A DNA stretch of 64,000 nucleotides. It comes from Gallaecimonas mangrovi. GTDB taxonomy: Bacteria > Pseudomonadota > Gammaproteobacteria > Enterobacterales > Gallaecimonadaceae. The stretch spans positions 2,921,501 to 2,985,500 of the forward strand of contig NZ_CP031416.1 of the NCBI RefSeq assembly GCF_003367375.1. The letters run 5' to 3'. The notes under the pieces were generated by a model. It was given only the letters and a program-made list of their open reading frames with translations, was not told the DNA's origin and did not search any database. Positions 1 through 64,000 of this stretch are shown in pieces (the first letter of the stretch is position 1; every line of letters starts with the position of its first letter). Made by a program: the position numbers and the translations under genes.

Positions 1-887
1 ACAATAAGAGAGCGGTCTTCAAACACCACTGGCGGCAATTCCGCTGGCCAGCGGGCAGGATCCCAGTCGGCTTCGATGTGATAACCCCGTTCGGCCAGCA
101 GTGGCACCCCGGGGTGAATGTCGGCCAGCACTTTGGCAGAAGCGGCGCCACCGCAGACTAAAATTTGGTCAAAACTTTCAAAACCATCGATAACCGCCCT
201 GCCCTCACGTAAGCGCAGTTTGCCCACCGCCAATTCTCGCCAGCGGCCTCCGGCGGCAATAAAGGCGGCTTTAAGCTCGGCAGCCAAGGTTTTATGGCGG
301 ATGATTTGGCCGGTACCAGAAAAGGCGATACCCGCGTGCATGGGTTCACTCAGTTGCTGCTCAATATGGCTTAACTGGCTTGCCTCAAGGTCAGTAAAAG
401 TGGCCTTACCGATATCGGCGCCTTGCCATGCCGCCCGGCTTTTTTCGCTGCTTTTAGGGCTTTCCCAAAGCACCCAATGGCCTTGTTGCTGATACTGCGG
501 CTGCGCGCTGTTAAGCTCTGCTGCCAAGGCTTGCCAGTGCGTCGCGGCGTCAATGACCAGCTCAGTTAACGCCGCCTTACCCTTGGCAAAATTTCCCGGG
601 GTTGAGGCTTTAAGATAGCGCCAGATCCAACCGCCGATCCCCGGTGTGGAGAAATCGAAATCCAGGGCACCGCCAACACGAAATAAACGTTTAGGGGCTG
701 ACTTAATGGCCGCAAAGGACGCCAGCGGCGTCACTTGCTCGGTGGCGATATGGCCGGCGTTATTCCACGAAGCGGCGTTTAGTTCGGGGTCGTTATCCAG
801 CACCGTGACATCCATGCCCTGACGCTGAAGAAAATAACCGCAGCAGCGGCCAACAATACCGCCACCAATAATTGCAACACTGGGCAC
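1..887 (-). CDS. FAD-dependent amino-acid dehydrogenase (DadA/DAO family), C-terminus cut by the window edge
   Basis: The minus-strand frame runs open from a GTG at 887 to the window edge, giving 295 codons. A stop lies five codons upstream of the GTG and a GGTGAG ribosome site precedes it, so GTG is the only plausible start. Residues 4-14 form the dinucleotide-binding loop (VAIIGGGIVGR), followed about 20 residues later by the acidic end of the second strand (VLDND). SWNNAGHI and ERGYHIE are typical of D-amino-acid dehydrogenases related to DadA and hydroxyproline dehydrogenase. The family transfers electrons from amino acids to the respiratory chain. The substrate cannot be told. The GntR regulator and NhaC-type antiporter next to it suggest a small catabolic unit. 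Confidence 0.8.
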   Translation of the reverse strand, partial: MPSVAIIGGGIVGRCCGYFLQRQGMDVTVLDNDPELNAASWNNAGHIATEQVTPLASFAAIKSAPKRLFRVGGALDFDFSTPGIGGWIWRYLKASTPGNFAKGKAALTELVIDAATHWQALAAELNSAQPQYQQQGHWVLWESPKSSEKSRAAWQGADIGKATFTDLEASQLSHIEQQLSEPMHAGIAFSGTGQIIRHKTLAAELKAAFIAAGGRWRELAVGKLRLREGRAVIDGFESFDQILVCGGAASAKVLADIHPGVPLLAERGYHIEADWDPARWPAELPPVVFEDRSLI

Positions 888-917
888 TCGCTCACCCCAT
901 CACACCTGAAATATAAA

Positions 918-943
918 TTCGTATACTATATATGAAATACGAA
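918..943. promoter_or_regulatory. Inverted repeat containing GTATAC upstream of the FAD dehydrogenase
   Basis: TTCGTAT (918-924) and ATACGAA (937-943) are exact reverse complements, and GTATAC lies at 921-926. The site is about 30 bases upstream of the GTG start. GTATAC-cored sites are usual for FCD-type GntR repressors, one of which is encoded next door. That it is an operator is inferred. Confidence 0.45.
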
Positions 944-985
944 ATAGACAATTACGCCCATCCAGGAACGGGACAAAACCGTCAT

Positions 986-1014
986 AAAAAAAGCCAACCG
1001 GCAGGTTGGCTTTT
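986..1014 (-). terminator. Rho-independent terminator of the GntR gene
   Basis: AAGCCAACC pairs with GGTTGGCTT around a short loop. On the minus strand the stem is followed by a run of seven T. It lies directly after the regulator stop codon. Confidence 0.8.
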
Positions 1015-1017
1015 GCT

Positions 1018-1668
1018 TTATTCGTTCGGCAATTGCTGACGTAAGTCGTCTAGCGTGCCCTTGGTATGATCTTTAATGAGCTTTTTCACCAATTTGGCAT
1101 CCCTTGCCATCCAAGCATCAAAGATCTGTTGATGCTCGTAAAAGGCGCTCTCTTCACGATTAGGTGGCTCAAGGTGTTTGCGCACATAACGCTCAGACAA
1201 CAAGTGCAGTTTTTCCAGCACGTTTTGCGTCACACTGCGGTTGGCCGGGGCGGTCAGTGCTAAGTGAAAGGCGCGGTTGATGGTTACAGCGTCAGGGGAG
1301 CATTCGTCAGACAGCTCACGCAGTTTCAAAAACACCTTCTCGGCGTAAGCGCGCTGCTCGTCATCAGCCAGCTTACAGGCTTCGGCTGCCGCTTCTGGCT
1401 CTACCGTTAGGCGAAGGTGAAACACATCTTCAGCTTCATCGACCGTTAAAGGACGAACCAAAAAACCCCGGTTAGGGTGCGAGATCAACAGTCCGTCGTG
1501 TTCGAGGCGGGTCAGAGCTTCACGCAGCGGGATCTTACTGACCCCAAGGCCTTTGGAAAGCGCATCTTGTCTGATCGGCTTGGACGGCAGCATGTCATTA
1601 GACAAGATCCGTTCACGCAAGATCTCATATGCCTGTTCAGACAAAGTCTTGACCACTATAGATGACAT
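1018..1668 (-). CDS. GntR-family transcriptional regulator, FCD (FadR-like) subfamily
   Basis: The 216-residue product has an N-terminal winged helix (about residues 8-75; LSEQAYEILRERIL and the recognition-helix text SKIPLREALTRLEHDG). A C-terminal FCD ligand domain (about 85-210) carries the usual metal/ligand residues in NRAFHLAL, EHQQIFDAW and DHTKGTLDDL. Start ATG 1668 has GGAG eight bases upstream. Such regulators are usually repressors released by an organic acid or amino acid. It sits between the FAD dehydrogenase and the NhaC-type antiporter, and GTATAC-like motifs precede all three genes, so I infer that it controls them. The effector is unknown. Confidence 0.85.
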   Translation of the reverse strand: MSSIVVKTLSEQAYEILRERILSNDMLPSKPIRQDALSKGLGVSKIPLREALTRLEHDGLLISHPNRGFLVRPLTVDEAEDVFHLRLTVEPEAAAEACKLADDEQRAYAEKVFLKLRELSDECSPDAVTINRAFHLALTAPANRSVTQNVLEKLHLLSERYVRKHLEPPNREESAFYEHQQIFDAWMARDAKLVKKLIKDHTKGTLDDLRQQLPNE

Positions 1669-1776
1669 AAATTGGCTCCGATGCCTAAAGTGTGTTCCTG
1701 CATAGCGTGGGTGCTGGGCTTGGACAAATAGATAGGCTTATCAAGGTGCGGCATAAATAACTCACTAAGGCAAACA

Positions 1777-1813
1777 TTATACTATATACCTACCTAACTG
1801 CATACTGTATAAC
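1777..1813. promoter_or_regulatory. Two ATAC/GTAT motifs upstream of the GntR gene
   Basis: TATACTATATA (about 1779-1789) and ATACTGTAT (1802-1810) lie 110-145 bases upstream of the regulator start, in the only gap that can hold its promoter. They resemble the GTATAC sites at 921 and 3468. Autoregulation is inferred. The region is AT-rich, so chance similarity is possible. Confidence 0.35.
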
Positions 1814-1890
1814 GGCCCAGCCAGCACCCTGCCCGCCCAAGCACGGTTTTTTCCTTAGTCAGTCCTTATCGCAAAAAATGGTGGCGCAAT

Positions 1891-1922
1891 AAAAAAAGCC
1901 AGGTTAGATAACCTGGCTTTTT
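1891..1922 (-). terminator. Terminator of the NhaC-type antiporter gene
   Basis: AAAGCCAGGTTA pairs with AACCTGGCTTT around a short loop. The minus-strand transcript ends in seven T. It follows the antiporter stop codon by a few bases. Confidence 0.8.
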
Positions 1923-1925
1923 GGC

Positions 1926-3350
1926 TTACTCGACTTCAACAGCACTGGCCGGTGTCGTCTCACGAGTCTTTTTTTTACTGAAACAAAAGGTGTTGGTGTA
2001 GCAGTAGAAAATGGTGATGGTAAGGCCAATAAAGTGGTACCAGAGGTAAGGCAGATAAGTGGTGGTGGCAACCCCTAAGGTAGTTGCCATAAAGACACCG
2101 CCATCGGTCCACGGCACCATTGGTGTGGTAACAGTGCCCCCCGCTTCGGTATTACGCGACAGCACCCGCCGGTCTACTCCCAGTTTGTCGTAGTTTTTAG
2201 CGGTGATAGTGGTCGCGGTAATAAGCGATACATAAGCCGCGCCACCCAAAAAGTTACCTAGAAAGCCGGCGAAAACGGTTGAAAGCCCCAAGCGCCCTTG
2301 CGTGGTGGCCCAGCGCTGCAGGCCATTTGAAACAGTGTTCAACACACCGGTGGCTTCCATTAACCCACCCAGACCGAGTGCCAGCATGACCAGCAGGATC
2401 ACGTCCAGCATCGATACAATACCGCCGCGGTTTAGCAGCACATTTAGAAAGGCGAGCTTGGACTCAACATGGTTACCTTCATAAAGGCTTTTGATGGCGG
2501 CGATGATCGGCATATGGCCAAAGAAATAGGCCCAGGCCACCCCGAGAAAAGCGCCGAAGAAAATAACCGGTACCGACGGAAACTTCATCACGAGCAACAC
2601 AATGACGGCCAAGGCGGGCAGCAACATATACCACGCCATGGTGTATTGTCCTGCCAGGGCTTGCATAACATCGGTAGCGCGGCTGATACTGCCCTGGTGG
2701 CCATGGCTAAACCCAACCAAGAAAAACAGCAGCGCCGTTAAACTGATGGCCGGCACCGCCACATAAAACATCGATTTTACGTGGTCAATCAGCCCCACCT
2801 TACATAAAGACGCCGTCATCACTGTGGTGTCAGACAAAGGCGATAATTTATCCCCGACGTAAGCGCCGCTGATAACCGCCCCTGCCACCAGTGGCATGGG
2901 AAAGCCAAAGCCGGCGCCAATGCCCATCATCGCGACACCAGCCGTACCGGCAGTACCAAAAGAGGTGCCGGTGGCTAACGACGTGATCATGCATATAAAG
3001 AAGGCGGCTAACAAAAAGATGCTTGGGCTCATCACCGACAAGCCAAGGTAGATAATATTGGGCACCACGCCACTTGCCATCCAGCTACCAATCAGCGCGC
3101 CAACGGCAATAAGCACTAAGATGGCATCCATCCCCTGGTTAATGCCATGCACCAAACCTTCTTGCATCTGCGCATAACTGACCTTCAGATACTTGCCAAA
3201 GGCCATCACCACGAACCAGCACCCCAGCAGTGACAGCTGAATGGGCAGCTCCATTTCCTGCACAACCAGAAAAATCACCCCGACAATGGCGGCCGCAAGC
3301 AGCACAATTTCAAAGGTACTCGGGAGACGGTGTAACGGCTGTGTTCTCAT
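1926..3350 (-). CDS. Na+/H+ antiporter, NhaC family
   Basis: This 474-residue polytopic inner-membrane protein has about 11-12 hydrophobic segments. The family text is clear, for example GTSFGTAGTAGVAMMGIG and GAYVGDKLSPLSDTTVMTAS, which match NhaC-type transporters, including those exchanging Na+ or H+ for organic acids. The C-terminus is short and charged. The gene has its own upstream region with a GTATACG palindrome and its own terminator, so it is probably transcribed alone. Next to a catabolic dehydrogenase and a GntR regulator, it may carry a substrate or product of that pathway rather than act in pH homeostasis. The transported ion is not shown by sequence. Confidence 0.85.
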   Translation of the reverse strand: MRTQPLHRLPSTFEIVLLAAAIVGVIFLVVQEMELPIQLSLLGCWFVVMAFGKYLKVSYAQMQEGLVHGINQGMDAILVLIAVGALIGSWMASGVVPNIIYLGLSVMSPSIFLLAAFFICMITSLATGTSFGTAGTAGVAMMGIGAGFGFPMPLVAGAVISGAYVGDKLSPLSDTTVMTASLCKVGLIDHVKSMFYVAVPAISLTALLFFLVGFSHGHQGSISRATDVMQALAGQYTMAWYMLLPALAVIVLLVMKFPSVPVIFFGAFLGVAWAYFFGHMPIIAAIKSLYEGNHVESKLAFLNVLLNRGGIVSMLDVILLVMLALGLGGLMEATGVLNTVSNGLQRWATTQGRLGLSTVFAGFLGNFLGGAAYVSLITATTITAKNYDKLGVDRRVLSRNTEAGGTVTTPMVPWTDGGVFMATTLGVATTTYLPYLWYHFIGLTITIFYCYTNTFCFSKKKTRETTPASAVEVE

Positions 3351-3467
3351 GACAAATCCTGATGCCTTATTGTTATCAAAAATGCATATTGCGCTCTGTA
3401 GCAGCCACTTTAACCAAGGTGGTGCTGGCTAATAACAGAGCCCAGGCAAGCAACGAATAAAAAATAC

Positions 3468-3475
3468 CGTATACG
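3468..3475. promoter_or_regulatory. Perfect CGTATACG palindrome upstream of the antiporter
   Basis: An 8-base perfect palindrome lies 118 bases upstream of the antiporter start. It shares the GTATAC core with the site at 921. Operator function for the neighbouring GntR protein is inferred. Confidence 0.35.
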
Positions 3476-3584
3476 ATTTGAGTTTTTAGGACAACCAAAG
3501 GACCTGCCACGGATAGTGACATTCGTCATAAGAAAAGCAGAAAGTCGGACCTTAAAAGCCAGGCTTGTTGGCAACGAGAAAATA

Positions 3585-3606
3585 AAAAACCCCGCCTTAA
3601 ACGGGG
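3585..3606 (-). terminator. Terminator of the secreted hydrolase gene
   Basis: CCCCG (3590-3594) pairs with CGGGG (3602-3606). On the minus strand a run of T follows. It lies just downstream of the hydrolase stop. Confidence 0.65.
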
Positions 3607-3613
3607 CTGGGGT

Positions 3614-4930
3614 TTAGGAGTGCGCCTTTATCCAGGCATTCATATCATCAGTTACCTTGGCTGGAATAACAGCCGCTTTTTGGTAGTCCTTGGGCGAAGG
3701 CGCTTTGCCTGCTGGCATGAAAAGGTGACTAAGAGCGGGATATTCAATCAAGGTGGCATTGGTTTTATCGTTGAGTGCTGCTTGCCATATTGGCCAGTTC
3801 TGAGCCGCTGGCACTTGAAAGTCTTGGGCGCCCTGCAACAGCAACAACGGCAGCGTAAGAGACTGAGCCACTTTAACTTGTGCATATTGATGCAGACTCA
3901 AAAACCAGCTTTGCGGCATGCCAATAAAATCGCCATCAATGGCGGTACCCGGCTTATGGTTGGCTAACAACTGTTGTTCTTGTTCCAGCTCGATTTGGTG
4001 CTGCTTTGCCGCAACTGCGTTAAGAGCGTTGAGCTTATCGAGATAGGCGGTTTGCAGCTTGGCATTGTCCAGTAAGGTTAAGGACGGCGCCGCCATCATA
4101 ATGACCCCTTTTAAATCGACCTGACTGCGCTTGGCTATGCGTGGTGCCAGCATAGCGCCAAGGCTATGGCCAAGCAGAAAAATCCGCTGCGGGTTCAGCT
4201 GACGATTTTTAGCCATTAGACTAAGGGCACTGAGCGCATCATCGGTTTCGTCGTCATCCACAGTGAGCTGTTTGTCCAAAATAGCTGGTGTTGGGTAAGC
4301 ACGAATGGCTTTGTCATAGCGAAAACTGGCAATCCCCTTTTTGGCTAAGGCGATAGCAAGTTGCTTTAAAGGTTGATTGGCACCTTCTCTGCCGTCCATA
4401 TCCTGAGCGCCGGCCCCGGCCACCAGCAATACTGCTGCAAAAGGCCCGTTGCCTTGAGGAAAGGTCCAAACCGCAGGTAATGGCCCCCAGCGTGAACGCA
4501 AAATATCTGGCACCAAACTCACGCCACTGCTGAGCTTTTGCACCTTGGCTTTGGCAATGCGGCTACGCGCATCGGACCAAGGGCCCCACTCAAAATAGCT
4601 AATGGCGCCACTGGGGTCACAGCGACCGATCGCCGTTTTAGGGCCGCTGCTAAACAGCATGGAAGTAAGCAGATAATGCTGCTGATTGATAACCAGCCAG
4701 CGGCTATGGCCTTTGGCTTTAAAGCGGCCAAGCTGGCGGTGTACCTGGCTCAAGGCATCGGTGGTGTATTTTTTACCAAGCACCCAAGTAAAATGCTGGC
4801 GCGCGTTTTGAAAATCGCCGTTGGCAAAAGCGGTTAGCGATTGGTTGATGGTTTGCTGACAAGAACCAGCAGCAGTAAAACTGATGCTGAGCAGGCACCC
4901 GAAAAGAAAGGCCAATCCTTTGTTTTTCAT
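3614..4930 (-). CDS. Secreted alpha/beta hydrolase with N-terminal DUF3887-like domain
   Basis: The 438-residue product begins with a Sec-type signal peptide (about residues 1-23). The next 100 residues (TINQSLTAFANGDFQNARQHF) look like the small DUF3887-type domain that often precedes such hydrolases. The hydrolase domain (about 150-435) contains the oxyanion text LVAGAGAQDMDG, the nucleophile elbow GHSLG with Ser256, a probable acid in GAQDFQVP and a probable His in LSHLF. It is likely an esterase or peptidase-like enzyme in the periplasm. The substrate is unknown. It is a single gene with its own terminator, between the antiporter and the L19 operon. Confidence 0.8.
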   Translation of the reverse strand: MKNKGLAFLFGCLLSISFTAAGSCQQTINQSLTAFANGDFQNARQHFTWVLGKKYTTDALSQVHRQLGRFKAKGHSRWLVINQQHYLLTSMLFSSGPKTAIGRCDPSGAISYFEWGPWSDARSRIAKAKVQKLSSGVSLVPDILRSRWGPLPAVWTFPQGNGPFAAVLLVAGAGAQDMDGREGANQPLKQLAIALAKKGIASFRYDKAIRAYPTPAILDKQLTVDDDETDDALSALSLMAKNRQLNPQRIFLLGHSLGAMLAPRIAKRSQVDLKGVIMMAAPSLTLLDNAKLQTAYLDKLNALNAVAAKQHQIELEQEQQLLANHKPGTAIDGDFIGMPQSWFLSLHQYAQVKVAQSLTLPLLLLQGAQDFQVPAAQNWPIWQAALNDKTNATLIEYPALSHLFMPAGKAPSPKDYQKAAVIPAKVTDDMNAWIKAHS

Positions 4931-5007
4931 GAAAAATTCCTAGCCACATCCAAGGCTCAGCCTACCTCAGTGCCGTCGAGGCCGCAAATGAGCCAATCTC
5001 GGAATAC

Positions 5008-5035
5008 AAAAAGCCCCGCACTAGGCGGGGCTTTT
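5008..5035 (-). terminator. Terminator of the rpsP-rimM-trmD-rplS operon
   Basis: AAGCCCCGC and GCGGGGCTT form a strong stem. The minus-strand transcript then has five T. It lies 20-45 bases after the rplS stop codon. Confidence 0.85.
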
Positions 5036-5053
5036 AGCTTTATACAGCGACCA

Positions 5054-5407
5054 TTACTTGGTGGTCAGCTTCTCGCGGATACGTGCAGCTTTACCGGTGC
5101 GGCTACGCAGGTAGTACAGCTTGGCACGACGTACATCACCACGACGCTTAACCTCAATCTTGGCGACCAGAGGGCTGTGGGTCTGGAATACGCGCTCTAC
5201 GCCTTCGCCGTTAGAGATCTTACGAACGGTGAAGGAGGAGTGCAGACCGCGGTTACGGATGGCAATAACCACGCCTTCGAAGGCCTGCAGACGCTCTTTA
5301 TCGCCTTCTTTTACACGGACGGAAACAACCAGGGTGTCACCCGGGGCGAAAGCCGGTACGTCCTGCTTGAGTTGTTCGTCTTCAAGTTGCTTAATGATGT
5401 TGCTCAT
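5054..5407 (-). CDS. rplS: 50S ribosomal protein L19
   Basis: The product is 117 residues, the usual L19 length. Family text includes [30 protein letters not shown] and the C-terminal block [17 protein letters not shown]-like sequence. L19 sits at the 30S-50S interface of the ribosome. It is the last gene of the rpsP-rimM-trmD-rplS operon, 30 bases after trmD, and is followed by a strong terminator. Confidence 0.98.
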
Positions 5408-5437
5408 AATTTAAAATTCCCTAGGTGTAACTGAGAC

Positions 5438-6184
5438 TTAACTGTGATCCGCTTGTTCGCGGATAAATTCAGCAAGAAGTTTTTCTTGCTCGTCAGTCAG
5501 AGCTAGGTTGTCCAGCAAATCCGAACGCCGCTGCCAGGTCCGCCCCAATGACGCTTTTAAACGCCAACGGCGGATGGCTTCGTGGTCACCGCTTAAAAGC
5601 ACATCCGGTACCTGCTGCCCGTCGAGAACTTCCGGTCGCGTGTAATGGGGGCAATCTAAAAGCCCCGTCGCGAAGGAGTCTTCCTCAGCTGACAACTCAT
5701 GACCCAATACTCCCGGCACTAGCCGAGCCACTGCGTCAATCAATACCATCGCGGGGAGTTCCCCGCCCGAGAGGACGTAATCGCCGATAGACCATTCTTC
5801 GTCTACCAAGGCGGTTATCACCCGCTCGTCAATGCCTTCGTAGCGGCCACACACCAGGACCAAACTCGATGTTTGGGCCAGGCTTCGGACGCCTTGTTGA
5901 TCTAACTTTCGACCTTGCGGAGAAAGATAGACCACCTTAGCCTGTTTGCCTGCTGCACGCTTAGCGGCAGCAATGGCGGCTTGCAGCGGTTCAACCTTCA
6001 TCAGCATACCGGGGCCGCCGCCATAAGGCCGGTCGTCCACGGTGCGATGCTTGTCAGAGGTAAAATCACGAGGATTTATACACTCAAGCTGCAATAAACC
6101 TTTGTCGATGGCCCGTCCCATAACGCCATGCTCGGTCAAAGCCCGAAACATGTCAGGGAACAGGGTAACAATCGCTAGCTTCAT
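5438..6184 (-). CDS. trmD: tRNA (guanine-37-N1)-methyltransferase
   Basis: The 248-residue TrmD transfers a methyl group from SAM to G37, next to the anticodon, which prevents +1 frameshifting. The trefoil-knot SAM site is visible in [24 protein letters not shown] and [27 protein letters not shown] is the N-terminal signature. The ATG overlaps the rimM stop by one base (TAATG), which implies translational coupling in the S16 operon. Confidence 0.98.
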
Positions 6185-6702
6185 TAGAAGCTAGGATCCC
6201 AGTCCACTTCGATGACACCATCAGTGGTGTCGACCTTTTTAATGAACTGATCCATGACGAAGGGGATCAATCGTTCACGTTGACCAAAACTGTCGCGGCT
6301 ATTGGCTTTTACCACCAGCACATCGTTGGAGCCGGTCTCCAGCAGGTGATCAACCAAGCCTAAATCATAGCCTTGAGTGTTCACCACGCGGAGCCCTTCC
6401 AGGTCGCGCCAGTAATAATCGCCCTCAGCCAGCTCTGGCAGTTTGTCGGCAGGAACAGCGATGTCCATGCCGTTTAACAGCTCAGCGCCGTTGCGATCGC
6501 TAATTTGGTCCAAGAGCACAACGAGGCCCTTGTTGTGGCGTCGCCATTTGACGATGCCGGTTTCCTGCCAGTTCCCATCACGGCCCAAAAGCCAGGGCTG
6601 GTAGGAAAAAATGCCTTCAGGATCGTCGGTGAAGGAATTCACTTTGACCCAACCGCGGATGCCGTACGGGGCGCCGAGTTTGCCAACAGTGATCTTTTCC
6701 AT
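6184..6702 (-). CDS. rimM: 16S rRNA processing protein RimM
   Basis: The 172-residue protein has an N-terminal RimM barrel ([27 protein letters not shown]) and a C-terminal PRC barrel ([37 protein letters not shown]). It assists maturation of the 30S head by binding S19. Length and operon position between rpsP and trmD are canonical. Confidence 0.97.
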
Positions 6703-6739
6703 GAAAAGCCTTACCTCTTATCCAAAAAACAAAGGCTTA

Positions 6740-6982
6740 TTAAGCCTTGTTGCTCTTAACCAGTTGAGCAACGCGATCGGTCATGGAAGCACCCTGGGAA
6801 ACCCAGTGATTGATGCGATCCACGTCCAGACGCAGTTTCTCTTCCTGGCCACGAGCGATAGGGTTGAAGAAGCCAACGCGCTCGATAAAACGCCCGTCGC
6901 GGGAGAAGCGGCTGTCAGCAACGACAACTTGATAGAACGGACGCTTTTTAGCGCCGCCACGTGCCAAACGAATGGTAACCAT
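6740..6982 (-). CDS. rpsP: 30S ribosomal protein S16
   Basis: The protein of 80 residues starts [20 protein letters not shown], the S16 signature. The open frame extends 35 codons further upstream, but those residues have no S16 similarity. ATG 6982 has AGAGGA four to five bases before it, so I set the start there. It is the first gene of the operon; the promoter should lie between 6983 and the terminator at 7103. Confidence 0.97.
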
Positions 6983-7102
6983 ACCGTCCTCTTGGTAATG
7001 CAAGTGAATGGTGGGCCCGAGGAGGCCCAAGCTGTAAAGCCCGGCAATTTTACTCAGATTGCCAGTTAATGCAAGAAATGGCGTCAAAGCAGGCCCACAA
7101 AT

Positions 7103-7130
7103 AAAAAAGGCAGCCTTGGCTGCCTTTTTT
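7103..7130 (-). terminator. Terminator between ffh and rpsP
   Basis: AAAAAAGGCAGCC and GGCTGCCTTTTTT form a 13-base perfect stem with a two-base loop, located seven bases after the ffh stop codon. It is symmetric but has only minus-strand genes on both sides. Confidence 0.85.
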
Positions 7131-7136
7131 CGGGGC

Positions 7137-8504
7137 TTAGAATTTGGGCATGCCGCCCGGTGGCATCATGCCTTTCATTGAGCGCATCATCTTCATCATG
7201 CCGCCCTTGCCAGACATCTTTTTCATCATCTTTTGCATCTGTGAAAATTGCTTTAAAAGCTTATTCACTTCATGCACTTCGACACCAGCACCGGCGGCAA
7301 TACGGCGCTTGCGCGAACCTTTAATAATGTCCGGCGTACGGCGCTCGCCCGGGGTCATGGAGCTAATAATGGCGCCCAGGCGTTTGGTCATTTTGTCGTC
7401 CATTTGACCTTTGACCTGTTCAGAGATCTGGCCCATGCCCGGCATCTTGCTCATCAGCCCCATCATGCCGCCCATGTTATTCATCTGTTCGAGCTGCTCG
7501 CGGAAGTCTTCCAAGTCAAAACCTTTGCCTTTTTTGACCTTTTCAGCCAATTTGCTGGCTTTATCCTTGTCAACCTTACGTTCCACCTCTTCGATAAGCG
7601 ACAACACGTCGCCCATGCCGAGAATACGCGAGGCAATACGGTCAGGGTGGAAAGGCTCAAGGGCATCCACTTTTTCGCCCATCCCCAAAAACTTGATGGG
7701 CTTGCCGGTGATGGTACGAATAGACAATGCGGCCCCGCCGCGGGCGTCACCGTCGACCTTGGTTAAAATCACCCCGGTCAGCGGCAGCGCTTCGTGGAAG
7801 GCTTTGGCGGTATTGGCAGCATCCTGACCGGTCATGGCGTCAACCACAAACAGGGTTTCAACCGGGTTAACCGCTTTATGCAGGCGCTGGATCTCTTCCA
7901 TCATTTCGCCATCAACGTGCAGGCGACCGGCGGTATCTAGCAGCAAGACATCGAAAAAGCCTTTTTTGGCGGCGTCGATGGCGCTCTTGGCAATGGCGAC
8001 CGGATCTTGGGAAACATCGGAAGGATGGAAGCTAACACCCACTTCACCGGCCAGGGTTTCCAGCTGTTTAATCGCCGCGGGGCGATAAACGTCAGCACTA
8101 ACCACCATCACTTTTTTCTTGTGGCGATCTTTTAGAAAACGCGCCAGTTTAGCCACCGAGGTGGTTTTACCAGCACCTTGCAGGCCGGCCATTAAAATAA
8201 CGGCAGGTGGCTGGGCGGCAAGGTTAAGGCCTTCATTGGCCTCGCCCATGGCGGTTTCCAGCTCACTTTGTACGATTTTGATAAAGACCTGGCCGGGGGT
8301 AAGCGACTTGGTCACCTCCGCCCCTAAGGCCCTTTCTTTGACCCTGGCCACAAAGTCGCGTACCACTGGCAAGGCGACATCGGCTTCCAGCAGTGCCATA
8401 CGCACTTCGCGCAAGGTATCTTTGATGTTGTCTTCGGTCAGGCGGCCGCGGCCGCTGATGGTTTTCAGGGTGCGTGTTAACCTGTCGGAAAGATTCTCAA
8501 ACAT
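7137..8504 (-). CDS. ffh: Signal recognition particle protein Ffh
   Basis: The 455-residue GTPase binds 4.5S RNA and signal sequences and docks nascent membrane proteins to FtsY. An N domain (1-90) is followed by the G domain with P-loop [16 protein letters not shown] and [10 protein letters not shown]. The C-terminal M domain (about 295-455) is methionine-rich ([28 protein letters not shown]). Length is normal. It is divergent from ypjD across about 130 bases, the classic ffh/ypjD arrangement. Confidence 0.98.
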
Positions 8505-8637
8505 CGATCTGGGGTCTCAGAATTCACTATTGATGGGCAGTATACCCCAAACCGGGGGGCGTTCCGAAACACCGCTATTCACTTTTACAAAAGTCGTCCC
8601 TTAGAATGGCACTAATAAAAAGGAACCATACCAGGCC

Positions 8638-9438
8638 ATGTTGACCTCGATATTTTCACTTCTCGCAGCAGTTCTTTATGGGTTGTCCGCTGTTTTAGCG
8701 GCCAGCCGCCTGTTCGCCCACGACGGCCCCAACCGGGTACAAACGGTGTCGTTGGGCTTTGCCGCCGCCGGTGCTCACCTGGCTAGCCTGATGGTGCTTA
8801 TCACCACCGGCAATGGCGAAAACTTAGGGGTGATTAACGTTGCTTCCATGTCCAGTTGGGTGGTGGTGGTGATGATGACCTCGGCCGCGGTGCGGCTGCC
8901 GGTATTGCAGCTGATGCCCATCGTTCACGGTTTTGCTTCGATGGTGGTGCTGGCCGCTTGGTTAATACCCGTTAAATGGATGCTGCATTTACGCACCGAG
9001 CCCGAGGTGGTGGTGCACATCACCCTGAGCTTGATTGCCTACGCCATTATGGTGATTGCCGCCCTTTATGCTCTGGAAATGGCCTTTATTCGCCGCCAGC
9101 TGAAAAAACGTCGTTTATCCGGGCTGCCTGCGTTTTTGCCACCACTGATGACGGTAGAGAGGCAATTTTTCCAGCTGCTGTTAGTGGGGCTAACAGTACT
9201 TAGCTTGGCACTGGCATCCGGTTTTGTGTTTCTCGAATCGATGTTTGCCAAGGCCACAGCCCATAAAACCGTGCTGTCTATCATGGCTTGGCTGGTTTAT
9301 GCCGGAACACTTTATGCCCATTATCGCCATGGTTGGCGAGGCAAAGGTGCCGTTTGGGCCTGCCTTGCCGGGGCATTTTTGTTAACACTGGCGTACTTTG
9401 GCAGTCGATTTGTACAGGAAGTCATACTGCGGTCTTGA
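8638..9438 (+). CDS. ypjD: Inner-membrane protein YpjD, CcsA-type cytochrome c assembly family
   Basis: The product is 266 residues with about eight hydrophobic segments. Family features include the late HKTVLSIMAWLVYAGTLYAHYRHGWRG block, which holds conserved histidines of the CcsA/CcmC haem-handling fold. Its precise role is not established; it is usually called a CcsA-like membrane protein. It sits divergently from ffh and 61 bases upstream of corB, as in many gammaproteobacteria. Confidence 0.88.
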   Translation: MLTSIFSLLAAVLYGLSAVLAASRLFAHDGPNRVQTVSLGFAAAGAHLASLMVLITTGNGENLGVINVASMSSWVVVVMMTSAAVRLPVLQLMPIVHGFASMVVLAAWLIPVKWMLHLRTEPEVVVHITLSLIAYAIMVIAALYALEMAFIRRQLKKRRLSGLPAFLPPLMTVERQFFQLLLVGLTVLSLALASGFVFLESMFAKATAHKTVLSIMAWLVYAGTLYAHYRHGWRGKGAVWACLAGAFLLTLAYFGSRFVQEVILRS

Positions 9439-9499
9439 TCACAAGCCCCCCTTCGCGTAGTAAAATGGGTGTTCCTGAATTTAGAAAGGACACCCCCTT

Positions 9500-10771
9500 T
9501 TGGACGACATATCGACGGGTACCTTAGTTATTACACTAGTGGTATTCATCTTGATCTCAGCTTTTTTCTCAAGCTCAGAGACCGCCATGATGTCGCTAAA
9601 CCGTTATCGGTTGCGCCATCTCACCAAGGAAGGACATAAAAGCGCCGAACGCGCCAGCGAAATGCTGGAACGCCCCGATCGCCTGATTGGCCTTATCCTC
9701 ATCGGTAATAACCTGGTTAATATTGGTGCCTCAGCCATTGCCACCATTTTGGGTGAACGCTGGCTAGGCGGCCTGGGCATTTTGCTGGCCACCATTGCTT
9801 TGACCCTGGCCGTGTTGTTATTTGCCGAAGTGACGCCGAAAACGCTGGCCGCCCTTTATCCTGAAAAAGTGGCCTTTCCTGTTTCTATTATTTTGAAAGT
9901 GCTGCTGCGGGTGTTCTATCCGCTGGTGTGGATAGTCAACGCCATATCCAACGGCATGCTGGCGCTGCTGCGCATTCGCCCACATTCCATGACTGGCGAC
10001 AGCTTATCGAGTGAAGAGCTGCGTACCGTTGTGGCCGAAGCCAGTGCCATGATCCCAAGGCGTCACCGCGACATGCTGGTGTCGATACTGGACCTTGAAA
10101 AGGTGCAGGTTGAAGATGTTATGACGCCGCGCTCAGACATCAAGGGCATTGATATCAATGATGATTGGAACGATATCGTCAAGCAGCTCACCCATGCCCA
10201 GCACACCCGGTTATTGCTGTTTAGAGACAACATTGATGATGCCGTCGGCTTTGTGCATGCCCGCGACGCGCTGCGCTTATTGTCGAAAAACCAGTTCACT
10301 AAATCAGCGCTGCTGCGGGCGGTACGGGAAATTTATTTTATTCCCGAAGGCACCCCGCTAAACGTGCAACTCTTAAAGTTCCAACGCAACAAAGAGCGTG
10401 TTGGCCTAGTGGTTGACGAATACGGTGATATTCAAGGTTTGGTGACCTTAGAAGATATTCTTGAAGAGATTGTTGGCGATTTCACCACCGACCAAGCACC
10501 GTCGGTACATGACGAAATTGTGCCGCAGCCAGATGGCTCTTACTTAGTTGAAGGTGGTATTTCCCTTCGTGAACTCAATAAAGAGATGAACTGGGATTTT
10601 CCCACCGATGGGCCCAAAACCCTGAACGGACTCATTCTTGAGTACTTAGAAGAGATACCAGAGGCCAATATTTCTGTGCGCCTTGCCGGCTACCCGATGG
10701 AGATAGTCGATGTGAAGGACAACATGGTAAAAACGGCCCGTATCCTGCCGCAGTTTAAAAAAGCCAGTTAA
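9500..10771 (+). CDS. corB: CNNM/CorB-type magnesium transport protein
   Basis: The 423-residue product has an N-terminal DUF21 (CNNM) membrane domain (about residues 5-180: ISAFFSSSETAMMSLNRYRL, LIGNNLVNIGASAIAT, FAEVTPKTLAALYPEKVA). Two CBS domains follow (about 200-330; VEDVMTPRSDI, GLVTLEDILEEIVGDF), then a CorC/HlyC domain (about 345-420). The family takes part in Mg2+/Co2+ efflux; E. coli YfjD is the homologue. The start is TTG 9500, with AGGA nine bases upstream and no ATG nearby. Confidence 0.9.
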   Translation: MDDISTGTLVITLVVFILISAFFSSSETAMMSLNRYRLRHLTKEGHKSAERASEMLERPDRLIGLILIGNNLVNIGASAIATILGERWLGGLGILLATIALTLAVLLFAEVTPKTLAALYPEKVAFPVSIILKVLLRVFYPLVWIVNAISNGMLALLRIRPHSMTGDSLSSEELRTVVAEASAMIPRRHRDMLVSILDLEKVQVEDVMTPRSDIKGIDINDDWNDIVKQLTHAQHTRLLLFRDNIDDAVGFVHARDALRLLSKNQFTKSALLRAVREIYFIPEGTPLNVQLLKFQRNKERVGLVVDEYGDIQGLVTLEDILEEIVGDFTTDQAPSVHDEIVPQPDGSYLVEGGISLRELNKEMNWDFPTDGPKTLNGLILEYLEEIPEANISVRLAGYPMEIVDVKDNMVKTARILPQFKKAS

Positions 10772-10772
10772 G

Positions 10773-10798
10773 AAAAGGCCGCAATTGCGGCCTTTTTT
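10773..10798. terminator. Bidirectional terminator between corB and the transglycosylase gene
   Basis: AAAAGGCCGCAATTGCGGCCTTTT is a near-perfect palindrome ending in six T on the plus strand. It lies between two convergent genes. Confidence 0.85.
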
Positions 10799-10805
10799 AT
10801 GGTCA

Positions 10806-11405
10806 CTAAAACCAATCCCAGAAGCCTTTTTTAAGGTCGTCTTTACAGCCCCAGTATTGCTTGGCAAAAAGCTTGGCGCGGTGCTCAACTTTGCGGGCCA
10901 CCTTCTTCAGCCACGGCTTTTTATTGTAGGTTTTCTTAATATAACCGCCCCAGCCTTCGTGGTAAGCCAGGTATTGGCCGTAAGCGTCCCACTTGGATAA
11001 ACCGGTAAGCTGATGGGATTTGTAGATATACCAGCCCATAAAATCGAGGGCGTCGTCAAAATCGTCGCGGTCAGCGCCCCAGTTGTCGGTTTCACGCATG
11101 TAGTCTTCCCAGGTGTCATCTTTGGCCTGGGCATAACCGTAGGCACTGGATACCCTGCCCCAGGGAATAAACCCCAGCAGATAATCACGCGGCGGTAAGG
11201 CGTCGTAACGAAAGCTCGATTCCTGGTAGAGAATGGCAAAAAGCACATGCGGTGGCACACCCCATTTGGCCTTTACGTCCATGGCGGCATCGTACCAATC
11301 GTCTTTTTCCCTAAAGATGGAACACAGGTTATTGGGGTTCTTTGGCGGTGCCGTGGCGCAACCTGTCATAAAAAGCAGCGGCAACAGCAAAAGAATTATC
11401 TTCAT
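10806..11405 (-). CDS. Lipoprotein lytic transglycosylase, SLT domain
   Basis: The 199-residue product starts with a lipoprotein signal (MKIILLLLPLLFMTGCATA, lipobox MTGC, Cys16). The SLT domain contains the catalytic glutamate in ILYQESSFRYDA, followed by SSAYGYAQAKDDTW, which corresponds to the GLMQ-type block, and AYHEGWGGY. It would cleave peptidoglycan glycan strands without water, anchored in the outer membrane. The size and layout fit EmtA/MltE-like or Slt-like small enzymes. I give no symbol because orthology is uncertain. Confidence 0.88.
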   Translation of the reverse strand: MKIILLLLPLLFMTGCATAPPKNPNNLCSIFREKDDWYDAAMDVKAKWGVPPHVLFAILYQESSFRYDALPPRDYLLGFIPWGRVSSAYGYAQAKDDTWEDYMRETDNWGADRDDFDDALDFMGWYIYKSHQLTGLSKWDAYGQYLAYHEGWGGYIKKTYNKKPWLKKVARKVEHRAKLFAKQYWGCKDDLKKGFWDWF

Positions 11406-11449
11406 TTACAACGTCTTCCAATTTTATTGTGAAAAAGTGCTAACGCTGG

Positions 11450-11477
11450 CGAACTTTCACAAGGCAGGGACCTCTAA
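11450..11477 (+). promoter_or_regulatory. Sigma-E-type promoter of small RNA candidate 1
   Basis: GAACTT (11451-11456) is followed after 16 bases by TCTAA (11473-11477). The sigma-E consensus, from knowledge of E. coli, is GGAACTT, a spacer of about 16 bases, then TCTGA/TCAAA. Transcription should start near 11484. Confidence 0.6.
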
Positions 11478-11483
11478 CCTAAT

Positions 11484-11548
11484 GCAAGCAGCAAAACTTT
11501 TCATGTCATATCCCTGATGGGAGGCTTTAATAGCCTCCCTTTTTTTTT
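11484..11548 (+). ncRNA. Candidate sigma-E-dependent small RNA, copy 1
   Basis: The predicted transcript is about 65 nt. It starts six to seven bases after a sigma-E-like -10 element and ends at a terminator: GGGAGGC (11519-11525) pairs with GCCTCCC (11533-11539), then nine T. The unpaired 5' part contains AAGCAGCAAA, TTTTCATG and TCCCTG, all shared with copy 2. I find no credible open frame. Sigma-E small RNAs such as MicA, RybB and VrrA use an unstructured 5' end to silence outer-membrane protein mRNAs with Hfq. This RNA has that shape but not their sequence. I infer a similar role. The 3' overlap of its upstream region with the transglycosylase promoter is a possible complication. Confidence 0.6.
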
Positions 11549-11593
11549 ATCCTGGCGTCAAACTGAACGAAAAAACCTTTCCAACAACATCCG

Positions 11594-11621
11594 GGAACTA
11601 ATCCTTAAGGCGCCACTCTGA
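11594..11621 (+). promoter_or_regulatory. Sigma-E-type promoter of small RNA candidate 2
   Basis: GGAACTA (11594-11600), 16 bases, then TCTGA (11617-11621), an exact -10 match. Spacing is the same as in copy 1 and in the element upstream of uppP. Confidence 0.65.
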
Positions 11622-11627
11622 ATACCT

Positions 11628-11694
11628 GAAAGCAGCAAACTTTCTTTTTCATGACATCTTCCCTGTAAGGAGGCCTCTGGCCTCCTCTTTTTTT
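11628..11694 (+). ncRNA. Candidate sigma-E-dependent small RNA, copy 2
   Basis: The predicted transcript is about 67 nt and lies 80 bases after copy 1. The terminator stem AGGAGGCC (11668-11675) pairs with GGCCTCCT (11679-11686), then C and seven T. Shared blocks with copy 1 are AAGCAGCAAA, TTTTCATG and TCCCTG in the same order, while the loop and outer stem differ. That pattern suggests an old tandem duplication with compensating change. It ends 41 bases before the trans-sulfuration gene, so an alternative reading is a leader or attenuator for that gene. Two complete promoter-terminator units make independent RNAs more likely. Confidence 0.6.
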
Positions 11695-11735
11695 ATCTGT
11701 ATGCTGTTAGCATCCCAAGCACTACCGAGGTCAGG

Positions 11736-12860
11736 ATGCGCAAGAAAACCGCCCTAATCCATGGACAGCATATCAACGATCCCATGGGTTCTATTAGTCC
11801 CCCTATTTATCAAAGCAGTTCCTTTACCCACATCGGCAACGAAAGCGAGTTTCGCTATAGCCGCGGTGGCAATCCTACCCGCCAAAATCTCGAAGAGTTA
11901 ATTGCGCATCTTGAAGGTGGCGACCGCGGCTTTGCCTTTGCTACCGGTATGGCAGCAATTACCACCGTAATGATGATGCTCAAAAGCGGTGATGAACTGG
12001 TGGTTTGCGCTGACATCTACGGCGGCACCTTCAGGGTTATCGAACAAGTGCTGAGCCAGATGAACGTGGCGATACGGTTCGTTGATGCATCCAATGTTGA
12101 GGCCGTGCGTCAAGCGGTAAGCCCCAAAACCAAGATGCTTTATGTCGAAACCCCGTCCAACCCGCTGCTAAAAATTACCGACATTGCCGCCATGGCAGAA
12201 ATTGCCAAGGCCCATCAAATTCCGCTGGTGGCGGATAACACCTTTGCCACGCCCTACTGGCAAAACCCGCTAGCCCATGGCGCCGATATCGTGATCCACA
12301 GTGCGACCAAGTACCTGGGCGGCCACTCCGACTTGATGGCCGGTTTAGTGGTTACCCGTGACGATATCTACGGAAAACGCGTCAAGCAGCTACAAAACAC
12401 CATTGGCGCTGTGTTGGGCCCACAGGATAGCTTTTTGCTGATTCGCGGCATACGCACCCTTGGGCTGCGCATGGAAGCCATTGAAGCCAATACCCGGGTA
12501 TTGGCCGACTGGCTGCAAGCACATCCGGCTGTGAAAAAGATCTATTACCCGGGCTTTGCCGAAACGGCGGATAAAGCCGTTCACGAAAAGCAGTGCTCAG
12601 GCTATGGCGGGGTAATTTCTATTGAACTAGCAAGCCAGGAAAAGGCTGAGGAAATGGCCAAACGCTGCCGCTACTTTGTGTTAGCCGACAGCTTGGGCGC
12701 CGTAGAAAGCATGCTGAACATCTCCGCGCAAATGAGCCACGGGTCTTTCCCGGTTAAAGAACGCTTGGCACTTGGCATTACCGACAGCCTGGTGAGATTG
12801 TCGGTTGGTATCGAGGATGTTGAAGATTTAAAAGAGGACTTAGCCCAAGCGCTTGCCTAA
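11736..12860 (+). CDS. Trans-sulfuration PLP enzyme (cystathionine gamma-synthase / gamma-lyase / beta-lyase family)
   Basis: The 374-residue product is a Cys/Met-metabolism PLP enzyme. It shows SSSFTHIG and the YSRGGNPTRQNLEELIAHLE block, ATGMAAI for phosphate binding, VADNTFATPYW, and the PLP lysine in HSATKYLGGHSD. Enzymes of this fold either join homoserine esters with cysteine or cleave cystathionine or homocysteine. Sequence alone does not settle which; MetB or MccB-like activity is plausible. ATG 11736 has GAGG five bases upstream. It is convergent with gshA, and both work in sulfur amino-acid/thiol metabolism. Confidence 0.88.
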   Translation: MRKKTALIHGQHINDPMGSISPPIYQSSSFTHIGNESEFRYSRGGNPTRQNLEELIAHLEGGDRGFAFATGMAAITTVMMMLKSGDELVVCADIYGGTFRVIEQVLSQMNVAIRFVDASNVEAVRQAVSPKTKMLYVETPSNPLLKITDIAAMAEIAKAHQIPLVADNTFATPYWQNPLAHGADIVIHSATKYLGGHSDLMAGLVVTRDDIYGKRVKQLQNTIGAVLGPQDSFLLIRGIRTLGLRMEAIEANTRVLADWLQAHPAVKKIYYPGFAETADKAVHEKQCSGYGGVISIELASQEKAEEMAKRCRYFVLADSLGAVESMLNISAQMSHGSFPVKERLALGITDSLVRLSVGIEDVEDLKEDLAQALA

Positions 12861-12889
12861 AAAAAGCCCCGCAGTTGCGGGGCTTTTTT
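12859..12889. terminator. Bidirectional terminator between the PLP enzyme and gshA
   Basis: AAAAAAGCCCCGCA pairs perfectly with TGCGGGGCTTTTTT around GT. It lies between two convergent genes and works on both strands. Confidence 0.9.
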
Positions 12890-12890
12890 A

Positions 12891-14462
12891 TCAGGCTACA
12901 CCTTGAGAGAGGTCGCTAAAGTAATCGGCCAGGAAATCATCAAAGCTTTCGCTGTCGCTGGCTTCAAGTTCCGCTTGCGCCTTTAAAGAACGCTCGGTCT
13001 CTGCGTCAAAGAATGCTTCGCTCCAGCGTTCATAAGCGCGGCCCAATAGCGCTTCTCGGTGCGCCTCGGCCAGGGTAACCCCAAGCTTACCGCTGGTATG
13101 GGATTTCAGTGCCACCAAGATCCGCGCTGACGGCGTTAGGGTTGGGTCGGCAATTTTAGCTTGCTGCTCTTTAAGGCTATTTTGATAGCCATGGCCGCCT
13201 TGCTGCGCATCTAAGCCTTCGGCAATACGCTGCCAAACCGGCATCAGTTCAGCAAACCAGTCATCCATGGAAATGGCTTGGCCCTTTTGGGTCAGCATCA
13301 GCCCGGGTTTGCGCCCTTCAAGCACCGTGGCCTGGAAGTTTTTCAGGTTCTCATTCCACTGCGTGTTATCAAGGGGCTCGGCATCTAACAACAGGCAACC
13401 CAGCAAGAAAATGTCCATAAAGCGCACGGTGTTAATATCAACGCCGGTTGGGCTAAAGGGGTCCACGTCTAGTGCCCGCACTTCAATATATTGCACGCCG
13501 CCACGAGCCAGGGCTTCTGTGGGTTTTTCGCCGCGCTCGGTTACCCGTTTGGGACGAATGGGGGCGTAGAGTTCGTTTTCAATTTGCAGCAAGTTGCTGT
13601 TGAGCTGGCGATATTCACCGTCAACCTTAACGCCTATCTTGGCAAATTCTTCACTGGGCTGAGCGATGACTTGGCGAAGATCGCGAATATAACCTTCGAT
13701 GCTGTTGTGATCGATGCGCAGGCCCGCTTGCGCGGAGCTGGTATAACCAAGATCGGATAGCCGCAACGAGGTGGCATAAGGCATATACAAACTGCCTGAC
13801 GCGCTTTTTTCAAATGCCAAGTGATGCTTTTGGCCACATAAAAAGGAGCCACAAAGAGCAGGCGAGGCGCCAAACAAATAAGGCAACACCCACACCAAAC
13901 GCCGGTAATTGCGCAGCAGGCCCATATAAGCTGACGATTGGTCACCATCTGGCCAGTGCTGCCAAAAACCCTCTGGCAAGGAGAAGTTGTAATGGACACC
14001 GGCAATTAACTGCATCACCGGCCCATAGCGATTCTTCAAGCCTTCCCGGTAAACCCGCTTCATGCGGCCAATGTTGGACTGGCCAAAGTCAGCCAGGGGA
14101 ATTTGTTTTGGGTCCTTGATATAGCAAGGCATCGACAAGGGCCACAGGCGCTCTTGCCCAAGGTGCTTGAAGGTATAAACATGAATATCGGTAAGCGATG
14201 CCATTAACTCATCAACTGAATCCGTCACCGGCGTGATGAACTCCATCAAGTTCTCAGCAAAATCGGTGGTGATAAATTCGTTGGTCAGGCTCGCACCTAA
14301 CGCCTTGGGATGTGGCGTCAGCGCCATAGTGCCTTGTGGCTCAATGCGCAGCGCTTCACGTTCTACACCACGCTTTGGCGCAAATAACAGGGGCAATGCA
14401 TCCTGGGCCGCCAATGCATCGAGGCGGCGTTGCAACTGGTTCAGCAAAGAAAACCTTCCCAT
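12891..14462 (-). CDS. gshA: Glutamate-cysteine ligase
   Basis: The 523-residue GshA makes gamma-glutamylcysteine, the first and limiting step of glutathione synthesis. Family text includes GVEREALRI near the N-terminus, TTDFAENLMEFITP, the MKRVYREGLKNRYG block and GVQYIEVRALDVDPF. The length fits the proteobacterial type 1 enzyme (about 518 residues). It is a single gene, and the shared upstream region with gltP is about 225 bases. Confidence 0.96.
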   Translation of the reverse strand: MGRFSLLNQLQRRLDALAAQDALPLLFAPKRGVEREALRIEPQGTMALTPHPKALGASLTNEFITTDFAENLMEFITPVTDSVDELMASLTDIHVYTFKHLGQERLWPLSMPCYIKDPKQIPLADFGQSNIGRMKRVYREGLKNRYGPVMQLIAGVHYNFSLPEGFWQHWPDGDQSSAYMGLLRNYRRLVWVLPYLFGASPALCGSFLCGQKHHLAFEKSASGSLYMPYATSLRLSDLGYTSSAQAGLRIDHNSIEGYIRDLRQVIAQPSEEFAKIGVKVDGEYRQLNSNLLQIENELYAPIRPKRVTERGEKPTEALARGGVQYIEVRALDVDPFSPTGVDINTVRFMDIFLLGCLLLDAEPLDNTQWNENLKNFQATVLEGRKPGLMLTQKGQAISMDDWFAELMPVWQRIAEGLDAQQGGHGYQNSLKEQQAKIADPTLTPSARILVALKSHTSGKLGVTLAEAHREALLGRAYERWSEAFFDAETERSLKAQAELEASDSESFDDFLADYFSDLSQGVA

Positions 14463-14562
14463 TTATGCCGGGTCGCAAGAAAAAACCTTGGTGTTTAACC
14501 CCGGCAGGCCATTACCAAGTGGCTAAGCGTAATGCCTCTAGCGGTCCTGATGCAAAAGCTTT

Positions 14563-14578
14563 TGTGATTACGATCACT
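14563..14578. promoter_or_regulatory. CRP-type binding site upstream of gltP
   Basis: TGTGA, six bases, TCACT matches the CRP half-site pair TGTGA-N6-TCACA in nine of ten bases. It lies about 110-125 bases upstream of the gltP start and in the divergent gap with gshA. Cyclic-AMP control of a carbon/nitrogen transporter would make sense but is inferred. Confidence 0.55.
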
Positions 14579-14688
14579 GCCCTTACCTGTATTTAACAAT
14601 TTGTTCTTAGCTTAGATCGTATCTGAATTGGCCCAAGCGCGGCGAACTCCCTACTATCGCTCTTTTGACATTAGGGGTGGGTAACATC

Positions 14689-15930
14689 ATGTTTGCGTTT
14701 TGGAATCGCTTTGCACTTTGGCAAAAAGTGCTGGCCGGTTTTGTTTTAGGGATTTTGGCAGGGGTATTACTCGGTGATAAAGCCGATTACTTAAAGCCCT
14801 TGGGCGATGCCTTTATTCGCCTGATTAAAATGCTGGTGGTACCGCTTATTTTATTTGCCATTGTCAGTTCGGTAACAGCCATGGGCGGTGGCGACAACCT
14901 AAAACGTTTAGGCCTTAAAACCATTGGCCTGTTTTTGTTTACCGCCCTCATTGCCTCGGTTTTGGGCATGGTGATTGGTAGCCTTTTTAATTGGGATTTT
15001 GGCAAGCAGCTGATACCCGGCGACTTCACCCCCAAGCATATTCCGTCTGTTAGCCAGGTTTTCCTCGATTTTCTGCCCGCCAACCCCGTTAAAGCCATGG
15101 CTGATGGCAACATTCTACAACTCATTGTCTTTGCCGCTTTGGTCGGTATTGCTATCAATGTGGTGGGTGAAAAAGCCGAGCCGGTTAAAAAGTTTGCCCA
15201 AGCAGGCAGTGAGGTGATGTTCCAAATCACCCGCTTTGTTATCCAGCTGACCCCCATTGGGGTATTTGGCCTGATGTCTTGGGTGGTTGGCGCCTATGGC
15301 TTATCGGCACTGCTGCCTTTAGCCAAATTTGTGGCAGCTATTTACATTGCCTGCCTTATTCACATTGTTGTGGTCTACGGCGGCTTGGTAAAACTGGCCG
15401 GCTTTAGCCCCATCCGTTTTTTCAAAGCCATTTTCCCGGCGCAGATGGTCGCCTTTACCACCTCATCAAGCTATGGCACCTTGCCGATGTCCACTAAAGT
15501 GGTGACAGAAAACCTGCATGTTACCCCCAAATACAGCAGCTTTGTGCTGCCACTGGGGGCCACCATTAACATGGATGGCTGCGGCGGTATCTACCCGGCG
15601 ATAAGCGCGATTTTTATTGCCCACATATACGGCATTCCGCTGGACTGGACCCAGTACCTGATGATTGCCCTCACCGCGACCCTGGCGTCTGTGGGCACCG
15701 CTGGCGTACCCGGTACCGCCATGGTTATGCTTACCGTTACCCTGAACGCCGTTGGCCTGCCGTTAGAAGGCATTGCCTTTATTGCTGCTATCGACCGAAT
15801 TCTCGATATGATCCGCACTGCCACCAACGTCACCGGCGACATGATGGTGGCCCTGGTGGTGGGTAAGAGCGAACAGCAAGTTGATATGGCCCGCACCCAA
15901 GCGCTGCCCGAAAACGCCCAAAGCGCCTAA
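14689..15930 (+). CDS. gltP: Dicarboxylate/amino-acid:cation symporter, GltP type
   Basis: The 413-residue member of the DAACS family has eight membrane helices plus two re-entrant loops. The serine-rich hairpin FTTSSSYGTLPMS and the helix-7 motif NMDGCGG, which binds cation and substrate, are present, as is DRILDMIRTATNVTGD in helix 8. It imports glutamate/aspartate or C4-dicarboxylates. A TTG frame begins at 14665, but ATG 14689 has a GGGGTGGG ribosome site, so I start there. A CRP-like site is upstream and a strong terminator follows. Confidence 0.9.
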   Translation: MFAFWNRFALWQKVLAGFVLGILAGVLLGDKADYLKPLGDAFIRLIKMLVVPLILFAIVSSVTAMGGGDNLKRLGLKTIGLFLFTALIASVLGMVIGSLFNWDFGKQLIPGDFTPKHIPSVSQVFLDFLPANPVKAMADGNILQLIVFAALVGIAINVVGEKAEPVKKFAQAGSEVMFQITRFVIQLTPIGVFGLMSWVVGAYGLSALLPLAKFVAAIYIACLIHIVVVYGGLVKLAGFSPIRFFKAIFPAQMVAFTTSSSYGTLPMSTKVVTENLHVTPKYSSFVLPLGATINMDGCGGIYPAISAIFIAHIYGIPLDWTQYLMIALTATLASVGTAGVPGTAMVMLTVTLNAVGLPLEGIAFIAAIDRILDMIRTATNVTGDMMVALVVGKSEQQVDMARTQALPENAQSA

Positions 15931-15947
15931 ACTGCATTCATAGAGTC

Positions 15948-15984
15948 AATAAGGCGCTAAGCCTCTGGCTTAGCGCCTTATTTT
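15948..15984 (+). terminator. Terminator of gltP
   Basis: AATAAGGCGCTAAGCC pairs perfectly with GGCTTAGCGCCTTATT around TCT. The stem of 16 pairs is followed by TTT. It also separates gltP from the small membrane-protein gene. Confidence 0.8.
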
Positions 15985-15997
15985 ATATGGGAGCACC

Positions 15998-16171
15998 ATG
16001 AGTAAACTGTTTTTGATACCGCTGGTGCTATGTGTCATTTGGTACATAGTGATGCGCCAGTTCGCTATTCCCTTTGAAAAGGGCCGCAAGGGGTTTTACT
16101 GGATCATAGGTTTGAGCGCTTTCATCATTGCCTTTATGACGCTGATGCTAAAACTCACCGCAACGCAATAA
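15998..16171 (+). CDS. Small two-helix membrane protein, 57 residues
   Basis: ATG 15998 follows TGGGAGCACC, which supplies a GGGAG ribosome site at good spacing. The product has two hydrophobic segments (about residues 4-19, FLIPLVLCVIWYIV; and 34-52, YWIIGLSAFIIAFMTLM) around a basic loop (FEKGRKG), and ends LKLTATQ. I recognise no family. Terminators on both sides make it a separate unit or a gltP read-through gene. Coding status rests on the ribosome site, the hydrophobic pattern and a stop right before a strong terminator. Confidence 0.65.
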   Translation: MSKLFLIPLVLCVIWYIVMRQFAIPFEKGRKGFYWIIGLSAFIIAFMTLMLKLTATQ

Positions 16172-16174
16172 CGC

Positions 16175-16204
16175 AAAAAGCCCGCTCATTGAGCGGGCTT
16201 TTTT
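16175..16204. terminator. Bidirectional terminator between the small membrane gene and the tRNA cluster
   Basis: AAAAAGCCCGCTC pairs with GAGCGGGCTTTTT around ATT. On the minus strand it ends the tRNA transcript, and on the plus strand the small gene. Confidence 0.85.
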
Positions 16205-16209
16205 GAAGA

Positions 16210-16286
16210 TGGCGCGACCGGGAGGACTCGAACCTCCAACCGCCTGGTTCGTAGCCAGGTACTCTATCCAGTTGAGCTACGGTCGC
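16210..16286 (-). tRNA. tRNA-Arg (anticodon ACG), copy 1
   Basis: This 77-base cloverleaf has acceptor stem GCGACCG/CGGTCGC, anticodon stem CCTGG/CCAGG with loop CTACGAA, T-loop GTTCGAGTC and encoded CCA. It is the last gene of the minus-strand tRNA cluster and is identical to copy 2. Confidence 0.97.
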
Positions 16287-16312
16287 AGAAGTTGGGTTGT
16301 GTTTTATCTGAA

Positions 16313-16389
16313 TGGCGCGACCGGGAGGACTCGAACCTCCAACCGCCTGGTTCGTAGCCAGGTACTCTATCCAGTTGAGCTACGGTCGC
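16313..16389 (-). tRNA. tRNA-Arg (anticodon ACG), copy 2
   Basis: Same 77-base sequence as copy 1, with CCA encoded. It lies 26 bases away from copy 1, so the two are probably cut from one precursor. Confidence 0.97.
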
Positions 16390-16445
16390 AGTCTTCAGAC
16401 AAAAAACGCTTACCAATGGTAAGCGCTATTCAACACATTTCAAGA

Positions 16446-16522
16446 TGGCGCGACCAGGAGGACTCGAACCTCCAACCGCCTGGTTCGTAGCCAGGTACTC
16501 TATCCAGTTGAGCTATGGTCGC
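16446..16522 (-). tRNA. tRNA-Arg (anticodon ACG), copy 3 with changed acceptor pair
   Basis: It is identical to the other two except that acceptor pair 7-66 is A-U instead of G-C (GCGACCA/TGGTCGC). The paired change keeps the stem intact, so the gene is functional by this test. CCA is encoded. It lies 15 bases downstream of tRNA-Ser. Confidence 0.97.
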
Positions 16523-16537
16523 ATCTTGAAGTGTCGA

Positions 16538-16628
16538 TGGCGGTGAGGGGGGGATTCGAACCCCCGATGGGCTTTTGACCCATACTCCCTTAGCAGGGGA
16601 GCGCCTTCAGCCTCTCGGCCACCTCACC
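16538..16628 (-). tRNA. tRNA-Ser (anticodon GCT)
   Basis: This 91-base class II tRNA has acceptor GGTGAGG/CCTCACC, anticodon loop within CTCCCCTGCTAAGGGAG, a long variable arm (TATGGGTCAAAAGCCCATC region), T-loop GTTCGAATC and encoded CCA. It is first in the tRNA cluster, downstream of csrA, an arrangement common in gammaproteobacteria. Confidence 0.97.
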
Positions 16629-16723
16629 TCGACGGATGCGAATATTACCGGAACGACTTCGCAAGTCAAACCCTTTTTCCCTAAGGAGGTATCGGTTGCG
16701 CAGCCTTTAAACAATGCGGATAC

Positions 16724-16756
16724 AAAAACGGCAACCTCGTTGAAAAGGTTGCCGTT
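16724..16756 (-). terminator. Terminator of csrA
   Basis: AACGGCAACCT pairs with AGGTTGCCGTT around an eight-base loop. Five T follow on the minus strand. Confidence 0.75.
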
Positions 16757-16783
16757 ACAAGGAATCGACAGAAGAAGATGCAA

Positions 16784-16978
16784 TCAGTAGTTGCCGTTTG
16801 GATCTTCAGGATCCTTCTCTGCCTGGATACGTTGGTAGATCTCTTCACGGTGAACAGAGACTTCCTTAGGTGCATTCACACCGATACGCACCTGGTTACC
16901 TTTAACACCCAGTACCGTTACGGTGACTTCGTCACCAATCATCAGAGTTTCGCCAACACGGCGAGTCAGAATCAGCAT
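16784..16978 (-). CDS. csrA: Carbon storage regulator CsrA
   Basis: The 64-residue protein starts [29 protein letters not shown]-type sequence and contains [22 protein letters not shown], the RNA-binding edge with Arg44. CsrA dimers bind GGA motifs near ribosome sites and control carbon storage, motility and biofilm. BarA, whose pathway drives the CsrA-sequestering RNAs in relatives, is also encoded in this window at 58.2 kb. Position between lysC and tRNA-Ser is canonical. Confidence 0.98.
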
Positions 16979-17096
16979 CGCTTTGCTCCTTGCAATGAAA
17001 GCCGCTCAAATTGCTTCATTCGTAGCTTAGTATAAAGCCAACCCCTTGAAGCTCAAGAAAATTGGCTGAACATTCACCTGAAGGTCAGTCTTGCCA

Positions 17097-18302
17097 TTAT
17101 TCACAGATTAGCGCCCGGTGCAAAAGCCTTACGGCTTTTTCACCATCACGACTGGCTACAACAAAGGTAATTCGCTTCGCCGACGTCGTAAAAAGCTCTG
17201 CTGCAATCTGTTGGTCAGACAAGGCGCCACAGGCAATAGACGCGATATCGGGCCTGATACCAACATCATTGCCGACAATCGCCACCTTGGCCACATTCTG
17301 CTCACAGCGCAGAATAATGTTATCCATTACCCCAACACTCGCCTTGATAATAGGCAAGGCTTGGCCGAAGTCGGCAAAGGGTACAGTAAAAACCACCTCT
17401 TTACCCGAAACTTCAATATCTTTCAGTAAATCTGCATCAATACCCACATCTTGCAAGGGTTTAAAGAAAACATCTTGTGAGAGGGCATGAATATTAGACC
17501 CACTCAGTTTAACAACTACCGATTGTTCACAACAGGCTATACCGCTGACTTTTGGCACATTTTGATTGTCATCAAAAGTGACCAATGTACCAGGGTGGTT
17601 GTCATGAAAACTGGACAATACCCGCAGTGGCACCTGGTTACGGCCTGCATATTCAACCGACTTAACCTGCAGCACCTTGGCCCCTTGCGCGGCCAATTCC
17701 CGCATCGATTCAAAGTCGATATGCGCTAAACACCGCGCTGCCGGCTCAATTCGCGGGTCGGTAGTGTAGACACCATCAACATCGGTAAAAATTTGGCACT
17801 CATCGGCGTTAAGTGCCGCCGCCAGTGCCACCGCCGTGGTATCAGAGCCACCACGACCAAGAGTGGTAATGGCGTTGTCGGCCCCCCGGCCCTGAAAGCC
17901 CGCCACAATAACCACCTGGCCTCTAGCCAAAGCCTGGTTTAACACCGCGGTATCGACCTTTTGGATCTGTGCCTTACCATGGCGGGGGTCGGTATGAATG
18001 CGCACTTGGTCGCCAGTGAGGGAAAGCGCTGGCTGGCCACGCTTTTTAAGGGCCATGGCCAGAAGCGCAATGGTGGTTTGCTCGCCGGTGGCGAGCAGCA
18101 CATCTAATTCACGAGGGTCGGGTGTTGCAGTGAGCTGCTGGGCAAGGCCCAGCAGCCTATTGGTTTCACCGGCCATTGCAGAGACCACCACCACCAGGTC
18201 GTGGCCTTGCCTGCGGCTTTTGATAAGACGTTCAGCCACTGCTTCGATCCGCGCCAAGGTACCAACCGAGGTGCCACCGAACTTCTGAACGAAAAGCGCC
18301 AT
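17097..18302 (-). CDS. lysC: Aspartate kinase
   Basis: The 401-residue monofunctional aspartokinase starts MALFVQKFGGTSVGT (the kinase signature). It contains GRGGSDTTAVALAAAL and DVDGVYTTDPR in the catalytic domain, then two ACT domains (about 265-400) that bind lysine/threonine effectors. It phosphorylates aspartate on the way to lysine, threonine, methionine and diaminopimelate. The start codon follows the alaS stop with no gap, so the two are co-transcribed. Confidence 0.95.
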   Translation of the reverse strand: MALFVQKFGGTSVGTLARIEAVAERLIKSRRQGHDLVVVVSAMAGETNRLLGLAQQLTATPDPRELDVLLATGEQTTIALLAMALKKRGQPALSLTGDQVRIHTDPRHGKAQIQKVDTAVLNQALARGQVVIVAGFQGRGADNAITTLGRGGSDTTAVALAAALNADECQIFTDVDGVYTTDPRIEPAARCLAHIDFESMRELAAQGAKVLQVKSVEYAGRNQVPLRVLSSFHDNHPGTLVTFDDNQNVPKVSGIACCEQSVVVKLSGSNIHALSQDVFFKPLQDVGIDADLLKDIEVSGKEVVFTVPFADFGQALPIIKASVGVMDNIILRCEQNVAKVAIVGNDVGIRPDIASIACGALSDQQIAAELFTTSAKRITFVVASRDGEKAVRLLHRALICE

Positions 18303-20924
18303 TTACAGCTTGGCCTGCACCCAACCTTTAACCGAAGCCAAAGCCCCTTTAAGGGCAGCCACATCGCTACCGCCGGCTTGAGCCATGTCAGGGCGGCCAC
18401 CGCCTTTGCCACCGACTTGCGCTGCCACCATACCGATAAGCTCGCCAGCCTTCACTTTTGCCGTTAGCCCTTTGGAAACACCGGCAATAAGGCTGACTTT
18501 ACCGTCACCTGGCACACCCAAAACCACAATGGCTTCACCGAGTTTATCTTTGAGCTTATCCACCAGTTCACGCAGCGATTTAGGATCGGCTCCCGGTAAT
18601 TCGGCCACCAACAACTTGGCACCGCCGATATCTTCCGCTTGCTCAGCCAGCGCAGAACCGGCTTGGGCCGCCAATTGGGCTTTGGCCTTTTCCAGTTCTT
18701 TTTCCAGCTGTTTGCTGCGATCCAGTTGCTGAGCAAAACGTTCGGGCAGCCCTGCCACATCGGTTTTAAGGCTTGCCGCCAGGCTGCCCACCATGTGTTC
18801 ACGACTTTGCAGCCATTCCAAAGCACCTTCACCGGTTACTGCTTCAATACGGCGTACCCCGGCAGCAATACCCGCCTCAGAAACAATTTTGAAAAGGCCA
18901 ATATCGCCGGTGCGGCTGACATGGGTACCACCACAAAGCTCGGTGGAAAAATCGCCCATCTGTACCACACGCACTTCGTCGTCGTATTTTTCACCGAACA
19001 GTGCCATGGCCCCGGCCGCCTTGGCTTCATCAATTTGCATCAGGCGCGTGGTAACCACGTGGTTAGCGCGAATTTCGTTATTCACCAGGCGCTCAATTTC
19101 TACCACTTCAGCGTCTTTCATGCCTTCAAAGTGGGAGAAGTCAAAGCGCATACGCTCTGGGTCAACCAAAGAGCCTTTTTGGGTCACATGTTCACCCAGC
19201 ACTTTGCGAAGCGCTGCATGGGCCAAGTGCGTGGCACTGTGGTTCAAACGAATGGCGTCGCGGCGGCTTTTATCCACCTCGGCTTTAAGTTTGTCACCAA
19301 GGCTGACACTGCCTTCCAGCACTTCGGCATGATGCATAAAGGCATGGCCGCTCTTGGTGGTGTTAGTAACCAGTAAACGCACGCCATCGGCTGTTAGCTC
19401 GCCAGTATCGCCAACCTGGCCACCGGACTCGCCATAAAAAGGCGTACGCTCCAGTACCAGCAGTACCTTGTCGCCCACTTGCGCAGAATTCACTTCTTCG
19501 CCGTCTTTAATCAGCGCCACAACGGGTGATACATCACGCACGCCGTCGTAACCGGAAAACTCGGTTTCGCAATCAAGCTGAATACGGTTTGAGTAATCAG
19601 CACCGAAGTTAGACGCTTGCTTGGCACGTTGGCGCTGCGCTTCCATGGCCTTTTCAAAGCCCGCTTCATCCAGGGTGAGCTCTCTTTCACGGGCCACATC
19701 GTTGGTTAAATCCACCGGGAAGCCATAGGTGTCGTAGAGTTTGAACACCACCTCACCCGGAATAACGGTGCCGTTAAGGTTGGCGAGTTCTTCGTCCAAC
19801 AATTTAAGGCCGCGCTCCAAGGTTTTACGGAACTGTTCTTCTTCTAGCAGCAGTGCTTTCTCGATAATGGCTTGTTTTTCAATAAGCTCGGGATAAGCTT
19901 CGCCCATTTCTTTGGCAAGAGCTGCCACCAGTTTGTAAAAGAAAGGTTCGCTAGCACCTAACTGGGCACCATGGCGCACGGCACGGCGCACGATACGGCG
20001 CAGCACATAGCCGCGGCCTTCATTCGACGGCATGACCCCGTCGGTAATAAGGAAGGAACAGCTACGAATATGGTCGGCAATCACCCGCAGGGATTTATTT
20101 TCCAAATCGCTGCTACCCACAATCTGGGCTGCGGCCTTAATCAGGTTCTGGAACAGGTCAATTTCATAGTTGGAATGCACGTGCTGCAAAATGGCACTGA
20201 TACGTTCCAGGCCCATACCGGTATCAACACTCGGCTTAGGTAAAGGCTCCATGGTGCCGTCAGCCTGGCGGTTGAACTGCATGAACACGATGTTCCAGAT
20301 CTCGATATAACGGTCACCGTCTTCTTCCGGGGTTCCCGGCGGGCCACCCCAGATTTGCTCACCATGGTCGTAAAAAATCTCGGAGCAAGGGCCGCAAGGG
20401 CCGGTATCGCCCATAGACCAGAAGTTATCAGAGGCGTAAGGCGCACCTTTGTTGTCACCAATACGGATGATGCGATCGCTGGGCACGCCAATTTCGTTGG
20501 CCCAGATATCAAAGGCTTCATCGTCGGTCTCGTAAATGGTGACCCACAACTTTTCTTCTGGCAGTTTGACAACCTTGGTCAAAAACTCCCAGGCATAGTG
20601 AATAGCGCCTTCTTTAAAGTAATCCCCAAAGCTGAAGTTACCCAGCATTTCAAAGAAGGTGTGGTGGCGGGCGGTATAACCGACATTTTCCAAATCGTTA
20701 TGCTTGCCACCGGCACGTACGCAACGCTGTGAGCTGGTTGCTCGGCTATAGGGACGCTTGTCGGTACCAAGGAAAACATCCTTGAACTGCACCATACCGG
20801 CGTTAGTGAACAGCAAGGTAGGGTCATTAGCCGGGATCAAGGAGCTAGAAGGCACAATCTGATGGCCTTTGTCCTTGAAGAAATTCAAGAAAGCGTCACG
20901 TATTTCAGCGCTGGTCATGCTCAT
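18303..20924 (-). CDS. alaS: Alanyl-tRNA synthetase
   Basis: The 873-residue enzyme charges tRNA-Ala. The class II core ([46 protein letters not shown]) is followed by the tRNA-recognition region. The editing domain carries zinc ligands in [11 protein letters not shown] and [15 protein letters not shown], then comes the C-Ala domain ending in [14 protein letters not shown]. Length is normal. ATG 20924 has AGGA six bases upstream. Confidence 0.98.
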
Positions 20925-20943
20925 GGAAATTCCTGTCGTTGTT

Positions 20944-21389
20944 TCAGGCGCGTTCTACTTTGGATAAAACGGCACGGATCTGTTCCGGGGAAAAGCCCCT
21001 GCTGGACAGATATCTCGCCCTTTTGGCCCAGTCTTTGGGGCCGGTGATGGCGGCGTCGCGAAATCGCCTATTATAGGCAGCTTGTGCCTGTGTGAACCAG
21101 TCGGTTTCCTGTTCATTTAACGCCGCTTTTGCCACGTCATCAGGGATCCCTTTCTGGTTTAGTTCCGCTTGAATACGCATAGAGCCGTAGCCCTTTTGCA
21201 GTAAGCGTCGCACCGCACTTTCGGCATAACGGTAATGATCCAGCCAGCCTTGCGCAAGCAGCTTATCAATCAGGGGGGCAATTTCAGAAGAAGAAAAGCC
21301 CCTGCGGGCCAGTTTATCGGCCAATTCGCGGGGCTGTGTTCACGAAGAGCAAGCAGCCGCATGGCCGCTTGCGTTAACTCGTCGCTCAG
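20944..21389 (-). pseudogene. recX: recX with a single-base frameshift
   Basis: RecX limits RecA filament growth. The C-terminal part (from TTG 21324, 126 residues) is clearly RecX: ADKLARRGFSSSEI, YAESAVRRLLQKGYG, IQAELNQKGIPDD. The expected N-terminal text, AAMRLLALREHS, lies in another frame just upstream (ATG 21362). The two join as HSPREL, matching E. coli HSEQEL, if one C is added to the four-C run at 21330-21333 (minus strand). Either recX is broken or restarts from the TTG, or one base was missed in sequencing. The 5' limit is uncertain; a CTG at 21389 after the recA ribosome-site text AAGGAG is possible. It overlaps or abuts the recA stop. Confidence 0.8.
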
Positions 21390-22435
21390 AGTTGGTCTCC
21401 TTCGGCGACAGGTGCTTCGCTAACGTCTTCTTCAGGCTGGGCGTTCGGGGTTACCAACAAGGCCTTGCGGATTTTACTTTCAATCTCGTTGGCCACATCG
21501 GTGTTTTCCAGCAAGAACTTAACGGCGTTAGCTTTACCCTGGCCGATTTTATCGCCCTGGTAGCTGTACCAAGCACCGGCCTTATCAACAAACTTTTGGG
21601 CAACGCCCAGGTCAATAAGCTCGGCTTCCTTAGAGGTACCGGCACCGTACATAATTTGGAATTCGGCTTGTTTAAAGGGCGGCGCCACTTTGTTTTTAAC
21701 CACTTTTACGCGGGTTTCGTTACCCACCACTTCGTCGCCTTCTTTTACCGCACCGATACGACGAATATCCAAACGCACAGAGGCATAGAACTTCAGCGCA
21801 TTACCGCCGGTAGTGGTTTCGGGGTTACCGAACATCACACCGATCTTCATGCGGATTTGGTTAATGAAGATACACAGGGTGTTGGATTTTTTGATGTTAG
21901 CGGTCAGCTTACGCAGTGCTTGCGACATCAAGCGGGCCTGCAAGCCCACGTGGCTGTCACCCATTTCGCCTTCAATTTCCGCTTTCGGAGTCAAGGCCGC
22001 TACGGAGTCAACAATCACCACATCAACAGCGCCGGAACGGACCAGCATGTCACAAATTTCCAGGGCTTGTTCGCCGGTGTCAGGCTGCGATACCAAGAGG
22101 TCGTCAACATTAACACCCAGTTTGCGGGCATAAACCGGGTCAAGGGCGTGCTCAGCGTCAATAAAGGCGCAGGTTTTGCCTTCTTTTTGCGCTTCAGCAA
22201 TCACTTGCAAGGTTAGCGTGGTTTTACCGGAAGATTCAGGACCGAAAATTTCAACGATACGGCCAAACGGCAGGCCGCCAATGCCAAGGGCAATATCCAG
22301 GCCCAAGGAGCCGGTGGATACGGAGGCAATATTCAGCACTTGGCTGTCGCCCATGCGCATAATAGAACCCTTACCAAATTGGCGTTCAATCTGCCCCAAG
22401 GCAGCAGTAAGGGCTTTTTGTTTGTTGTCGTCCAT
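21386..22435 (-). CDS. recA: Recombinase RecA
   Basis: The 349-residue RecA performs strand exchange and drives LexA self-cleavage. It shows Walker [18 protein letters not shown], the L1/L2 loop region ([21 protein letters not shown]) and an acidic C-terminus ([15 protein letters not shown]). The frame opens at TTG 22447, but ATG 22435 has GGAG five bases upstream and gives the usual MDDNKQKAL start. A LexA box lies about 50-70 bases upstream. Confidence 0.98.
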
Positions 22436-22484
22436 TTCCGGCTCCAAAGATCCGCAATAAAATAAATTCTGTTGAGGGCAAGTA

Positions 22485-22504
22485 TACTGTATGACCGTAC
22501 AGTA
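22485..22504 (-). promoter_or_regulatory. LexA (SOS) box of recA
   Basis: TACTGT, eight bases, ACAGTA: the flanking hexamers match the consensus TACTGTATATATATACAGTA fully. It lies upstream of recA and directly after the pncC stop. Confidence 0.93.
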
Positions 22505-23005
22505 TCAACCCCTGTATGGGGGGATTTTTTCTAAAAGCCCGGAAAGCGCCGCAAAAACGGCTTGTAGCCGCACCGCCTGGCGGTCTCCTGAAAAATGAAA
22601 GCAGCGACATTCCACTTCGGTGGCACTGGCCCAGGCCATCCAAACCGTGCCAACGGGCTTGTCAATGCTGCCGCCATCAGGGCCAGCAATACCGCTGGTG
22701 GCAACGGCCAAATCGGCTTTGGCCGCCAGCCTAGCCCCCTCGGCCATTTCTTTAACCACCGCTTTCGACACAGCGCCATGGCGGCTAAGGCTGTCATCAC
22801 TCACCCCTAACCGGCGCATTTTGGCGGCATTGGCATAGGTAATAAAAGCCTCATCAAACCAGCTCGATGAACCGGCGATATCGGTAATGGCGCCGGCAAT
22901 AAGGCCGCCGGTACAAGACTCGGCACTGGTCACCGTTACCCCCGCGGCTTTGGCTTTTGCGCCTAAGCGGGCCGATAACTGGCTAATGGCGTTCCAATCG
23001 GTCAT
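22505..23005 (-). CDS. pncC: Nicotinamide-nucleotide amidase (CinA C-terminal family)
   Basis: The 166-residue CinA-C domain protein carries TSAESCTGGLIAGAITDIAGSS, with the catalytic serine region, and VATSGIAGPDGGS. It deamidates NMN to nicotinate mononucleotide for NAD recycling. The open frame extends 35 codons upstream of ATG 23005, but that part has no family similarity, and GAGGGA lies six to seven bases before this ATG. Position just upstream of recA matches E. coli ygaD-recA. Confidence 0.93.
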   Translation of the reverse strand: MTDWNAISQLSARLGAKAKAAGVTVTSAESCTGGLIAGAITDIAGSSSWFDEAFITYANAAKMRRLGVSDDSLSRHGAVSKAVVKEMAEGARLAAKADLAVATSGIAGPDGGSIDKPVGTVWMAWASATEVECRCFHFSGDRQAVRLQAVFAALSGLLEKIPPYRG

Positions 23006-23188
23006 CACGCTTCCCTCTGTTACTGGCGACATTATCCAAGCCGCTGCTAATACCTGCAACCTTGCCAAGGGCAATGCTAAGGGCGCTGGCTGACCAGACA
23101 GCACTTGCACTCTGTTCTTGTTTGGCCCCTTTTGCTAACCTCTCGAGCTGATTTTCCCGCGCCCAAAAGCTAAGAAACAGGGACCAAG

Positions 23189-25744
23189 ATGACCGGCGAC
23201 GCGCTCTCCCAGCATACCCCCATGATGCAGCAATACCTGCGAATTAAAGCCGAGCACCCCGAGGTGCTGCTCTTCTACCGAATGGGGGACTTTTATGAGC
23301 TTTTTTATGACGATGCCAAAAAGGCCGCGGCGCTTTTAGACATTTCCCTGACCGCTCGTGGCCAAAGTGGCGGCCAGAAAATCCCCATGGCAGGTGTGCC
23401 TTACCACGCCGTGGAAGGTTATTTGGCCAAAGTAGTGGCGCTGGGCGAATCGGTGGCCATTTGCGAACAAATTGGCGACCCGGCCACATCCAAAGGCCCG
23501 GTTGAACGGCAAGTGGTACGCATTGTTACCCCGGGTACCGTGAGTGACGAGGCACTTTTAAAAGAAAAGCGCGACAACCTGCTAGCCGCCGTTTATGGCA
23601 AAGATGGCCGTTACGGTTATGCCACCTTAGACATTACCTCTGGCCGCTTTTTGGTGTCGGAACCGGGCGGCATTGACGACTTAAAAGCCGAGCTGCAACG
23701 CACCAACCCCGCAGAGCTGTTGTACCCGGAAGACTTTGACACAACACTTTTGGGCGACAGAAAAGGCCTTCGTCGCCGGCCGCAGTGGGAATTTGATATC
23801 GACACTGCCCAGCGCACCCTCACCCAGCAATTTGCGACGCGCGACTTGGTGGGGTTTGGGGTGCAAGACGCCAAGCGCGCCCTGTGCGCCGCTGGCTGCT
23901 TGCTGCAATACCTCAAAGACACCCAGCGCACCGCCCTGCCGCATATTCGCGCCATCAAACTGGAAGCCGAAGACGAAGCCGTGGTGCTGGATGCCGCTAC
24001 TAGGCGTAACTTGGAAATCACCCAAAACTTGGCCGGTGGCAGCGACAACACCCTCTTCTCGGTGCTTGACCGCTGCGCAACACCAATGGGTTCACGCCTT
24101 TTAGGGCGCTGGCTGCACCGGCCATTAAGAGACATTAAGGTGATAAACGCTCGCCTTGACGCTATCGCTGAACTTAGCAACCAGCTGCAAGATGCCGCCC
24201 TTAGCGAATTAATGAAGCAGGTTGGCGATTTAGAGCGGGTGATGGCGCGGGTGGCACTGCGTTCAGCGCGGCCACGGGATTTAGTCAGGGTGCGCACCGC
24301 TCTGGCAGTGATGCCCGACATTAGCGCCTTGCTGGCCGACAACAGCGGCCGCCTTAAGGCATTAAAAGACGCCTGCGCGCCAATGCCCGAGCTGCTGGAT
24401 TTATTAAACCGCGCCATTATTGATAACCCGCCGGTGCTCATTCGTGACGGCGGCGTTATTCGCCCCGGCTATAACAGCGAACTGGACGAATACCGGGCGC
24501 TGTCAAAAGGGGCCACCGACTTTTTAGAACATATCGAGGCGCGCGAGCGCGAGCGCACCGGCATCAGTACCCTGAAGGTTGGTTTTAACCGGGTTCATGG
24601 CTACTTTATTGAACTGACCCGGGCGCAATCGCATCTGGCGCCCACCGATTATCAGCGCCGCCAAACCCTGAAAAACACCGAGCGCTACATTATTCCTGAA
24701 TTGAAAGAGTACGAAGACAAAGTGCTCACCAGCCAAGGCAAAGCCCTGGCCCTTGAAAAGCAGCTTTATGAAGCGCTGTTTGACCAGTTGCACCCGCACC
24801 TTGAACCGCTACTGCGGCTTGCCGATGCCTGCGCCGAGCTCGATGTACTGAGTAACCTTTGCGAGCGCAGCCAAACCCTGAACTACTGCCAGCCAAAGCT
24901 CAGCAGCGAACGAGGCATAGCCATTAACGGCGGCCGCCACCCGGTGGTGGAAGTGGTACTCGACAGCCCCTTCATTGCCAACCCGGTGATGCTTTCTGAC
25001 AGCAAACAAATGCTGATGGTAACCGGCCCCAACATGGGCGGTAAATCCACCTACATGCGCCAGACTGCGCTTATCACCCTGCTGGCGCATATTGGCAGCC
25101 CAGTACCGGCCGACAGCGCCGACATCGGCCTGGTAGACCGCATTTTCACCCGCATTGGCGCTGCTGACGATCTGGCATCTGGCCGCTCCACCTTTATGGT
25201 GGAAATGACCGAAACCGCCACCATTTTGAACAATGCCACCGACAAAAGCCTGGTGCTGATGGACGAAATTGGCCGCGGCACCTCCACCTACGACGGCCTG
25301 TCGCTGGCCTGGGCGGTGGCCGATTTTCTAGCTCGCCAAAGCCGCAGCCTGACCCTGTTCGCCACCCATTACTTTGAGCTAACCGCCCTGGCAGAGCAGC
25401 TTGCCGGGGTGGATAATGTGCACTTAGACGCCGTAGAACATGGCGACACCGTCACCTTTATGCACGCGGTACAAAGCGGCCCTGCCAGCAAAAGCTTTGG
25501 CTTGCAGGTAGCGCTGTTGGCCGGGGTGCCAAAAGCTGTGGTCAAAGCGGCGCGCCAAAAGCTTAACGAGCTGGAAGGCCAACCGGTGTTAAGCGCGCCG
25601 GCCAACGGTGAAAAACAGCTGGATTTACTCTTCAGTGAAGAGCCCGAGGTGATCACTCGCCTTAAAAATCTTGATGTAGACGCCCTTAGCCCTCGCGATG
25701 CATTAATGCTGCTTTATCAGCTAAAAAGCGACGCCAACCAATAA
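23189..25744 (+). CDS. mutS: DNA mismatch repair protein MutS
   Basis: The 851-residue MutS recognises mismatches and starts methyl-directed repair with MutL. The N-terminal mismatch wedge [11 protein letters not shown] (Phe-x-Glu), connector, lever/clamp and ATPase domains are all present, with Walker [14 protein letters not shown] near residue 613, [12 protein letters not shown] and ATHYFEL. The length matches E. coli (853). It is divergent from pncC-recA, the conserved arrangement. Confidence 0.98.
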
Positions 25745-25752
25745 AACAACCG

Positions 25753-25778
25753 AAAGCCCGGCGCCCTGCCGGGCTTTT
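25753..25778 (+). terminator. Terminator of mutS
   Basis: AAAGCCCGGC pairs with GCCGGGCTTT around GCCCT, followed by T. It lies eight bases after the mutS stop. Confidence 0.75.
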
Positions 25779-25811
25779 GATTATTGAGGCATCGCCATTG
25801 GCGCTATATGC

Positions 25812-25831
25812 TCGTTTAAAATATCAAACGA
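25812..25831. promoter_or_regulatory. Inverted repeat upstream of the first PuuB-type oxidase
   Basis: TCGTTT and AAACGA are exact reverse complements with eight bases between. The repeat lies 20 bases upstream of the start codon, where a repressor would block initiation. A GTTT-N8-AAAC core is also present at 28844-28859. Which regulator binds is unknown. Confidence 0.4.
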
Positions 25832-25850
25832 AACGGGCGATATCATTGAC

Positions 25851-27134
25851 ATGGATAGCCAAAGGGAACACACCCAGTCCTATTACCGGGCCAGCGTCAA
25901 AGGCCTGAAAAACCGCCCGCCACTGGAAGAAGCTATTAGCGCCGACGTTTGTATTGTTGGTGGCGGCTTTAGCGGCGTGGCCACCGCCCTGGAACTGGCC
26001 GAAAAAGGCCTTAATGTGGTGCTGTTAGAAGCCCGTCGCATTGGCTGGGGAGCCAGTGGCCGTAACGGCGGGCAACTGGTTAGAGGCCTTGGCCACGACC
26101 TGCAGCGTTTTACCCATCAGCTTGGCCAAGATGGGGTTGCCGCGTTAGATGCCATGGGCTTTGAAGCCATTGATATTGTGCGTGAGCGGGTTGAGCGCTA
26201 CCAAATTGATTGCGATCTTAAGTGGGGTTATTGCGATCTTGCCGACAAGCCCCGCCATATCCGCGAGCTTGAGGCCGAATATCAGGCGCTTAAAGACAAA
26301 GCCTACCGCCATTCCATCACCTTGTTAGACAAAGACGCCCTTCAAGCCCATGTTGGCTCTGATAAGTACCTAGGCGGCATGCTGGATATGGGCAGCGGCC
26401 ATTTGCAGCCACTGAATTTGTGTTTAGCCGAAGCCGCCCTCGCCGAGCAAAACGGCGCCCGCCTTTTTGAACTCAGTGAAGTCATTAGCCTAAGCGGCAA
26501 TGGCCCTTACCGAGTAAAAACCCTGACCGGCAGTGTTAAGGCCGACAAACTGGTGCTGTGCGGTAACGGCTATATGGGCATGCTCGAGCCGCGCATTGGC
26601 GCCAAAGTGCTACCAGCCGGCAGTTATCTGTTAGCCACAGCGCCGCTGCCTAAAGCGCTTTGGCAGCAAATATTGCCCAGCGATGTTGCCGCCTGCGATC
26701 TTAATATTGCGTTGGACTATTTTCGGCTGTCGGCCGACAAGCGGCTTATTTTTGGCGGCATGTGCAATTATTCCGGGCGCGACCCTAAAGACATTCGCGC
26801 CGCCATGGTGCCAAAGATGCTCAAGGTTTTTCCCGCCCTAAAGGGCGTTAACATCGACTATGCCTGGGCCGGCATGCTGGGTATTGGTGCTAACCGCTTG
26901 CCGCAAATTGGCGAGCTAACCCCGGGCTTTTTTTACGCGCAGGCCTACTCGGGGCACGGGATAAACGCCAGCCATTTGGCCGCAAGGGTGATAGGCGAAG
27001 CCATCAGTGGCAAGCGTGATCGCTTCACCCTTTTCAACCAAATAAACCACCGCAATTTCCCCGGTGGCCCCTGGCTTCGGCCCTGGCTGCTGGCCACCGG
27101 CATGCTCTATCACCGCTTTAAAGAACTGCTGTAA
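25851..27134 (+). CDS. FAD-dependent oxidoreductase, gamma-glutamylputrescine oxidase (PuuB) type, paralogue 1
   Basis: The 427-residue DAO-fold protein has the FAD loop VCIVGGGFSGVATALELAEKG (near residue 30) and IGWGASGRNGGQLVRG, typical of PuuB/OrdL. Late text AYSGHGINASHLAARVIGEAI closes the FAD site. PuuB oxidises gamma-glutamylputrescine to the aldehyde with release of ammonia and peroxide. This copy is first in the polyamine island, downstream of mutS, and convergent with the puuC-type dehydrogenase. The ribosome site is weak. Substrate assignment is by family and neighbours. Confidence 0.82.
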   Translation: MDSQREHTQSYYRASVKGLKNRPPLEEAISADVCIVGGGFSGVATALELAEKGLNVVLLEARRIGWGASGRNGGQLVRGLGHDLQRFTHQLGQDGVAALDAMGFEAIDIVRERVERYQIDCDLKWGYCDLADKPRHIRELEAEYQALKDKAYRHSITLLDKDALQAHVGSDKYLGGMLDMGSGHLQPLNLCLAEAALAEQNGARLFELSEVISLSGNGPYRVKTLTGSVKADKLVLCGNGYMGMLEPRIGAKVLPAGSYLLATAPLPKALWQQILPSDVAACDLNIALDYFRLSADKRLIFGGMCNYSGRDPKDIRAAMVPKMLKVFPALKGVNIDYAWAGMLGIGANRLPQIGELTPGFFYAQAYSGHGINASHLAARVIGEAISGKRDRFTLFNQINHRNFPGGPWLRPWLLATGMLYHRFKELL

Positions 27135-27157
27135 AAAAGGCGCCAGTGGCGCCTTTT
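27133..27157. terminator. Bidirectional terminator between paralogue 1 oxidase and puuC
   Basis: AAAAGGCGCC and GGCGCCTTTT pair around AGT between two convergent genes. Confidence 0.75.
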
Positions 27158-27168
27158 CATCACCTGCC

Positions 27169-28665
27169 TCAGAGCTTTATCCAGGTGGCTTTTAGCTCGG
27201 TGTATTTATCGATGGCGTGCAAGGATTTGTCACGGCCATTGCCCGACTGCTTGTAGCCACCAAAAGGCGCCGTCATATCGCCGCCGTCCCATTGATTTAC
27301 CCACACCATGCCGGTACGAAGCCCTTTGGCCATGCGGTGGGCCTTACTGAGATCCTGGGTCCAAACCCCGGCGGCCAGGCCATAGTCGCTGTCGTTAGCA
27401 ATGGCCAGGGCTTCGTCCATGTCGCGAAAGCTGATGGCCGACAGCACAGGCCCGAAGATCTCCTGCTGGGCAATGGCCATGTTGTTATTAACGCCAGTAA
27501 ATAAGGTGGGCTGCATATAAAAGCCGTGGGGGTTGATATCGGCAGCGCTGCCGCCCACAACCACTTTCGCCCCTTGCTCCTGGCCCTTGGCCACCAAGGC
27601 CTTAATGCGCTCAAGCTGGCCGCTGTCGGCCACGGCGCCAATATTGGTGGCCGGATCCAGCGGGTCGCCCGGTTGCCATTTGGCCATCGCCGCCGCCACT
27701 TTTTCGATAAAAGTTTCCAAGATAGTCTCTTGCACCAACAGCCTTGAGCCCGCGGTGCAGACTTCCCCCTGGTTGTAACAAATGGCAGAGGCCGCTGCTT
27801 CGGCCGCGGCGTCTAAATCGGGAGCGTCGGCAAAGACAATGTTGGGGCTTTTACCGCCTGCTTCCAGCCATACCCGCTTCATGTTGGACTGGCCGGCATA
27901 CACCATCAGCTGTTTGGCGGTGGCGGTAGAGCCGGTAAAGACCAGGGTGTCCACATCCATATGAAGCGCCAGCGCTTTACCCACGCTGTGGCCAAAACCC
28001 GGTAACACATTAAGCACGCCGTCTGGCAAGCCTGCGGCTTTGGCAAGCGCCGCAAAACGAATGGCGGTTAGGGGGGACTTTTCTGACGGTTTTAAGATAA
28101 CGCTATTGCCGGTGGCAAGGGCAGGCCCCAGTTTCCAACTGGCCATCAGTAGTGGAAAGTTCCAGGGAACAATGGCAGCGACCACGCCCACCGGTTCGCG
28201 CGTGACTAACCCCAGTTCGTTGTCACTGGTGGGCGCCACCTCGTCGTAGACTTTATCAATGGCTTCGGCGTGCCAGCGTATGGCACGGGCAGTGGCGAAT
28301 ATGTCCACCGCCAGCGAGTCACTAATGGGTTTGCCCATATCCAGGGTTTCAAGAAGTGCCAGCTCCTCCTTGTGCTCATCAATAAGTGCAGCCAGTTTTA
28401 ACAGCACCGCCTTACGCTCAACCGGCGCCATTAACCGCCAGCGGCCATCATTAAAGGCGCGCCGGGCACTGGCCACCGCCAGGTTGGTATCACTTGCGTC
28501 GCAGCTGGCAACCTTCGCCAGCAAGCGCCCATCAATGGGGCTGACGCAATCAAACGTCTCGCCGCTTTGACTCTGGCAGTAATGGCCATCAATAAAGGCC
28601 CTATGCTCGATAGTTAATGCCGCCGCTTGTTGCTGCCAATAGGCCTTGCTGTATGACTGTGCCAT
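27169..28665 (-). CDS. puuC: Aldehyde dehydrogenase, PuuC type
   Basis: The 498-residue NAD(P)-dependent aldehyde dehydrogenase shows PWNFPLLMASWKLGPAL, the catalytic glutamate in LEAGGKSPNIVF and catalytic cysteine in NQGEVCTAGSR, with EIFGPVLS near the end. PuuC oxidises gamma-glutamyl-gamma-aminobutyraldehyde to gamma-Glu-GABA. The open frame reaches 28728, but ATG 28665 has GGAG eight bases upstream and begins the usual MAQSYSKAYW-like N-terminus. It is divergent from the class III aminotransferase. Confidence 0.88.
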   Translation of the reverse strand: MAQSYSKAYWQQQAAALTIEHRAFIDGHYCQSQSGETFDCVSPIDGRLLAKVASCDASDTNLAVASARRAFNDGRWRLMAPVERKAVLLKLAALIDEHKEELALLETLDMGKPISDSLAVDIFATARAIRWHAEAIDKVYDEVAPTSDNELGLVTREPVGVVAAIVPWNFPLLMASWKLGPALATGNSVILKPSEKSPLTAIRFAALAKAAGLPDGVLNVLPGFGHSVGKALALHMDVDTLVFTGSTATAKQLMVYAGQSNMKRVWLEAGGKSPNIVFADAPDLDAAAEAAASAICYNQGEVCTAGSRLLVQETILETFIEKVAAAMAKWQPGDPLDPATNIGAVADSGQLERIKALVAKGQEQGAKVVVGGSAADINPHGFYMQPTLFTGVNNNMAIAQQEIFGPVLSAISFRDMDEALAIANDSDYGLAAGVWTQDLSKAHRMAKGLRTGMVWVNQWDGGDMTAPFGGYKQSGNGRDKSLHAIDKYTELKATWIKL

Positions 28666-28842
28666 CTTGCTTCTCCTTTGCCCGGGCTTGCTATCGAGCC
28701 TAACGCAAACGTGCAGTTTTCCAAACAAAAAGCCGCTATAAGCTGTGATTTGGCAAGCAAAAAAACCGCGTAAAAAAGCCTAATAACAGCATTTAATGGC
28801 AAAAGTCACAGGCCATATAAAAAAGCGTTGCCTTTTCTAAGG

Positions 28843-28860
28843 TGTTTTATATTTTAAACA
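28843..28860. promoter_or_regulatory. Inverted repeat upstream of the aminotransferase-oxidase operon
   Basis: TGTTT (28843-28847), eight AT bases, AAACA (28856-28860). It shares GTTT-N8-AAAC with the repeat at 25812-25831. It lies about 42 bases upstream of the aminotransferase start and in the divergent gap with puuC. Confidence 0.35.
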
Positions 28861-28901
28861 GTAACACGCCACCAGGCGCGGTATTCACACGGGAGTGTTT
28901 T

Positions 28902-30224
28902 ATGCGTACGGCAACACAAACCGAGGCCATGGATGCCTTTTGGATGCCCTTTACCGCCAACCGCCAATTTAAAAAAGCGCCGCGTATGCTGGTTTCGGCC
29001 AGCGGCATGTATTACCAAGACCAACAGGGCCATTCGGTGCTGGACGGTACTGCCGGGCTTTGGTGTTGTAATGCCGGCCATGGCCGCCAGGAGATCGCAG
29101 CAGCGATAAGCCAGCAGGCCACCCAGCTCGACTACGCCCCCTGCTTTCAAATGGGCCACCCACTGCCTTTTGCCTTTGCCGAACGCTTAGCCGATTTAGC
29201 GCCCAAGGGCTTAGATAAGGTATTTTTTACCAACTCCGGTTCAGAGTCAGTCGATACAGCGCTAAAAGTCGCCCTTGCCTACCAACGCCTGATTGGCCAA
29301 GGCAGCCGTACCCGTATCATCGGCCGCGAAAAGGCCTACCACGGTGTCGGTTTTGGCGGTATTGCCGTTGGTGGCCTGCCCAATAACCGTAAGTGGTTTG
29401 GCAGCAACTTGTTGGCGGTGGACCACCTGCCCCACACCTTAGATATCGCCCGTAATGCCTTTAGCCGCGGCCTGCCAAAATTCGGTATAGAAAAAGCCGA
29501 AGAGCTGGAAAACATCATCGCCTTGCAAGACCCGTCCACCATTGCCGCGGTTATTGTTGAACCCATCAGTGGCTCGGCCGGGGTGATATTGCCGCCGCCA
29601 GGCTATTTAAAACGGCTGCGGGAGATAACAGCCCGGCACGGCATTTTGCTGATTTTTGATGAGGTGATTACCGGTTTTGGCCGCGTTGGTGCCCCTTTTG
29701 CGGCAACGCGCTGGGATCTTACCCCCGACATCATCACCACCGCCAAAGGCCTGACCAATGGCACCGTGCCCATGGGCGCTGTCTTTATCAGCAGCAGTAT
29801 TCAAGACGCCTTTATGCAGGGGCCGCCAGAGGTGATTGATTTTTTCCACGGCTATACCTATTCCGGCCACCCACTAGCCGCCGCCGCCGGTATGGCAACA
29901 CTGGATGTTTACCAGCGCGAAGAGCTGCTCACCCGAGCCCTGGAAAAAGAAGCGCTTTTTGCCGACAAAGTGCATAGCCTTAAAGGCCTTGCCAATGTGA
30001 TTGATATTCGCAACATCGGCCTGGTAGCCGGTATTGAACTGGCCCCTAGGGAGGGCGCTGTTGGCCAACGCGGCTTTGAGGTGTTTGAGCGCTGCTTTAA
30101 CGCCGGCGCGCTGGTGCGCTGCACCGGCGACATTATTGCCCTGAGCCCACCGCTTATTATTGAAGAGCCGCAAATGGAGCAACTGGTGACCATTTTGGCC
30201 GATGCCATTAGCGCCACAGCCTAG
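28902..30224 (+). CDS. Class III aminotransferase, omega-amino acid:pyruvate type
   Basis: The 440-residue PLP enzyme starts at ATG 28902 with GGGAGTG upstream; the longer frame from 28842 adds 20 unlikely residues. DAFWMPFTANRQFKKAPRML and LDGTAGLWCCNAGHG are close to beta-alanine:pyruvate aminotransferases (BauA-like). FFTNSGSESVDTALK, VIVEPISGSAGV, IFDEVITGFGR and the PLP lysine in TTAKGLTNG follow. It could convert beta-alanine (from spermidine/propanediamine routes) or GABA to a semialdehyde. It is 19 bases upstream of an oxidase gene and probably co-transcribed. Confidence 0.85.
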   Translation: MRTATQTEAMDAFWMPFTANRQFKKAPRMLVSASGMYYQDQQGHSVLDGTAGLWCCNAGHGRQEIAAAISQQATQLDYAPCFQMGHPLPFAFAERLADLAPKGLDKVFFTNSGSESVDTALKVALAYQRLIGQGSRTRIIGREKAYHGVGFGGIAVGGLPNNRKWFGSNLLAVDHLPHTLDIARNAFSRGLPKFGIEKAEELENIIALQDPSTIAAVIVEPISGSAGVILPPPGYLKRLREITARHGILLIFDEVITGFGRVGAPFAATRWDLTPDIITTAKGLTNGTVPMGAVFISSSIQDAFMQGPPEVIDFFHGYTYSGHPLAAAAGMATLDVYQREELLTRALEKEALFADKVHSLKGLANVIDIRNIGLVAGIELAPREGAVGQRGFEVFERCFNAGALVRCTGDIIALSPPLIIEEPQMEQLVTILADAISATA

Positions 30225-30243
30225 CCTTGATTTGGAGAAAGCC

Positions 30244-31521
30244 ATGCCCATCCGCTACCCAAGCTCTTATTACGCCGCCACCGCGCCCATCACGGCACGG
30301 CCGGCGCTTAGCGATAAGCGCCAAACCCAGGTCTGTGTACTTGGCGGCGGCTTTTCCGGGCTTTCTACTGCGCTGCATCTTTTAGAAAAAGGCTTTGAGG
30401 TGATAGTGCTGGAAGCGGCTGGCATTGGTTTTGGCGCCAGCGGCCGCAACGGCGGCCAGATGGTGCACAGCTACAGCCGGGACCTGGACGTTATCGAAAA
30501 AAGCTGCGGTATGGACACCGCCCGCGCCATGGGCGAAATGGCCTTTGAAGGTAACCGCATCATTCGCCAGCGTATTGAAAAATACGGCATCGAATGCGAC
30601 CTCAAAGACGGCGGCGCCTTTGTTGCCCTTAACCCGCGCCAACGCCAAGGGCTTAGCCACCACCAAGCACTTTGGCAGCGTTACGGCTACCAACAGTTAG
30701 AGCTGTTGGAAAAAGACCGTTTAGGGGAATTGGTGGATTCCCCCCGCTATGAAGCGGCATTACTGGACCATGGCGCTGGCCATTTGCATCCGTTAAAGCT
30801 GGCTTTGGGCCAAGCCCGGGCCATTGAAAGCTTAGGCGGGCAGATTTTTGAGCAATCGGCAGTAACCCAGGTAGATAAAGGGGCCAAGGTACGGGTGCAT
30901 ACCGCCAGCGGCTTGGTTGAAGCCGACTATTTAGTGGTGGCGGGCAATGCTTATTTGGGTAACTTGCTGCCGCCACTTGCCAGTAAGGCCATGCCCTGCG
31001 GCACCCAAATTGTCACCACCGAGCCGTTAGATGCCAGCTTGGCGCAAAGCCTAATACCCAACGGCTATTGCATTGAAGACTGTAACTATCTGCTCGATTA
31101 CTACCGCCTTACCGCTGACAACCGCCTTTTGTATGGTGGTGGTGTCACCTACGGCGGTGGCGACCCGGCTAACATTGAAGCGGCCATTCGCCCTAATCTT
31201 GAAGCCACATTTCCACAGTTAAAAGGGGTAAAACTCGACTATCACTGGGGCGGCGATTTTCTTTTGACCCTCAATCGCTTGCCGCAGCTGGGACGCTTAG
31301 ATAGCAACATTTTCTATGCCCAGGGCTACAGTGGCCATGGCGTAACCACCACCCACTTAGCGGGTAAAGTGCTGGCCGAAGCCATCGCCGGGGCCAGCCA
31401 GCGTTTTGATGTGTTCGCCTCTCTGCCCCACCTGCCCTTTCCTGGCGGCCGGGCCCTTAGGGTACCACTCACGGCCCTAGGCGCTTTTTGGTACAGCCTT
31501 CGCGACAAAGCCGGGTTTTAA
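30244..31521 (+). CDS. FAD-dependent oxidoreductase, PuuB type, paralogue 2
   Basis: The 425-residue DAO-fold protein has FAD loop VCVLGGGFSGLSTALHLLEKG, IGFGASGRNGGQMVHSYS and late text AQGYSGHGVTTTHLAGKVLAEAI. The start is ATG 30244 with TTGGAGAAAGCC upstream; a longer frame overlaps the aminotransferase and is rejected. Operon with that aminotransferase suggests a role in gamma-glutamyl-polyamine or another aminated substrate. It differs enough from the other two oxidases here that separate substrates are likely. Confidence 0.83.
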   Translation: MPIRYPSSYYAATAPITARPALSDKRQTQVCVLGGGFSGLSTALHLLEKGFEVIVLEAAGIGFGASGRNGGQMVHSYSRDLDVIEKSCGMDTARAMGEMAFEGNRIIRQRIEKYGIECDLKDGGAFVALNPRQRQGLSHHQALWQRYGYQQLELLEKDRLGELVDSPRYEAALLDHGAGHLHPLKLALGQARAIESLGGQIFEQSAVTQVDKGAKVRVHTASGLVEADYLVVAGNAYLGNLLPPLASKAMPCGTQIVTTEPLDASLAQSLIPNGYCIEDCNYLLDYYRLTADNRLLYGGGVTYGGGDPANIEAAIRPNLEATFPQLKGVKLDYHWGGDFLLTLNRLPQLGRLDSNIFYAQGYSGHGVTTTHLAGKVLAEAIAGASQRFDVFASLPHLPFPGGRALRVPLTALGAFWYSLRDKAGF

Positions 31522-31523
31522 AA

Positions 31524-31540
31524 AGGCGGCAGCGCCGCCT
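31524..31540. terminator. Short hairpin between convergent oxidase genes
   Basis: AGGCGGC pairs with GCCGCCT around AGC in a 20-base convergent gap. There is only a short T run, so it is a weak terminator candidate. Confidence 0.45.
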
Positions 31541-31541
31541 G

Positions 31542-32816
31542 TTATCGCCAGTCTTTTAACCTTGCAAACGCCAACCCCAAAGCCCCCGCCCACTGCGCCA
31601 GCGCTGGGGATGGCAAATAACCTTGTGGCAGCAGCGATAACAGCGCCAACTGGGTTTTATCTCCCAATATCGCCTTGGCAATGGCCTCGCCACATTGGCC
31701 GGCAAGCGCCATACCTTGGCCGCTGTAGCCTTGGGCGTAATAAACATTGGCGGCCAGTTGACCAACATCAGGAAATTGGTAACGGCTAAGGGCCAGGCGC
31801 CCATGCCAATGGTGCTCAAAGGGATGTTCGGCCAGTTGTGGGAACACCCTTAACATGCGTTTGCGCAGCTGAAGCAGTAGGCTTTTCGGCGGTGTTGGCC
31901 CGGCGCTGATCCGGCCACCAAAGATAAGCCGGTTGTGGCTATCAAGCCGAAAGTAGTCGAGCAAGGTGTTAAGATCAAAAAGCGCAAAGCGCCCCGGTAT
32001 CAGTTGGCTTGCCAAACCCGCAGGCAGCGGTGCGGTGGCGGCAATGGAGCTGGTAAAAGGCAAAATGCGCCTTGCCAGCGGCGGCGCCAAATTCCCCAAA
32101 TAGGCATTGCCCGCCAGTACCAGCTGGCGGGCCGCCACCTGGCCCTGCGGTGTCGATAAAACCAGCTTGTCACCAGCGGGCTGATAAGCCGTTACCGGTG
32201 AGTGCTCAAAAATGGTGGCGCCCTTCTCCTTGGCTATTCGTGCCAACCCCAAGGTGTAAGCAAGCGGATTAAGGTGCCCCGATAAGGGGTCAAATAGCGC
32301 GCCAAGATAGCGGCAGCTGGCAAGGTTATTTTGCAGGGCATTTTTGTCCCAAAGGCTGACATCAAGGGCAGCTAAGGTGCGGGCTTTGGCTTCAAGGCGT
32401 TTTATCTGGCGCGGCTTGACGGCCGCTATCACCACACCACTTTGCCAATTGCAGGGAATGCGATAGGTCGCAACCTGGTTGCGCACCCGTCTTACTGCCG
32501 CCACCGACAGCGCCCACAGCTCTTGGCGCTCGGCGTCATTAATATGCTTAAGGCCATCAAGGCTTTGCTCGTACCCCACCAACACTTGGCCGCCACTTCT
32601 TCCTGAGGCGCCAGCGCCAATAACTTGCGCTTCCAGCACCGCCACCTTGAGCCCGGCACTCGCCAATTCCAAAGCGGTGTTAAGGCCGGTAAGACCGGCG
32701 CCAACAACGGCAACATCAACCGAAATGGCTTCGGTCAGTGGCGGGCAATGCAAGGGGCTTTGCCCCTCCAGGTAAGGTGGTGGGTAGGCAGCCGTTAGAA
32801 CTGGGTTAGATACCAT
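31542..32816 (-). CDS. FAD-dependent oxidoreductase, PuuB type, paralogue 3
   Basis: The 424-residue protein has FAD loop VAVVGAGLTGLNTALELASAG, IGAGASGRSGGQVLVGYEQ and late AQGYSGQGMALAGQCGEAIA. ATG 32816 with GGAG five bases upstream makes it overlap the preceding puuA-type gene by 22 bases, which implies translational coupling. A longer frame to 32867 is less likely. This physical link to a gamma-glutamylpolyamine synthetase makes it the strongest candidate for the true PuuB partner. Confidence 0.84.
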   Translation of the reverse strand: MVSNPVLTAAYPPPYLEGQSPLHCPPLTEAISVDVAVVGAGLTGLNTALELASAGLKVAVLEAQVIGAGASGRSGGQVLVGYEQSLDGLKHINDAERQELWALSVAAVRRVRNQVATYRIPCNWQSGVVIAAVKPRQIKRLEAKARTLAALDVSLWDKNALQNNLASCRYLGALFDPLSGHLNPLAYTLGLARIAKEKGATIFEHSPVTAYQPAGDKLVLSTPQGQVAARQLVLAGNAYLGNLAPPLARRILPFTSSIAATAPLPAGLASQLIPGRFALFDLNTLLDYFRLDSHNRLIFGGRISAGPTPPKSLLLQLRKRMLRVFPQLAEHPFEHHWHGRLALSRYQFPDVGQLAANVYYAQGYSGQGMALAGQCGEAIAKAILGDKTQLALLSLLPQGYLPSPALAQWAGALGLAFARLKDWR

Positions 32817-34150
32817 TGAAACTCCAGCGGCGTTATCTGCTGCTCGAATTTGTAAAGCTCGCTCCACTTGTTCTGGGTATAGATATGCTGAAATTGCTCA
32901 CCAAAGTAGTCGGCAATATAGGGCGACTTTTCAAAGATACGCAGGGCATCACGCAGGTTGTCGGGCACGTCGGGGGGAAATTGCTCGTAAGCATTCCCCT
33001 CTACCGGCGGCGGCGCCGTTAACTGTTCAACAAGGCCAACATCAATGCCCATCAATACTGCCGCCATGACCAGATAAGGGTTAGCATCGGCCCCGGCAAC
33101 CCGGTGTTCGATGCGGGTGGCGCTAAGTGGCCCGGCGGGAATACGCAGCGCCGTAGAGCGGTTATTGACTCCCCAGACGTGGCTACAAGGTACATACATG
33201 TTGGGTGAAAAACGGCGAAAAGAGTTGGGGTTACCGGCAAAAAGCGCCATCGACTCGTCCATGGTTTCCAGCAGCCCGGCAATGGCTTGGCGCAATAGGG
33301 GGCTGCCTTCTTCGTCGTCACCGGCAAAGACGTTTTCGCCGTTTTCGTCGTTAAGGCTGACATGGACATGGGTGCCGCAACCGGCGTTATCGATATAAGG
33401 CTTAGCCATAAACGACGCCATAAAACCGCAGCGCCTAGCCACCTGGCGAATAACCCGTTTTAGCAGTACGGCGTGGTCACAGGCCGCCACCGGGTCGTCA
33501 ACATGGTGCAGGTTCACTTCAAACTGCCCCGGCGCGTATTCTGCCACCACCGCATCGGCAGGCAGCCCTTGTTGGCGGGTGGCTTCCATGACTTGGGTAA
33601 CAAAGTCTTCGTACTCGCTGATGTTGTCGATGGCATAAACCTGGGTGCCTTCGTCACGGATCCCCGACTTTGGCGCTATTGGCGGCAGCGGCTCACCTTG
33701 GGCAAGACTGGTGGTATCGAAAAGATAAAATTCCAATTCAACGGCGGTAACCGGTTTTAGGCCACGGGCATGAAAGCGCTGGGTGATATTGCGCAGCACG
33801 GTACGCGGGTCGCCAAAATAGGGGTTGGCATCTTCATCTACCATTTCCAGCATCATCTGCCCGCAATGGGGCTGCCAGGGTACCGGCACCAAGGTCTCGG
33901 GGCGGGCGTTACAGGGCAAGTCCATGTCACCGATATCGATGCCGATACCAGTTTCCTCAACGGTCTCACCGGTAATATCCAAGGCAAAGACCGATGCAGG
34001 TAATAAAATGCCGTCAGCAATGATCTTATGCAGATCCTGCGCCCTAATCCTTTTTCCCCGTGGCACCGCGTTAAGATCTGGCAGCAACAGATCGATGTGT
34101 TCAATCTTGGGATGTCGCGCCAGAAACGTATCGGCAATCGCTTTACTCAT
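32795..34150 (-). CDS. puuA: Glutamine-synthetase-like gamma-glutamylpolyamine synthetase, paralogue 1
   Basis: The 451-residue GS-fold ligase shows ELEFYL and EYAPGQFEVNLHH (metal/glutamate ligands), CGTHVHVSLND (ATP site) and IEHRVAGADANPYL. It lacks the adenylylation loop of GlnA and has the short PuuA length. PuuA joins glutamate to putrescine with ATP to protect the amine. It is divergent from a second puuA-type gene across 323 bases and coupled to a PuuB-type oxidase. Substrate specificity (putrescine, spermidine, ethanolamine or other amines) cannot be read from sequence. Confidence 0.85.
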   Translation of the reverse strand: MSKAIADTFLARHPKIEHIDLLLPDLNAVPRGKRIRAQDLHKIIADGILLPASVFALDITGETVEETGIGIDIGDMDLPCNARPETLVPVPWQPHCGQMMLEMVDEDANPYFGDPRTVLRNITQRFHARGLKPVTAVELEFYLFDTTSLAQGEPLPPIAPKSGIRDEGTQVYAIDNISEYEDFVTQVMEATRQQGLPADAVVAEYAPGQFEVNLHHVDDPVAACDHAVLLKRVIRQVARRCGFMASFMAKPYIDNAGCGTHVHVSLNDENGENVFAGDDEEGSPLLRQAIAGLLETMDESMALFAGNPNSFRRFSPNMYVPCSHVWGVNNRSTALRIPAGPLSATRIEHRVAGADANPYLVMAAVLMGIDVGLVEQLTAPPPVEGNAYEQFPPDVPDNLRDALRIFEKSPYIADYFGEQFQHIYTQNKWSELYKFEQQITPLEFQWYLTQF

Positions 34151-34473
34151 ATTCCACCATCCCGACGCATTCGTTCAAAATTTCAATCACAGACGCCATT
34201 TGGGCAGTTGAGCCGAATCCCTGGCTGCTGTCAATGGGCCTTACCGCCGAAGCAATATTTAAAAATAGGATTAAAACCAGTTATTTACCACAAAAATAAC
34301 AAATAAAACTGGCTGAACAAAAAAACTCCACTCTGTAGACTCTGTCACGTTAAAAGCCTTTGTTATGGCCATTCGCCGATGCTATCGTCGAAAAAAATGA
34401 ACACCTGCCATTCGACGCAACACGGATAACAGATCACGCTTAACCCATTTGCCAACCCGAACGAAGGTGAGTG
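34151..34473. promoter_or_regulatory. Divergent promoter region between the two puuA-type genes
   Basis: This 323-base gap holds the promoters of both puuA-type genes and no credible ORF. It contains an AT-rich inverted repeat, GTTATTT/AAATAAC (34280-34300), nested near CCAGTT/AACTGG (34277-34282 and 34307-34312). ATGAACA at 34397-34403, preceded by a run of A, recalls the E. coli PuuR box as I remember it. Control by the PuuR encoded at 42.1 kb is inferred. Confidence 0.45.
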
Positions 34474-35826
34474 ATGCAAGAGTCTGAATTGGTTGCCTGG
34501 CTACGTGGCCAGCGCATCACGGAAGTGGAATGTGTTATTGCCGATATGACCGGCATTGCTCGCGGCAAAATCATGCCTGCGGGTAAGTTTCTCAATGAAT
34601 TCGAACTACGCCTGCCCGAAAGTGTGATGCTGCAAACCGTTACTGGCGACTACGTCGATGACGAAACCTACTACGCCCTGCTCGACCCCAAAGATATCGA
34701 TATGGTGTTAAAGCCAGACCCGAATGCCCTGTTTATGGTGCCTTGGGCGCTAGAGCCAGTAGCACTTATCATCCACGATGTGTTTGACCGTGACGGCAAC
34801 CCTTACGAAATGGCGCCGCGCAATGTGTTGAAAAAGGTGCTCAAGCTCTACCAAGACAAAGGCTGGCAACCGGTTGTGGCGCCGGAGCTGGAGTTTTACT
34901 TGGTGCAGCGCAGCGATGACCCAGACCTGCCTTTCAAGCCGCCCATTGGCCGCAGTGGTCGCCCGGAAACCGGCCGCGCCTCTTTTAGCATTGATGCTGC
35001 CAACGAATACGACCCTTTATTTGAGGATGTCTACGACTGGTGTGAAGCCCAGAATTTAGATATCGACACCCTTATTCACGAAGAAGGGGTGGCGCAAATG
35101 GAAATTAACTTTCGCCACGGCGACCCTTTGCACTTGGCCGACCAGGTGTTTGTGTTTAAACGCACCGTGCGCGAAGCCGCCCTTAAGCACAATGTGTCGG
35201 CCACCTTTATGGCCAAGCCCATCAAGGGTGAACCCGGCAGCTCAATGCACATTCACCAGAGTGTGGTTGATGTTACCAGCGGCCAAAACCTGTTTAGTAA
35301 CGCCGATGGCAGCGCCTCGGCGCTGTTTCGCCATTTTATTGGTGGCATGCAGAAATACCTGTTTGATGTCATTCCGCTATTTGCCCCCAATGTGAATTCC
35401 TACCGGCGTTTCTTGCCCGACAGTTCCGCCCCCATTAACGCCGAATGGGGCGAAGACAACCGCACCTGCGCCTTTCGCGTGCCCGATTCCGGCCCTGAAA
35501 ACCGCCGCTTAGAAAACCGCTTGCCCGGCGCCGATGCCAACCCCTATTTAGCCTTGGCCGCCAGCCTGCTGTGCGGCTATTTAGGCATGGCGCAAGCCAT
35601 AACACCACGCCCACCGGCCAAGGGCCGCGCCAATGTTGGCCGCGACCTTGGCCTGCCAGCCAGTCTTGAGCAGGCCATTGCCCGCTTTGAAGTGGCAGAA
35701 CACTTAAAAGCACACTTAGGCGAGCGCTTTATCCTCGCTTATGCCGAGCTAAAACGCGTTGAAAATGAAAACTACAAACAGGTGATCAGCTCTTGGGAGC
35801 GCCAGTTTTTAGAGATGACGGTGTAA
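34474..35826 (+). CDS. puuA: Glutamine-synthetase-like gamma-glutamylpolyamine synthetase, paralogue 2
   Basis: The 450-residue GS-fold ligase starts at ATG 34474 (GAAGGTGAG upstream; an adjacent GTG is possible). It shows ELEFYLVQ, EEGVAQMEINFRHGDPL, GSSMHIHQSVVD and NRLPGADANPYLALAAS. CVIADMTGIARGKIMPA near the N-terminus is typical of the polyamine/spermidine-type PuuA/SpuI/GlnA2-like group. It heads the operon with spuC and the potFGHI transporter, so it most likely acts on imported putrescine or related amines. Confidence 0.87.
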   Translation: MQESELVAWLRGQRITEVECVIADMTGIARGKIMPAGKFLNEFELRLPESVMLQTVTGDYVDDETYYALLDPKDIDMVLKPDPNALFMVPWALEPVALIIHDVFDRDGNPYEMAPRNVLKKVLKLYQDKGWQPVVAPELEFYLVQRSDDPDLPFKPPIGRSGRPETGRASFSIDAANEYDPLFEDVYDWCEAQNLDIDTLIHEEGVAQMEINFRHGDPLHLADQVFVFKRTVREAALKHNVSATFMAKPIKGEPGSSMHIHQSVVDVTSGQNLFSNADGSASALFRHFIGGMQKYLFDVIPLFAPNVNSYRRFLPDSSAPINAEWGEDNRTCAFRVPDSGPENRRLENRLPGADANPYLALAASLLCGYLGMAQAITPRPPAKGRANVGRDLGLPASLEQAIARFEVAEHLKAHLGERFILAYAELKRVENENYKQVISSWERQFLEMTV

Positions 35827-35838
35827 AGGAAGGCAACA

Positions 35839-38358
<2,520 letters not shown>

Positions 38359-38367
38359 CCCATAACG

Positions 38368-38386
38368 GGCCGGGCGTTGCCCGGCC
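38368..38386 (+). other. Intercistronic GC-rich hairpin between potF and potG
   Basis: GGCCGGGC and GCCCGGCC pair perfectly around GTT, and no T run follows. Such stems often protect the upstream message so that the binding protein is made in excess over the membrane parts. Confidence 0.5.
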
Positions 38387-38398
38387 ATGGAGGCCCTT

Positions 38399-39544
38399 AT
38401 GCCCAATAACGGCAGCGGCGTACTGCTCAAACAGCAACAACAGTCGCAAACGCCCCGGCAAACACTGGTGAGTATTAAAGGCCTGAGTAAACGCTTTGGC
38501 GCCACCCTAGCGGTGGATAACGTGGATTTAGACATTCATAAAGGCGAGCTGTTTGCACTCTTAGGCGGCTCCGGCTCCGGCAAAACCACCCTGCTAAGAA
38601 TGCTGGCCGGTTTTGAAACCCCCAGTAAAGGCAGCATTACCATTGACGGTGAAGACATCACCGACATGCCGCCGCACCAAAGACCCATCAATATGATGTT
38701 CCAGTCCTACGCGCTGTTTCCGCACATGACGGTGGCACAAAATATTGCTTATGGCCTAAAACGCGATAGCTTGCCCCGCAGCGCCATCGATGAGCGAGTA
38801 CAAGAAATGCTGCGCCTGGTGCGCATGAGCGATTTTGGTAAACGCAAACCTCATCAGCTCTCTGGTGGCCAGCGCCAACGGGTAGCGCTAGCCAGAAGCC
38901 TGGCTAAACGGCCAAAACTGCTGCTACTCGATGAACCCATGGGGGCCTTGGATAAAAAGCTCAGGACCGAGATGCAGCTGGAAGTGGTGGAGATTTTGGA
39001 ACAGGTTGGGGTGACTTGCGTAATGGTGACCCATGACCAAGAAGAAGCCATGACCATGGCCGGGCGTATAGCCATCATGAATGATGGCTGGATAGTTCAG
39101 CAAGGCACCCCCTTAGACATTTACGAAAGTCCAAACTGCCGGATGACCGCTGAATTTATTGGTTCGGTGAATATCTTTGAAGGCGAGATCATCGCTGATG
39201 AGCCCGACCACGCTCTCATTGCCTCACCGGCGCTCGATAGCCCGGTGTATCTCGGTTACGGCATTACCACCTCGGTTGAAGAAAAACGCGTGTGGGTAGC
39301 GGTGCGCCCGGAAAAAGCCATTGTCAGCCGTGATAAGCCCAGTCAGGAACAAAACTGGGCCTTTGGCCGCATTCACGATATCGCCTACCTAGGACCGCAC
39401 TCGGTTTACTACATCAAACTGAACTCCGGGCAAGTGGTGCAAAGCCAGTACACCAACCTCAGCCGCCGCGGTGACCGCCTAACCTGGGACGACCCCGTCT
39501 ACGTTTATTGGGATGCCGTCAGCGCCATAGTGTTAAGGAGTTAA
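38399..39544 (+). CDS. potG: Polyamine ABC transporter ATP-binding protein
   Basis: The 381-residue ATPase has Walker A GGSGSGKTTLL, Q-loop MMFQSYALFPHM, signature LSGGQRQRVALARSL, Walker B LLLLDEPMGALD and switch His in VTHDQEEAM. A C-terminal TOBE domain (about 290-375) follows. The start is ATG 38399 because GGAGG lies five bases before it; the ATG at 38387 overlaps the ribosome site. It powers putrescine uptake with PotH and PotI. Confidence 0.94.
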   Translation: MPNNGSGVLLKQQQQSQTPRQTLVSIKGLSKRFGATLAVDNVDLDIHKGELFALLGGSGSGKTTLLRMLAGFETPSKGSITIDGEDITDMPPHQRPINMMFQSYALFPHMTVAQNIAYGLKRDSLPRSAIDERVQEMLRLVRMSDFGKRKPHQLSGGQRQRVALARSLAKRPKLLLLDEPMGALDKKLRTEMQLEVVEILEQVGVTCVMVTHDQEEAMTMAGRIAIMNDGWIVQQGTPLDIYESPNCRMTAEFIGSVNIFEGEIIADEPDHALIASPALDSPVYLGYGITTSVEEKRVWVAVRPEKAIVSRDKPSQEQNWAFGRIHDIAYLGPHSVYYIKLNSGQVVQSQYTNLSRRGDRLTWDDPVYVYWDAVSAIVLRS

Positions 39545-39547
39545 CGG

Positions 39548-40447
39548 ATGAAACTGCCTTTGCCGAAAGCCAGAAGCTGGGTGATGAATCTGCCTTTTTT
39601 CTGGTTGCTGCTGTTTTTCGCGGTGCCCTTTGTCATTGTGCTAAAAATCAGTTTTTCCGAAGCAGCCCTTGCCATTCCCCCTTACGAACCGCTGCTGTCT
39701 TGGGCCGACGACACCCTTAACATCAAAATCAATCTTGGTAACTTCACTTGGCTTGCCAGCGACAGTTTGTACTTTGCCGCCTATTTCTCCAGCTTAAAAA
39801 TTGCCTTTTTCTCCACCTTACTGTGCTTGTTGGTGGGTTACCCCATGGCCTATGCCATCGCCCAGGCCAAACCCACGGCTCAGCCCGGTTTATTGCTGTT
39901 AGTGATGTTGCCAAGCTGGACCAGTTTTTTGATTCGTATCTATGCCTGGATTGGCATTCTTAAAAACAACGGGCTTTTAAATAACCTTTTGATGTGGCTA
40001 GGCATTATTGACCAACCACTGCATATCCTTAATACCAACATCGCGGTTTACATCGGTATTGTTTATGCCTATTTGCCGTTTATGATTTTGCCGCTTTACG
40101 CCAACTTAAGCCGCCACGACCAATCCTTGATTGAAGCCTCTTCCGACTTGGGCGCTCGCAGCTGGACCAGCTTTTTAACCATCACGCTGCCACTGTCTAA
40201 AAGCGGCATTATTGCCGGCTCTATGCTGGTGTTTATTCCGGTGGTGGGCGAGTTTGTGATCCCCGAGCTACTGGGCGGACCGAAAACGCTGATGATTGGC
40301 AAAGTGTTGTGGAACGAATTTTTTGCCAACCGCGATTGGCCTGTTGCCTCGGCCTTGGCCGTCGTAATGTTGGCACTGCTGTGTATTCCCATAGCGCTGT
40401 TTAACCATTACCAATCCAAAGAACTGGAGGCGGAGAATGGCCAATAA
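39548..40447 (+). CDS. potH: Polyamine ABC transporter permease PotH
   Basis: The 299-residue inner-membrane permease has six predicted helices, with the ABC-interaction (EAA) loop IEASSDLGARSWTSFLTITLPLSKSGI. FVIPELLGGPKTLMIGKVLWNEFF is the PotH C-terminal signature. It starts three bases after the potG stop and overlaps potI by 11 bases. Confidence 0.93.
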   Translation: MKLPLPKARSWVMNLPFFWLLLFFAVPFVIVLKISFSEAALAIPPYEPLLSWADDTLNIKINLGNFTWLASDSLYFAAYFSSLKIAFFSTLLCLLVGYPMAYAIAQAKPTAQPGLLLLVMLPSWTSFLIRIYAWIGILKNNGLLNNLLMWLGIIDQPLHILNTNIAVYIGIVYAYLPFMILPLYANLSRHDQSLIEASSDLGARSWTSFLTITLPLSKSGIIAGSMLVFIPVVGEFVIPELLGGPKTLMIGKVLWNEFFANRDWPVASALAVVMLALLCIPIALFNHYQSKELEAENGQ

Positions 40448-41333
40448 ACGCGTCTTTAAAGTCGGCAATCTGTGGTTGGTTTTAGGTTTATTGTTCTTAT
40501 ATTTGCCGATGGTTATTTTGGTGATTTATTCCTTTAATAGCTCAAGACTGGTAACGGTTTGGGCTGGCTTTTCAGCGAAATGGTATAGCGAGCTGTTCGC
40601 CGACGATCAGCTGATGAAAGCGGTTTGGACCAGCCTAAAAGTCGCTTTTTTTGCCGCCAGTGCCGCCATCGTGCTGGGCACCATGAGCGCCTTTGTGATG
40701 GTGCGTTTTAAAAGCTCAGGGCTTAAAACCACGTTTTCGAGCTTAATTACAGCGCCGCTAGTGATGCCGGATGTCATTATCGGTTTGTCGCTCTTGCTGC
40801 TGTTTGTGGCCATGGCCGACTTAGTCGGCTGGCCAGCCGACCGCGGCATGCTCACCATTTGGATAGCCCATGTCACCTTTTGTAGTGCCTACGTTGCGGT
40901 AGTAGTGGCTTCACGTTTTAAAGAAATGGATGCGGCACTGGAAGAGGCGGCCATGGACTTAGGTGCCACGCCGTTGGTGACCTTTTTCACCATTACCTTG
41001 CCACTGCTACTGCCAGCGGTGGCCGCCGGTTGGTTGTTGGCCTTCACCTTGTCGCTAGATGATTTGGTGATTGCCAGTTTTGTATCAGGCCCCGGTGCAA
41101 CTACCCTGCCGATGGAAGTGTTCTCTTCGGTGCGTCTTGGGGTGTCACCTAAAATTAATGCGCTGGCGAGCCTCATTATCCTGGTGGTGTCGATAGTCGC
41201 TTGGTTGACCTGGCTGCTGATGCGCCGCGCTGAAAAACAGCGTCTTAAAGACCAACAACAATTCGAGCAGGCACTGGTGCAAAAACAGCAGCAACGAGAA
41301 AAAACACTGACCCAAAAAGCGCCAGTAAACTAA
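40437..41333 (+). CDS. potI: Polyamine ABC transporter permease PotI
   Basis: The 298-residue permease has six helices, the EAA loop LEEAAMDLGATPLVTFFTITLPLLLPAV and the PotI text DDLVIASFVSGPGATTLPMEVFSSVRLGVSP. The tail is unusually rich in Gln/Lys (KQRLKDQQQFEQALVQKQQQ), longer than I expect for PotI. It overlaps potH. Confidence 0.92.
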   Translation: MANKRVFKVGNLWLVLGLLFLYLPMVILVIYSFNSSRLVTVWAGFSAKWYSELFADDQLMKAVWTSLKVAFFAASAAIVLGTMSAFVMVRFKSSGLKTTFSSLITAPLVMPDVIIGLSLLLLFVAMADLVGWPADRGMLTIWIAHVTFCSAYVAVVVASRFKEMDAALEEAAMDLGATPLVTFFTITLPLLLPAVAAGWLLAFTLSLDDLVIASFVSGPGATTLPMEVFSSVRLGVSPKINALASLIILVVSIVAWLTWLLMRRAEKQRLKDQQQFEQALVQKQQQREKTLTQKAPVN

Positions 41334-41372
41334 CCGTATGGGTTTGATGCATTCATGCATTGAGGAAAAGAT

Positions 41373-42122
41373 ATGCCGCTGCGAATAGCGATTTTAGAAA
41401 CCGATATTTTGCACCCCGACTTACAGCCGCACTTCACCGGCTATGGGGCAATGTTTGTTTCGCTCTTTAAACGGCTGGGGGACGACATTAGCTGCCAGGT
41501 GTTTAACGTAGTTCAGGGCCACTATCCGCCAACACCAGAGCAATTTGATGCCTTGCTCATTACCGGCTCCAAAGCCGATGCGTTCAGTAAAGCGCCTTGG
41601 GTGTTGGCATTAAAGCAATTTTTACTAAGCCGCTACCACCAAGGGCAACGCATTATTGGGATTTGTTTTGGCCATCAGTTAATGGCATTGGCGCTGGGCG
41701 CCGACGTCTCCCGCGCGCCACAGGGCTGGGGCCTTGGCAAAATGCAATACCAGTGGCTTTGCAAACCTACCTGGTTAAAAGGCGCAGATACGCCATTGTC
41801 ATTGCTGGCGGTCCACCAAGATCAAGTGCTCAGTCTTCCCCAAGGGGCACGCATTATTGCCGGCAGCGATTTTTGTCCCATTGGCGCCTTTGAAATCAAG
41901 CATCAGGTGCTGTGCTTTCAGGGGCACCCTGAATTTACCGCTGACTATGCGCGCACTTTGTTTGCAGTAAAAGAAGATGTTTTCGGTGAAGAACAATCGG
42001 CAAAGGCACTGAAAACTATCGACAACCAACACGACGGCCTCAAGGTCGCCGGTTGGATAAGAGATTTTATTGTCGATGCCAAAACTCAAAATGTGGCTGG
42101 TGAATTACAGCTCACTAAATGA
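41373..42122 (+). CDS. Class I glutamine amidotransferase-like protein, possible gamma-Glu-GABA hydrolase
   Basis: The 249-residue stand-alone GATase1 domain has the nucleophile Cys in IIGICFGHQLMALALG, and His and Glu of the triad in CFQGHPEFTADYA. Its text is closer to GMP-synthase/YfeJ-like amidotransferases than to PuuD, which belongs to the C26 gamma-glutamyl hydrolases. No PuuD is present elsewhere in the island. Its place after potI and before puuR suggests that it releases GABA from gamma-glutamyl-GABA. That is inference. Its 3' end overlaps the convergent puuR by 37 bases. Confidence 0.75.
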   Translation: MPLRIAILETDILHPDLQPHFTGYGAMFVSLFKRLGDDISCQVFNVVQGHYPPTPEQFDALLITGSKADAFSKAPWVLALKQFLLSRYHQGQRIIGICFGHQLMALALGADVSRAPQGWGLGKMQYQWLCKPTWLKGADTPLSLLAVHQDQVLSLPQGARIIAGSDFCPIGAFEIKHQVLCFQGHPEFTADYARTLFAVKEDVFGEEQSAKALKTIDNQHDGLKVAGWIRDFIVDAKTQNVAGELQLTK

Positions 42123-42646
42123 CAGGGTTCATCGAAGGGATTACGAAAACGGTGGGGGCGGCTGGAGTCAAAGTAGTAACCATCGCCCGCAGCCAGTTGG
42201 TACACCGTTTCACCAACGGTTAATTCCAACTGGCCAGAAATCACCAGTCCGGCTTCTTCGCCTTCGTGGCTCAGCATATCAAGGCCGGTATCTGACTGTG
42301 GCGGGTAGGTTTCGCTCATAAACGACATCACCTGTTTGCCACCTGTTTTGCCGACCACTTTCATCACCACGCCATTGCTGCCAACATCCAACAACTCCTC
42401 ACCGCGGTAAACCACTTTGCGTTTACTTTCGTCTTCCAGATCCATGGAAAAGAAATCAACCAGTGATAAAGGCAAGCCGGAAAGGACTTTTTTAAGTGAA
42501 CTCACGGAAGGGCTAACACTGTTTTTTTCAATCATGGAAATAGTGCTGTTGGTAACACCGGCCCGCTTGGCCAACTCGCGTTGCGATAAACCGTTTTTCT
42601 TACGCAACAGGCGAAGACGTTTACCCACATCCAATGACGCATCCAT
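42086..42646 (-). CDS. puuR: XRE-family regulator with cupin domain, PuuR type
   Basis: The 186-residue protein has an N-terminal helix-turn-helix (about 8-62: LRLLRKKNGLSQRELAKRAGVTNSTISMIEKN). A C-terminal cupin follows (about 105-180: HEGEEAGLVISGQLELTVGETVYQLAAGDGYYFDSSRPHRFRN). E. coli PuuR represses the putrescine genes and is released by putrescine. An inverted repeat 58-79 bases upstream suggests autoregulation. Confidence 0.88.
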   Translation of the reverse strand: MDASLDVGKRLRLLRKKNGLSQRELAKRAGVTNSTISMIEKNSVSPSVSSLKKVLSGLPLSLVDFFSMDLEDESKRKVVYRGEELLDVGSNGVVMKVVGKTGGKQVMSFMSETYPPQSDTGLDMLSHEGEEAGLVISGQLELTVGETVYQLAAGDGYYFDSSRPHRFRNPFDEPCHLVSCNSPATF

Positions 42647-42703
42647 AGGCTTATTTTATTCCTGCTCAAACCTAAAAAGACAACACCAAAAAACCATAAC
42701 CCA

Positions 42704-42725
42704 TTGATAAAATCATGTTTATCAA
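42704..42725. promoter_or_regulatory. Perfect inverted repeat upstream of puuR
   Basis: TTGATAAA, six bases, TTTATCAA: eight-base arms match exactly. It lies between the puuR start and the rpoS terminator, so it can only serve puuR. Autoregulatory operator is the likely reading. Confidence 0.5.
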
Positions 42726-42816
42726 GAAAATCTGACAGAAATCAACGAGCCACTAGATTATGTTTTGGATTAAAGGGGCCAGTGTAAACGTAAATTTTTT
42801 TGAACGCAAAAGCGTT

Positions 42817-42844
42817 AAAAAAGGCCAGCAGATGCTGGCCTTTT
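42817..42844 (-). terminator. Terminator of rpoS
   Basis: AAAAGGCCAGCA pairs with TGCTGGCCTTTT around GA. Six T follow on the minus strand, 24 bases after the rpoS stop. Confidence 0.85.
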
Positions 42845-42867
42845 ATTGCGTCTTGTTGGCGAATACA

Positions 42868-43839
42868 TCAATCACTGAACAGGGATTCTGCATTCAAGCC
42901 CTCTTGGAACAATCGCTCTTTAAGACGACGCAGCGCCTCTACCTGAATTTGCCGTACACGCTCGCGAGTCAGACCTATTTCATGGCCAACTTCTTCAAGG
43001 GTAGCGGGCTCATAGCCCAACAGGCCAAAGCGGCGGGCCAGTACTTCCCGTTGTTTATCGGAAAGTTCATCAAGCCATTTCATCAAACTGGAACGAATGT
43101 CGTTATCTTGCAGCTCAAACTCGGGCCCCATTTCCTTTTCATCGGCAATGACGTCCAGCAGCGCTTTGTCAGAATCACCACCGATCGGTGTATCAACAGA
43201 GCTGATACGCTCGTTAAGGCGCAGCATTTTAGCTACGTCATCAACAGGTTTATCAAGCTTGGTGGCAATTTCTTCAACGGTGGGTTCGTGGTCCAGCTTG
43301 TGGGCCAGCTCACGGGCGGTACGAAGATAAACGTTCAGTTCTTTAACCACATGAATGGGCAGACGAATGGTGCGGGTCTGGTTCATGATGGCACGTTCGA
43401 TGGTCTGGCGGATCCACCAGGTGGCATAGGTGGAGAAACGGAAGCCCCGTTCAGGGTCAAACTTTTCAACAGCGCGGATCAAGCCTAGGTTGCCTTCTTC
43501 AATTAAATCCAGCAGGGCAAGGCCTCGATTGTTGTAACGGCGGGCAATTTTCACGACAAGTCGTAGGTTGCTTTCAATCATTCGTTTTCGAGAAGCTTCA
43601 CAACCCCTGAGCGCTTTTCTCGAATAAAAGACCTCTTCCTCTGCGCTAAGCAGAGGGGAGAAACCGATCTCACTCAGGTACATCTGAGTAGCATCCAAGC
43701 TCTTCTGGAAGTCTTCACCTAAGGCGATTTCTTCTTTCTGGTCCTCCACTTCTTCCGAAGTGTCCTGCGTGGCCTTGTCCATGACGTCGACTTCGTCGTC
43801 CATGCCAAGGTTTTCCTGCTTCGATTTCTTGCGGGCCAT
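42868..43839 (-). CDS. rpoS: Stationary-phase sigma factor RpoS
   Basis: The 323-residue sigma-70 family protein has region 1.2 ([21 protein letters not shown]), region 2 ([46 protein letters not shown] blocks), region 3 and region 4 ([28 protein letters not shown]). The acidic N-terminal region 1.1 is short, as in RpoS. It directs the general stress response. It lies downstream of nlpD, whose coding region usually carries the main rpoS promoter. Confidence 0.97.
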
Positions 43840-43894
43840 ATAGAGCCTCCTGTCAACTCGTCTTGTTGATCACTCCGTTACTTAATCATTGTTG

Positions 43895-44683
43895 TTATCC
43901 TCGTTTGGGTAGTTTTTGCAGTGGGTTAATGGCCTCCCCCCGGCGGCGGATCTCAAAATGGAGCTTCACACCGATAGTTCCGGAATCACCTTTCAGAGCA
44001 ATAAGTTGCCCTGCTTTCACCCACTGTTGCTCCTTTACGAGCAGCTTTTCGTTGTGTGCGTAGGCGCTGATGTACTCGTCATTATGTTTAATGATGATGA
44101 GCTTGCCATAGCCCCGTAATGCACTCCCCGCATAAACCACTTTGCCTGGAGCTGACGCTACTACAGAGTCTCCCCTGTTACCGCCAATGTCTAGCCCTTT
44201 GTTGCCTTTTTCATCATCTGAAAAACCTAACAACACCGGACCTTTAGTCGGCCACTGCCAGTGCAGTTCCTGACTTGATGCCTGTGATGCAACATTATTG
44301 TTAACACCATGTTCACGAATGTACTTATCTGACTTGGGCTTGGCAATCGTTTTCTTGGAATTTTTTGATTGGCCTTGTCTTTTTACCTTGGCTACTGTTG
44401 CCGAAGGTGATGACAACTTTATGATTTGTCCAGAATAAATCGTATATGGATGTGGGATGTGATTAATGTGAGCCAAGTCCCGATAATCCATTCCGGTACG
44501 AAAAGCAATGGAATAAAGGGTGTCTCCCCGCACAACCCGATAGCGCGTGCCGCGGATGGGGTCGTAGTTGATGATGGGGGCGACAGGCTGTTCGGTAGAT
44601 AGCGAGATCACGGGGGCCGGGCTGTCGGCACTGCAAGCGGACAACAATAAACTCAGCGTAAAAAGGAATAACAGCCTGCGCAT
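43895..44683 (-). CDS. nlpD: Lipoprotein NlpD, amidase activator
   Basis: The 262-residue outer-membrane lipoprotein has lipobox LLSACSA near Cys17, a LysM domain (about 48-92: YRVVRGDTLYSIAFRTG) and a C-terminal LytM/M23 domain (about 150-258: NKGLDIGGNRGDSVVASAPGKVVYAG, GVKLHFEIRRRG). The first metal-site histidine is absent (GLDIGG), as in E. coli NlpD. It therefore activates AmiC at the septum rather than cutting peptidoglycan itself. Confidence 0.93.
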   Translation of the reverse strand: MRRLLFLFTLSLLLSACSADSPAPVISLSTEQPVAPIINYDPIRGTRYRVVRGDTLYSIAFRTGMDYRDLAHINHIPHPYTIYSGQIIKLSSPSATVAKVKRQGQSKNSKKTIAKPKSDKYIREHGVNNNVASQASSQELHWQWPTKGPVLLGFSDDEKGNKGLDIGGNRGDSVVASAPGKVVYAGSALRGYGKLIIIKHNDEYISAYAHNEKLLVKEQQWVKAGQLIALKGDSGTIGVKLHFEIRRRGEAINPLQKLPKRG

Positions 44684-44688
44684 AACCC

Positions 44689-45267
44689 CTATCTAATTAA
44701 TAAATATGCAATAACAGCCAAAATCAGAGTACCCCACCCTAACCAATCTATGTACTGGCGCAATTTGGCTTCCATTTTTGCCCCGCCCCATTTCATCAGC
44801 CCAGCAACCAGAAAAAAGCGACCAGCGCGGCTAATTAATGACATCGCCATAAAGGGCAAAAACATCATTTGCATCACCCCGGCGGTAACGGTGAAAAACT
44901 TATAAGGTAGTGGTGAGAACCCCGCCAGCAGTACTATCCAAATGCCATATTGGCTAAACCAGTGCTGCGCCTTGGCCAATTCATCCTGATAGCCCACCCA
45001 ATGGATAAAAGGCTCAACCACTGGCTGAAACAGTGCCCAGCCCAAGGCAAAGCCAATGGCACCACCAATAACCGACGCCAGAGTGGTCATTAAGGCAAAT
45101 CGCCAGGCTTTGTCGGGTTTGGCCAAGGACATGGGAATAAGCATCACGTCGGGGGGAATAGGCCAAAAAATAGCTTCACAAAAGCTCATGGAAACCAGGT
45201 AGCGTGGTGCATGGGGGTGTGCAGACCAACGCAGCACCTTGTCGTACATGACAGAAAATATTTTCAC
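44689..45267 (-). CDS. yqaA: DedA-like inner-membrane protein YqaA
   Basis: The 192-residue SNARE-associated/DedA family protein has four to five membrane segments. [24 protein letters not shown] and [19 protein letters not shown] are the typical loops. I set the start at GTG 45267 because it overlaps the pcm stop as GTGA and has GGAAG six bases upstream; an ATG at 45249 is an alternative. DedA proteins take part in lipid-carrier flipping and membrane homeostasis. The gene order pcm-yqaA-nlpD-rpoS is conserved in relatives. Confidence 0.87.
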
Positions 45268-45902
45268 AAAAGGCTTCCAGAAATCAGCGGCACAAACCGC
45301 ACCCACTCCACGTCATCCACCGTGAAGGTGTTTTCCTGACGGGTGATCACTTTTAATACTTGTTGTTCGTCGCCAACCGGGATAACCATCACCCCGCCAT
45401 CGGCCAATTGCGTGAGTAATTCATCAGGCAACGAGCTCGGCGCGGCGGTAACAATAATGCCATCAAATGGGCCTTTACTTGCCCAACCTTGCCAACCGTC
45501 ACCATGCTTCATTTGCACGTTGTGCAGATCTAAACGCTGTAAGCGACGACGTGCCTGATATTGCAGGTTTTTAATACGCTCAACACTGAACACCTGGCCA
45601 CAAAGTTGTGCCAACACAGCGGTTTGATAACCGGAACCGGTACCAATTTCCAGTACCTTACCCAAATTACCACGGCGCATAAGCAGCTCAGTCATGCGGG
45701 CCACTATGTAAGGCTGAGAGATAGTTTGGCCTTCACCAATAGGTAAAGCGGTATTGTCATAGGCTTTGTGGCCAAGTACATCGTCCACAAACCAGTGCCT
45801 TGGCACGGCAGCCATGGCGGAAAGTACTCGGTCGTTGCTGATCCCTTCCTGACGCAACTGACTGGTCAGGCGAGCACGTGATCCTGCGCCGTCGATGGCC
45901 AT
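45264..45902 (-). CDS. pcm: Protein-L-isoaspartate O-methyltransferase
   Basis: The 212-residue enzyme repairs isoaspartyl damage in proteins. It shows the SAM motif [54 protein letters not shown] and the post-I motif. The stop overlaps the yqaA start by four bases. Confidence 0.96.
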
Positions 45903-45911
45903 AATCTCCCT

Positions 45912-46676
45912 TTATCTCTTATTAGGTTGAACAGTTTCCAGCCAGCTGGCCATGGGCGCCAGCATCCGATGGGCTGTTAAATCAATCTGCAATGGCGTTA
46001 CCGATACCTTTTTATGATGCACGGCATAAAAGTCGGTACCGGGGCCAGCGTCAGCCCCGGCGCCTGGAGGCCCCAACCAGAAAATGGGCCGGCCGGCAGG
46101 ATCCGTGGTTTTCACCATGCTTTCGGCGCGGTGACGGTTACCAAGCCGGGTAACTTCTACGCCAGCATAATCACTTCTGGGTATATCCGGCACATTGATA
46201 TTAAGAATGTGCATCGGCGGTAGTGGCTGCTGCTCTAAGCGGCTAACAATATCAGCCGTGATATCAGCCGCATCCTGGTAATGCGCTAAGCTGCGCCCAA
46301 CCAAACTCACCGCCACCGCTGGCAGACCTAGGTGGCGACCTTCGGTTGCGGCCGCCACTGTGCCCGAATACAGCACGTCGTCCCCGAGGTTTGCCCCGGC
46401 ATTCACCCCAGCCACCACTAAATCGGGCAGCCAGTTCTCAAAGAGGCCATTAATGGCCAAGTGCACACAGTCGGTTGGTGTCCCTTTGACCGACCAGAAG
46501 CCATTTTCAAGCTGTTGGGCCCGTAAAGGGTTTTCCAGCGTCAACGAGTTAGAGGCACCACTGCAGTTTCTATCGGGGGCCACCACCCGCACATCGCCCA
46601 TTCGCGCCAAGGCACGGGCCAATGCTGCAATGCCGGGGGCATGAACGCCATCGTCATTGCTGACCAATATCTTCAT
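45912..46676 (-). CDS. surE: 5'/3'-nucleotidase SurE
   Basis: The 254-residue phosphatase has [16 protein letters not shown] (metal Asp-Asp), [10 protein letters not shown] and [21 protein letters not shown]. It dephosphorylates nucleoside monophosphates in stationary phase. The ATG overlaps the truD stop by four bases (ATGA) and pcm follows nine bases later. Confidence 0.96.
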
Positions 46677-47671
46677 GATTTCGTCTCGCTAAATCGCTCA
46701 GGCTCGGTAAGGGTTGCAACATTTTCTAACAGCGCTGTGGCGAAGCTACCGGTCGGTAAGGTGAAAGACAGGGTCAGATTACTCTCTTGCCATTGCCAGC
46801 TAAGGTCAGGTTTTAGCCATAATGGCCGCCGGGCACCATTGGCAAGTTTTTCAAGGCCTTCGGTATAGGAAGCGTAGGCTTCAACAGCACGGCTTTCGAG
46901 CTCCCCAGCCTGATGCAAAGGTGTTACGCCGCCTTTGCCCCACAGCGGGCCGGTTAGCTGCACATCACCTTCGGCCAAACGTTGTTGCAACGTTTCCAAC
47001 TCACCTTCTTCGGCAACAAACACCGAGTGTGAACCCGCGAGCATCAGTACATCACCAGCCAGTACCTGCTGTATCATCCCCTGCTGCTGGCGATAAAGGG
47101 CAACCTGATTAAAAAGCAAAGAGCGGGCGGCAGAAATAGCCATGCCTTGGCGCGGCTTTTTCATGCGCTTACCGGCCAAGACATCTTCAAAGACCTTGAT
47201 GTTGCGGTCATCATGGCCAAAGCGCTGGCCACCAAACAGGTTGGCAAAACCCTGTTCTGAGACTTGGTGTAAAGCCTGCTCTGCTGCCGCCACATCACTG
47301 ACTTCACGCAGTACAATCTCAAAGCGGTTTGCTTTGTGGGTACCGATGCGCAGCTTTTTGTTGTGGCGAACGGTTGTCAGCACCTTTAGCTCATCACTTT
47401 CAATGCTGCTAAGGTCCGGGTCTTCTTTACCGGGCAACCAAACCGACAACCACTGGCGGGTAACAGCGTGGCGGTCTTTTAACCCTGAGTGCGAGACATC
47501 TCGCTCTTTTAGGCCACAAGCCTCGGCCAGCAACTTCGCCGCCCAGCCAGTATTCATGCCACGTTTTTCTATCAATACAAAAAGGTGCTCGCCTTCACCT
47601 GCCGGTTCAAAACCCAGCACCTCTTCTACAAAAAAATCTTCGGGCAGCTGTTTAAAAAGCGCATTTACCAT
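46673..47671 (-). CDS. truD: tRNA pseudouridine-13 synthase TruD
   Basis: The 332-residue pseudouridine synthase has [42 protein letters not shown] (catalytic Asp in GLKDR) and [13 protein letters not shown] 47671 overlaps the ispF stop as TGATG and is preferred to the GTG one codon earlier. Confidence 0.96.
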
Positions 47672-48147
47672 CACAAAGCTTTCTCCAGCAACACCACTGC
47701 CTCAACCGCTATGCCTTCTTGGCGGCCAACAAAACCGAGTTTTTCAGTGGTGGTAGCTTTTACATTTATTTGGCCATCTTCAGCCTGAAGGTCGCGGCTC
47801 ATCGCTGCCACCATTGCCGTGATATGCGGCGCCATTTTCGGCGCCTGGGCCATAATGGTGACGTCTAAATTGCCGAGCCGGTAGCCTTTATCAACCACCA
47901 GCTGGTAGACGTGGCGCAGCAGCACCCGGCTGTCGGCATTTTTAAAATCAGGGTCTGTATCCGGGAAATGACGGCCGATATCACCAAGGGCAACAGCGCC
48001 CAGCAAGGCATCGGCCACGGCATGCAGCACCACATCGCCATCAGAATGGGCAATAAGGCCAATATGATGCGGCACCACCACACCACCTAAAATAAGCTCG
48101 CGCTCAGCTCCGAATTTATGTACGTCAAAGCCATGTCCAATGCGCAT
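47671..48147 (-). CDS. ispF: 2-C-methyl-D-erythritol 2,4-cyclodiphosphate synthase
   Basis: The 158-residue trimeric enzyme makes MEcPP in the MEP isoprenoid pathway. It shows [12 protein letters not shown] (zinc Asp and His), [18 protein letters not shown] and [11 protein letters not shown]. It begins three bases after ispD. Confidence 0.97.
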
Positions 48148-48150
48148 GCT

Positions 48151-48837
48151 TTACTCCTGTTGACTCATTAACCAGCGGGCCAAAGGCAGGTCCGCAGGCT
48201 CGGTGATCTTGATGTTGTCGCTGTTGCCTTTCACCAATGCTACCGCTAACCCTAATCGCTCTATGGCAGAGGCTTCATCGGTAATGCTGGCCCCTTCAGC
48301 CAAGGCTTCAGCAAGGGCTTGGCGCAATAGCGCCGTTGGAAAACATTGGGGGGTAAGGGCACGCCAAAGGTGCTGGCGCGGTACCGTTTCTTCAATATGC
48401 TGGCCGTCACCCGACCATTTTACGGTGTCAACAACCGGTACCGCTAATATAGCGCCAGTTCCGCGTTGTGCTTCAGTGATCAGCAACGCGATATCATCAG
48501 CCCGCACCAAGGGTCTGGCCGCATCGTGTACTAACACCCAGGGGGAAATATCAGGATTCACAGCATCCAGGCAAGCCAGCACGGAATCGGCGCGTTCTTC
48601 ACCACCGACAACGGTGCGAAGACGCGGATGACTAGCCTGCGAAAGGTCTGAAAAGTACGGGTCGTCTTCAGCCAGCGCTACCACCACTTCGCTAATGAGC
48701 GGGTGGGCCAGCAGCCGGGCCAAGGTTTCCCCCAGAATGCAGTTGTCACCTAACGGAAGGTATTGCTTGGGCTTAGCTGCGCCCATGCGCCGGCCAATAC
48801 CCGCTGCCGGCACCAGCGCGACCAGTCTTTCAGTCAT
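48151..48837 (-). CDS. ispD: 2-C-methyl-D-erythritol 4-phosphate cytidylyltransferase
   Basis: The 228-residue enzyme has the nucleotide-binding VPAAGIGRRMGAAKPKQYLPLG, VLVHDAARPLV and ITDEASAIERLG. It forms CDP-ME in the MEP pathway. The frame continues to 48957, but those residues overlap ftsB and match no IspD; ATG 48837 overlaps the ftsB stop by eight bases. Confidence 0.97.
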   Translation of the reverse strand: MTERLVALVPAAGIGRRMGAAKPKQYLPLGDNCILGETLARLLAHPLISEVVVALAEDDPYFSDLSQASHPRLRTVVGGEERADSVLACLDAVNPDISPWVLVHDAARPLVRADDIALLITEAQRGTGAILAVPVVDTVKWSGDGQHIEETVPRQHLWRALTPQCFPTALLRQALAEALAEGASITDEASAIERLGLAVALVKGNSDNIKITEPADLPLARWLMSQQE

Positions 48838-49141
48838 TGTGCTTGGTCGATCCGTTTTCGGTTTGGTCCTGAGGCGACAGCACCCGGTAAAAGGTTTCTC
48901 CGTCGCGAATGAGGCCCAGTTCGTTGCGCGCCCGCTCTTCAACGGCTGACAAGCCATGACGAAGATCTTTCACTTCGGCAAACATTAAATCATTGCGCTT
49001 TTTTAGCTCCGCATTCTGCTTTTGAATACGGCCAATATCGGCTTTGAGTTGCCAGTGGTCCTTGAGAGCGTTGTTACCGAACCAAAGCCGGTACTGCAAC
49101 ATCCCCAGGAGCACCAGGAGCACTATTGCTAAGCGAGCCAT
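48830..49141 (-). CDS. ftsB: Cell division protein FtsB
   Basis: The 103-residue bitopic membrane protein has a helix at residues 3-20, then a leucine-zipper coiled coil (HWQLKADIGRIQKQNAELKKRNDLMFAEV). RARNELGLIRDGETFYRVL is the FtsB signature. It links FtsL and FtsQ in the divisome. It is followed by ispD as in E. coli. Confidence 0.95.
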   Translation of the reverse strand: MARLAIVLLVLLGMLQYRLWFGNNALKDHWQLKADIGRIQKQNAELKKRNDLMFAEVKDLRHGLSAVEERARNELGLIRDGETFYRVLSPQDQTENGSTKHND

Positions 49142-49206
49142 ACGGTCTCCTGTTTATCCTGGGGTCCTATTATGGTGGCCCAAGGCCCCTTTGGGAATGC
49201 CTAAGC

Positions 49207-49881
49207 TCAGGCAAATGCGCAGACATTAAAGCCTTTTTGGCTGGCGGGGCGGTTCATACAGCGCTCATACCAGGCCATAACGGTTGGAAAATCACCCATG
49301 CCAATCACATCGCGAGCCCCATACCCCCAGTCAAGGCAACCCACCCAAGGAAAAATCGCAATGTCTGCAATGGAGTAATGGTCCCCCAGCAAATAGCGCT
49401 TGCCCTGCAATTGCTGCTCAATCACCCCCAGCAGGCGGCGGCTTTCGTTGCGGTAACGTTCAACAGGGTAAGGATGCTGGCACTTGTCGGCGGCATATTT
49501 ATAAAAATGCCCGAACTGACCAAACATAGGGCCAACGCCGGCCATCTGGAAAAAAACCCATTGCAGGCACTCGATACGCTTAGCCGGTTCTTTCGGCAGC
49601 AGCTTACCGGTCTTTTCGGCCAAATAAAGCAAAATAGCGCCGGATTCGAACAGCTTCAGCTCGCCGTCTGGGCCATTAGGGTCAACGATAGCCGGAATTT
49701 TGTTATTGGGATTGATGGCCAGAAATTCCGGCTCGAACTGCTCATCCTCGCCAATGTTTACCGTATGGGCTTCGTAAGCAAGCGCCATTTCTTCAAGGGC
49801 TACCGACACTTTTTGGCCATTGGGTGTGGCCAGCGAATACAGTTGGATACGGTCAGGGTGTTTGATGGGCCACTTGGCCAT
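49207..49881 (-). CDS. Glutathione S-transferase, YfcG/YghU-like (Nu class)
   Basis: The 224-residue protein has a thioredoxin-like N-terminal domain (RIQLYSLATPNGQKVSVALEEM; NPNNKIPAIVD; LFESGAILLYLAEKTG) and a helical GST domain (about 95-220; HYSIADIAIFPWVGC). PNGQKV with Asn in the active-site loop, rather than Cys or Tyr, points to the disulfide-reductase type. It is inserted between eno and ftsB, which are often adjacent in relatives. Confidence 0.88.
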   Translation of the reverse strand: MAKWPIKHPDRIQLYSLATPNGQKVSVALEEMALAYEAHTVNIGEDEQFEPEFLAINPNNKIPAIVDPNGPDGELKLFESGAILLYLAEKTGKLLPKEPAKRIECLQWVFFQMAGVGPMFGQFGHFYKYAADKCQHPYPVERYRNESRRLLGVIEQQLQGKRYLLGDHYSIADIAIFPWVGCLDWGYGARDVIGMGDFPTVMAWYERCMNRPASQKGFNVCAFA

Positions 49882-49964
49882 AACTCACTCCTTGCAGCAG
49901 CACTGCCTTGAATACAAAAATCAGCGCTCAAGGTTAACACTTGGGCGCCGGGGGCCCAACTGGC

Positions 49965-50705
49965 TCAAGCGTCATTCTTATGGCTTCGTTTATCTATAAA
50001 CTTTTGAAAATCAGCACCTTTCTTTTTACAAGCGGAGGTTGCTAACCAGTGTGTTTCCTTTTCGCCACCGATGGTGGGCACATCCACCAATAAGGCGCAG
50101 GAACCATCAGCGCCAAAATAAAGCCGCTGACCACCACCAAGATCAATGATCTGCGCTTTTCTGGTGTTCGCTTTTGGCCGCTCAATGGCCTGAACACCAG
50201 GCATACGCTGGCCATTAAGCCACTGTTGCTGCTGTTGTTGCGCGATATTATTAAGGCTTTGCTCCAGCGCCAAGCCGAAGCTCTCGCCAGCACTTTTTGC
50301 AGACGGCTTGCGCTCATTAAGCGGTGTTTCGGCAGCCTTGGCCCGGCGTGCACTTTTCGGGTGCGCCGGCAGGCGCTCTTGCGGCAGGTGCTGGCGACTT
50401 AAACTCGCAGCGCCGTTGGGCGCATCAGCATAACCACTTAACCGCTCTTTTGCGTTAAGTGTGTTTGGTTTTGTGGGCTGCTCAGTTCCCACCTTGGCCG
50501 CTTGCGCCTTCACTGGCGCTGGCGCAAAAATGAGCCTGGCCTTAATGGGTTCGGGCACCATCGGCGGCTTAACCGTCGACGGTTCCTGCCAAAACCCGCA
50601 CAGCACCAGCAAATGCAGCGATAGCGCCAGCACGGCAAAAAGACCGTACTCGCGTAGTAAATACTTAGCGCCTTTTCGCGGCAGATTAACGTTTGGAGCC
50701 GGCAT
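49965..50705 (-). CDS. Unrecognised protein with one membrane helix and a TonB-like linker
   Basis: The 246-residue product has a basic N-terminus, one membrane helix (about residues 20-40: GLFAVLALSLHLLVLCGFW), a proline-rich stretch (EPSTVKPPMVPEPIKARLIFAPAP), a long Ala/Lys/Gln-rich middle and a small C-terminal domain (about 175-240: LGGGQRLYFGADGSCALLVD). The layout recalls TonB or TolA N-terminal parts, but I see no TonB C-terminal domain. The function is unknown. It sits between eno and the GST gene. Confidence 0.7.
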   Translation of the reverse strand: MPAPNVNLPRKGAKYLLREYGLFAVLALSLHLLVLCGFWQEPSTVKPPMVPEPIKARLIFAPAPVKAQAAKVGTEQPTKPNTLNAKERLSGYADAPNGAASLSRQHLPQERLPAHPKSARRAKAAETPLNERKPSAKSAGESFGLALEQSLNNIAQQQQQQWLNGQRMPGVQAIERPKANTRKAQIIDLGGGQRLYFGADGSCALLVDVPTIGGEKETHWLATSACKKKGADFQKFIDKRSHKNDA

Positions 50706-50716
50706 CTCTCATCCAT

Positions 50717-50745
50717 AAAAAAAGCCGCCCATCGGGCGGCTTTTT
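50717..50745 (-). terminator. Terminator of eno
   Basis: AAAGCCGCCC pairs with GGGCGGCTTT around GAT. Seven T follow on the minus strand, 18 bases after the eno stop. Confidence 0.85.
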
Positions 50746-50762
50746 AGCGCGATGTGATGAGC

Positions 50763-53803
<3,041 letters not shown>

Positions 53804-53876
53804 TTATAGAGGAAAAGGGCCCCAGGTCACAACGCGCCAGCGCCATGAAAAGTGCCCTTTTTTACGGTTTATTGGT

Positions 53877-54662
53877 TTATGGCTTCTCGGTGGCTTTAAC
53901 CGCCTGCCAATGCGCCTCAAGTTTGGCAAGGCCTTGGGCTTGCATGGTTTCACCTGCGCCTTGCACCCGCTGCTCTATGGCCCGAAAACGCCGCTCAAAT
54001 TTACCGTTAGCGCGCCGCAGCGCCGCTTCCGGGTCTAGCTTTAGATGGCGAGCCAGATTGGTAACCGCAAATAACAGGTCGCCAACTTCGTCTTCGAGGC
54101 GATCTTTATCCGCTGCGGCAATTTCGGCGCGCACTTCGTCAATTTCCTCATGGATTTTGTCAAAAACCGGGGCTAAATCGTCCCAATCAAAACCCACTCT
54201 GGCAGCGCGTTTTTGCAATTTTACCGCCCGGCTTAGTGCAGGCAGCGCTTTGGGTACGTCGTTAAGCACCGAATCGCCCTGCCCTTTACCGGCCCGCTCT
54301 TGGGCTTTGATGGCCTCCCAATTGGCACTGAGCTTGTCACTGCTGCCTGCACTTTCTTGTGCAAACACATGGGGATGGCGGCGCACCAGTTTATCGCTAA
54401 TGGCGCGGGCCACGTCATTAAAATCAAAGGCGCCTTCTTCCTTACCAAGTTGGGCGTAAAACACCACCTGGAACAACAGGTCGCCCAGTTCATCACGAAT
54501 TTCAGCTCTATCGCCGCCGGCGATGGCATCTGCCACTTCGTAAGCTTCTTCCAAGGTGTGAGGAACGATGGAATGAAAATCCTGGGCCAGATCCCAGGGG
54601 CAGCCGCCCTTGGGATCCCGTAGCTGACACATGATCGCCAGCAAGCGTTCTAAATCATTCAT
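53877..54662 (-). CDS. mazG: Nucleoside triphosphate pyrophosphohydrolase MazG
   Basis: The 261-residue protein has two MazG domains, each with the EExxE...D metal site (TLEEAYEVADAI...ELGDLLFQVVF; EEIDEVRAEI...EVGDLLFAVTN). It hydrolyses abnormal and excess NTPs and lowers ppGpp. The ATG overlaps the relA stop (ATGA), so the two are coupled. Confidence 0.96.
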   Translation of the reverse strand: MNDLERLLAIMCQLRDPKGGCPWDLAQDFHSIVPHTLEEAYEVADAIAGGDRAEIRDELGDLLFQVVFYAQLGKEEGAFDFNDVARAISDKLVRRHPHVFAQESAGSSDKLSANWEAIKAQERAGKGQGDSVLNDVPKALPALSRAVKLQKRAARVGFDWDDLAPVFDKIHEEIDEVRAEIAAADKDRLEDEVGDLLFAVTNLARHLKLDPEAALRRANGKFERRFRAIEQRVQGAGETMQAQGLAKLEAHWQAVKATEKP

Positions 54663-56836
54663 TTTTGGGTAATACGTTTTGCTTCAAAGACATCCGACAG
54701 CTGGTTGATGCGGGTTAGCACCTTGCCCAGGGTGTCGAGTTTTTGCAGGGTGACCTGAATTTCAATGGTAGCGACATTGTTGGTGTAATCGGTGTGGCTG
54801 CGCATGGCTTCCACATTAACCTTTTCATTGGCAAGAATGCTGGTGATATCCCGCAGCAGGCCATTACGGTCGGCCGCTTGAATACGCAGCGTTGCCCCAA
54901 AGCTCTGGCCCGGGGTGTCGCCCCAGTCCACTTCCACCACACGCTCGCCGTGCTTTCGTACCAGCTTTTGCAGCTCTTCGCAGTCGGTGCGGTGCACCGA
55001 AATGCCGCGGCCCTGGGTAATAAAGCCAACGATGTCGTCCCCCGGCACCGGCTGGCAACAGCCGGCAATGTTCGTTAACAGGTTACCGACCCCTTGCACC
55101 ACAAAAGGACTTTTACCGGCTTTACGGTTGGCCGAGGATTTTTGGTTAATGATCTCCGCCACCGCCTCGTCGTCACTGACTTCTCGCTTGAAGTAGTGAC
55201 TGTTGAGGAAGTTAAGCACCTGATTGAGCTTGATATCGCCGCCGCCAATCGCCGCCAGCAAATCGTCGAGACTGCCCATGTTGAACTTATCAACCGCCAC
55301 TTGGGCCTGGCTCATGTCAAGCTCTAGCCGCGACAGTTCGCGTTCCATGATCTCGCGGCCTGCGGCAAGATTTTTATCGCGGTCAAGCTGCTTAAACCAA
55401 TGCTGCACCTTGGCCCGAGCGCGGTTAGAACGCACGTAGCCTAAGTGTGGATTCAGCCAGTCGCGGCTGGGGTTAGGCTCTTTGCCGGTAAGAATTTCTA
55501 CCTGATCGCCGGTTTGCAACTGGTAGGTAAAGGGCACAATACGGCCGGAAATTTTGGCACCGATACAGCGGTGGCCCACCATGGAGTGAATGTTGTAGGC
55601 AAAATCCAGTGGCGTGGCGCCAGCAGGCAAGTCCACCACGTCGCCTTTGGGGGTAAAGACATAGACCCGGTCTTCCACCACTTGGTGCTTGAGATCTTCG
55701 ACCAGATCCCCAGCATCGGCCATTTCTTCCTGCCATTGCAAGATTTTACGAAGCCAAGCCACTTTGCTTTCAAGGCCAGCATCTTTACCGCCAGCACCGC
55801 CTTCTTTATAGGCCCAGTGGGCAGCGACCCCAAGCTCGGCCTCGTCATGCATGGCTTGGGTACGAATTTGAATTTCCACCGTCTTGCCCTTGGGCCCTAC
55901 CACCACAGTGTGAATAGACCGATAGCCATTGGGCTTAGGGTTAGCGACATAGTCGTCAAATTCGTTAGGTATATGGTGAAAGTGGGTGTGCACCACGCCA
56001 AGGGCGGCATAACAGTCTTGCAGGCGCGGCACTATGATACGCACCGCCCGCACATCAAACAGTTCGTCAAAGGCCAGGTGCTTGCGGCTCATTTTTTTCC
56101 AGATGGAATAAATGTGTTTGGGCCGCCCATAAACCTGAGCATCAATGCCTTCTTCTTTGATGGCATTGGTTAGATTGGTGACAAATTCGCGAATATAGTT
56201 TTCGCGGTCAATGCGCCGCTCATCCAGCAGTTTGGCAATACGTTTGTAGGTATCGGGGTGCAGGTAACGAAAGGAAAGATCTTCAAGCTCCCACTTTAAT
56301 TGGCCGATGCCCAAGCGGTTAGCCAAGGGGCCATAAAGGTTGGCAGCCGCTTTGGCTACCAACACCCGGGTTTCCTCGTCGGCATCTTTAACGGCGCGCA
56401 GCTCAACGATGGCTTCGGCCAACTTAATGACCACCGCCCGCACGTCGTTGACCATCGACAGCACCATGCGCCGCACTTTATCCACTTGGCTTGAAGAAGC
56501 AGCACTTTGGTGCAGGGTGCGAATGGCGTCCATATCCAGCACCGAGTCAAGTAAACTGGCGGTGGCGGTACCATAGGTATCAATAACGCTTTCGCTATCG
56601 AGTTTTTTACTGCGGTAGGGTTGCAGCAAAAGCGCTGCCAGCAGGGTGTCGCCATCCATCGCCAAGTCGGTGAGAATTTCCACCATTTCTTGGGCGTCAG
56701 CAAGTTGCGACTGGGGCAAGGCCTCGGTGGCCAATTTCAGCCGCGGCATGTCTTGCGCTTTAATTTTCAGTTTCGCCAGCCACGTTTCGGTGTCTAGCGC
56801 CCCTTGTCCCTGATGCGTATCTCGGATGGATACCAT
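54659..56836 (-). CDS. relA: GTP pyrophosphokinase RelA
   Basis: The 725-residue (p)ppGpp synthetase has a degenerate hydrolase domain (MDGDTLLAALLLQPY in place of HDxxED), which makes it RelA rather than SpoT. The synthetase domain shows EFDDYVANPKPNGYRSIHTVV and IQIRTQAMHDEAELGVAAHW. A TGS domain (DRVYVFTPKGDVVDLPAGATPLDFAY), a zinc-finger region (NIAGCCQPVPGDDIVGFI) and a C-terminal ACT domain follow. ATG 56836 overlaps the rlmD stop as TGATG. Confidence 0.97.
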   Translation of the reverse strand: MVSIRDTHQGQGALDTETWLAKLKIKAQDMPRLKLATEALPQSQLADAQEMVEILTDLAMDGDTLLAALLLQPYRSKKLDSESVIDTYGTATASLLDSVLDMDAIRTLHQSAASSSQVDKVRRMVLSMVNDVRAVVIKLAEAIVELRAVKDADEETRVLVAKAAANLYGPLANRLGIGQLKWELEDLSFRYLHPDTYKRIAKLLDERRIDRENYIREFVTNLTNAIKEEGIDAQVYGRPKHIYSIWKKMSRKHLAFDELFDVRAVRIIVPRLQDCYAALGVVHTHFHHIPNEFDDYVANPKPNGYRSIHTVVVGPKGKTVEIQIRTQAMHDEAELGVAAHWAYKEGGAGGKDAGLESKVAWLRKILQWQEEMADAGDLVEDLKHQVVEDRVYVFTPKGDVVDLPAGATPLDFAYNIHSMVGHRCIGAKISGRIVPFTYQLQTGDQVEILTGKEPNPSRDWLNPHLGYVRSNRARAKVQHWFKQLDRDKNLAAGREIMERELSRLELDMSQAQVAVDKFNMGSLDDLLAAIGGGDIKLNQVLNFLNSHYFKREVSDDEAVAEIINQKSSANRKAGKSPFVVQGVGNLLTNIAGCCQPVPGDDIVGFITQGRGISVHRTDCEELQKLVRKHGERVVEVDWGDTPGQSFGATLRIQAADRNGLLRDITSILANEKVNVEAMRSHTDYTNNVATIEIQVTLQKLDTLGKVLTRINQLSDVFEAKRITQK

Positions 56837-58140
56837 CACCCCTCCCGGATAAAAAGTGCCATCAATTCCACATGGGCTGTTTGGCTGAACATGTCCATTA
56901 GCCCTAATTTATTGATTTGGTAGCCGCCTTGCATCAGCAATTGAGCGTCCCGTTTCCATGTGGAAGGATTACAGGATACATAGAGCACCCTTTGCGGACC
57001 AGCACCATCAGCCAGAGCCTGGCAAAGTGTTTGCGCGCCAGGGCGCGCCGGGTCCAGCAGTACCGCGTCAAAATCGGCTTTCACTAACGCGCTGACATCC
57101 GCTGCGTCATCCAAATTCATGGTCCGTGGCACGATGTTGTTAAGGCCGTTGGCCACGGCGTTTTGGCGGCAACGTTCAGTCATGGCAGCCACCCCTTCTA
57201 CCGCCACCACTTGTTTGGCTCTTTTGGCCAGCGGCAAGCTGAAATTACCCAAGCCGCTGTAGGCATCCAGTACCGTCTCACCGGCTTGTGGCGCCAGCCA
57301 ATCCATGGCTTGGGCAACCATGGCGTTATTGATATCGGCGTTTACCTGAATAAAATCCGCAGGCCCTACCGTCATATTAAGGCCATCAAGGGCGTAGCCA
57401 AGTGCCAATGGCGCTTCAGGCCAAAGCTGGTCAATGTTTTCCTCTTGGCTATAAAGCGCTACGTGCTGCGCTTTCGCCCAGGCCACCAGCTTTGCTTGGT
57501 CGGCTTTCGGTAAAGGACCTGTTAGGCGCCACAGCGCAGCGGTATGGGGCGGCAGGTGCATTAGCTCCAGGTGCCCCAATAATTTATGCCCTTTAAGGGT
57601 TGCCAGCAGTTGCTGCAATGATGGCAGCAAGGCTGAAAGCGGCGTTTGCGCCACTTGGCAATGCTCGATAGGAATAATGTTTTGCGAGCCCACCGCCCGC
57701 AGCCCAAGCTTGCCTTGGTAGATAGCCAAGCGCATGGTACGCCGATAATGAAAGGCAGGGCCTTTAAGCGGCGGCGCCCAATGGGCAACCTGCATACCGG
57801 CTCTTATTAATTCTTCCCTTAATGCCGCCTCTTTATATTGAAGCTGCTTGTCGGCGCTTAGGTGTTGTAACTGGCAACCACCACAACTCCCTGCATAATT
57901 GCACTGGGGGTTTATTCGCTCTGGGCTCGCTTCAATAACCGCTTGCAGGCGACCACTGGCTACCTTACCCTTTGCGGTCAGCCGCGCTGTAACCCGTTCA
58001 CCAGGTAAAGCACCAGGCACAAAACAAACCAGGCCGTTACTGCGACCAACACCTTGCCCATGCAAATCGAGGCTGTTGATGGTAACTTCCTGAATAACCG
58101 ATTTTTGTTGACGTTTTTTTGTGCGGTATATCTGTACCAT
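56836..58140 (-). CDS. rlmD: 23S rRNA (uracil-1939-C5)-methyltransferase
   Basis: The 434-residue enzyme has an N-terminal TRAM domain, a Fe-S cluster Cys set (NPQCNYAGSCGGCQLQHLS plus a later Cys) and the SAM domain (DAYSGLGNFSLPLAK, LLDPARPGAQ, the catalytic VSCNPSTWKRD). ATG 58140 has AAGG five bases upstream; the TTG seven codons earlier is rejected. It is divergent from barA, with an 87-base gap. Confidence 0.95.
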   Translation of the reverse strand: MVQIYRTKKRQQKSVIQEVTINSLDLHGQGVGRSNGLVCFVPGALPGERVTARLTAKGKVASGRLQAVIEASPERINPQCNYAGSCGGCQLQHLSADKQLQYKEAALREELIRAGMQVAHWAPPLKGPAFHYRRTMRLAIYQGKLGLRAVGSQNIIPIEHCQVAQTPLSALLPSLQQLLATLKGHKLLGHLELMHLPPHTAALWRLTGPLPKADQAKLVAWAKAQHVALYSQEENIDQLWPEAPLALGYALDGLNMTVGPADFIQVNADINNAMVAQAMDWLAPQAGETVLDAYSGLGNFSLPLAKRAKQVVAVEGVAAMTERCRQNAVANGLNNIVPRTMNLDDAADVSALVKADFDAVLLDPARPGAQTLCQALADGAGPQRVLYVSCNPSTWKRDAQLLMQGGYQINKLGLMDMFSQTAHVELMALFIREG

Positions 58141-58227
58141 GGGAACCCTTGGAACTGGCAAAAGGTAATGCCATTTAGCGGCAGGAATGGATGCACTATC
58201 TAACGTATAAGGACGCTTAACACCGGC

Positions 58228-60927
58228 ATGACCAAATTTGGCCTTCGCGCCTGGGTATTAGTACTGACGACGGCCCCAACTCTGCTAATTGGCACACTGT
58301 TGGGCGGGTATTTTACCCTGCAACGCTATCAAGAGGTACTTGATAACCTCAAAGATCAGGGTTTGGCGGTTATTGAGCCCCTCACCGTAGCCTCTGAACA
58401 AGGCGTGGTGTTAGAAGACCGCGAACAGCTCAAACGGCTGGTCAGTGCTGCCCACCGCTTAAATACCGATTACATCAAAAATATCGCCGTATACGACAAA
58501 ACCGGCACCCCGATGGTGTCGTCGACTTTTCATCGCGATTTTCCCTTGATGCAGCTTCCCAAGGGCCAGCCGATTCCGCAGGTGCCCACTTTTGCCTATG
58601 TAAAAGGCCGCTTGATGCTGCGGGCCCCTATTGTTGCTGACACCAGCTTTTATGCCAGCTATCGCGACAAAATCGACCCTAACAACCCGCTGCTGGGTTA
58701 CATCACCATTCAGCTTAACCAAGACGCCACCTTGCTGGCCCAGCACGATGCGCTGTTCCGAACACTGCTGATTGTGTTTATCGGCATCATCGTCCACCTG
58801 CTTTTTACCTGGCGGCTGTTAAAGCACGTTACCGCTCCTATCTCCAACATGGTGGGCGCCGTTGACCGCATTCGTGAAGGCAAGCTAGACACCCGGGTGC
58901 AGGGCATTTTGATTGGTGAGCTCGACACCCTTAAAAACGGCATTAACGCCATGGCCAAGTCCTTGGATGAATACCATGCCGACATGCAGCACAACATCGA
59001 CCAGGCAACCTACGACCTGCGCATGACCTTAGAGCAGGTTGAAATTCAAAACATTGAACTCGACAAAGCTCGCAAGCGTGCTCAAGAAGCCAGCCAGGTA
59101 AAATCAGAATTCTTGGCCAACATGAGCCACGAGTTGCGCACCCCGCTCAATGGCGTATTGGGTTTTGCACGGCAGTTGATGAAAACCCAGCTTACCCCTA
59201 GCCAAACCGACTATCTGCAAACCATTGAGCGTTCTGCCCAGCATTTATTGGCGATCATCAACGACGTATTGGACTTTTCCAAACTTGAAGCAGGCAAGTT
59301 GCAGTTAGATAACACCCCCTATTCCTTCCACGATGCCTTATTTGAAGTGGTGGACATGATGGGGGCCAATGCCCGGGAAAAAGGGCTGGAGCTTAGCCTG
59401 CAGCTACCAACCGACACTCCGGATGCCCTAACGGGTGACCCGCTGCGCTTAAAGCAAGTACTCACCAATCTGATTGGTAATGCGGTGAAGTTTACCGCCC
59501 AAGGCGGCGTTGATGTGGTGGTCAGCCATAGTGGCCAGGCGGGAAGTGATGATTGCGAAATCAAGGTTACGGTAACAGACACCGGCGTTGGCATTGAGCC
59601 CAAACAGCAACAGCACCTGTTTAATGCCTTTGCCCAGGCCGACGCCTCTATTACCCGTCGCTTTGGTGGCACCGGCTTAGGGTTGGTGATCTCCAAAACC
59701 CTGGTGGCACAAATGAGTGGCCATATGGGCTTGGAAAGCCAGCTTGGCCGCGGCTCCACTTTCTGGTTCACGCTACCGGTTAAGCGCGCCAACATGGTGT
59801 TCCACGACCCCTTACCCATGGAACCGCTGCACGACAAAACCGTGGTGTTAGTCAACGGTAGCCGCCGTACCCGCCAGATGTTAACGCTGCTGATGCAAAG
59901 CTGGCCCTTTGTGCTGAAAAACACCGACGACCCAGCCATGGTTGATGGCGCCGATTTTATTTTGCTCGACCGCGTTGAATTGGCGCAGTCGCAAGAACTG
60001 TTAGGCCAGCTGAAAAAATCGGCCCACAGCAAGCTGATTGGCCTTTCCAACCATGCCGATCCGCGCAACCGCGAACGCTTACTGCAACAAGGGCTCGACA
60101 CCTGCTTAATCAAACCCTTAGTCGCACCAAAACTTTACCGCGCCTTGGCCGGTGAACCCACGGCCAGTAAACCGGCACCGGCGCCACATTTGCTGCCCAG
60201 CGCCCAGTTACCGCTCCCCCCTGGCCGAGTGCTGGTGGTGGATGACAATGAACCCAACCTCAAGCTGATGGCCGCTTTACTGGAAGATACCTCTTGTGAG
60301 GTGCATACCGCTGGCAGCGGTTTGCAGGCGATTGAAGCCATAGACAAGTGGTCGTTTGACGCCATTTTCATGGATATTCAAATGCCGAACATGGACGGTG
60401 TTACCGCCATGAGCCGCATTCGCGATGCCCTTGGCGATACCTGCCCGCCAATCATCGCCGTTACCGCCCATGCGATGGCTGGCGAAAGGGAAAAACTGTT
60501 AGACCAGGGCATGGATGATTACCTGACCAAGCCCATTGATGAGCGCACGCTACATGCCTGCTTGCAGCGCTGGCTTAAGAAAAATGACGTGCTGGATTGG
60601 CAACAAGCCATTCGCCAAGCCGGTGGTCGTGAGGGCCTGGCCAGAGACATGGTAAAAATGCTGATAGACAGCTTACCGGATACCCGCGACAACCTTGAAA
60701 AAGCCCTGGCAGAGCATAGCGACGAGCAGCTTTACCAAACCATTCACAAGTTTAACGGTGCGCTCGCCTATACCGGCACGCCACGCTTAAAAAACCTCGC
60801 GAACGACATTGAAACCGCACTCAAAAAAGGGGCCAACGCAAATGACGTTGAACCCGAGATTTTTGAGCTAATGGATGAGATGACAAAGCTTGAAAAAGAA
60901 GGCGGGCGCCAGGGCCTGGTCAGTTAG
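58228..60927 (+). CDS. barA: Hybrid sensor histidine kinase BarA
   Basis: The 899-residue tripartite kinase has a membrane helix (about 10-31), periplasmic sensor, second helix (about 180-200), HAMP and HisKA with His301 in FLANMSHELRTPLNG. HATPase follows (VTDTGVGIEPKQQQHLF, GGTGLGLVISKTL), then a pseudo-receiver lacking the phospho-Asp, a true receiver with Asp716 (IFMDIQMPNMDG) and HPt with His840. In relatives BarA signals through UvrY/SirA to the RNAs that sequester CsrA, which is encoded at 16.8 kb. It stands divergent from rlmD as in E. coli. Its last eight bases overlap the convergent ImmA-like gene. Confidence 0.95.
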   Translation: MTKFGLRAWVLVLTTAPTLLIGTLLGGYFTLQRYQEVLDNLKDQGLAVIEPLTVASEQGVVLEDREQLKRLVSAAHRLNTDYIKNIAVYDKTGTPMVSSTFHRDFPLMQLPKGQPIPQVPTFAYVKGRLMLRAPIVADTSFYASYRDKIDPNNPLLGYITIQLNQDATLLAQHDALFRTLLIVFIGIIVHLLFTWRLLKHVTAPISNMVGAVDRIREGKLDTRVQGILIGELDTLKNGINAMAKSLDEYHADMQHNIDQATYDLRMTLEQVEIQNIELDKARKRAQEASQVKSEFLANMSHELRTPLNGVLGFARQLMKTQLTPSQTDYLQTIERSAQHLLAIINDVLDFSKLEAGKLQLDNTPYSFHDALFEVVDMMGANAREKGLELSLQLPTDTPDALTGDPLRLKQVLTNLIGNAVKFTAQGGVDVVVSHSGQAGSDDCEIKVTVTDTGVGIEPKQQQHLFNAFAQADASITRRFGGTGLGLVISKTLVAQMSGHMGLESQLGRGSTFWFTLPVKRANMVFHDPLPMEPLHDKTVVLVNGSRRTRQMLTLLMQSWPFVLKNTDDPAMVDGADFILLDRVELAQSQELLGQLKKSAHSKLIGLSNHADPRNRERLLQQGLDTCLIKPLVAPKLYRALAGEPTASKPAPAPHLLPSAQLPLPPGRVLVVDDNEPNLKLMAALLEDTSCEVHTAGSGLQAIEAIDKWSFDAIFMDIQMPNMDGVTAMSRIRDALGDTCPPIIAVTAHAMAGEREKLLDQGMDDYLTKPIDERTLHACLQRWLKKNDVLDWQQAIRQAGGREGLARDMVKMLIDSLPDTRDNLEKALAEHSDEQLYQTIHKFNGALAYTGTPRLKNLANDIETALKKGANANDVEPEIFELMDEMTKLEKEGGRQGLVS

Positions 60928-61747
60928 TCCTGGGCGATAGCGAACACAGGCCCAGCGACAATAAGCGGTTGGCCATTGCTTGCTCTGTCACCCCGAAAGT
61001 CGTGGCAAGTGGCGTAAAATCCTGGCCGTTAAATGACGCGTTTTTTGCCAGCAAAATGGCTAATTCGCGGCTATTTTTTAGCTCACAACCGAATAGGCTC
61101 TGCGCCGTAGCCGCAGTAGGTAGCCAGCAATTTTCTGTCCCGTAATACTCAAAAAAACGCCTTCTAACCAGTTTTTGCGGCATGAGAAAATAGCCGGCTA
61201 AAAGGTTGGCTTCCTGTTCTTGGCCATCAAAAAGCATGCTGCCATCAAACGAGCGGTCTTGATGCACCCTCGCCATGTCATGCAGCAATACATGCCCAAG
61301 CTGGTGGGCCAAAGTGAACTTTTGCGCCTTAGCTGAAAACGCCCTTGAGAGCTTCACGCATTGCTGTGGTGTATTCAGTTCGGCCGCAATTTCCAGTAGC
61401 AAGCCATCTCGCTGAAATTGGCCAAGGGCGTCGCTGAATTCACAGCGATAACCAAGGGCCCGCAGCGCCATTTCCGGGTCAAGAATATGTAAAGGGTCGT
61501 TGATACCTGGGTCGGTAAAAAGCCAGCCGCGCTGCATCCACAGATCGCGCTGCAGACGAATGGCAATCTGCTCAATATCGAAAGGGGTGTAGCTTGCTTG
61601 CTTAGGCTGACCACAGCGCAGATCGGCCGCATCGATATAAAGACTTTCATCCAAGGTGTCAGTCAGGTCTTTGTCGGTAAAAAAGGCATAGGGATTACCC
61701 AAAAAGGATTTCACCTCGTTCACCCGTTGCCGCAATGATTTCCCCAT
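60920..61747 (-). CDS. ImmA/IrrE-type protein with altered HExxH motif
   Basis: The 275-residue product has an ImmA/IrrE (DUF955) domain at about residues 110-225. The zinc motif reads HQLGH (His148, His152), followed by LLHD and the third-ligand helix EQEANLLAGYFLMP. The usual motif is HExxH, so the catalytic glutamate is Gln149. Residues 1-110 (DAADLRCGQPKQ, FDIEQIAIRLQRDLWMQRGW) match no family I know. It may be a sensor or binding protein rather than a protease, or use a different base. Three repeated 12-mers lie 44-97 bases upstream. It has no adjacent XRE repressor, the usual ImmA partner. Confidence 0.7.
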   Translation of the reverse strand: MGKSLRQRVNEVKSFLGNPYAFFTDKDLTDTLDESLYIDAADLRCGQPKQASYTPFDIEQIAIRLQRDLWMQRGWLFTDPGINDPLHILDPEMALRALGYRCEFSDALGQFQRDGLLLEIAAELNTPQQCVKLSRAFSAKAQKFTLAHQLGHVLLHDMARVHQDRSFDGSMLFDGQEQEANLLAGYFLMPQKLVRRRFFEYYGTENCWLPTAATAQSLFGCELKNSRELAILLAKNASFNGQDFTPLATTFGVTEQAMANRLLSLGLCSLSPRTN

Positions 61748-61790
61748 CGGCTTCCCCTCATGTAGCTAAAAGCGATAGAGCGAAAGTATA

Positions 61791-61844
61791 GACAAGGGTG
61801 ACAAGGGTCACCGCTTGCATCGGCAAACCAGCGACAATGGTCAC
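61791..61844. repeat. Three copies of GACAAKGGTSAC upstream of the ImmA-like gene
   Basis: Copies lie at 61791-61802 (GACAAGGGTGAC), 61800-61811 (GACAAGGGTCAC, overlapping the first) and 61833-61844 (GACAATGGTCAC). The first two also form the inverted repeat GGTGAC-AAGG-GTCACC (61797-61812). Iterated sites this close to a start usually bind a regulator. Its identity is unknown. Confidence 0.55.
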
Positions 61845-62102
61845 AATGCAAAACCGTGCCAAAAGCGCCAATTTAGCGCTATCTCAATGTTTTCTTTTAC
61901 CTTTAACCCAAATTTAAAGTTAAGCCATTAGACTGGCCCGCGGCCTGGCTTTGCCCCTTAAGGTGACGTTAATTTGCGCAGGCTATTGATGTAGCCAGCG
62001 CCAATCTACCAACAACGTCACAGCTTGATAAAAAAGCGCGGGTTAGGCAGCGGTGTTGTTACAAATTTTGTTAGCATTGGCCGCCATAAAAATGCAAAGC
62101 CC

Positions 62103-62130
62103 GGAACTTCAGCCATCATTACGGGCCTGA
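62103..62130 (+). promoter_or_regulatory. Sigma-E-type promoter upstream of uppP
   Basis: GGAACTT (62103-62109, exact consensus), 16 bases, CCTGA (62126-62130). The spacing is identical to both small-RNA promoters at 11.45-11.62 kb. UppP belongs to envelope synthesis, and I recall that bacA/uppP is counted in the E. coli sigma-E regulon. Confidence 0.6.
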
Positions 62131-62182
62131 ACTCGATAACAATTAGACGTATTGCGGGTAACACACCCGAGAGGAACATTGA

Positions 62183-63013
62183 ATGGATCTTTGGGTTGCC
62201 TTTCAGGCAATGATTTTAGGGGTTATTGAGGGGATCACAGAGTTCCTACCGATATCCAGTACTGGCCACCAAATTATCGTCGCCGATCTCATCGACTTTC
62301 GCGGTGACCGCGCCATGGCCTTTAATATTATTATTCAGCTAGGTGCCATTCTTGCGGTGGTTTGGGAATATCGCCGCACCATTACCAAAGTGGTGGTTGG
62401 CCTGCCCAGTGAGCGCCCGGCACAGCGCTTTACCGCGAACCTGCTCATTGCTTTTTTCCCAGCCGTGATTATGGGCCTGTGTTTTGCCGATATTATTCAC
62501 CACTATCTTTTTAACCCCATTACCGTTGCGACAGCCTTGGTAATTGGTGGCTTTGTTATGCTGTGGGCAGAAAAACGCCAACACACCATCACCGCCCAAA
62601 GCGTTGATAACATGACCTGGAAGCAAGCACTGCAAGTCGGCTGCGCCCAGTGTTTAGCACTTATTCCCGGCACTTCTCGCTCGGGCTCTACCATTATCGG
62701 CGGTCTGTTGTTTGGTTTGTCTCGTACTGCCGCCACCGAGTTTTCGTTTTTCCTTGCCATTCCAACCATGCTGGGCGCTGCGGTGTATTCCGGCTATAAA
62801 TATCGGCACCTGTTCCAGGCCAGTGATGTACCGGTCTTCGCCCTCGGGTTACTGTTCTCCTTTATCTTCGCCATGCTGGCCGTAAAAGCCCTGCTTAAAT
62901 TTATTGGCAAGCACAGCTATAGCGTTTTTGCCTGGTACCGCATCGTCTTTGGTTTGTTTATTTTGCTGACCTGGCAATTTCACTGGATTGACTGGGATAC
63001 AGCCCAGCCATAA
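62183..63013 (+). CDS. uppP: Undecaprenyl-diphosphate phosphatase
   Basis: The 276-residue polytopic BacA-type phosphatase recycles the lipid carrier for peptidoglycan and O-antigen. Signature blocks are [20 protein letters not shown] (active site Glu and Ser) and [21 protein letters not shown] (Arg). It begins ATG 62183 with GAGGAAC upstream and ends at a bidirectional terminator. Confidence 0.97.
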
Positions 63014-63037
63014 AAAAGGGCCGTACGGCCCTTTTTT
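63012..63037. terminator. Bidirectional terminator between uppP and the chemotaxis receptor
   Basis: AAAAAAGGGCCGT pairs perfectly with ACGGCCCTTTTTT. It lies between two convergent genes. Confidence 0.9.
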
Positions 63038-63055
63038 CTTACTACACCTTTCTTG

Positions 63056-64000
63056 CTACACCTTAAAGCGCCGCAACATCGCATTAAGGTCGGTTGCCAA
63101 CTTGGCAAGCTCTTTTGATGCCGTATTGGCCTCGCCTGCCCCCGTTGAGGTTTGATAAGACAGGTCGCGAATACTCACCAAGTTCTGGTCGACTTCCCTG
63201 GCGACTTGCGCCTGTTCTTCGGCAGCAGTGGCAATCACCAAGTTACGGTCGTTAATCGCTGAAACTGAGCTTTCAATGGTGCTAAGGGCTTCACCAGCCA
63301 TGGAGGCCTTGGTCAGCGTTTCGCCAGCGTGGTCAACACTCATTTGCAAGGCGCTAACGGTGTCTTGGGTGCCGCGCTGCACCGAACTAATCATGTTCTC
63401 AATTTCGTTAGTCGATTCAGCAGTGCGTTTGGCAAGATTACGCACCTCATCGGCCACCACCGCAAAACCCCGGCCGGCATCCCCGGCCCGCGCCGCTTCA
63501 ATGGCGGCGTTTAACGCCAACAGGTTGGTTTGTTCCGATACCGCCCGGATCACATCCAGCATTTTGCTGATATTGCCGGTTTCCTCAGCCAGGACCAGTG
63601 CTTGCTCCGAGGCATTGCGGACGTTATTCACCAAGGTCTCTAAGGAGTGCACCGCTTCATCCACTTGTTTGCGGCCACTGGCAGCCGTCTCGGTCGAACT
63701 TTTCGACTGCTCAGAGGTTTGCACGGCGTTCCCAGCCACTTCTTCAACTGCCGCGCTCATTTCAGTCACCGCAGTCACTGCCTGATCAATTTCATCATTC
63801 TGACGGGTGAGCATTTTCATCGCGTCATTGGTGATGGCGCTCATTTGCTCTGAGGCACTGGCTAACTGGGTGGCAGAGCTACCAATTTGGCCCATGGCCT
63901 GGCGCAGGTTGCTTTGCATGGTTTCAAAAGCCTTGAGCATATCTGCGGCTTCATCGTTACCTTGCACTGCAATGTGGCCGGTTAAGTCATTGTCGGCTAT
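63056..64000 (-). CDS. Methyl-accepting chemotaxis protein, C-terminal part (gene continues past the window)
   Basis: The 314 residues within the window start in the end of a HAMP domain ([24 protein letters not shown]). They contain the full signalling coiled coil, with hairpin tip [33 protein letters not shown]-type sequence and flanking methylation helices. The C-terminus ([10 protein letters not shown]) has no CheR-tethering pentapeptide. The frame is open to the window end, so the sensor domain and start lie beyond 64000. It couples an unknown stimulus to CheA/CheW. Confidence 0.95.

Follow-up and report, generated by a model that had tools for sequence, protein, structure and literature searches.

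The window analysed here, a 64,000-nucleotide stretch of the Gallaecimonas mangrovi chromosome, carries two tandem promoter-to-terminator units (A and B) beside gshA that, with a probability of about 0.8, encode sibling trans-acting sRNAs transcribed by σE at the gshA-linked micA position and doing a MicA kind of job with a different seed. That figure applies to the explanation as a whole, including the origin of the locus through tandem duplication, after which copy number would have come to vary within the genus. Unit anatomy, conservation, synteny, pairing energies and the presence of rpoE and hfq were established by computation. In the proposed mechanism, envelope stress would cause σE to make each RNA as a transcript of 65–67 nt, which Hfq would hold via its U-rich parts and U tail. 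The single-stranded 5′ half would then pair with mRNAs of outer membrane proteins (OMPs) along a stretch that runs from the Shine-Dalgarno sequence through the start codon into the first signal-peptide codons, with UCCCUG contacting CAGGGA, UUUUCAU contacting AUGAAAA and GCAGCAAA contacting UUGCUGC-like codons. Translation of ompA and the TIGR04219 beta-barrel genes would thereby be blocked, and that of the major porin probably too. A sequence-only reading of the same DNA had proposed OMP-repressing sRNAs of the σE type, a proposal supported by conservation in all five genomes of the genus, by the promoter class found at rpoE in each of them, and by predicted pairing with ompA and TIGR04219 genes.

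Anatomy, setting and conservation of the tandem units

The −35 and −10 elements, 16-base spacers, 65- and 67-base transcripts and terminators claimed in the sequence-only reading can all be read directly in the sequence (Table 1), and the blocks that it described as common to the two transcripts, AAGCAGCAAA, TTTTCATG and TCCCTG, are present in that order in both. For unit A, G11484 is taken as the first transcribed base on the model of E. coli micA, whose +1 G follows TCTGA after six bases; applying this distance gives starts identical to those first proposed, 11484 and 11628. The 5′ part of each unit has little predicted structure, and both transcripts outdo most shuffles in folding, with z values of −3.1 and −2.0 and with 1 and 9 of 200 shuffles equally good. 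The earlier claim that the terminator stems differ with pairing kept stood in part: a hairpin is present in all ten copies of the genus and the stems are partly different, but RNAalifold found two-sided changes in just two of eight pairs.

Table 1. Features of the locus in window coordinates, with the TIGR04219 genes given by their own locus
Feature	Position	Strand	Basis or remark
Lytic transglycosylase (SLT_4), left neighbour, at the place of E. coli luxS	10806..11405	-	Pfam PF19489, 266.9 bits
σE-type promoter of unit A: GAACTT, 16 bases, TCTAA	11451..11477	+	Sequence, genus alignment
−35 of unit A, GAACTT	11451-11456	+	Direct reading
−10 of unit A, TCTAA	11473-11477	+	Direct reading
Putative sRNA unit A, ~65 nt	11484..11548	+	Start by analogy with E. 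coli micA; A-type copy in 5/5 genus genomes
Seed region of unit A, GCAAGCAGCAAAACTTTTCATGTCATATCCCTG	11484-11516	+	
Intrinsic terminator of unit A	11519..11548	+	Stem-loop 11519-11539, T run 11540-11548
σE-type promoter of unit B: GAACTA, 16 bases, TCTGA	11595..11621	+	Sequence, genus alignment, pattern search
−35 of unit B, GAACTA	11595-11600	+	Direct reading
−10 of unit B, TCTGA	11617-11621	+	Direct reading
Putative sRNA unit B, ~67 nt, inferred start G11628	11628..11694	+	Sequence, alignment, predicted ompA pairing
Seed region of unit B, GAAAGCAGCAAACTTTCTTTTTCATGACATCTTCCCTG	11628-11665	+	
Intrinsic terminator of unit B	11668..11694	+	Stem-loop 11668-11686, T run 11688-11694
PLP-dependent enzyme of Cys/Met metabolism, lying between sRNAs and gshA, outside the RNA units	11736..12860	+	PF01053
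gshA, glutamate-cysteine ligase, synteny anchor in common with E. coli micA	12891..14462	-	TIGR01434, 626.8 bits, cut-off 393.3
Two adjacent TIGR04219 outer-membrane beta-barrel genes, strongest predicted unit A targets	L330:16104-17753 (G000)	-	

The gene order in the window is lytic transglycosylase (minus strand), the sRNAs (plus), the enzyme gene (plus) and gshA (minus), compared with luxS (minus), micA (plus) and gshA (minus) in E. coli, an arrangement that also appears in the accessible text of two papers (PMC2956633, PMC4618604). The side of gshA and the strand thus agree with the MicA position, with one gene intervening and the lytic transglycosylase standing in the place of luxS. Farther along, four consecutive tRNA genes lie on the minus strand at 16213–16628.

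A family-level search yielded five genomes, all of one genus and including the window genome (G000). The locus is kept in all five, with two copies in G000, G001 and G004, three in G002 and one in G003, ten in all. Alignment A1 holds all ten copies, and alignments A2 and A3 and the covariance models R1 (promoter plus transcript) and R2 (transcript alone) hold eight, leaving out the second copy of G004, which was misaligned, and that of G001, which had diverged. The eight aligned copies agree without exception in GAACT (−35), in the opening two bases of the −10, in the inferred +1 G, in AAGCAGC and TTTCATG and in several columns of the terminator; no column of the promoter spacer is constant. 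The −10 of the G003 promoter is poor. The second G001 copy (L005:1378-1482, minus strand) retains a GAACTA-16-TCGAA promoter and a terminator around a strongly changed body, which is wholly different and GC-rich, a possible case of seed replacement. Both rpoE (NCBIfam, above cut-off) and hfq are present in all five genomes, and in each of them GAACTT-16-TCATA or GAACTT-16-TCACA lies upstream of rpoE, a motif suggesting that the genus reads the same promoter class as that of units A and B.

Relation to MicA and other known sRNAs

The suggestion that the units belong to an undescribed family holds as far as Rfam is concerned, as no sRNA family scored at its gathering threshold, either in the window or in those genus loci that were scanned. 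The MicA family RF00078 had no match at gathering in the window, it was not among the 15 Rfam matches at E≤10 within 11400–11740, and a search of the five genomes of the genus at E≤1 gave no match to it. Rfam also includes a RybB family, which had no match in the window at gathering. The best sub-threshold match, ncS16 (24.8 bits, where gathering requires 48), was dismissed, its paired part being mainly the terminator hairpin. Plasmid and E. coli collections contained no DNA match to the locus. The sequence-only reading had likened the units to MicA in size and promoter class and not in sequence; the likeness goes further than size and promoter class, to the place at the side of gshA, the GAAAG start of unit B and the TCCCTG block.

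Across 295 genomes of the order, R1 reached E≤0.01 per genome in 16 genomes beyond the genus, of which, judged by eye, L111 (family f2), L116 (f6) and L117 (MicA) are real and the rest mostly gene-end terminators. Of 21 MicA loci, 18 were hit by the same model at the place of micA, with E values from 4e-5 to 0.28; L147, L148 and L149 were missed. When applied to 34 hand-chosen loci, 27 with units or related transcripts and seven without, it recovered the four units of L223, three in L221 and the pair in each f2 locus (E 3e-6 to 0.011), matched L210 partially, missed the units of L209, L213, L218, L219 and L224, and gave no match in the seven flanks without units. The transcript-only model R2 matched f2 and f13 units six times (E 0.002 to 0.03) and the f7 units weakly (best E 0.27), and its response to MicA in the 21 loci was at best weak or partial (E 1.9). 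R1 as a proof of MicA homology by itself is weakened by this result. As R2 finds f2 and f13 but MicA only weakly, and as RF00078 is absent, the f1, f2 and f13 transcripts are read as related on their sequences, a group that does not take in MicA.

What links the units to MicA is position, promoter, length, two short motifs (GAAAG at +1 in unit B, and TCCCTG) and the predicted target. Like MicA of E. coli and Salmonella as described in the accessible sources, the units lie 3′ of gshA and opposite to it in strand, and the gene to their left shares the strand of gshA. They also have its σE-type promoter (here GAACTT or GAACTA, 16 bases, TCTAA or TCTGA) with six bases from −10 to +1, its length of about 70 nt, its short GAAAG (unit B) and TCCCTG (both units) motifs, and predicted pairing at the ompA ribosome site. 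They differ from it in their tandem arrangement, two or three copies in every genus genome but G003, with the body of one copy degenerate, in the lytic transglycosylase that replaces luxS and the enzyme gene before gshA, and in a distinct seed that extends past the start codon into signal-peptide codons. Whether the units are true MicA orthologues by descent, changed past recognition, or independent RNAs at the same place is evenly balanced. Strand and side, promoter spacing, the two motifs, the ompA target and the R1 hits in most MicA loci speak for descent, while the weakness of R2 at micA and the silence of RF00078 across the genus speak against it, and R1, with its three missed loci, may detect merely promoter plus terminator. 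Common descent of the window pair and MicA is plausible.

Several other sRNAs resemble the pair in part. OmrA and OmrB are neighbouring related sRNAs in which the 5′ seed is kept and the 3′ part differs, as in the siblings described here, but they answer to a different regulator and lie at another locus, whereas here the promoters are of the σE type and one to four copies occur at gshA over the families. VrrA of Vibrio cholerae is σE-dependent and represses ompA through pairing with its 5′ region (PMC2628432), the same promoter class and the same target region as predicted here; according to the available descriptions it is set apart by a length of about 140 nt, against 65 and 67 nt at gshA, and by its place at VC1741–VC1743. 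MicV is said to have the seed of VrrA in the text available for PMC7602753. RybB of Salmonella and E. coli is described in the portion seen of PMC1804206 as a σE sRNA acting on several omp mRNAs, as predicted for units A and B, but it has another location and no match in the window. The accessible text of a 2015 review (PMC4618604) presents MicA as belonging to the Enterobacteriaceae, apart from a single partial match outside them. A 2025 paper (PMC12235514), by its accessible text, proposes a MicA homologue in Bordetella: CT_532 of Bordetella pertussis, an ompA-pairing sRNA whose identity to MicA, about 60 per cent, is confined to the final 46 nt of the latter. Compared by description, CT_532 is likewise a proposed ompA-pairing sRNA beyond the enterobacteria, but it is reported to be RpoE-independent, in contrast to the σE-type promoters here.

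Predicted targets and alternative readings

Pairing was computed with RNAduplex between each RNA and the region from −40 to +40 around start codons, with 440 genes of G000 as background; as the program ignores mRNA folding and the background start codons were set by a simple rule, ranks among the 440 are approximate. Unit B pairs with the OmpA-like gene of G000 (PF00691 and PF13505) at −36.5 kcal/mol, covering the Shine-Dalgarno sequence and the start codon, and none of the 440 background genes is equally strong. In this predicted duplex UCCCUG lies on CAGGGA in the Shine-Dalgarno region and CUUUUUCAU lies on AUGAAAAAG at the start codon. Unit A pairs with ompA at −28.2 kcal/mol, and the two background genes that are at least as strong are both TIGR04219 OMP genes (234 and 215 bits, cut-off 105), an adjacent pair that was met without being sought. 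The same pair ranks second and third for unit B. Against 60 shuffled sRNAs, the ompA pairing has z values of −4.0 (A) and −6.4 (B). Within the genus, nine of the ten copies pair with the ompA of their own genome better than all 100 shuffles, including the A copy in five of five genomes; the tenth is the second G001 copy, which has lost the seed and whose ompA pairing is not above shuffles (8 of 100 as strong).

MicA and ompA of E. coli are an established pair, and as a yardstick they gave −25.5 kcal/mol, with 3 of 200 shuffles equally strong. Units A and B showed no pairing with E. coli ompA, where 86 and 54 of 100 shuffles equalled them, and E. coli MicA paired fairly well with the ompA of G000 (2 of 100 as strong), so specificity is not absolute. 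In 12 genomes of other families, one of 22 units (unit 1 of G233) exceeded 100 shuffles against its own ompA-like gene, the rest having 2–76 of 100 as strong; clear pairing with ompA was thus not seen in those families. A search for a single long target with the pattern CATGAAAARNTTTGCTGC, allowing at most two mismatches, returned the antisense strand of the sRNA itself and two further places.

In the RNAduplex predictions ompA and the TIGR04219 genes stand at or near the top, and the outcome for porins is mixed. A Porin_4 gene among the 440 ranks fourth for unit A, yet pairing with porins is weak for both RNAs of G004 (equalled by 9 and 36 of 100 shuffles), for unit B in G000 (5 of 100) and for the second G001 copy (30 of 100). 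Among nine OMP starts of G000, FadL and L314 are mid-rank or bottom for both RNAs and several others are moderate. That the RNAs are σE sRNAs with mainly non-OMP targets, the ompA match reflecting the AUGAAAA and AGGGA common in start regions, is unlikely. In addition to the uneven porin pairing, this reading could draw on the high rank of certain non-OMP genes, namely a small phosphatase-like protein (third of 440 for A) and the first, fourth and fifth of 440 for B (by eye, genes for an arginyl-tRNA synthetase, an RNA methyltransferase and a spermidine-synthase-like protein), and on the numbers of signal-peptide-like genes in the top 20, seven for A and four for B, which are within the shuffle range (maxima 8 and 6). 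Against it stand the place of ompA ahead of all 440 genes for B, the TIGR04219 genes as the best two of 440 for A, the failure of shuffled sRNAs of the same composition to reproduce the ranking, and the pairing of the A copy in every genus genome. The 72 signal-peptide-like genes of the 440 also have better mean pairing than the rest with both RNAs, by a margin that none of 60 shuffles attained.

Another possibility, raised in the sequence-only reading, is that the units form a transcribed leader or attenuator of the Cys/Met enzyme gene, with terminators acting in cis. The gene is on the same strand, with its start codon 41 bases beyond the T run of unit B, and it adjoins the RNAs in G001, G002 and G004 as well. 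This reading is nonetheless disfavoured and quite improbable: there are two separate promoters, each with its own terminator; the seed retains complementarity to ompA; and the enzyme gene has no match in the G003 locus, which retains an RNA, so that the gene lies beside the RNAs in four of five genomes. In the f2, f7, f13 and most f20 flanks, moreover, the nearest unit is within a few hundred bases of gshA, which leaves no room for the enzyme gene. A leader of the downstream enzyme was consequently rejected as the main reading, its association with the RNAs not being conserved throughout. The enzyme gene itself may possibly be of horizontal origin. Proteins of Bacillota match it at ≤56 per cent, in a collection that may omit near relatives, and a scan of genome contigs gave many Bacillota and no near relatives among the 80 loci listed.

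That the units are chance sequence and never transcribed is scarcely credible: their conservation pattern and copy-number variation across five genomes argue against it, as does the chance level of complete units. The promoter pattern GAAC[TA][TA]-N15-17-TCN[GA]A, searched on both strands, has two matches in the window, both followed by a terminator 35–130 bases downstream as the definition of a unit demands, which confirms the two units at 11451–11694. Thirty dinucleotide shuffles of the window gave a mean of 1.4 promoter matches each and no complete unit overall, and 400 kb of the same chromosome gave three promoter matches and no complete unit. Terminator-like sites by themselves are not significant (3 in 11000–12200 against 1.3 expected), and a σ70 scan of the region of the units found no promoter.

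gshA flanks across the order

A search of the 295 genomes of the order located gshA in 239, and 107 flanks from 105 genomes (G014 and G021 twice) were searched with a script for σE-type promoters followed by terminators. At a score of at least 6 and in the last 800 bases of the flank, units were found on the strand opposite gshA in 27 of 107 flanks and on the gshA strand in none of the 107. Eighty of the regions were hand-picked among the gshA matches listed to spread over families, with L261 (G169) taken for its model match rather than via its gshA match, although gshA adjoins. The family counts, based on all units printed by the script (score at least 5, whole flank), thus describe a non-random sample in which f7 (19 flanks) and f6 (17) are heavily represented.

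The Rfam MicA model exceeds its cut-off in families f18 and f11. The script was positive in two of six f18 loci, and all five f18 genomes behind these six have RF00078 above cut-off beside gshA; in f11, RF00078 lies at gshA with no unit by the script, which also missed MicA in L167 and L170, where the U tails are interrupted. From its MicA matches, f18 would be the enterobacteria. Beyond these two, five families (f1, f2, f5, f7 and f20) have σE-type units at the gshA flank and a sixth, f13, has a related transcript there in four of four cases, the families holding single copies or tandem arrays with differing seeds. Units were found in 19/19 flanks of f7, 5/7 of f20 (one of them 862 bases from the end), 2/2 of f2, both tandem pairs, and the single flank of f5. 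No convincing unit was found in the sampled flanks of f6, f8, f10, f12, f16, f21 and f25, or in the singly sampled f4, f14, f15, f17, f23 and f27; two low-scoring f21 matches, at distances of 930 and 1415 bases and with spacers of 13 bases, were discounted. At gathering, Rfam detected tRNAs only in 18 loci (14 of other families, four of the genus).

Individual flanks differ in content. Four f7 flanks, L223, L221, L225 and L220 (G233, G133, G146 and G159), carry four, three, three and two consecutive units 3′ of gshA, with TCCCT or TCCCC cores and no Rfam match at gathering. Both f2 flanks (L182:3061-3258 in G005 and L261:2499-2701 in G169) carry a tandem pair of short units with TGCAAGAGTTGTTTTTTCAT, the first of each pair being found by R2. 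A σE-type unit with GTTTTCATGTTCATCATCTCCCTGG in f6 (L116:1501-1645, minus strand, in G181) lies away from gshA beside a gene that by eye resembles glutathione peroxidase, and it too appears by eye to be midway between MicA and the window RNAs. The gshA 3′ flank of f4 (L183 in G007) has an inverted repeat (CAGGTCGTCACTAGCATTTC ... GAAATGCTAGTGACAACCTG) in place of an sRNA unit.

Slightly more likely than not, the gshA flank is an old and fast-changing home of σE sRNAs in the order, in which promoter, TCCCT core and terminator would be kept, seeds rewritten and copies multiplied, up to four in tandem, as each lineage fits its own OMPs; MicA would be one single-copy outcome and the window pair another. 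Such arrays, or σE sRNAs at gshA outside the enterobacteria, are undescribed among the literature matches listed, as seen in excerpts and mostly from papers outside subscription. The locus in the window is conserved, duplicated, of the σE type and at the MicA position, and repression of OMPs by its RNAs is a strong prediction. The pair offers a way into the wider set of gshA-flank arrays, in which the positional counterparts allow one to ask how an sRNA keeps its job while its seed and target sites change, and the tandem copies whether siblings divide targets between them. For the genus of the window, the concrete prediction is that ompA is clamped in two parts, at its Shine-Dalgarno sequence and at its start codon.
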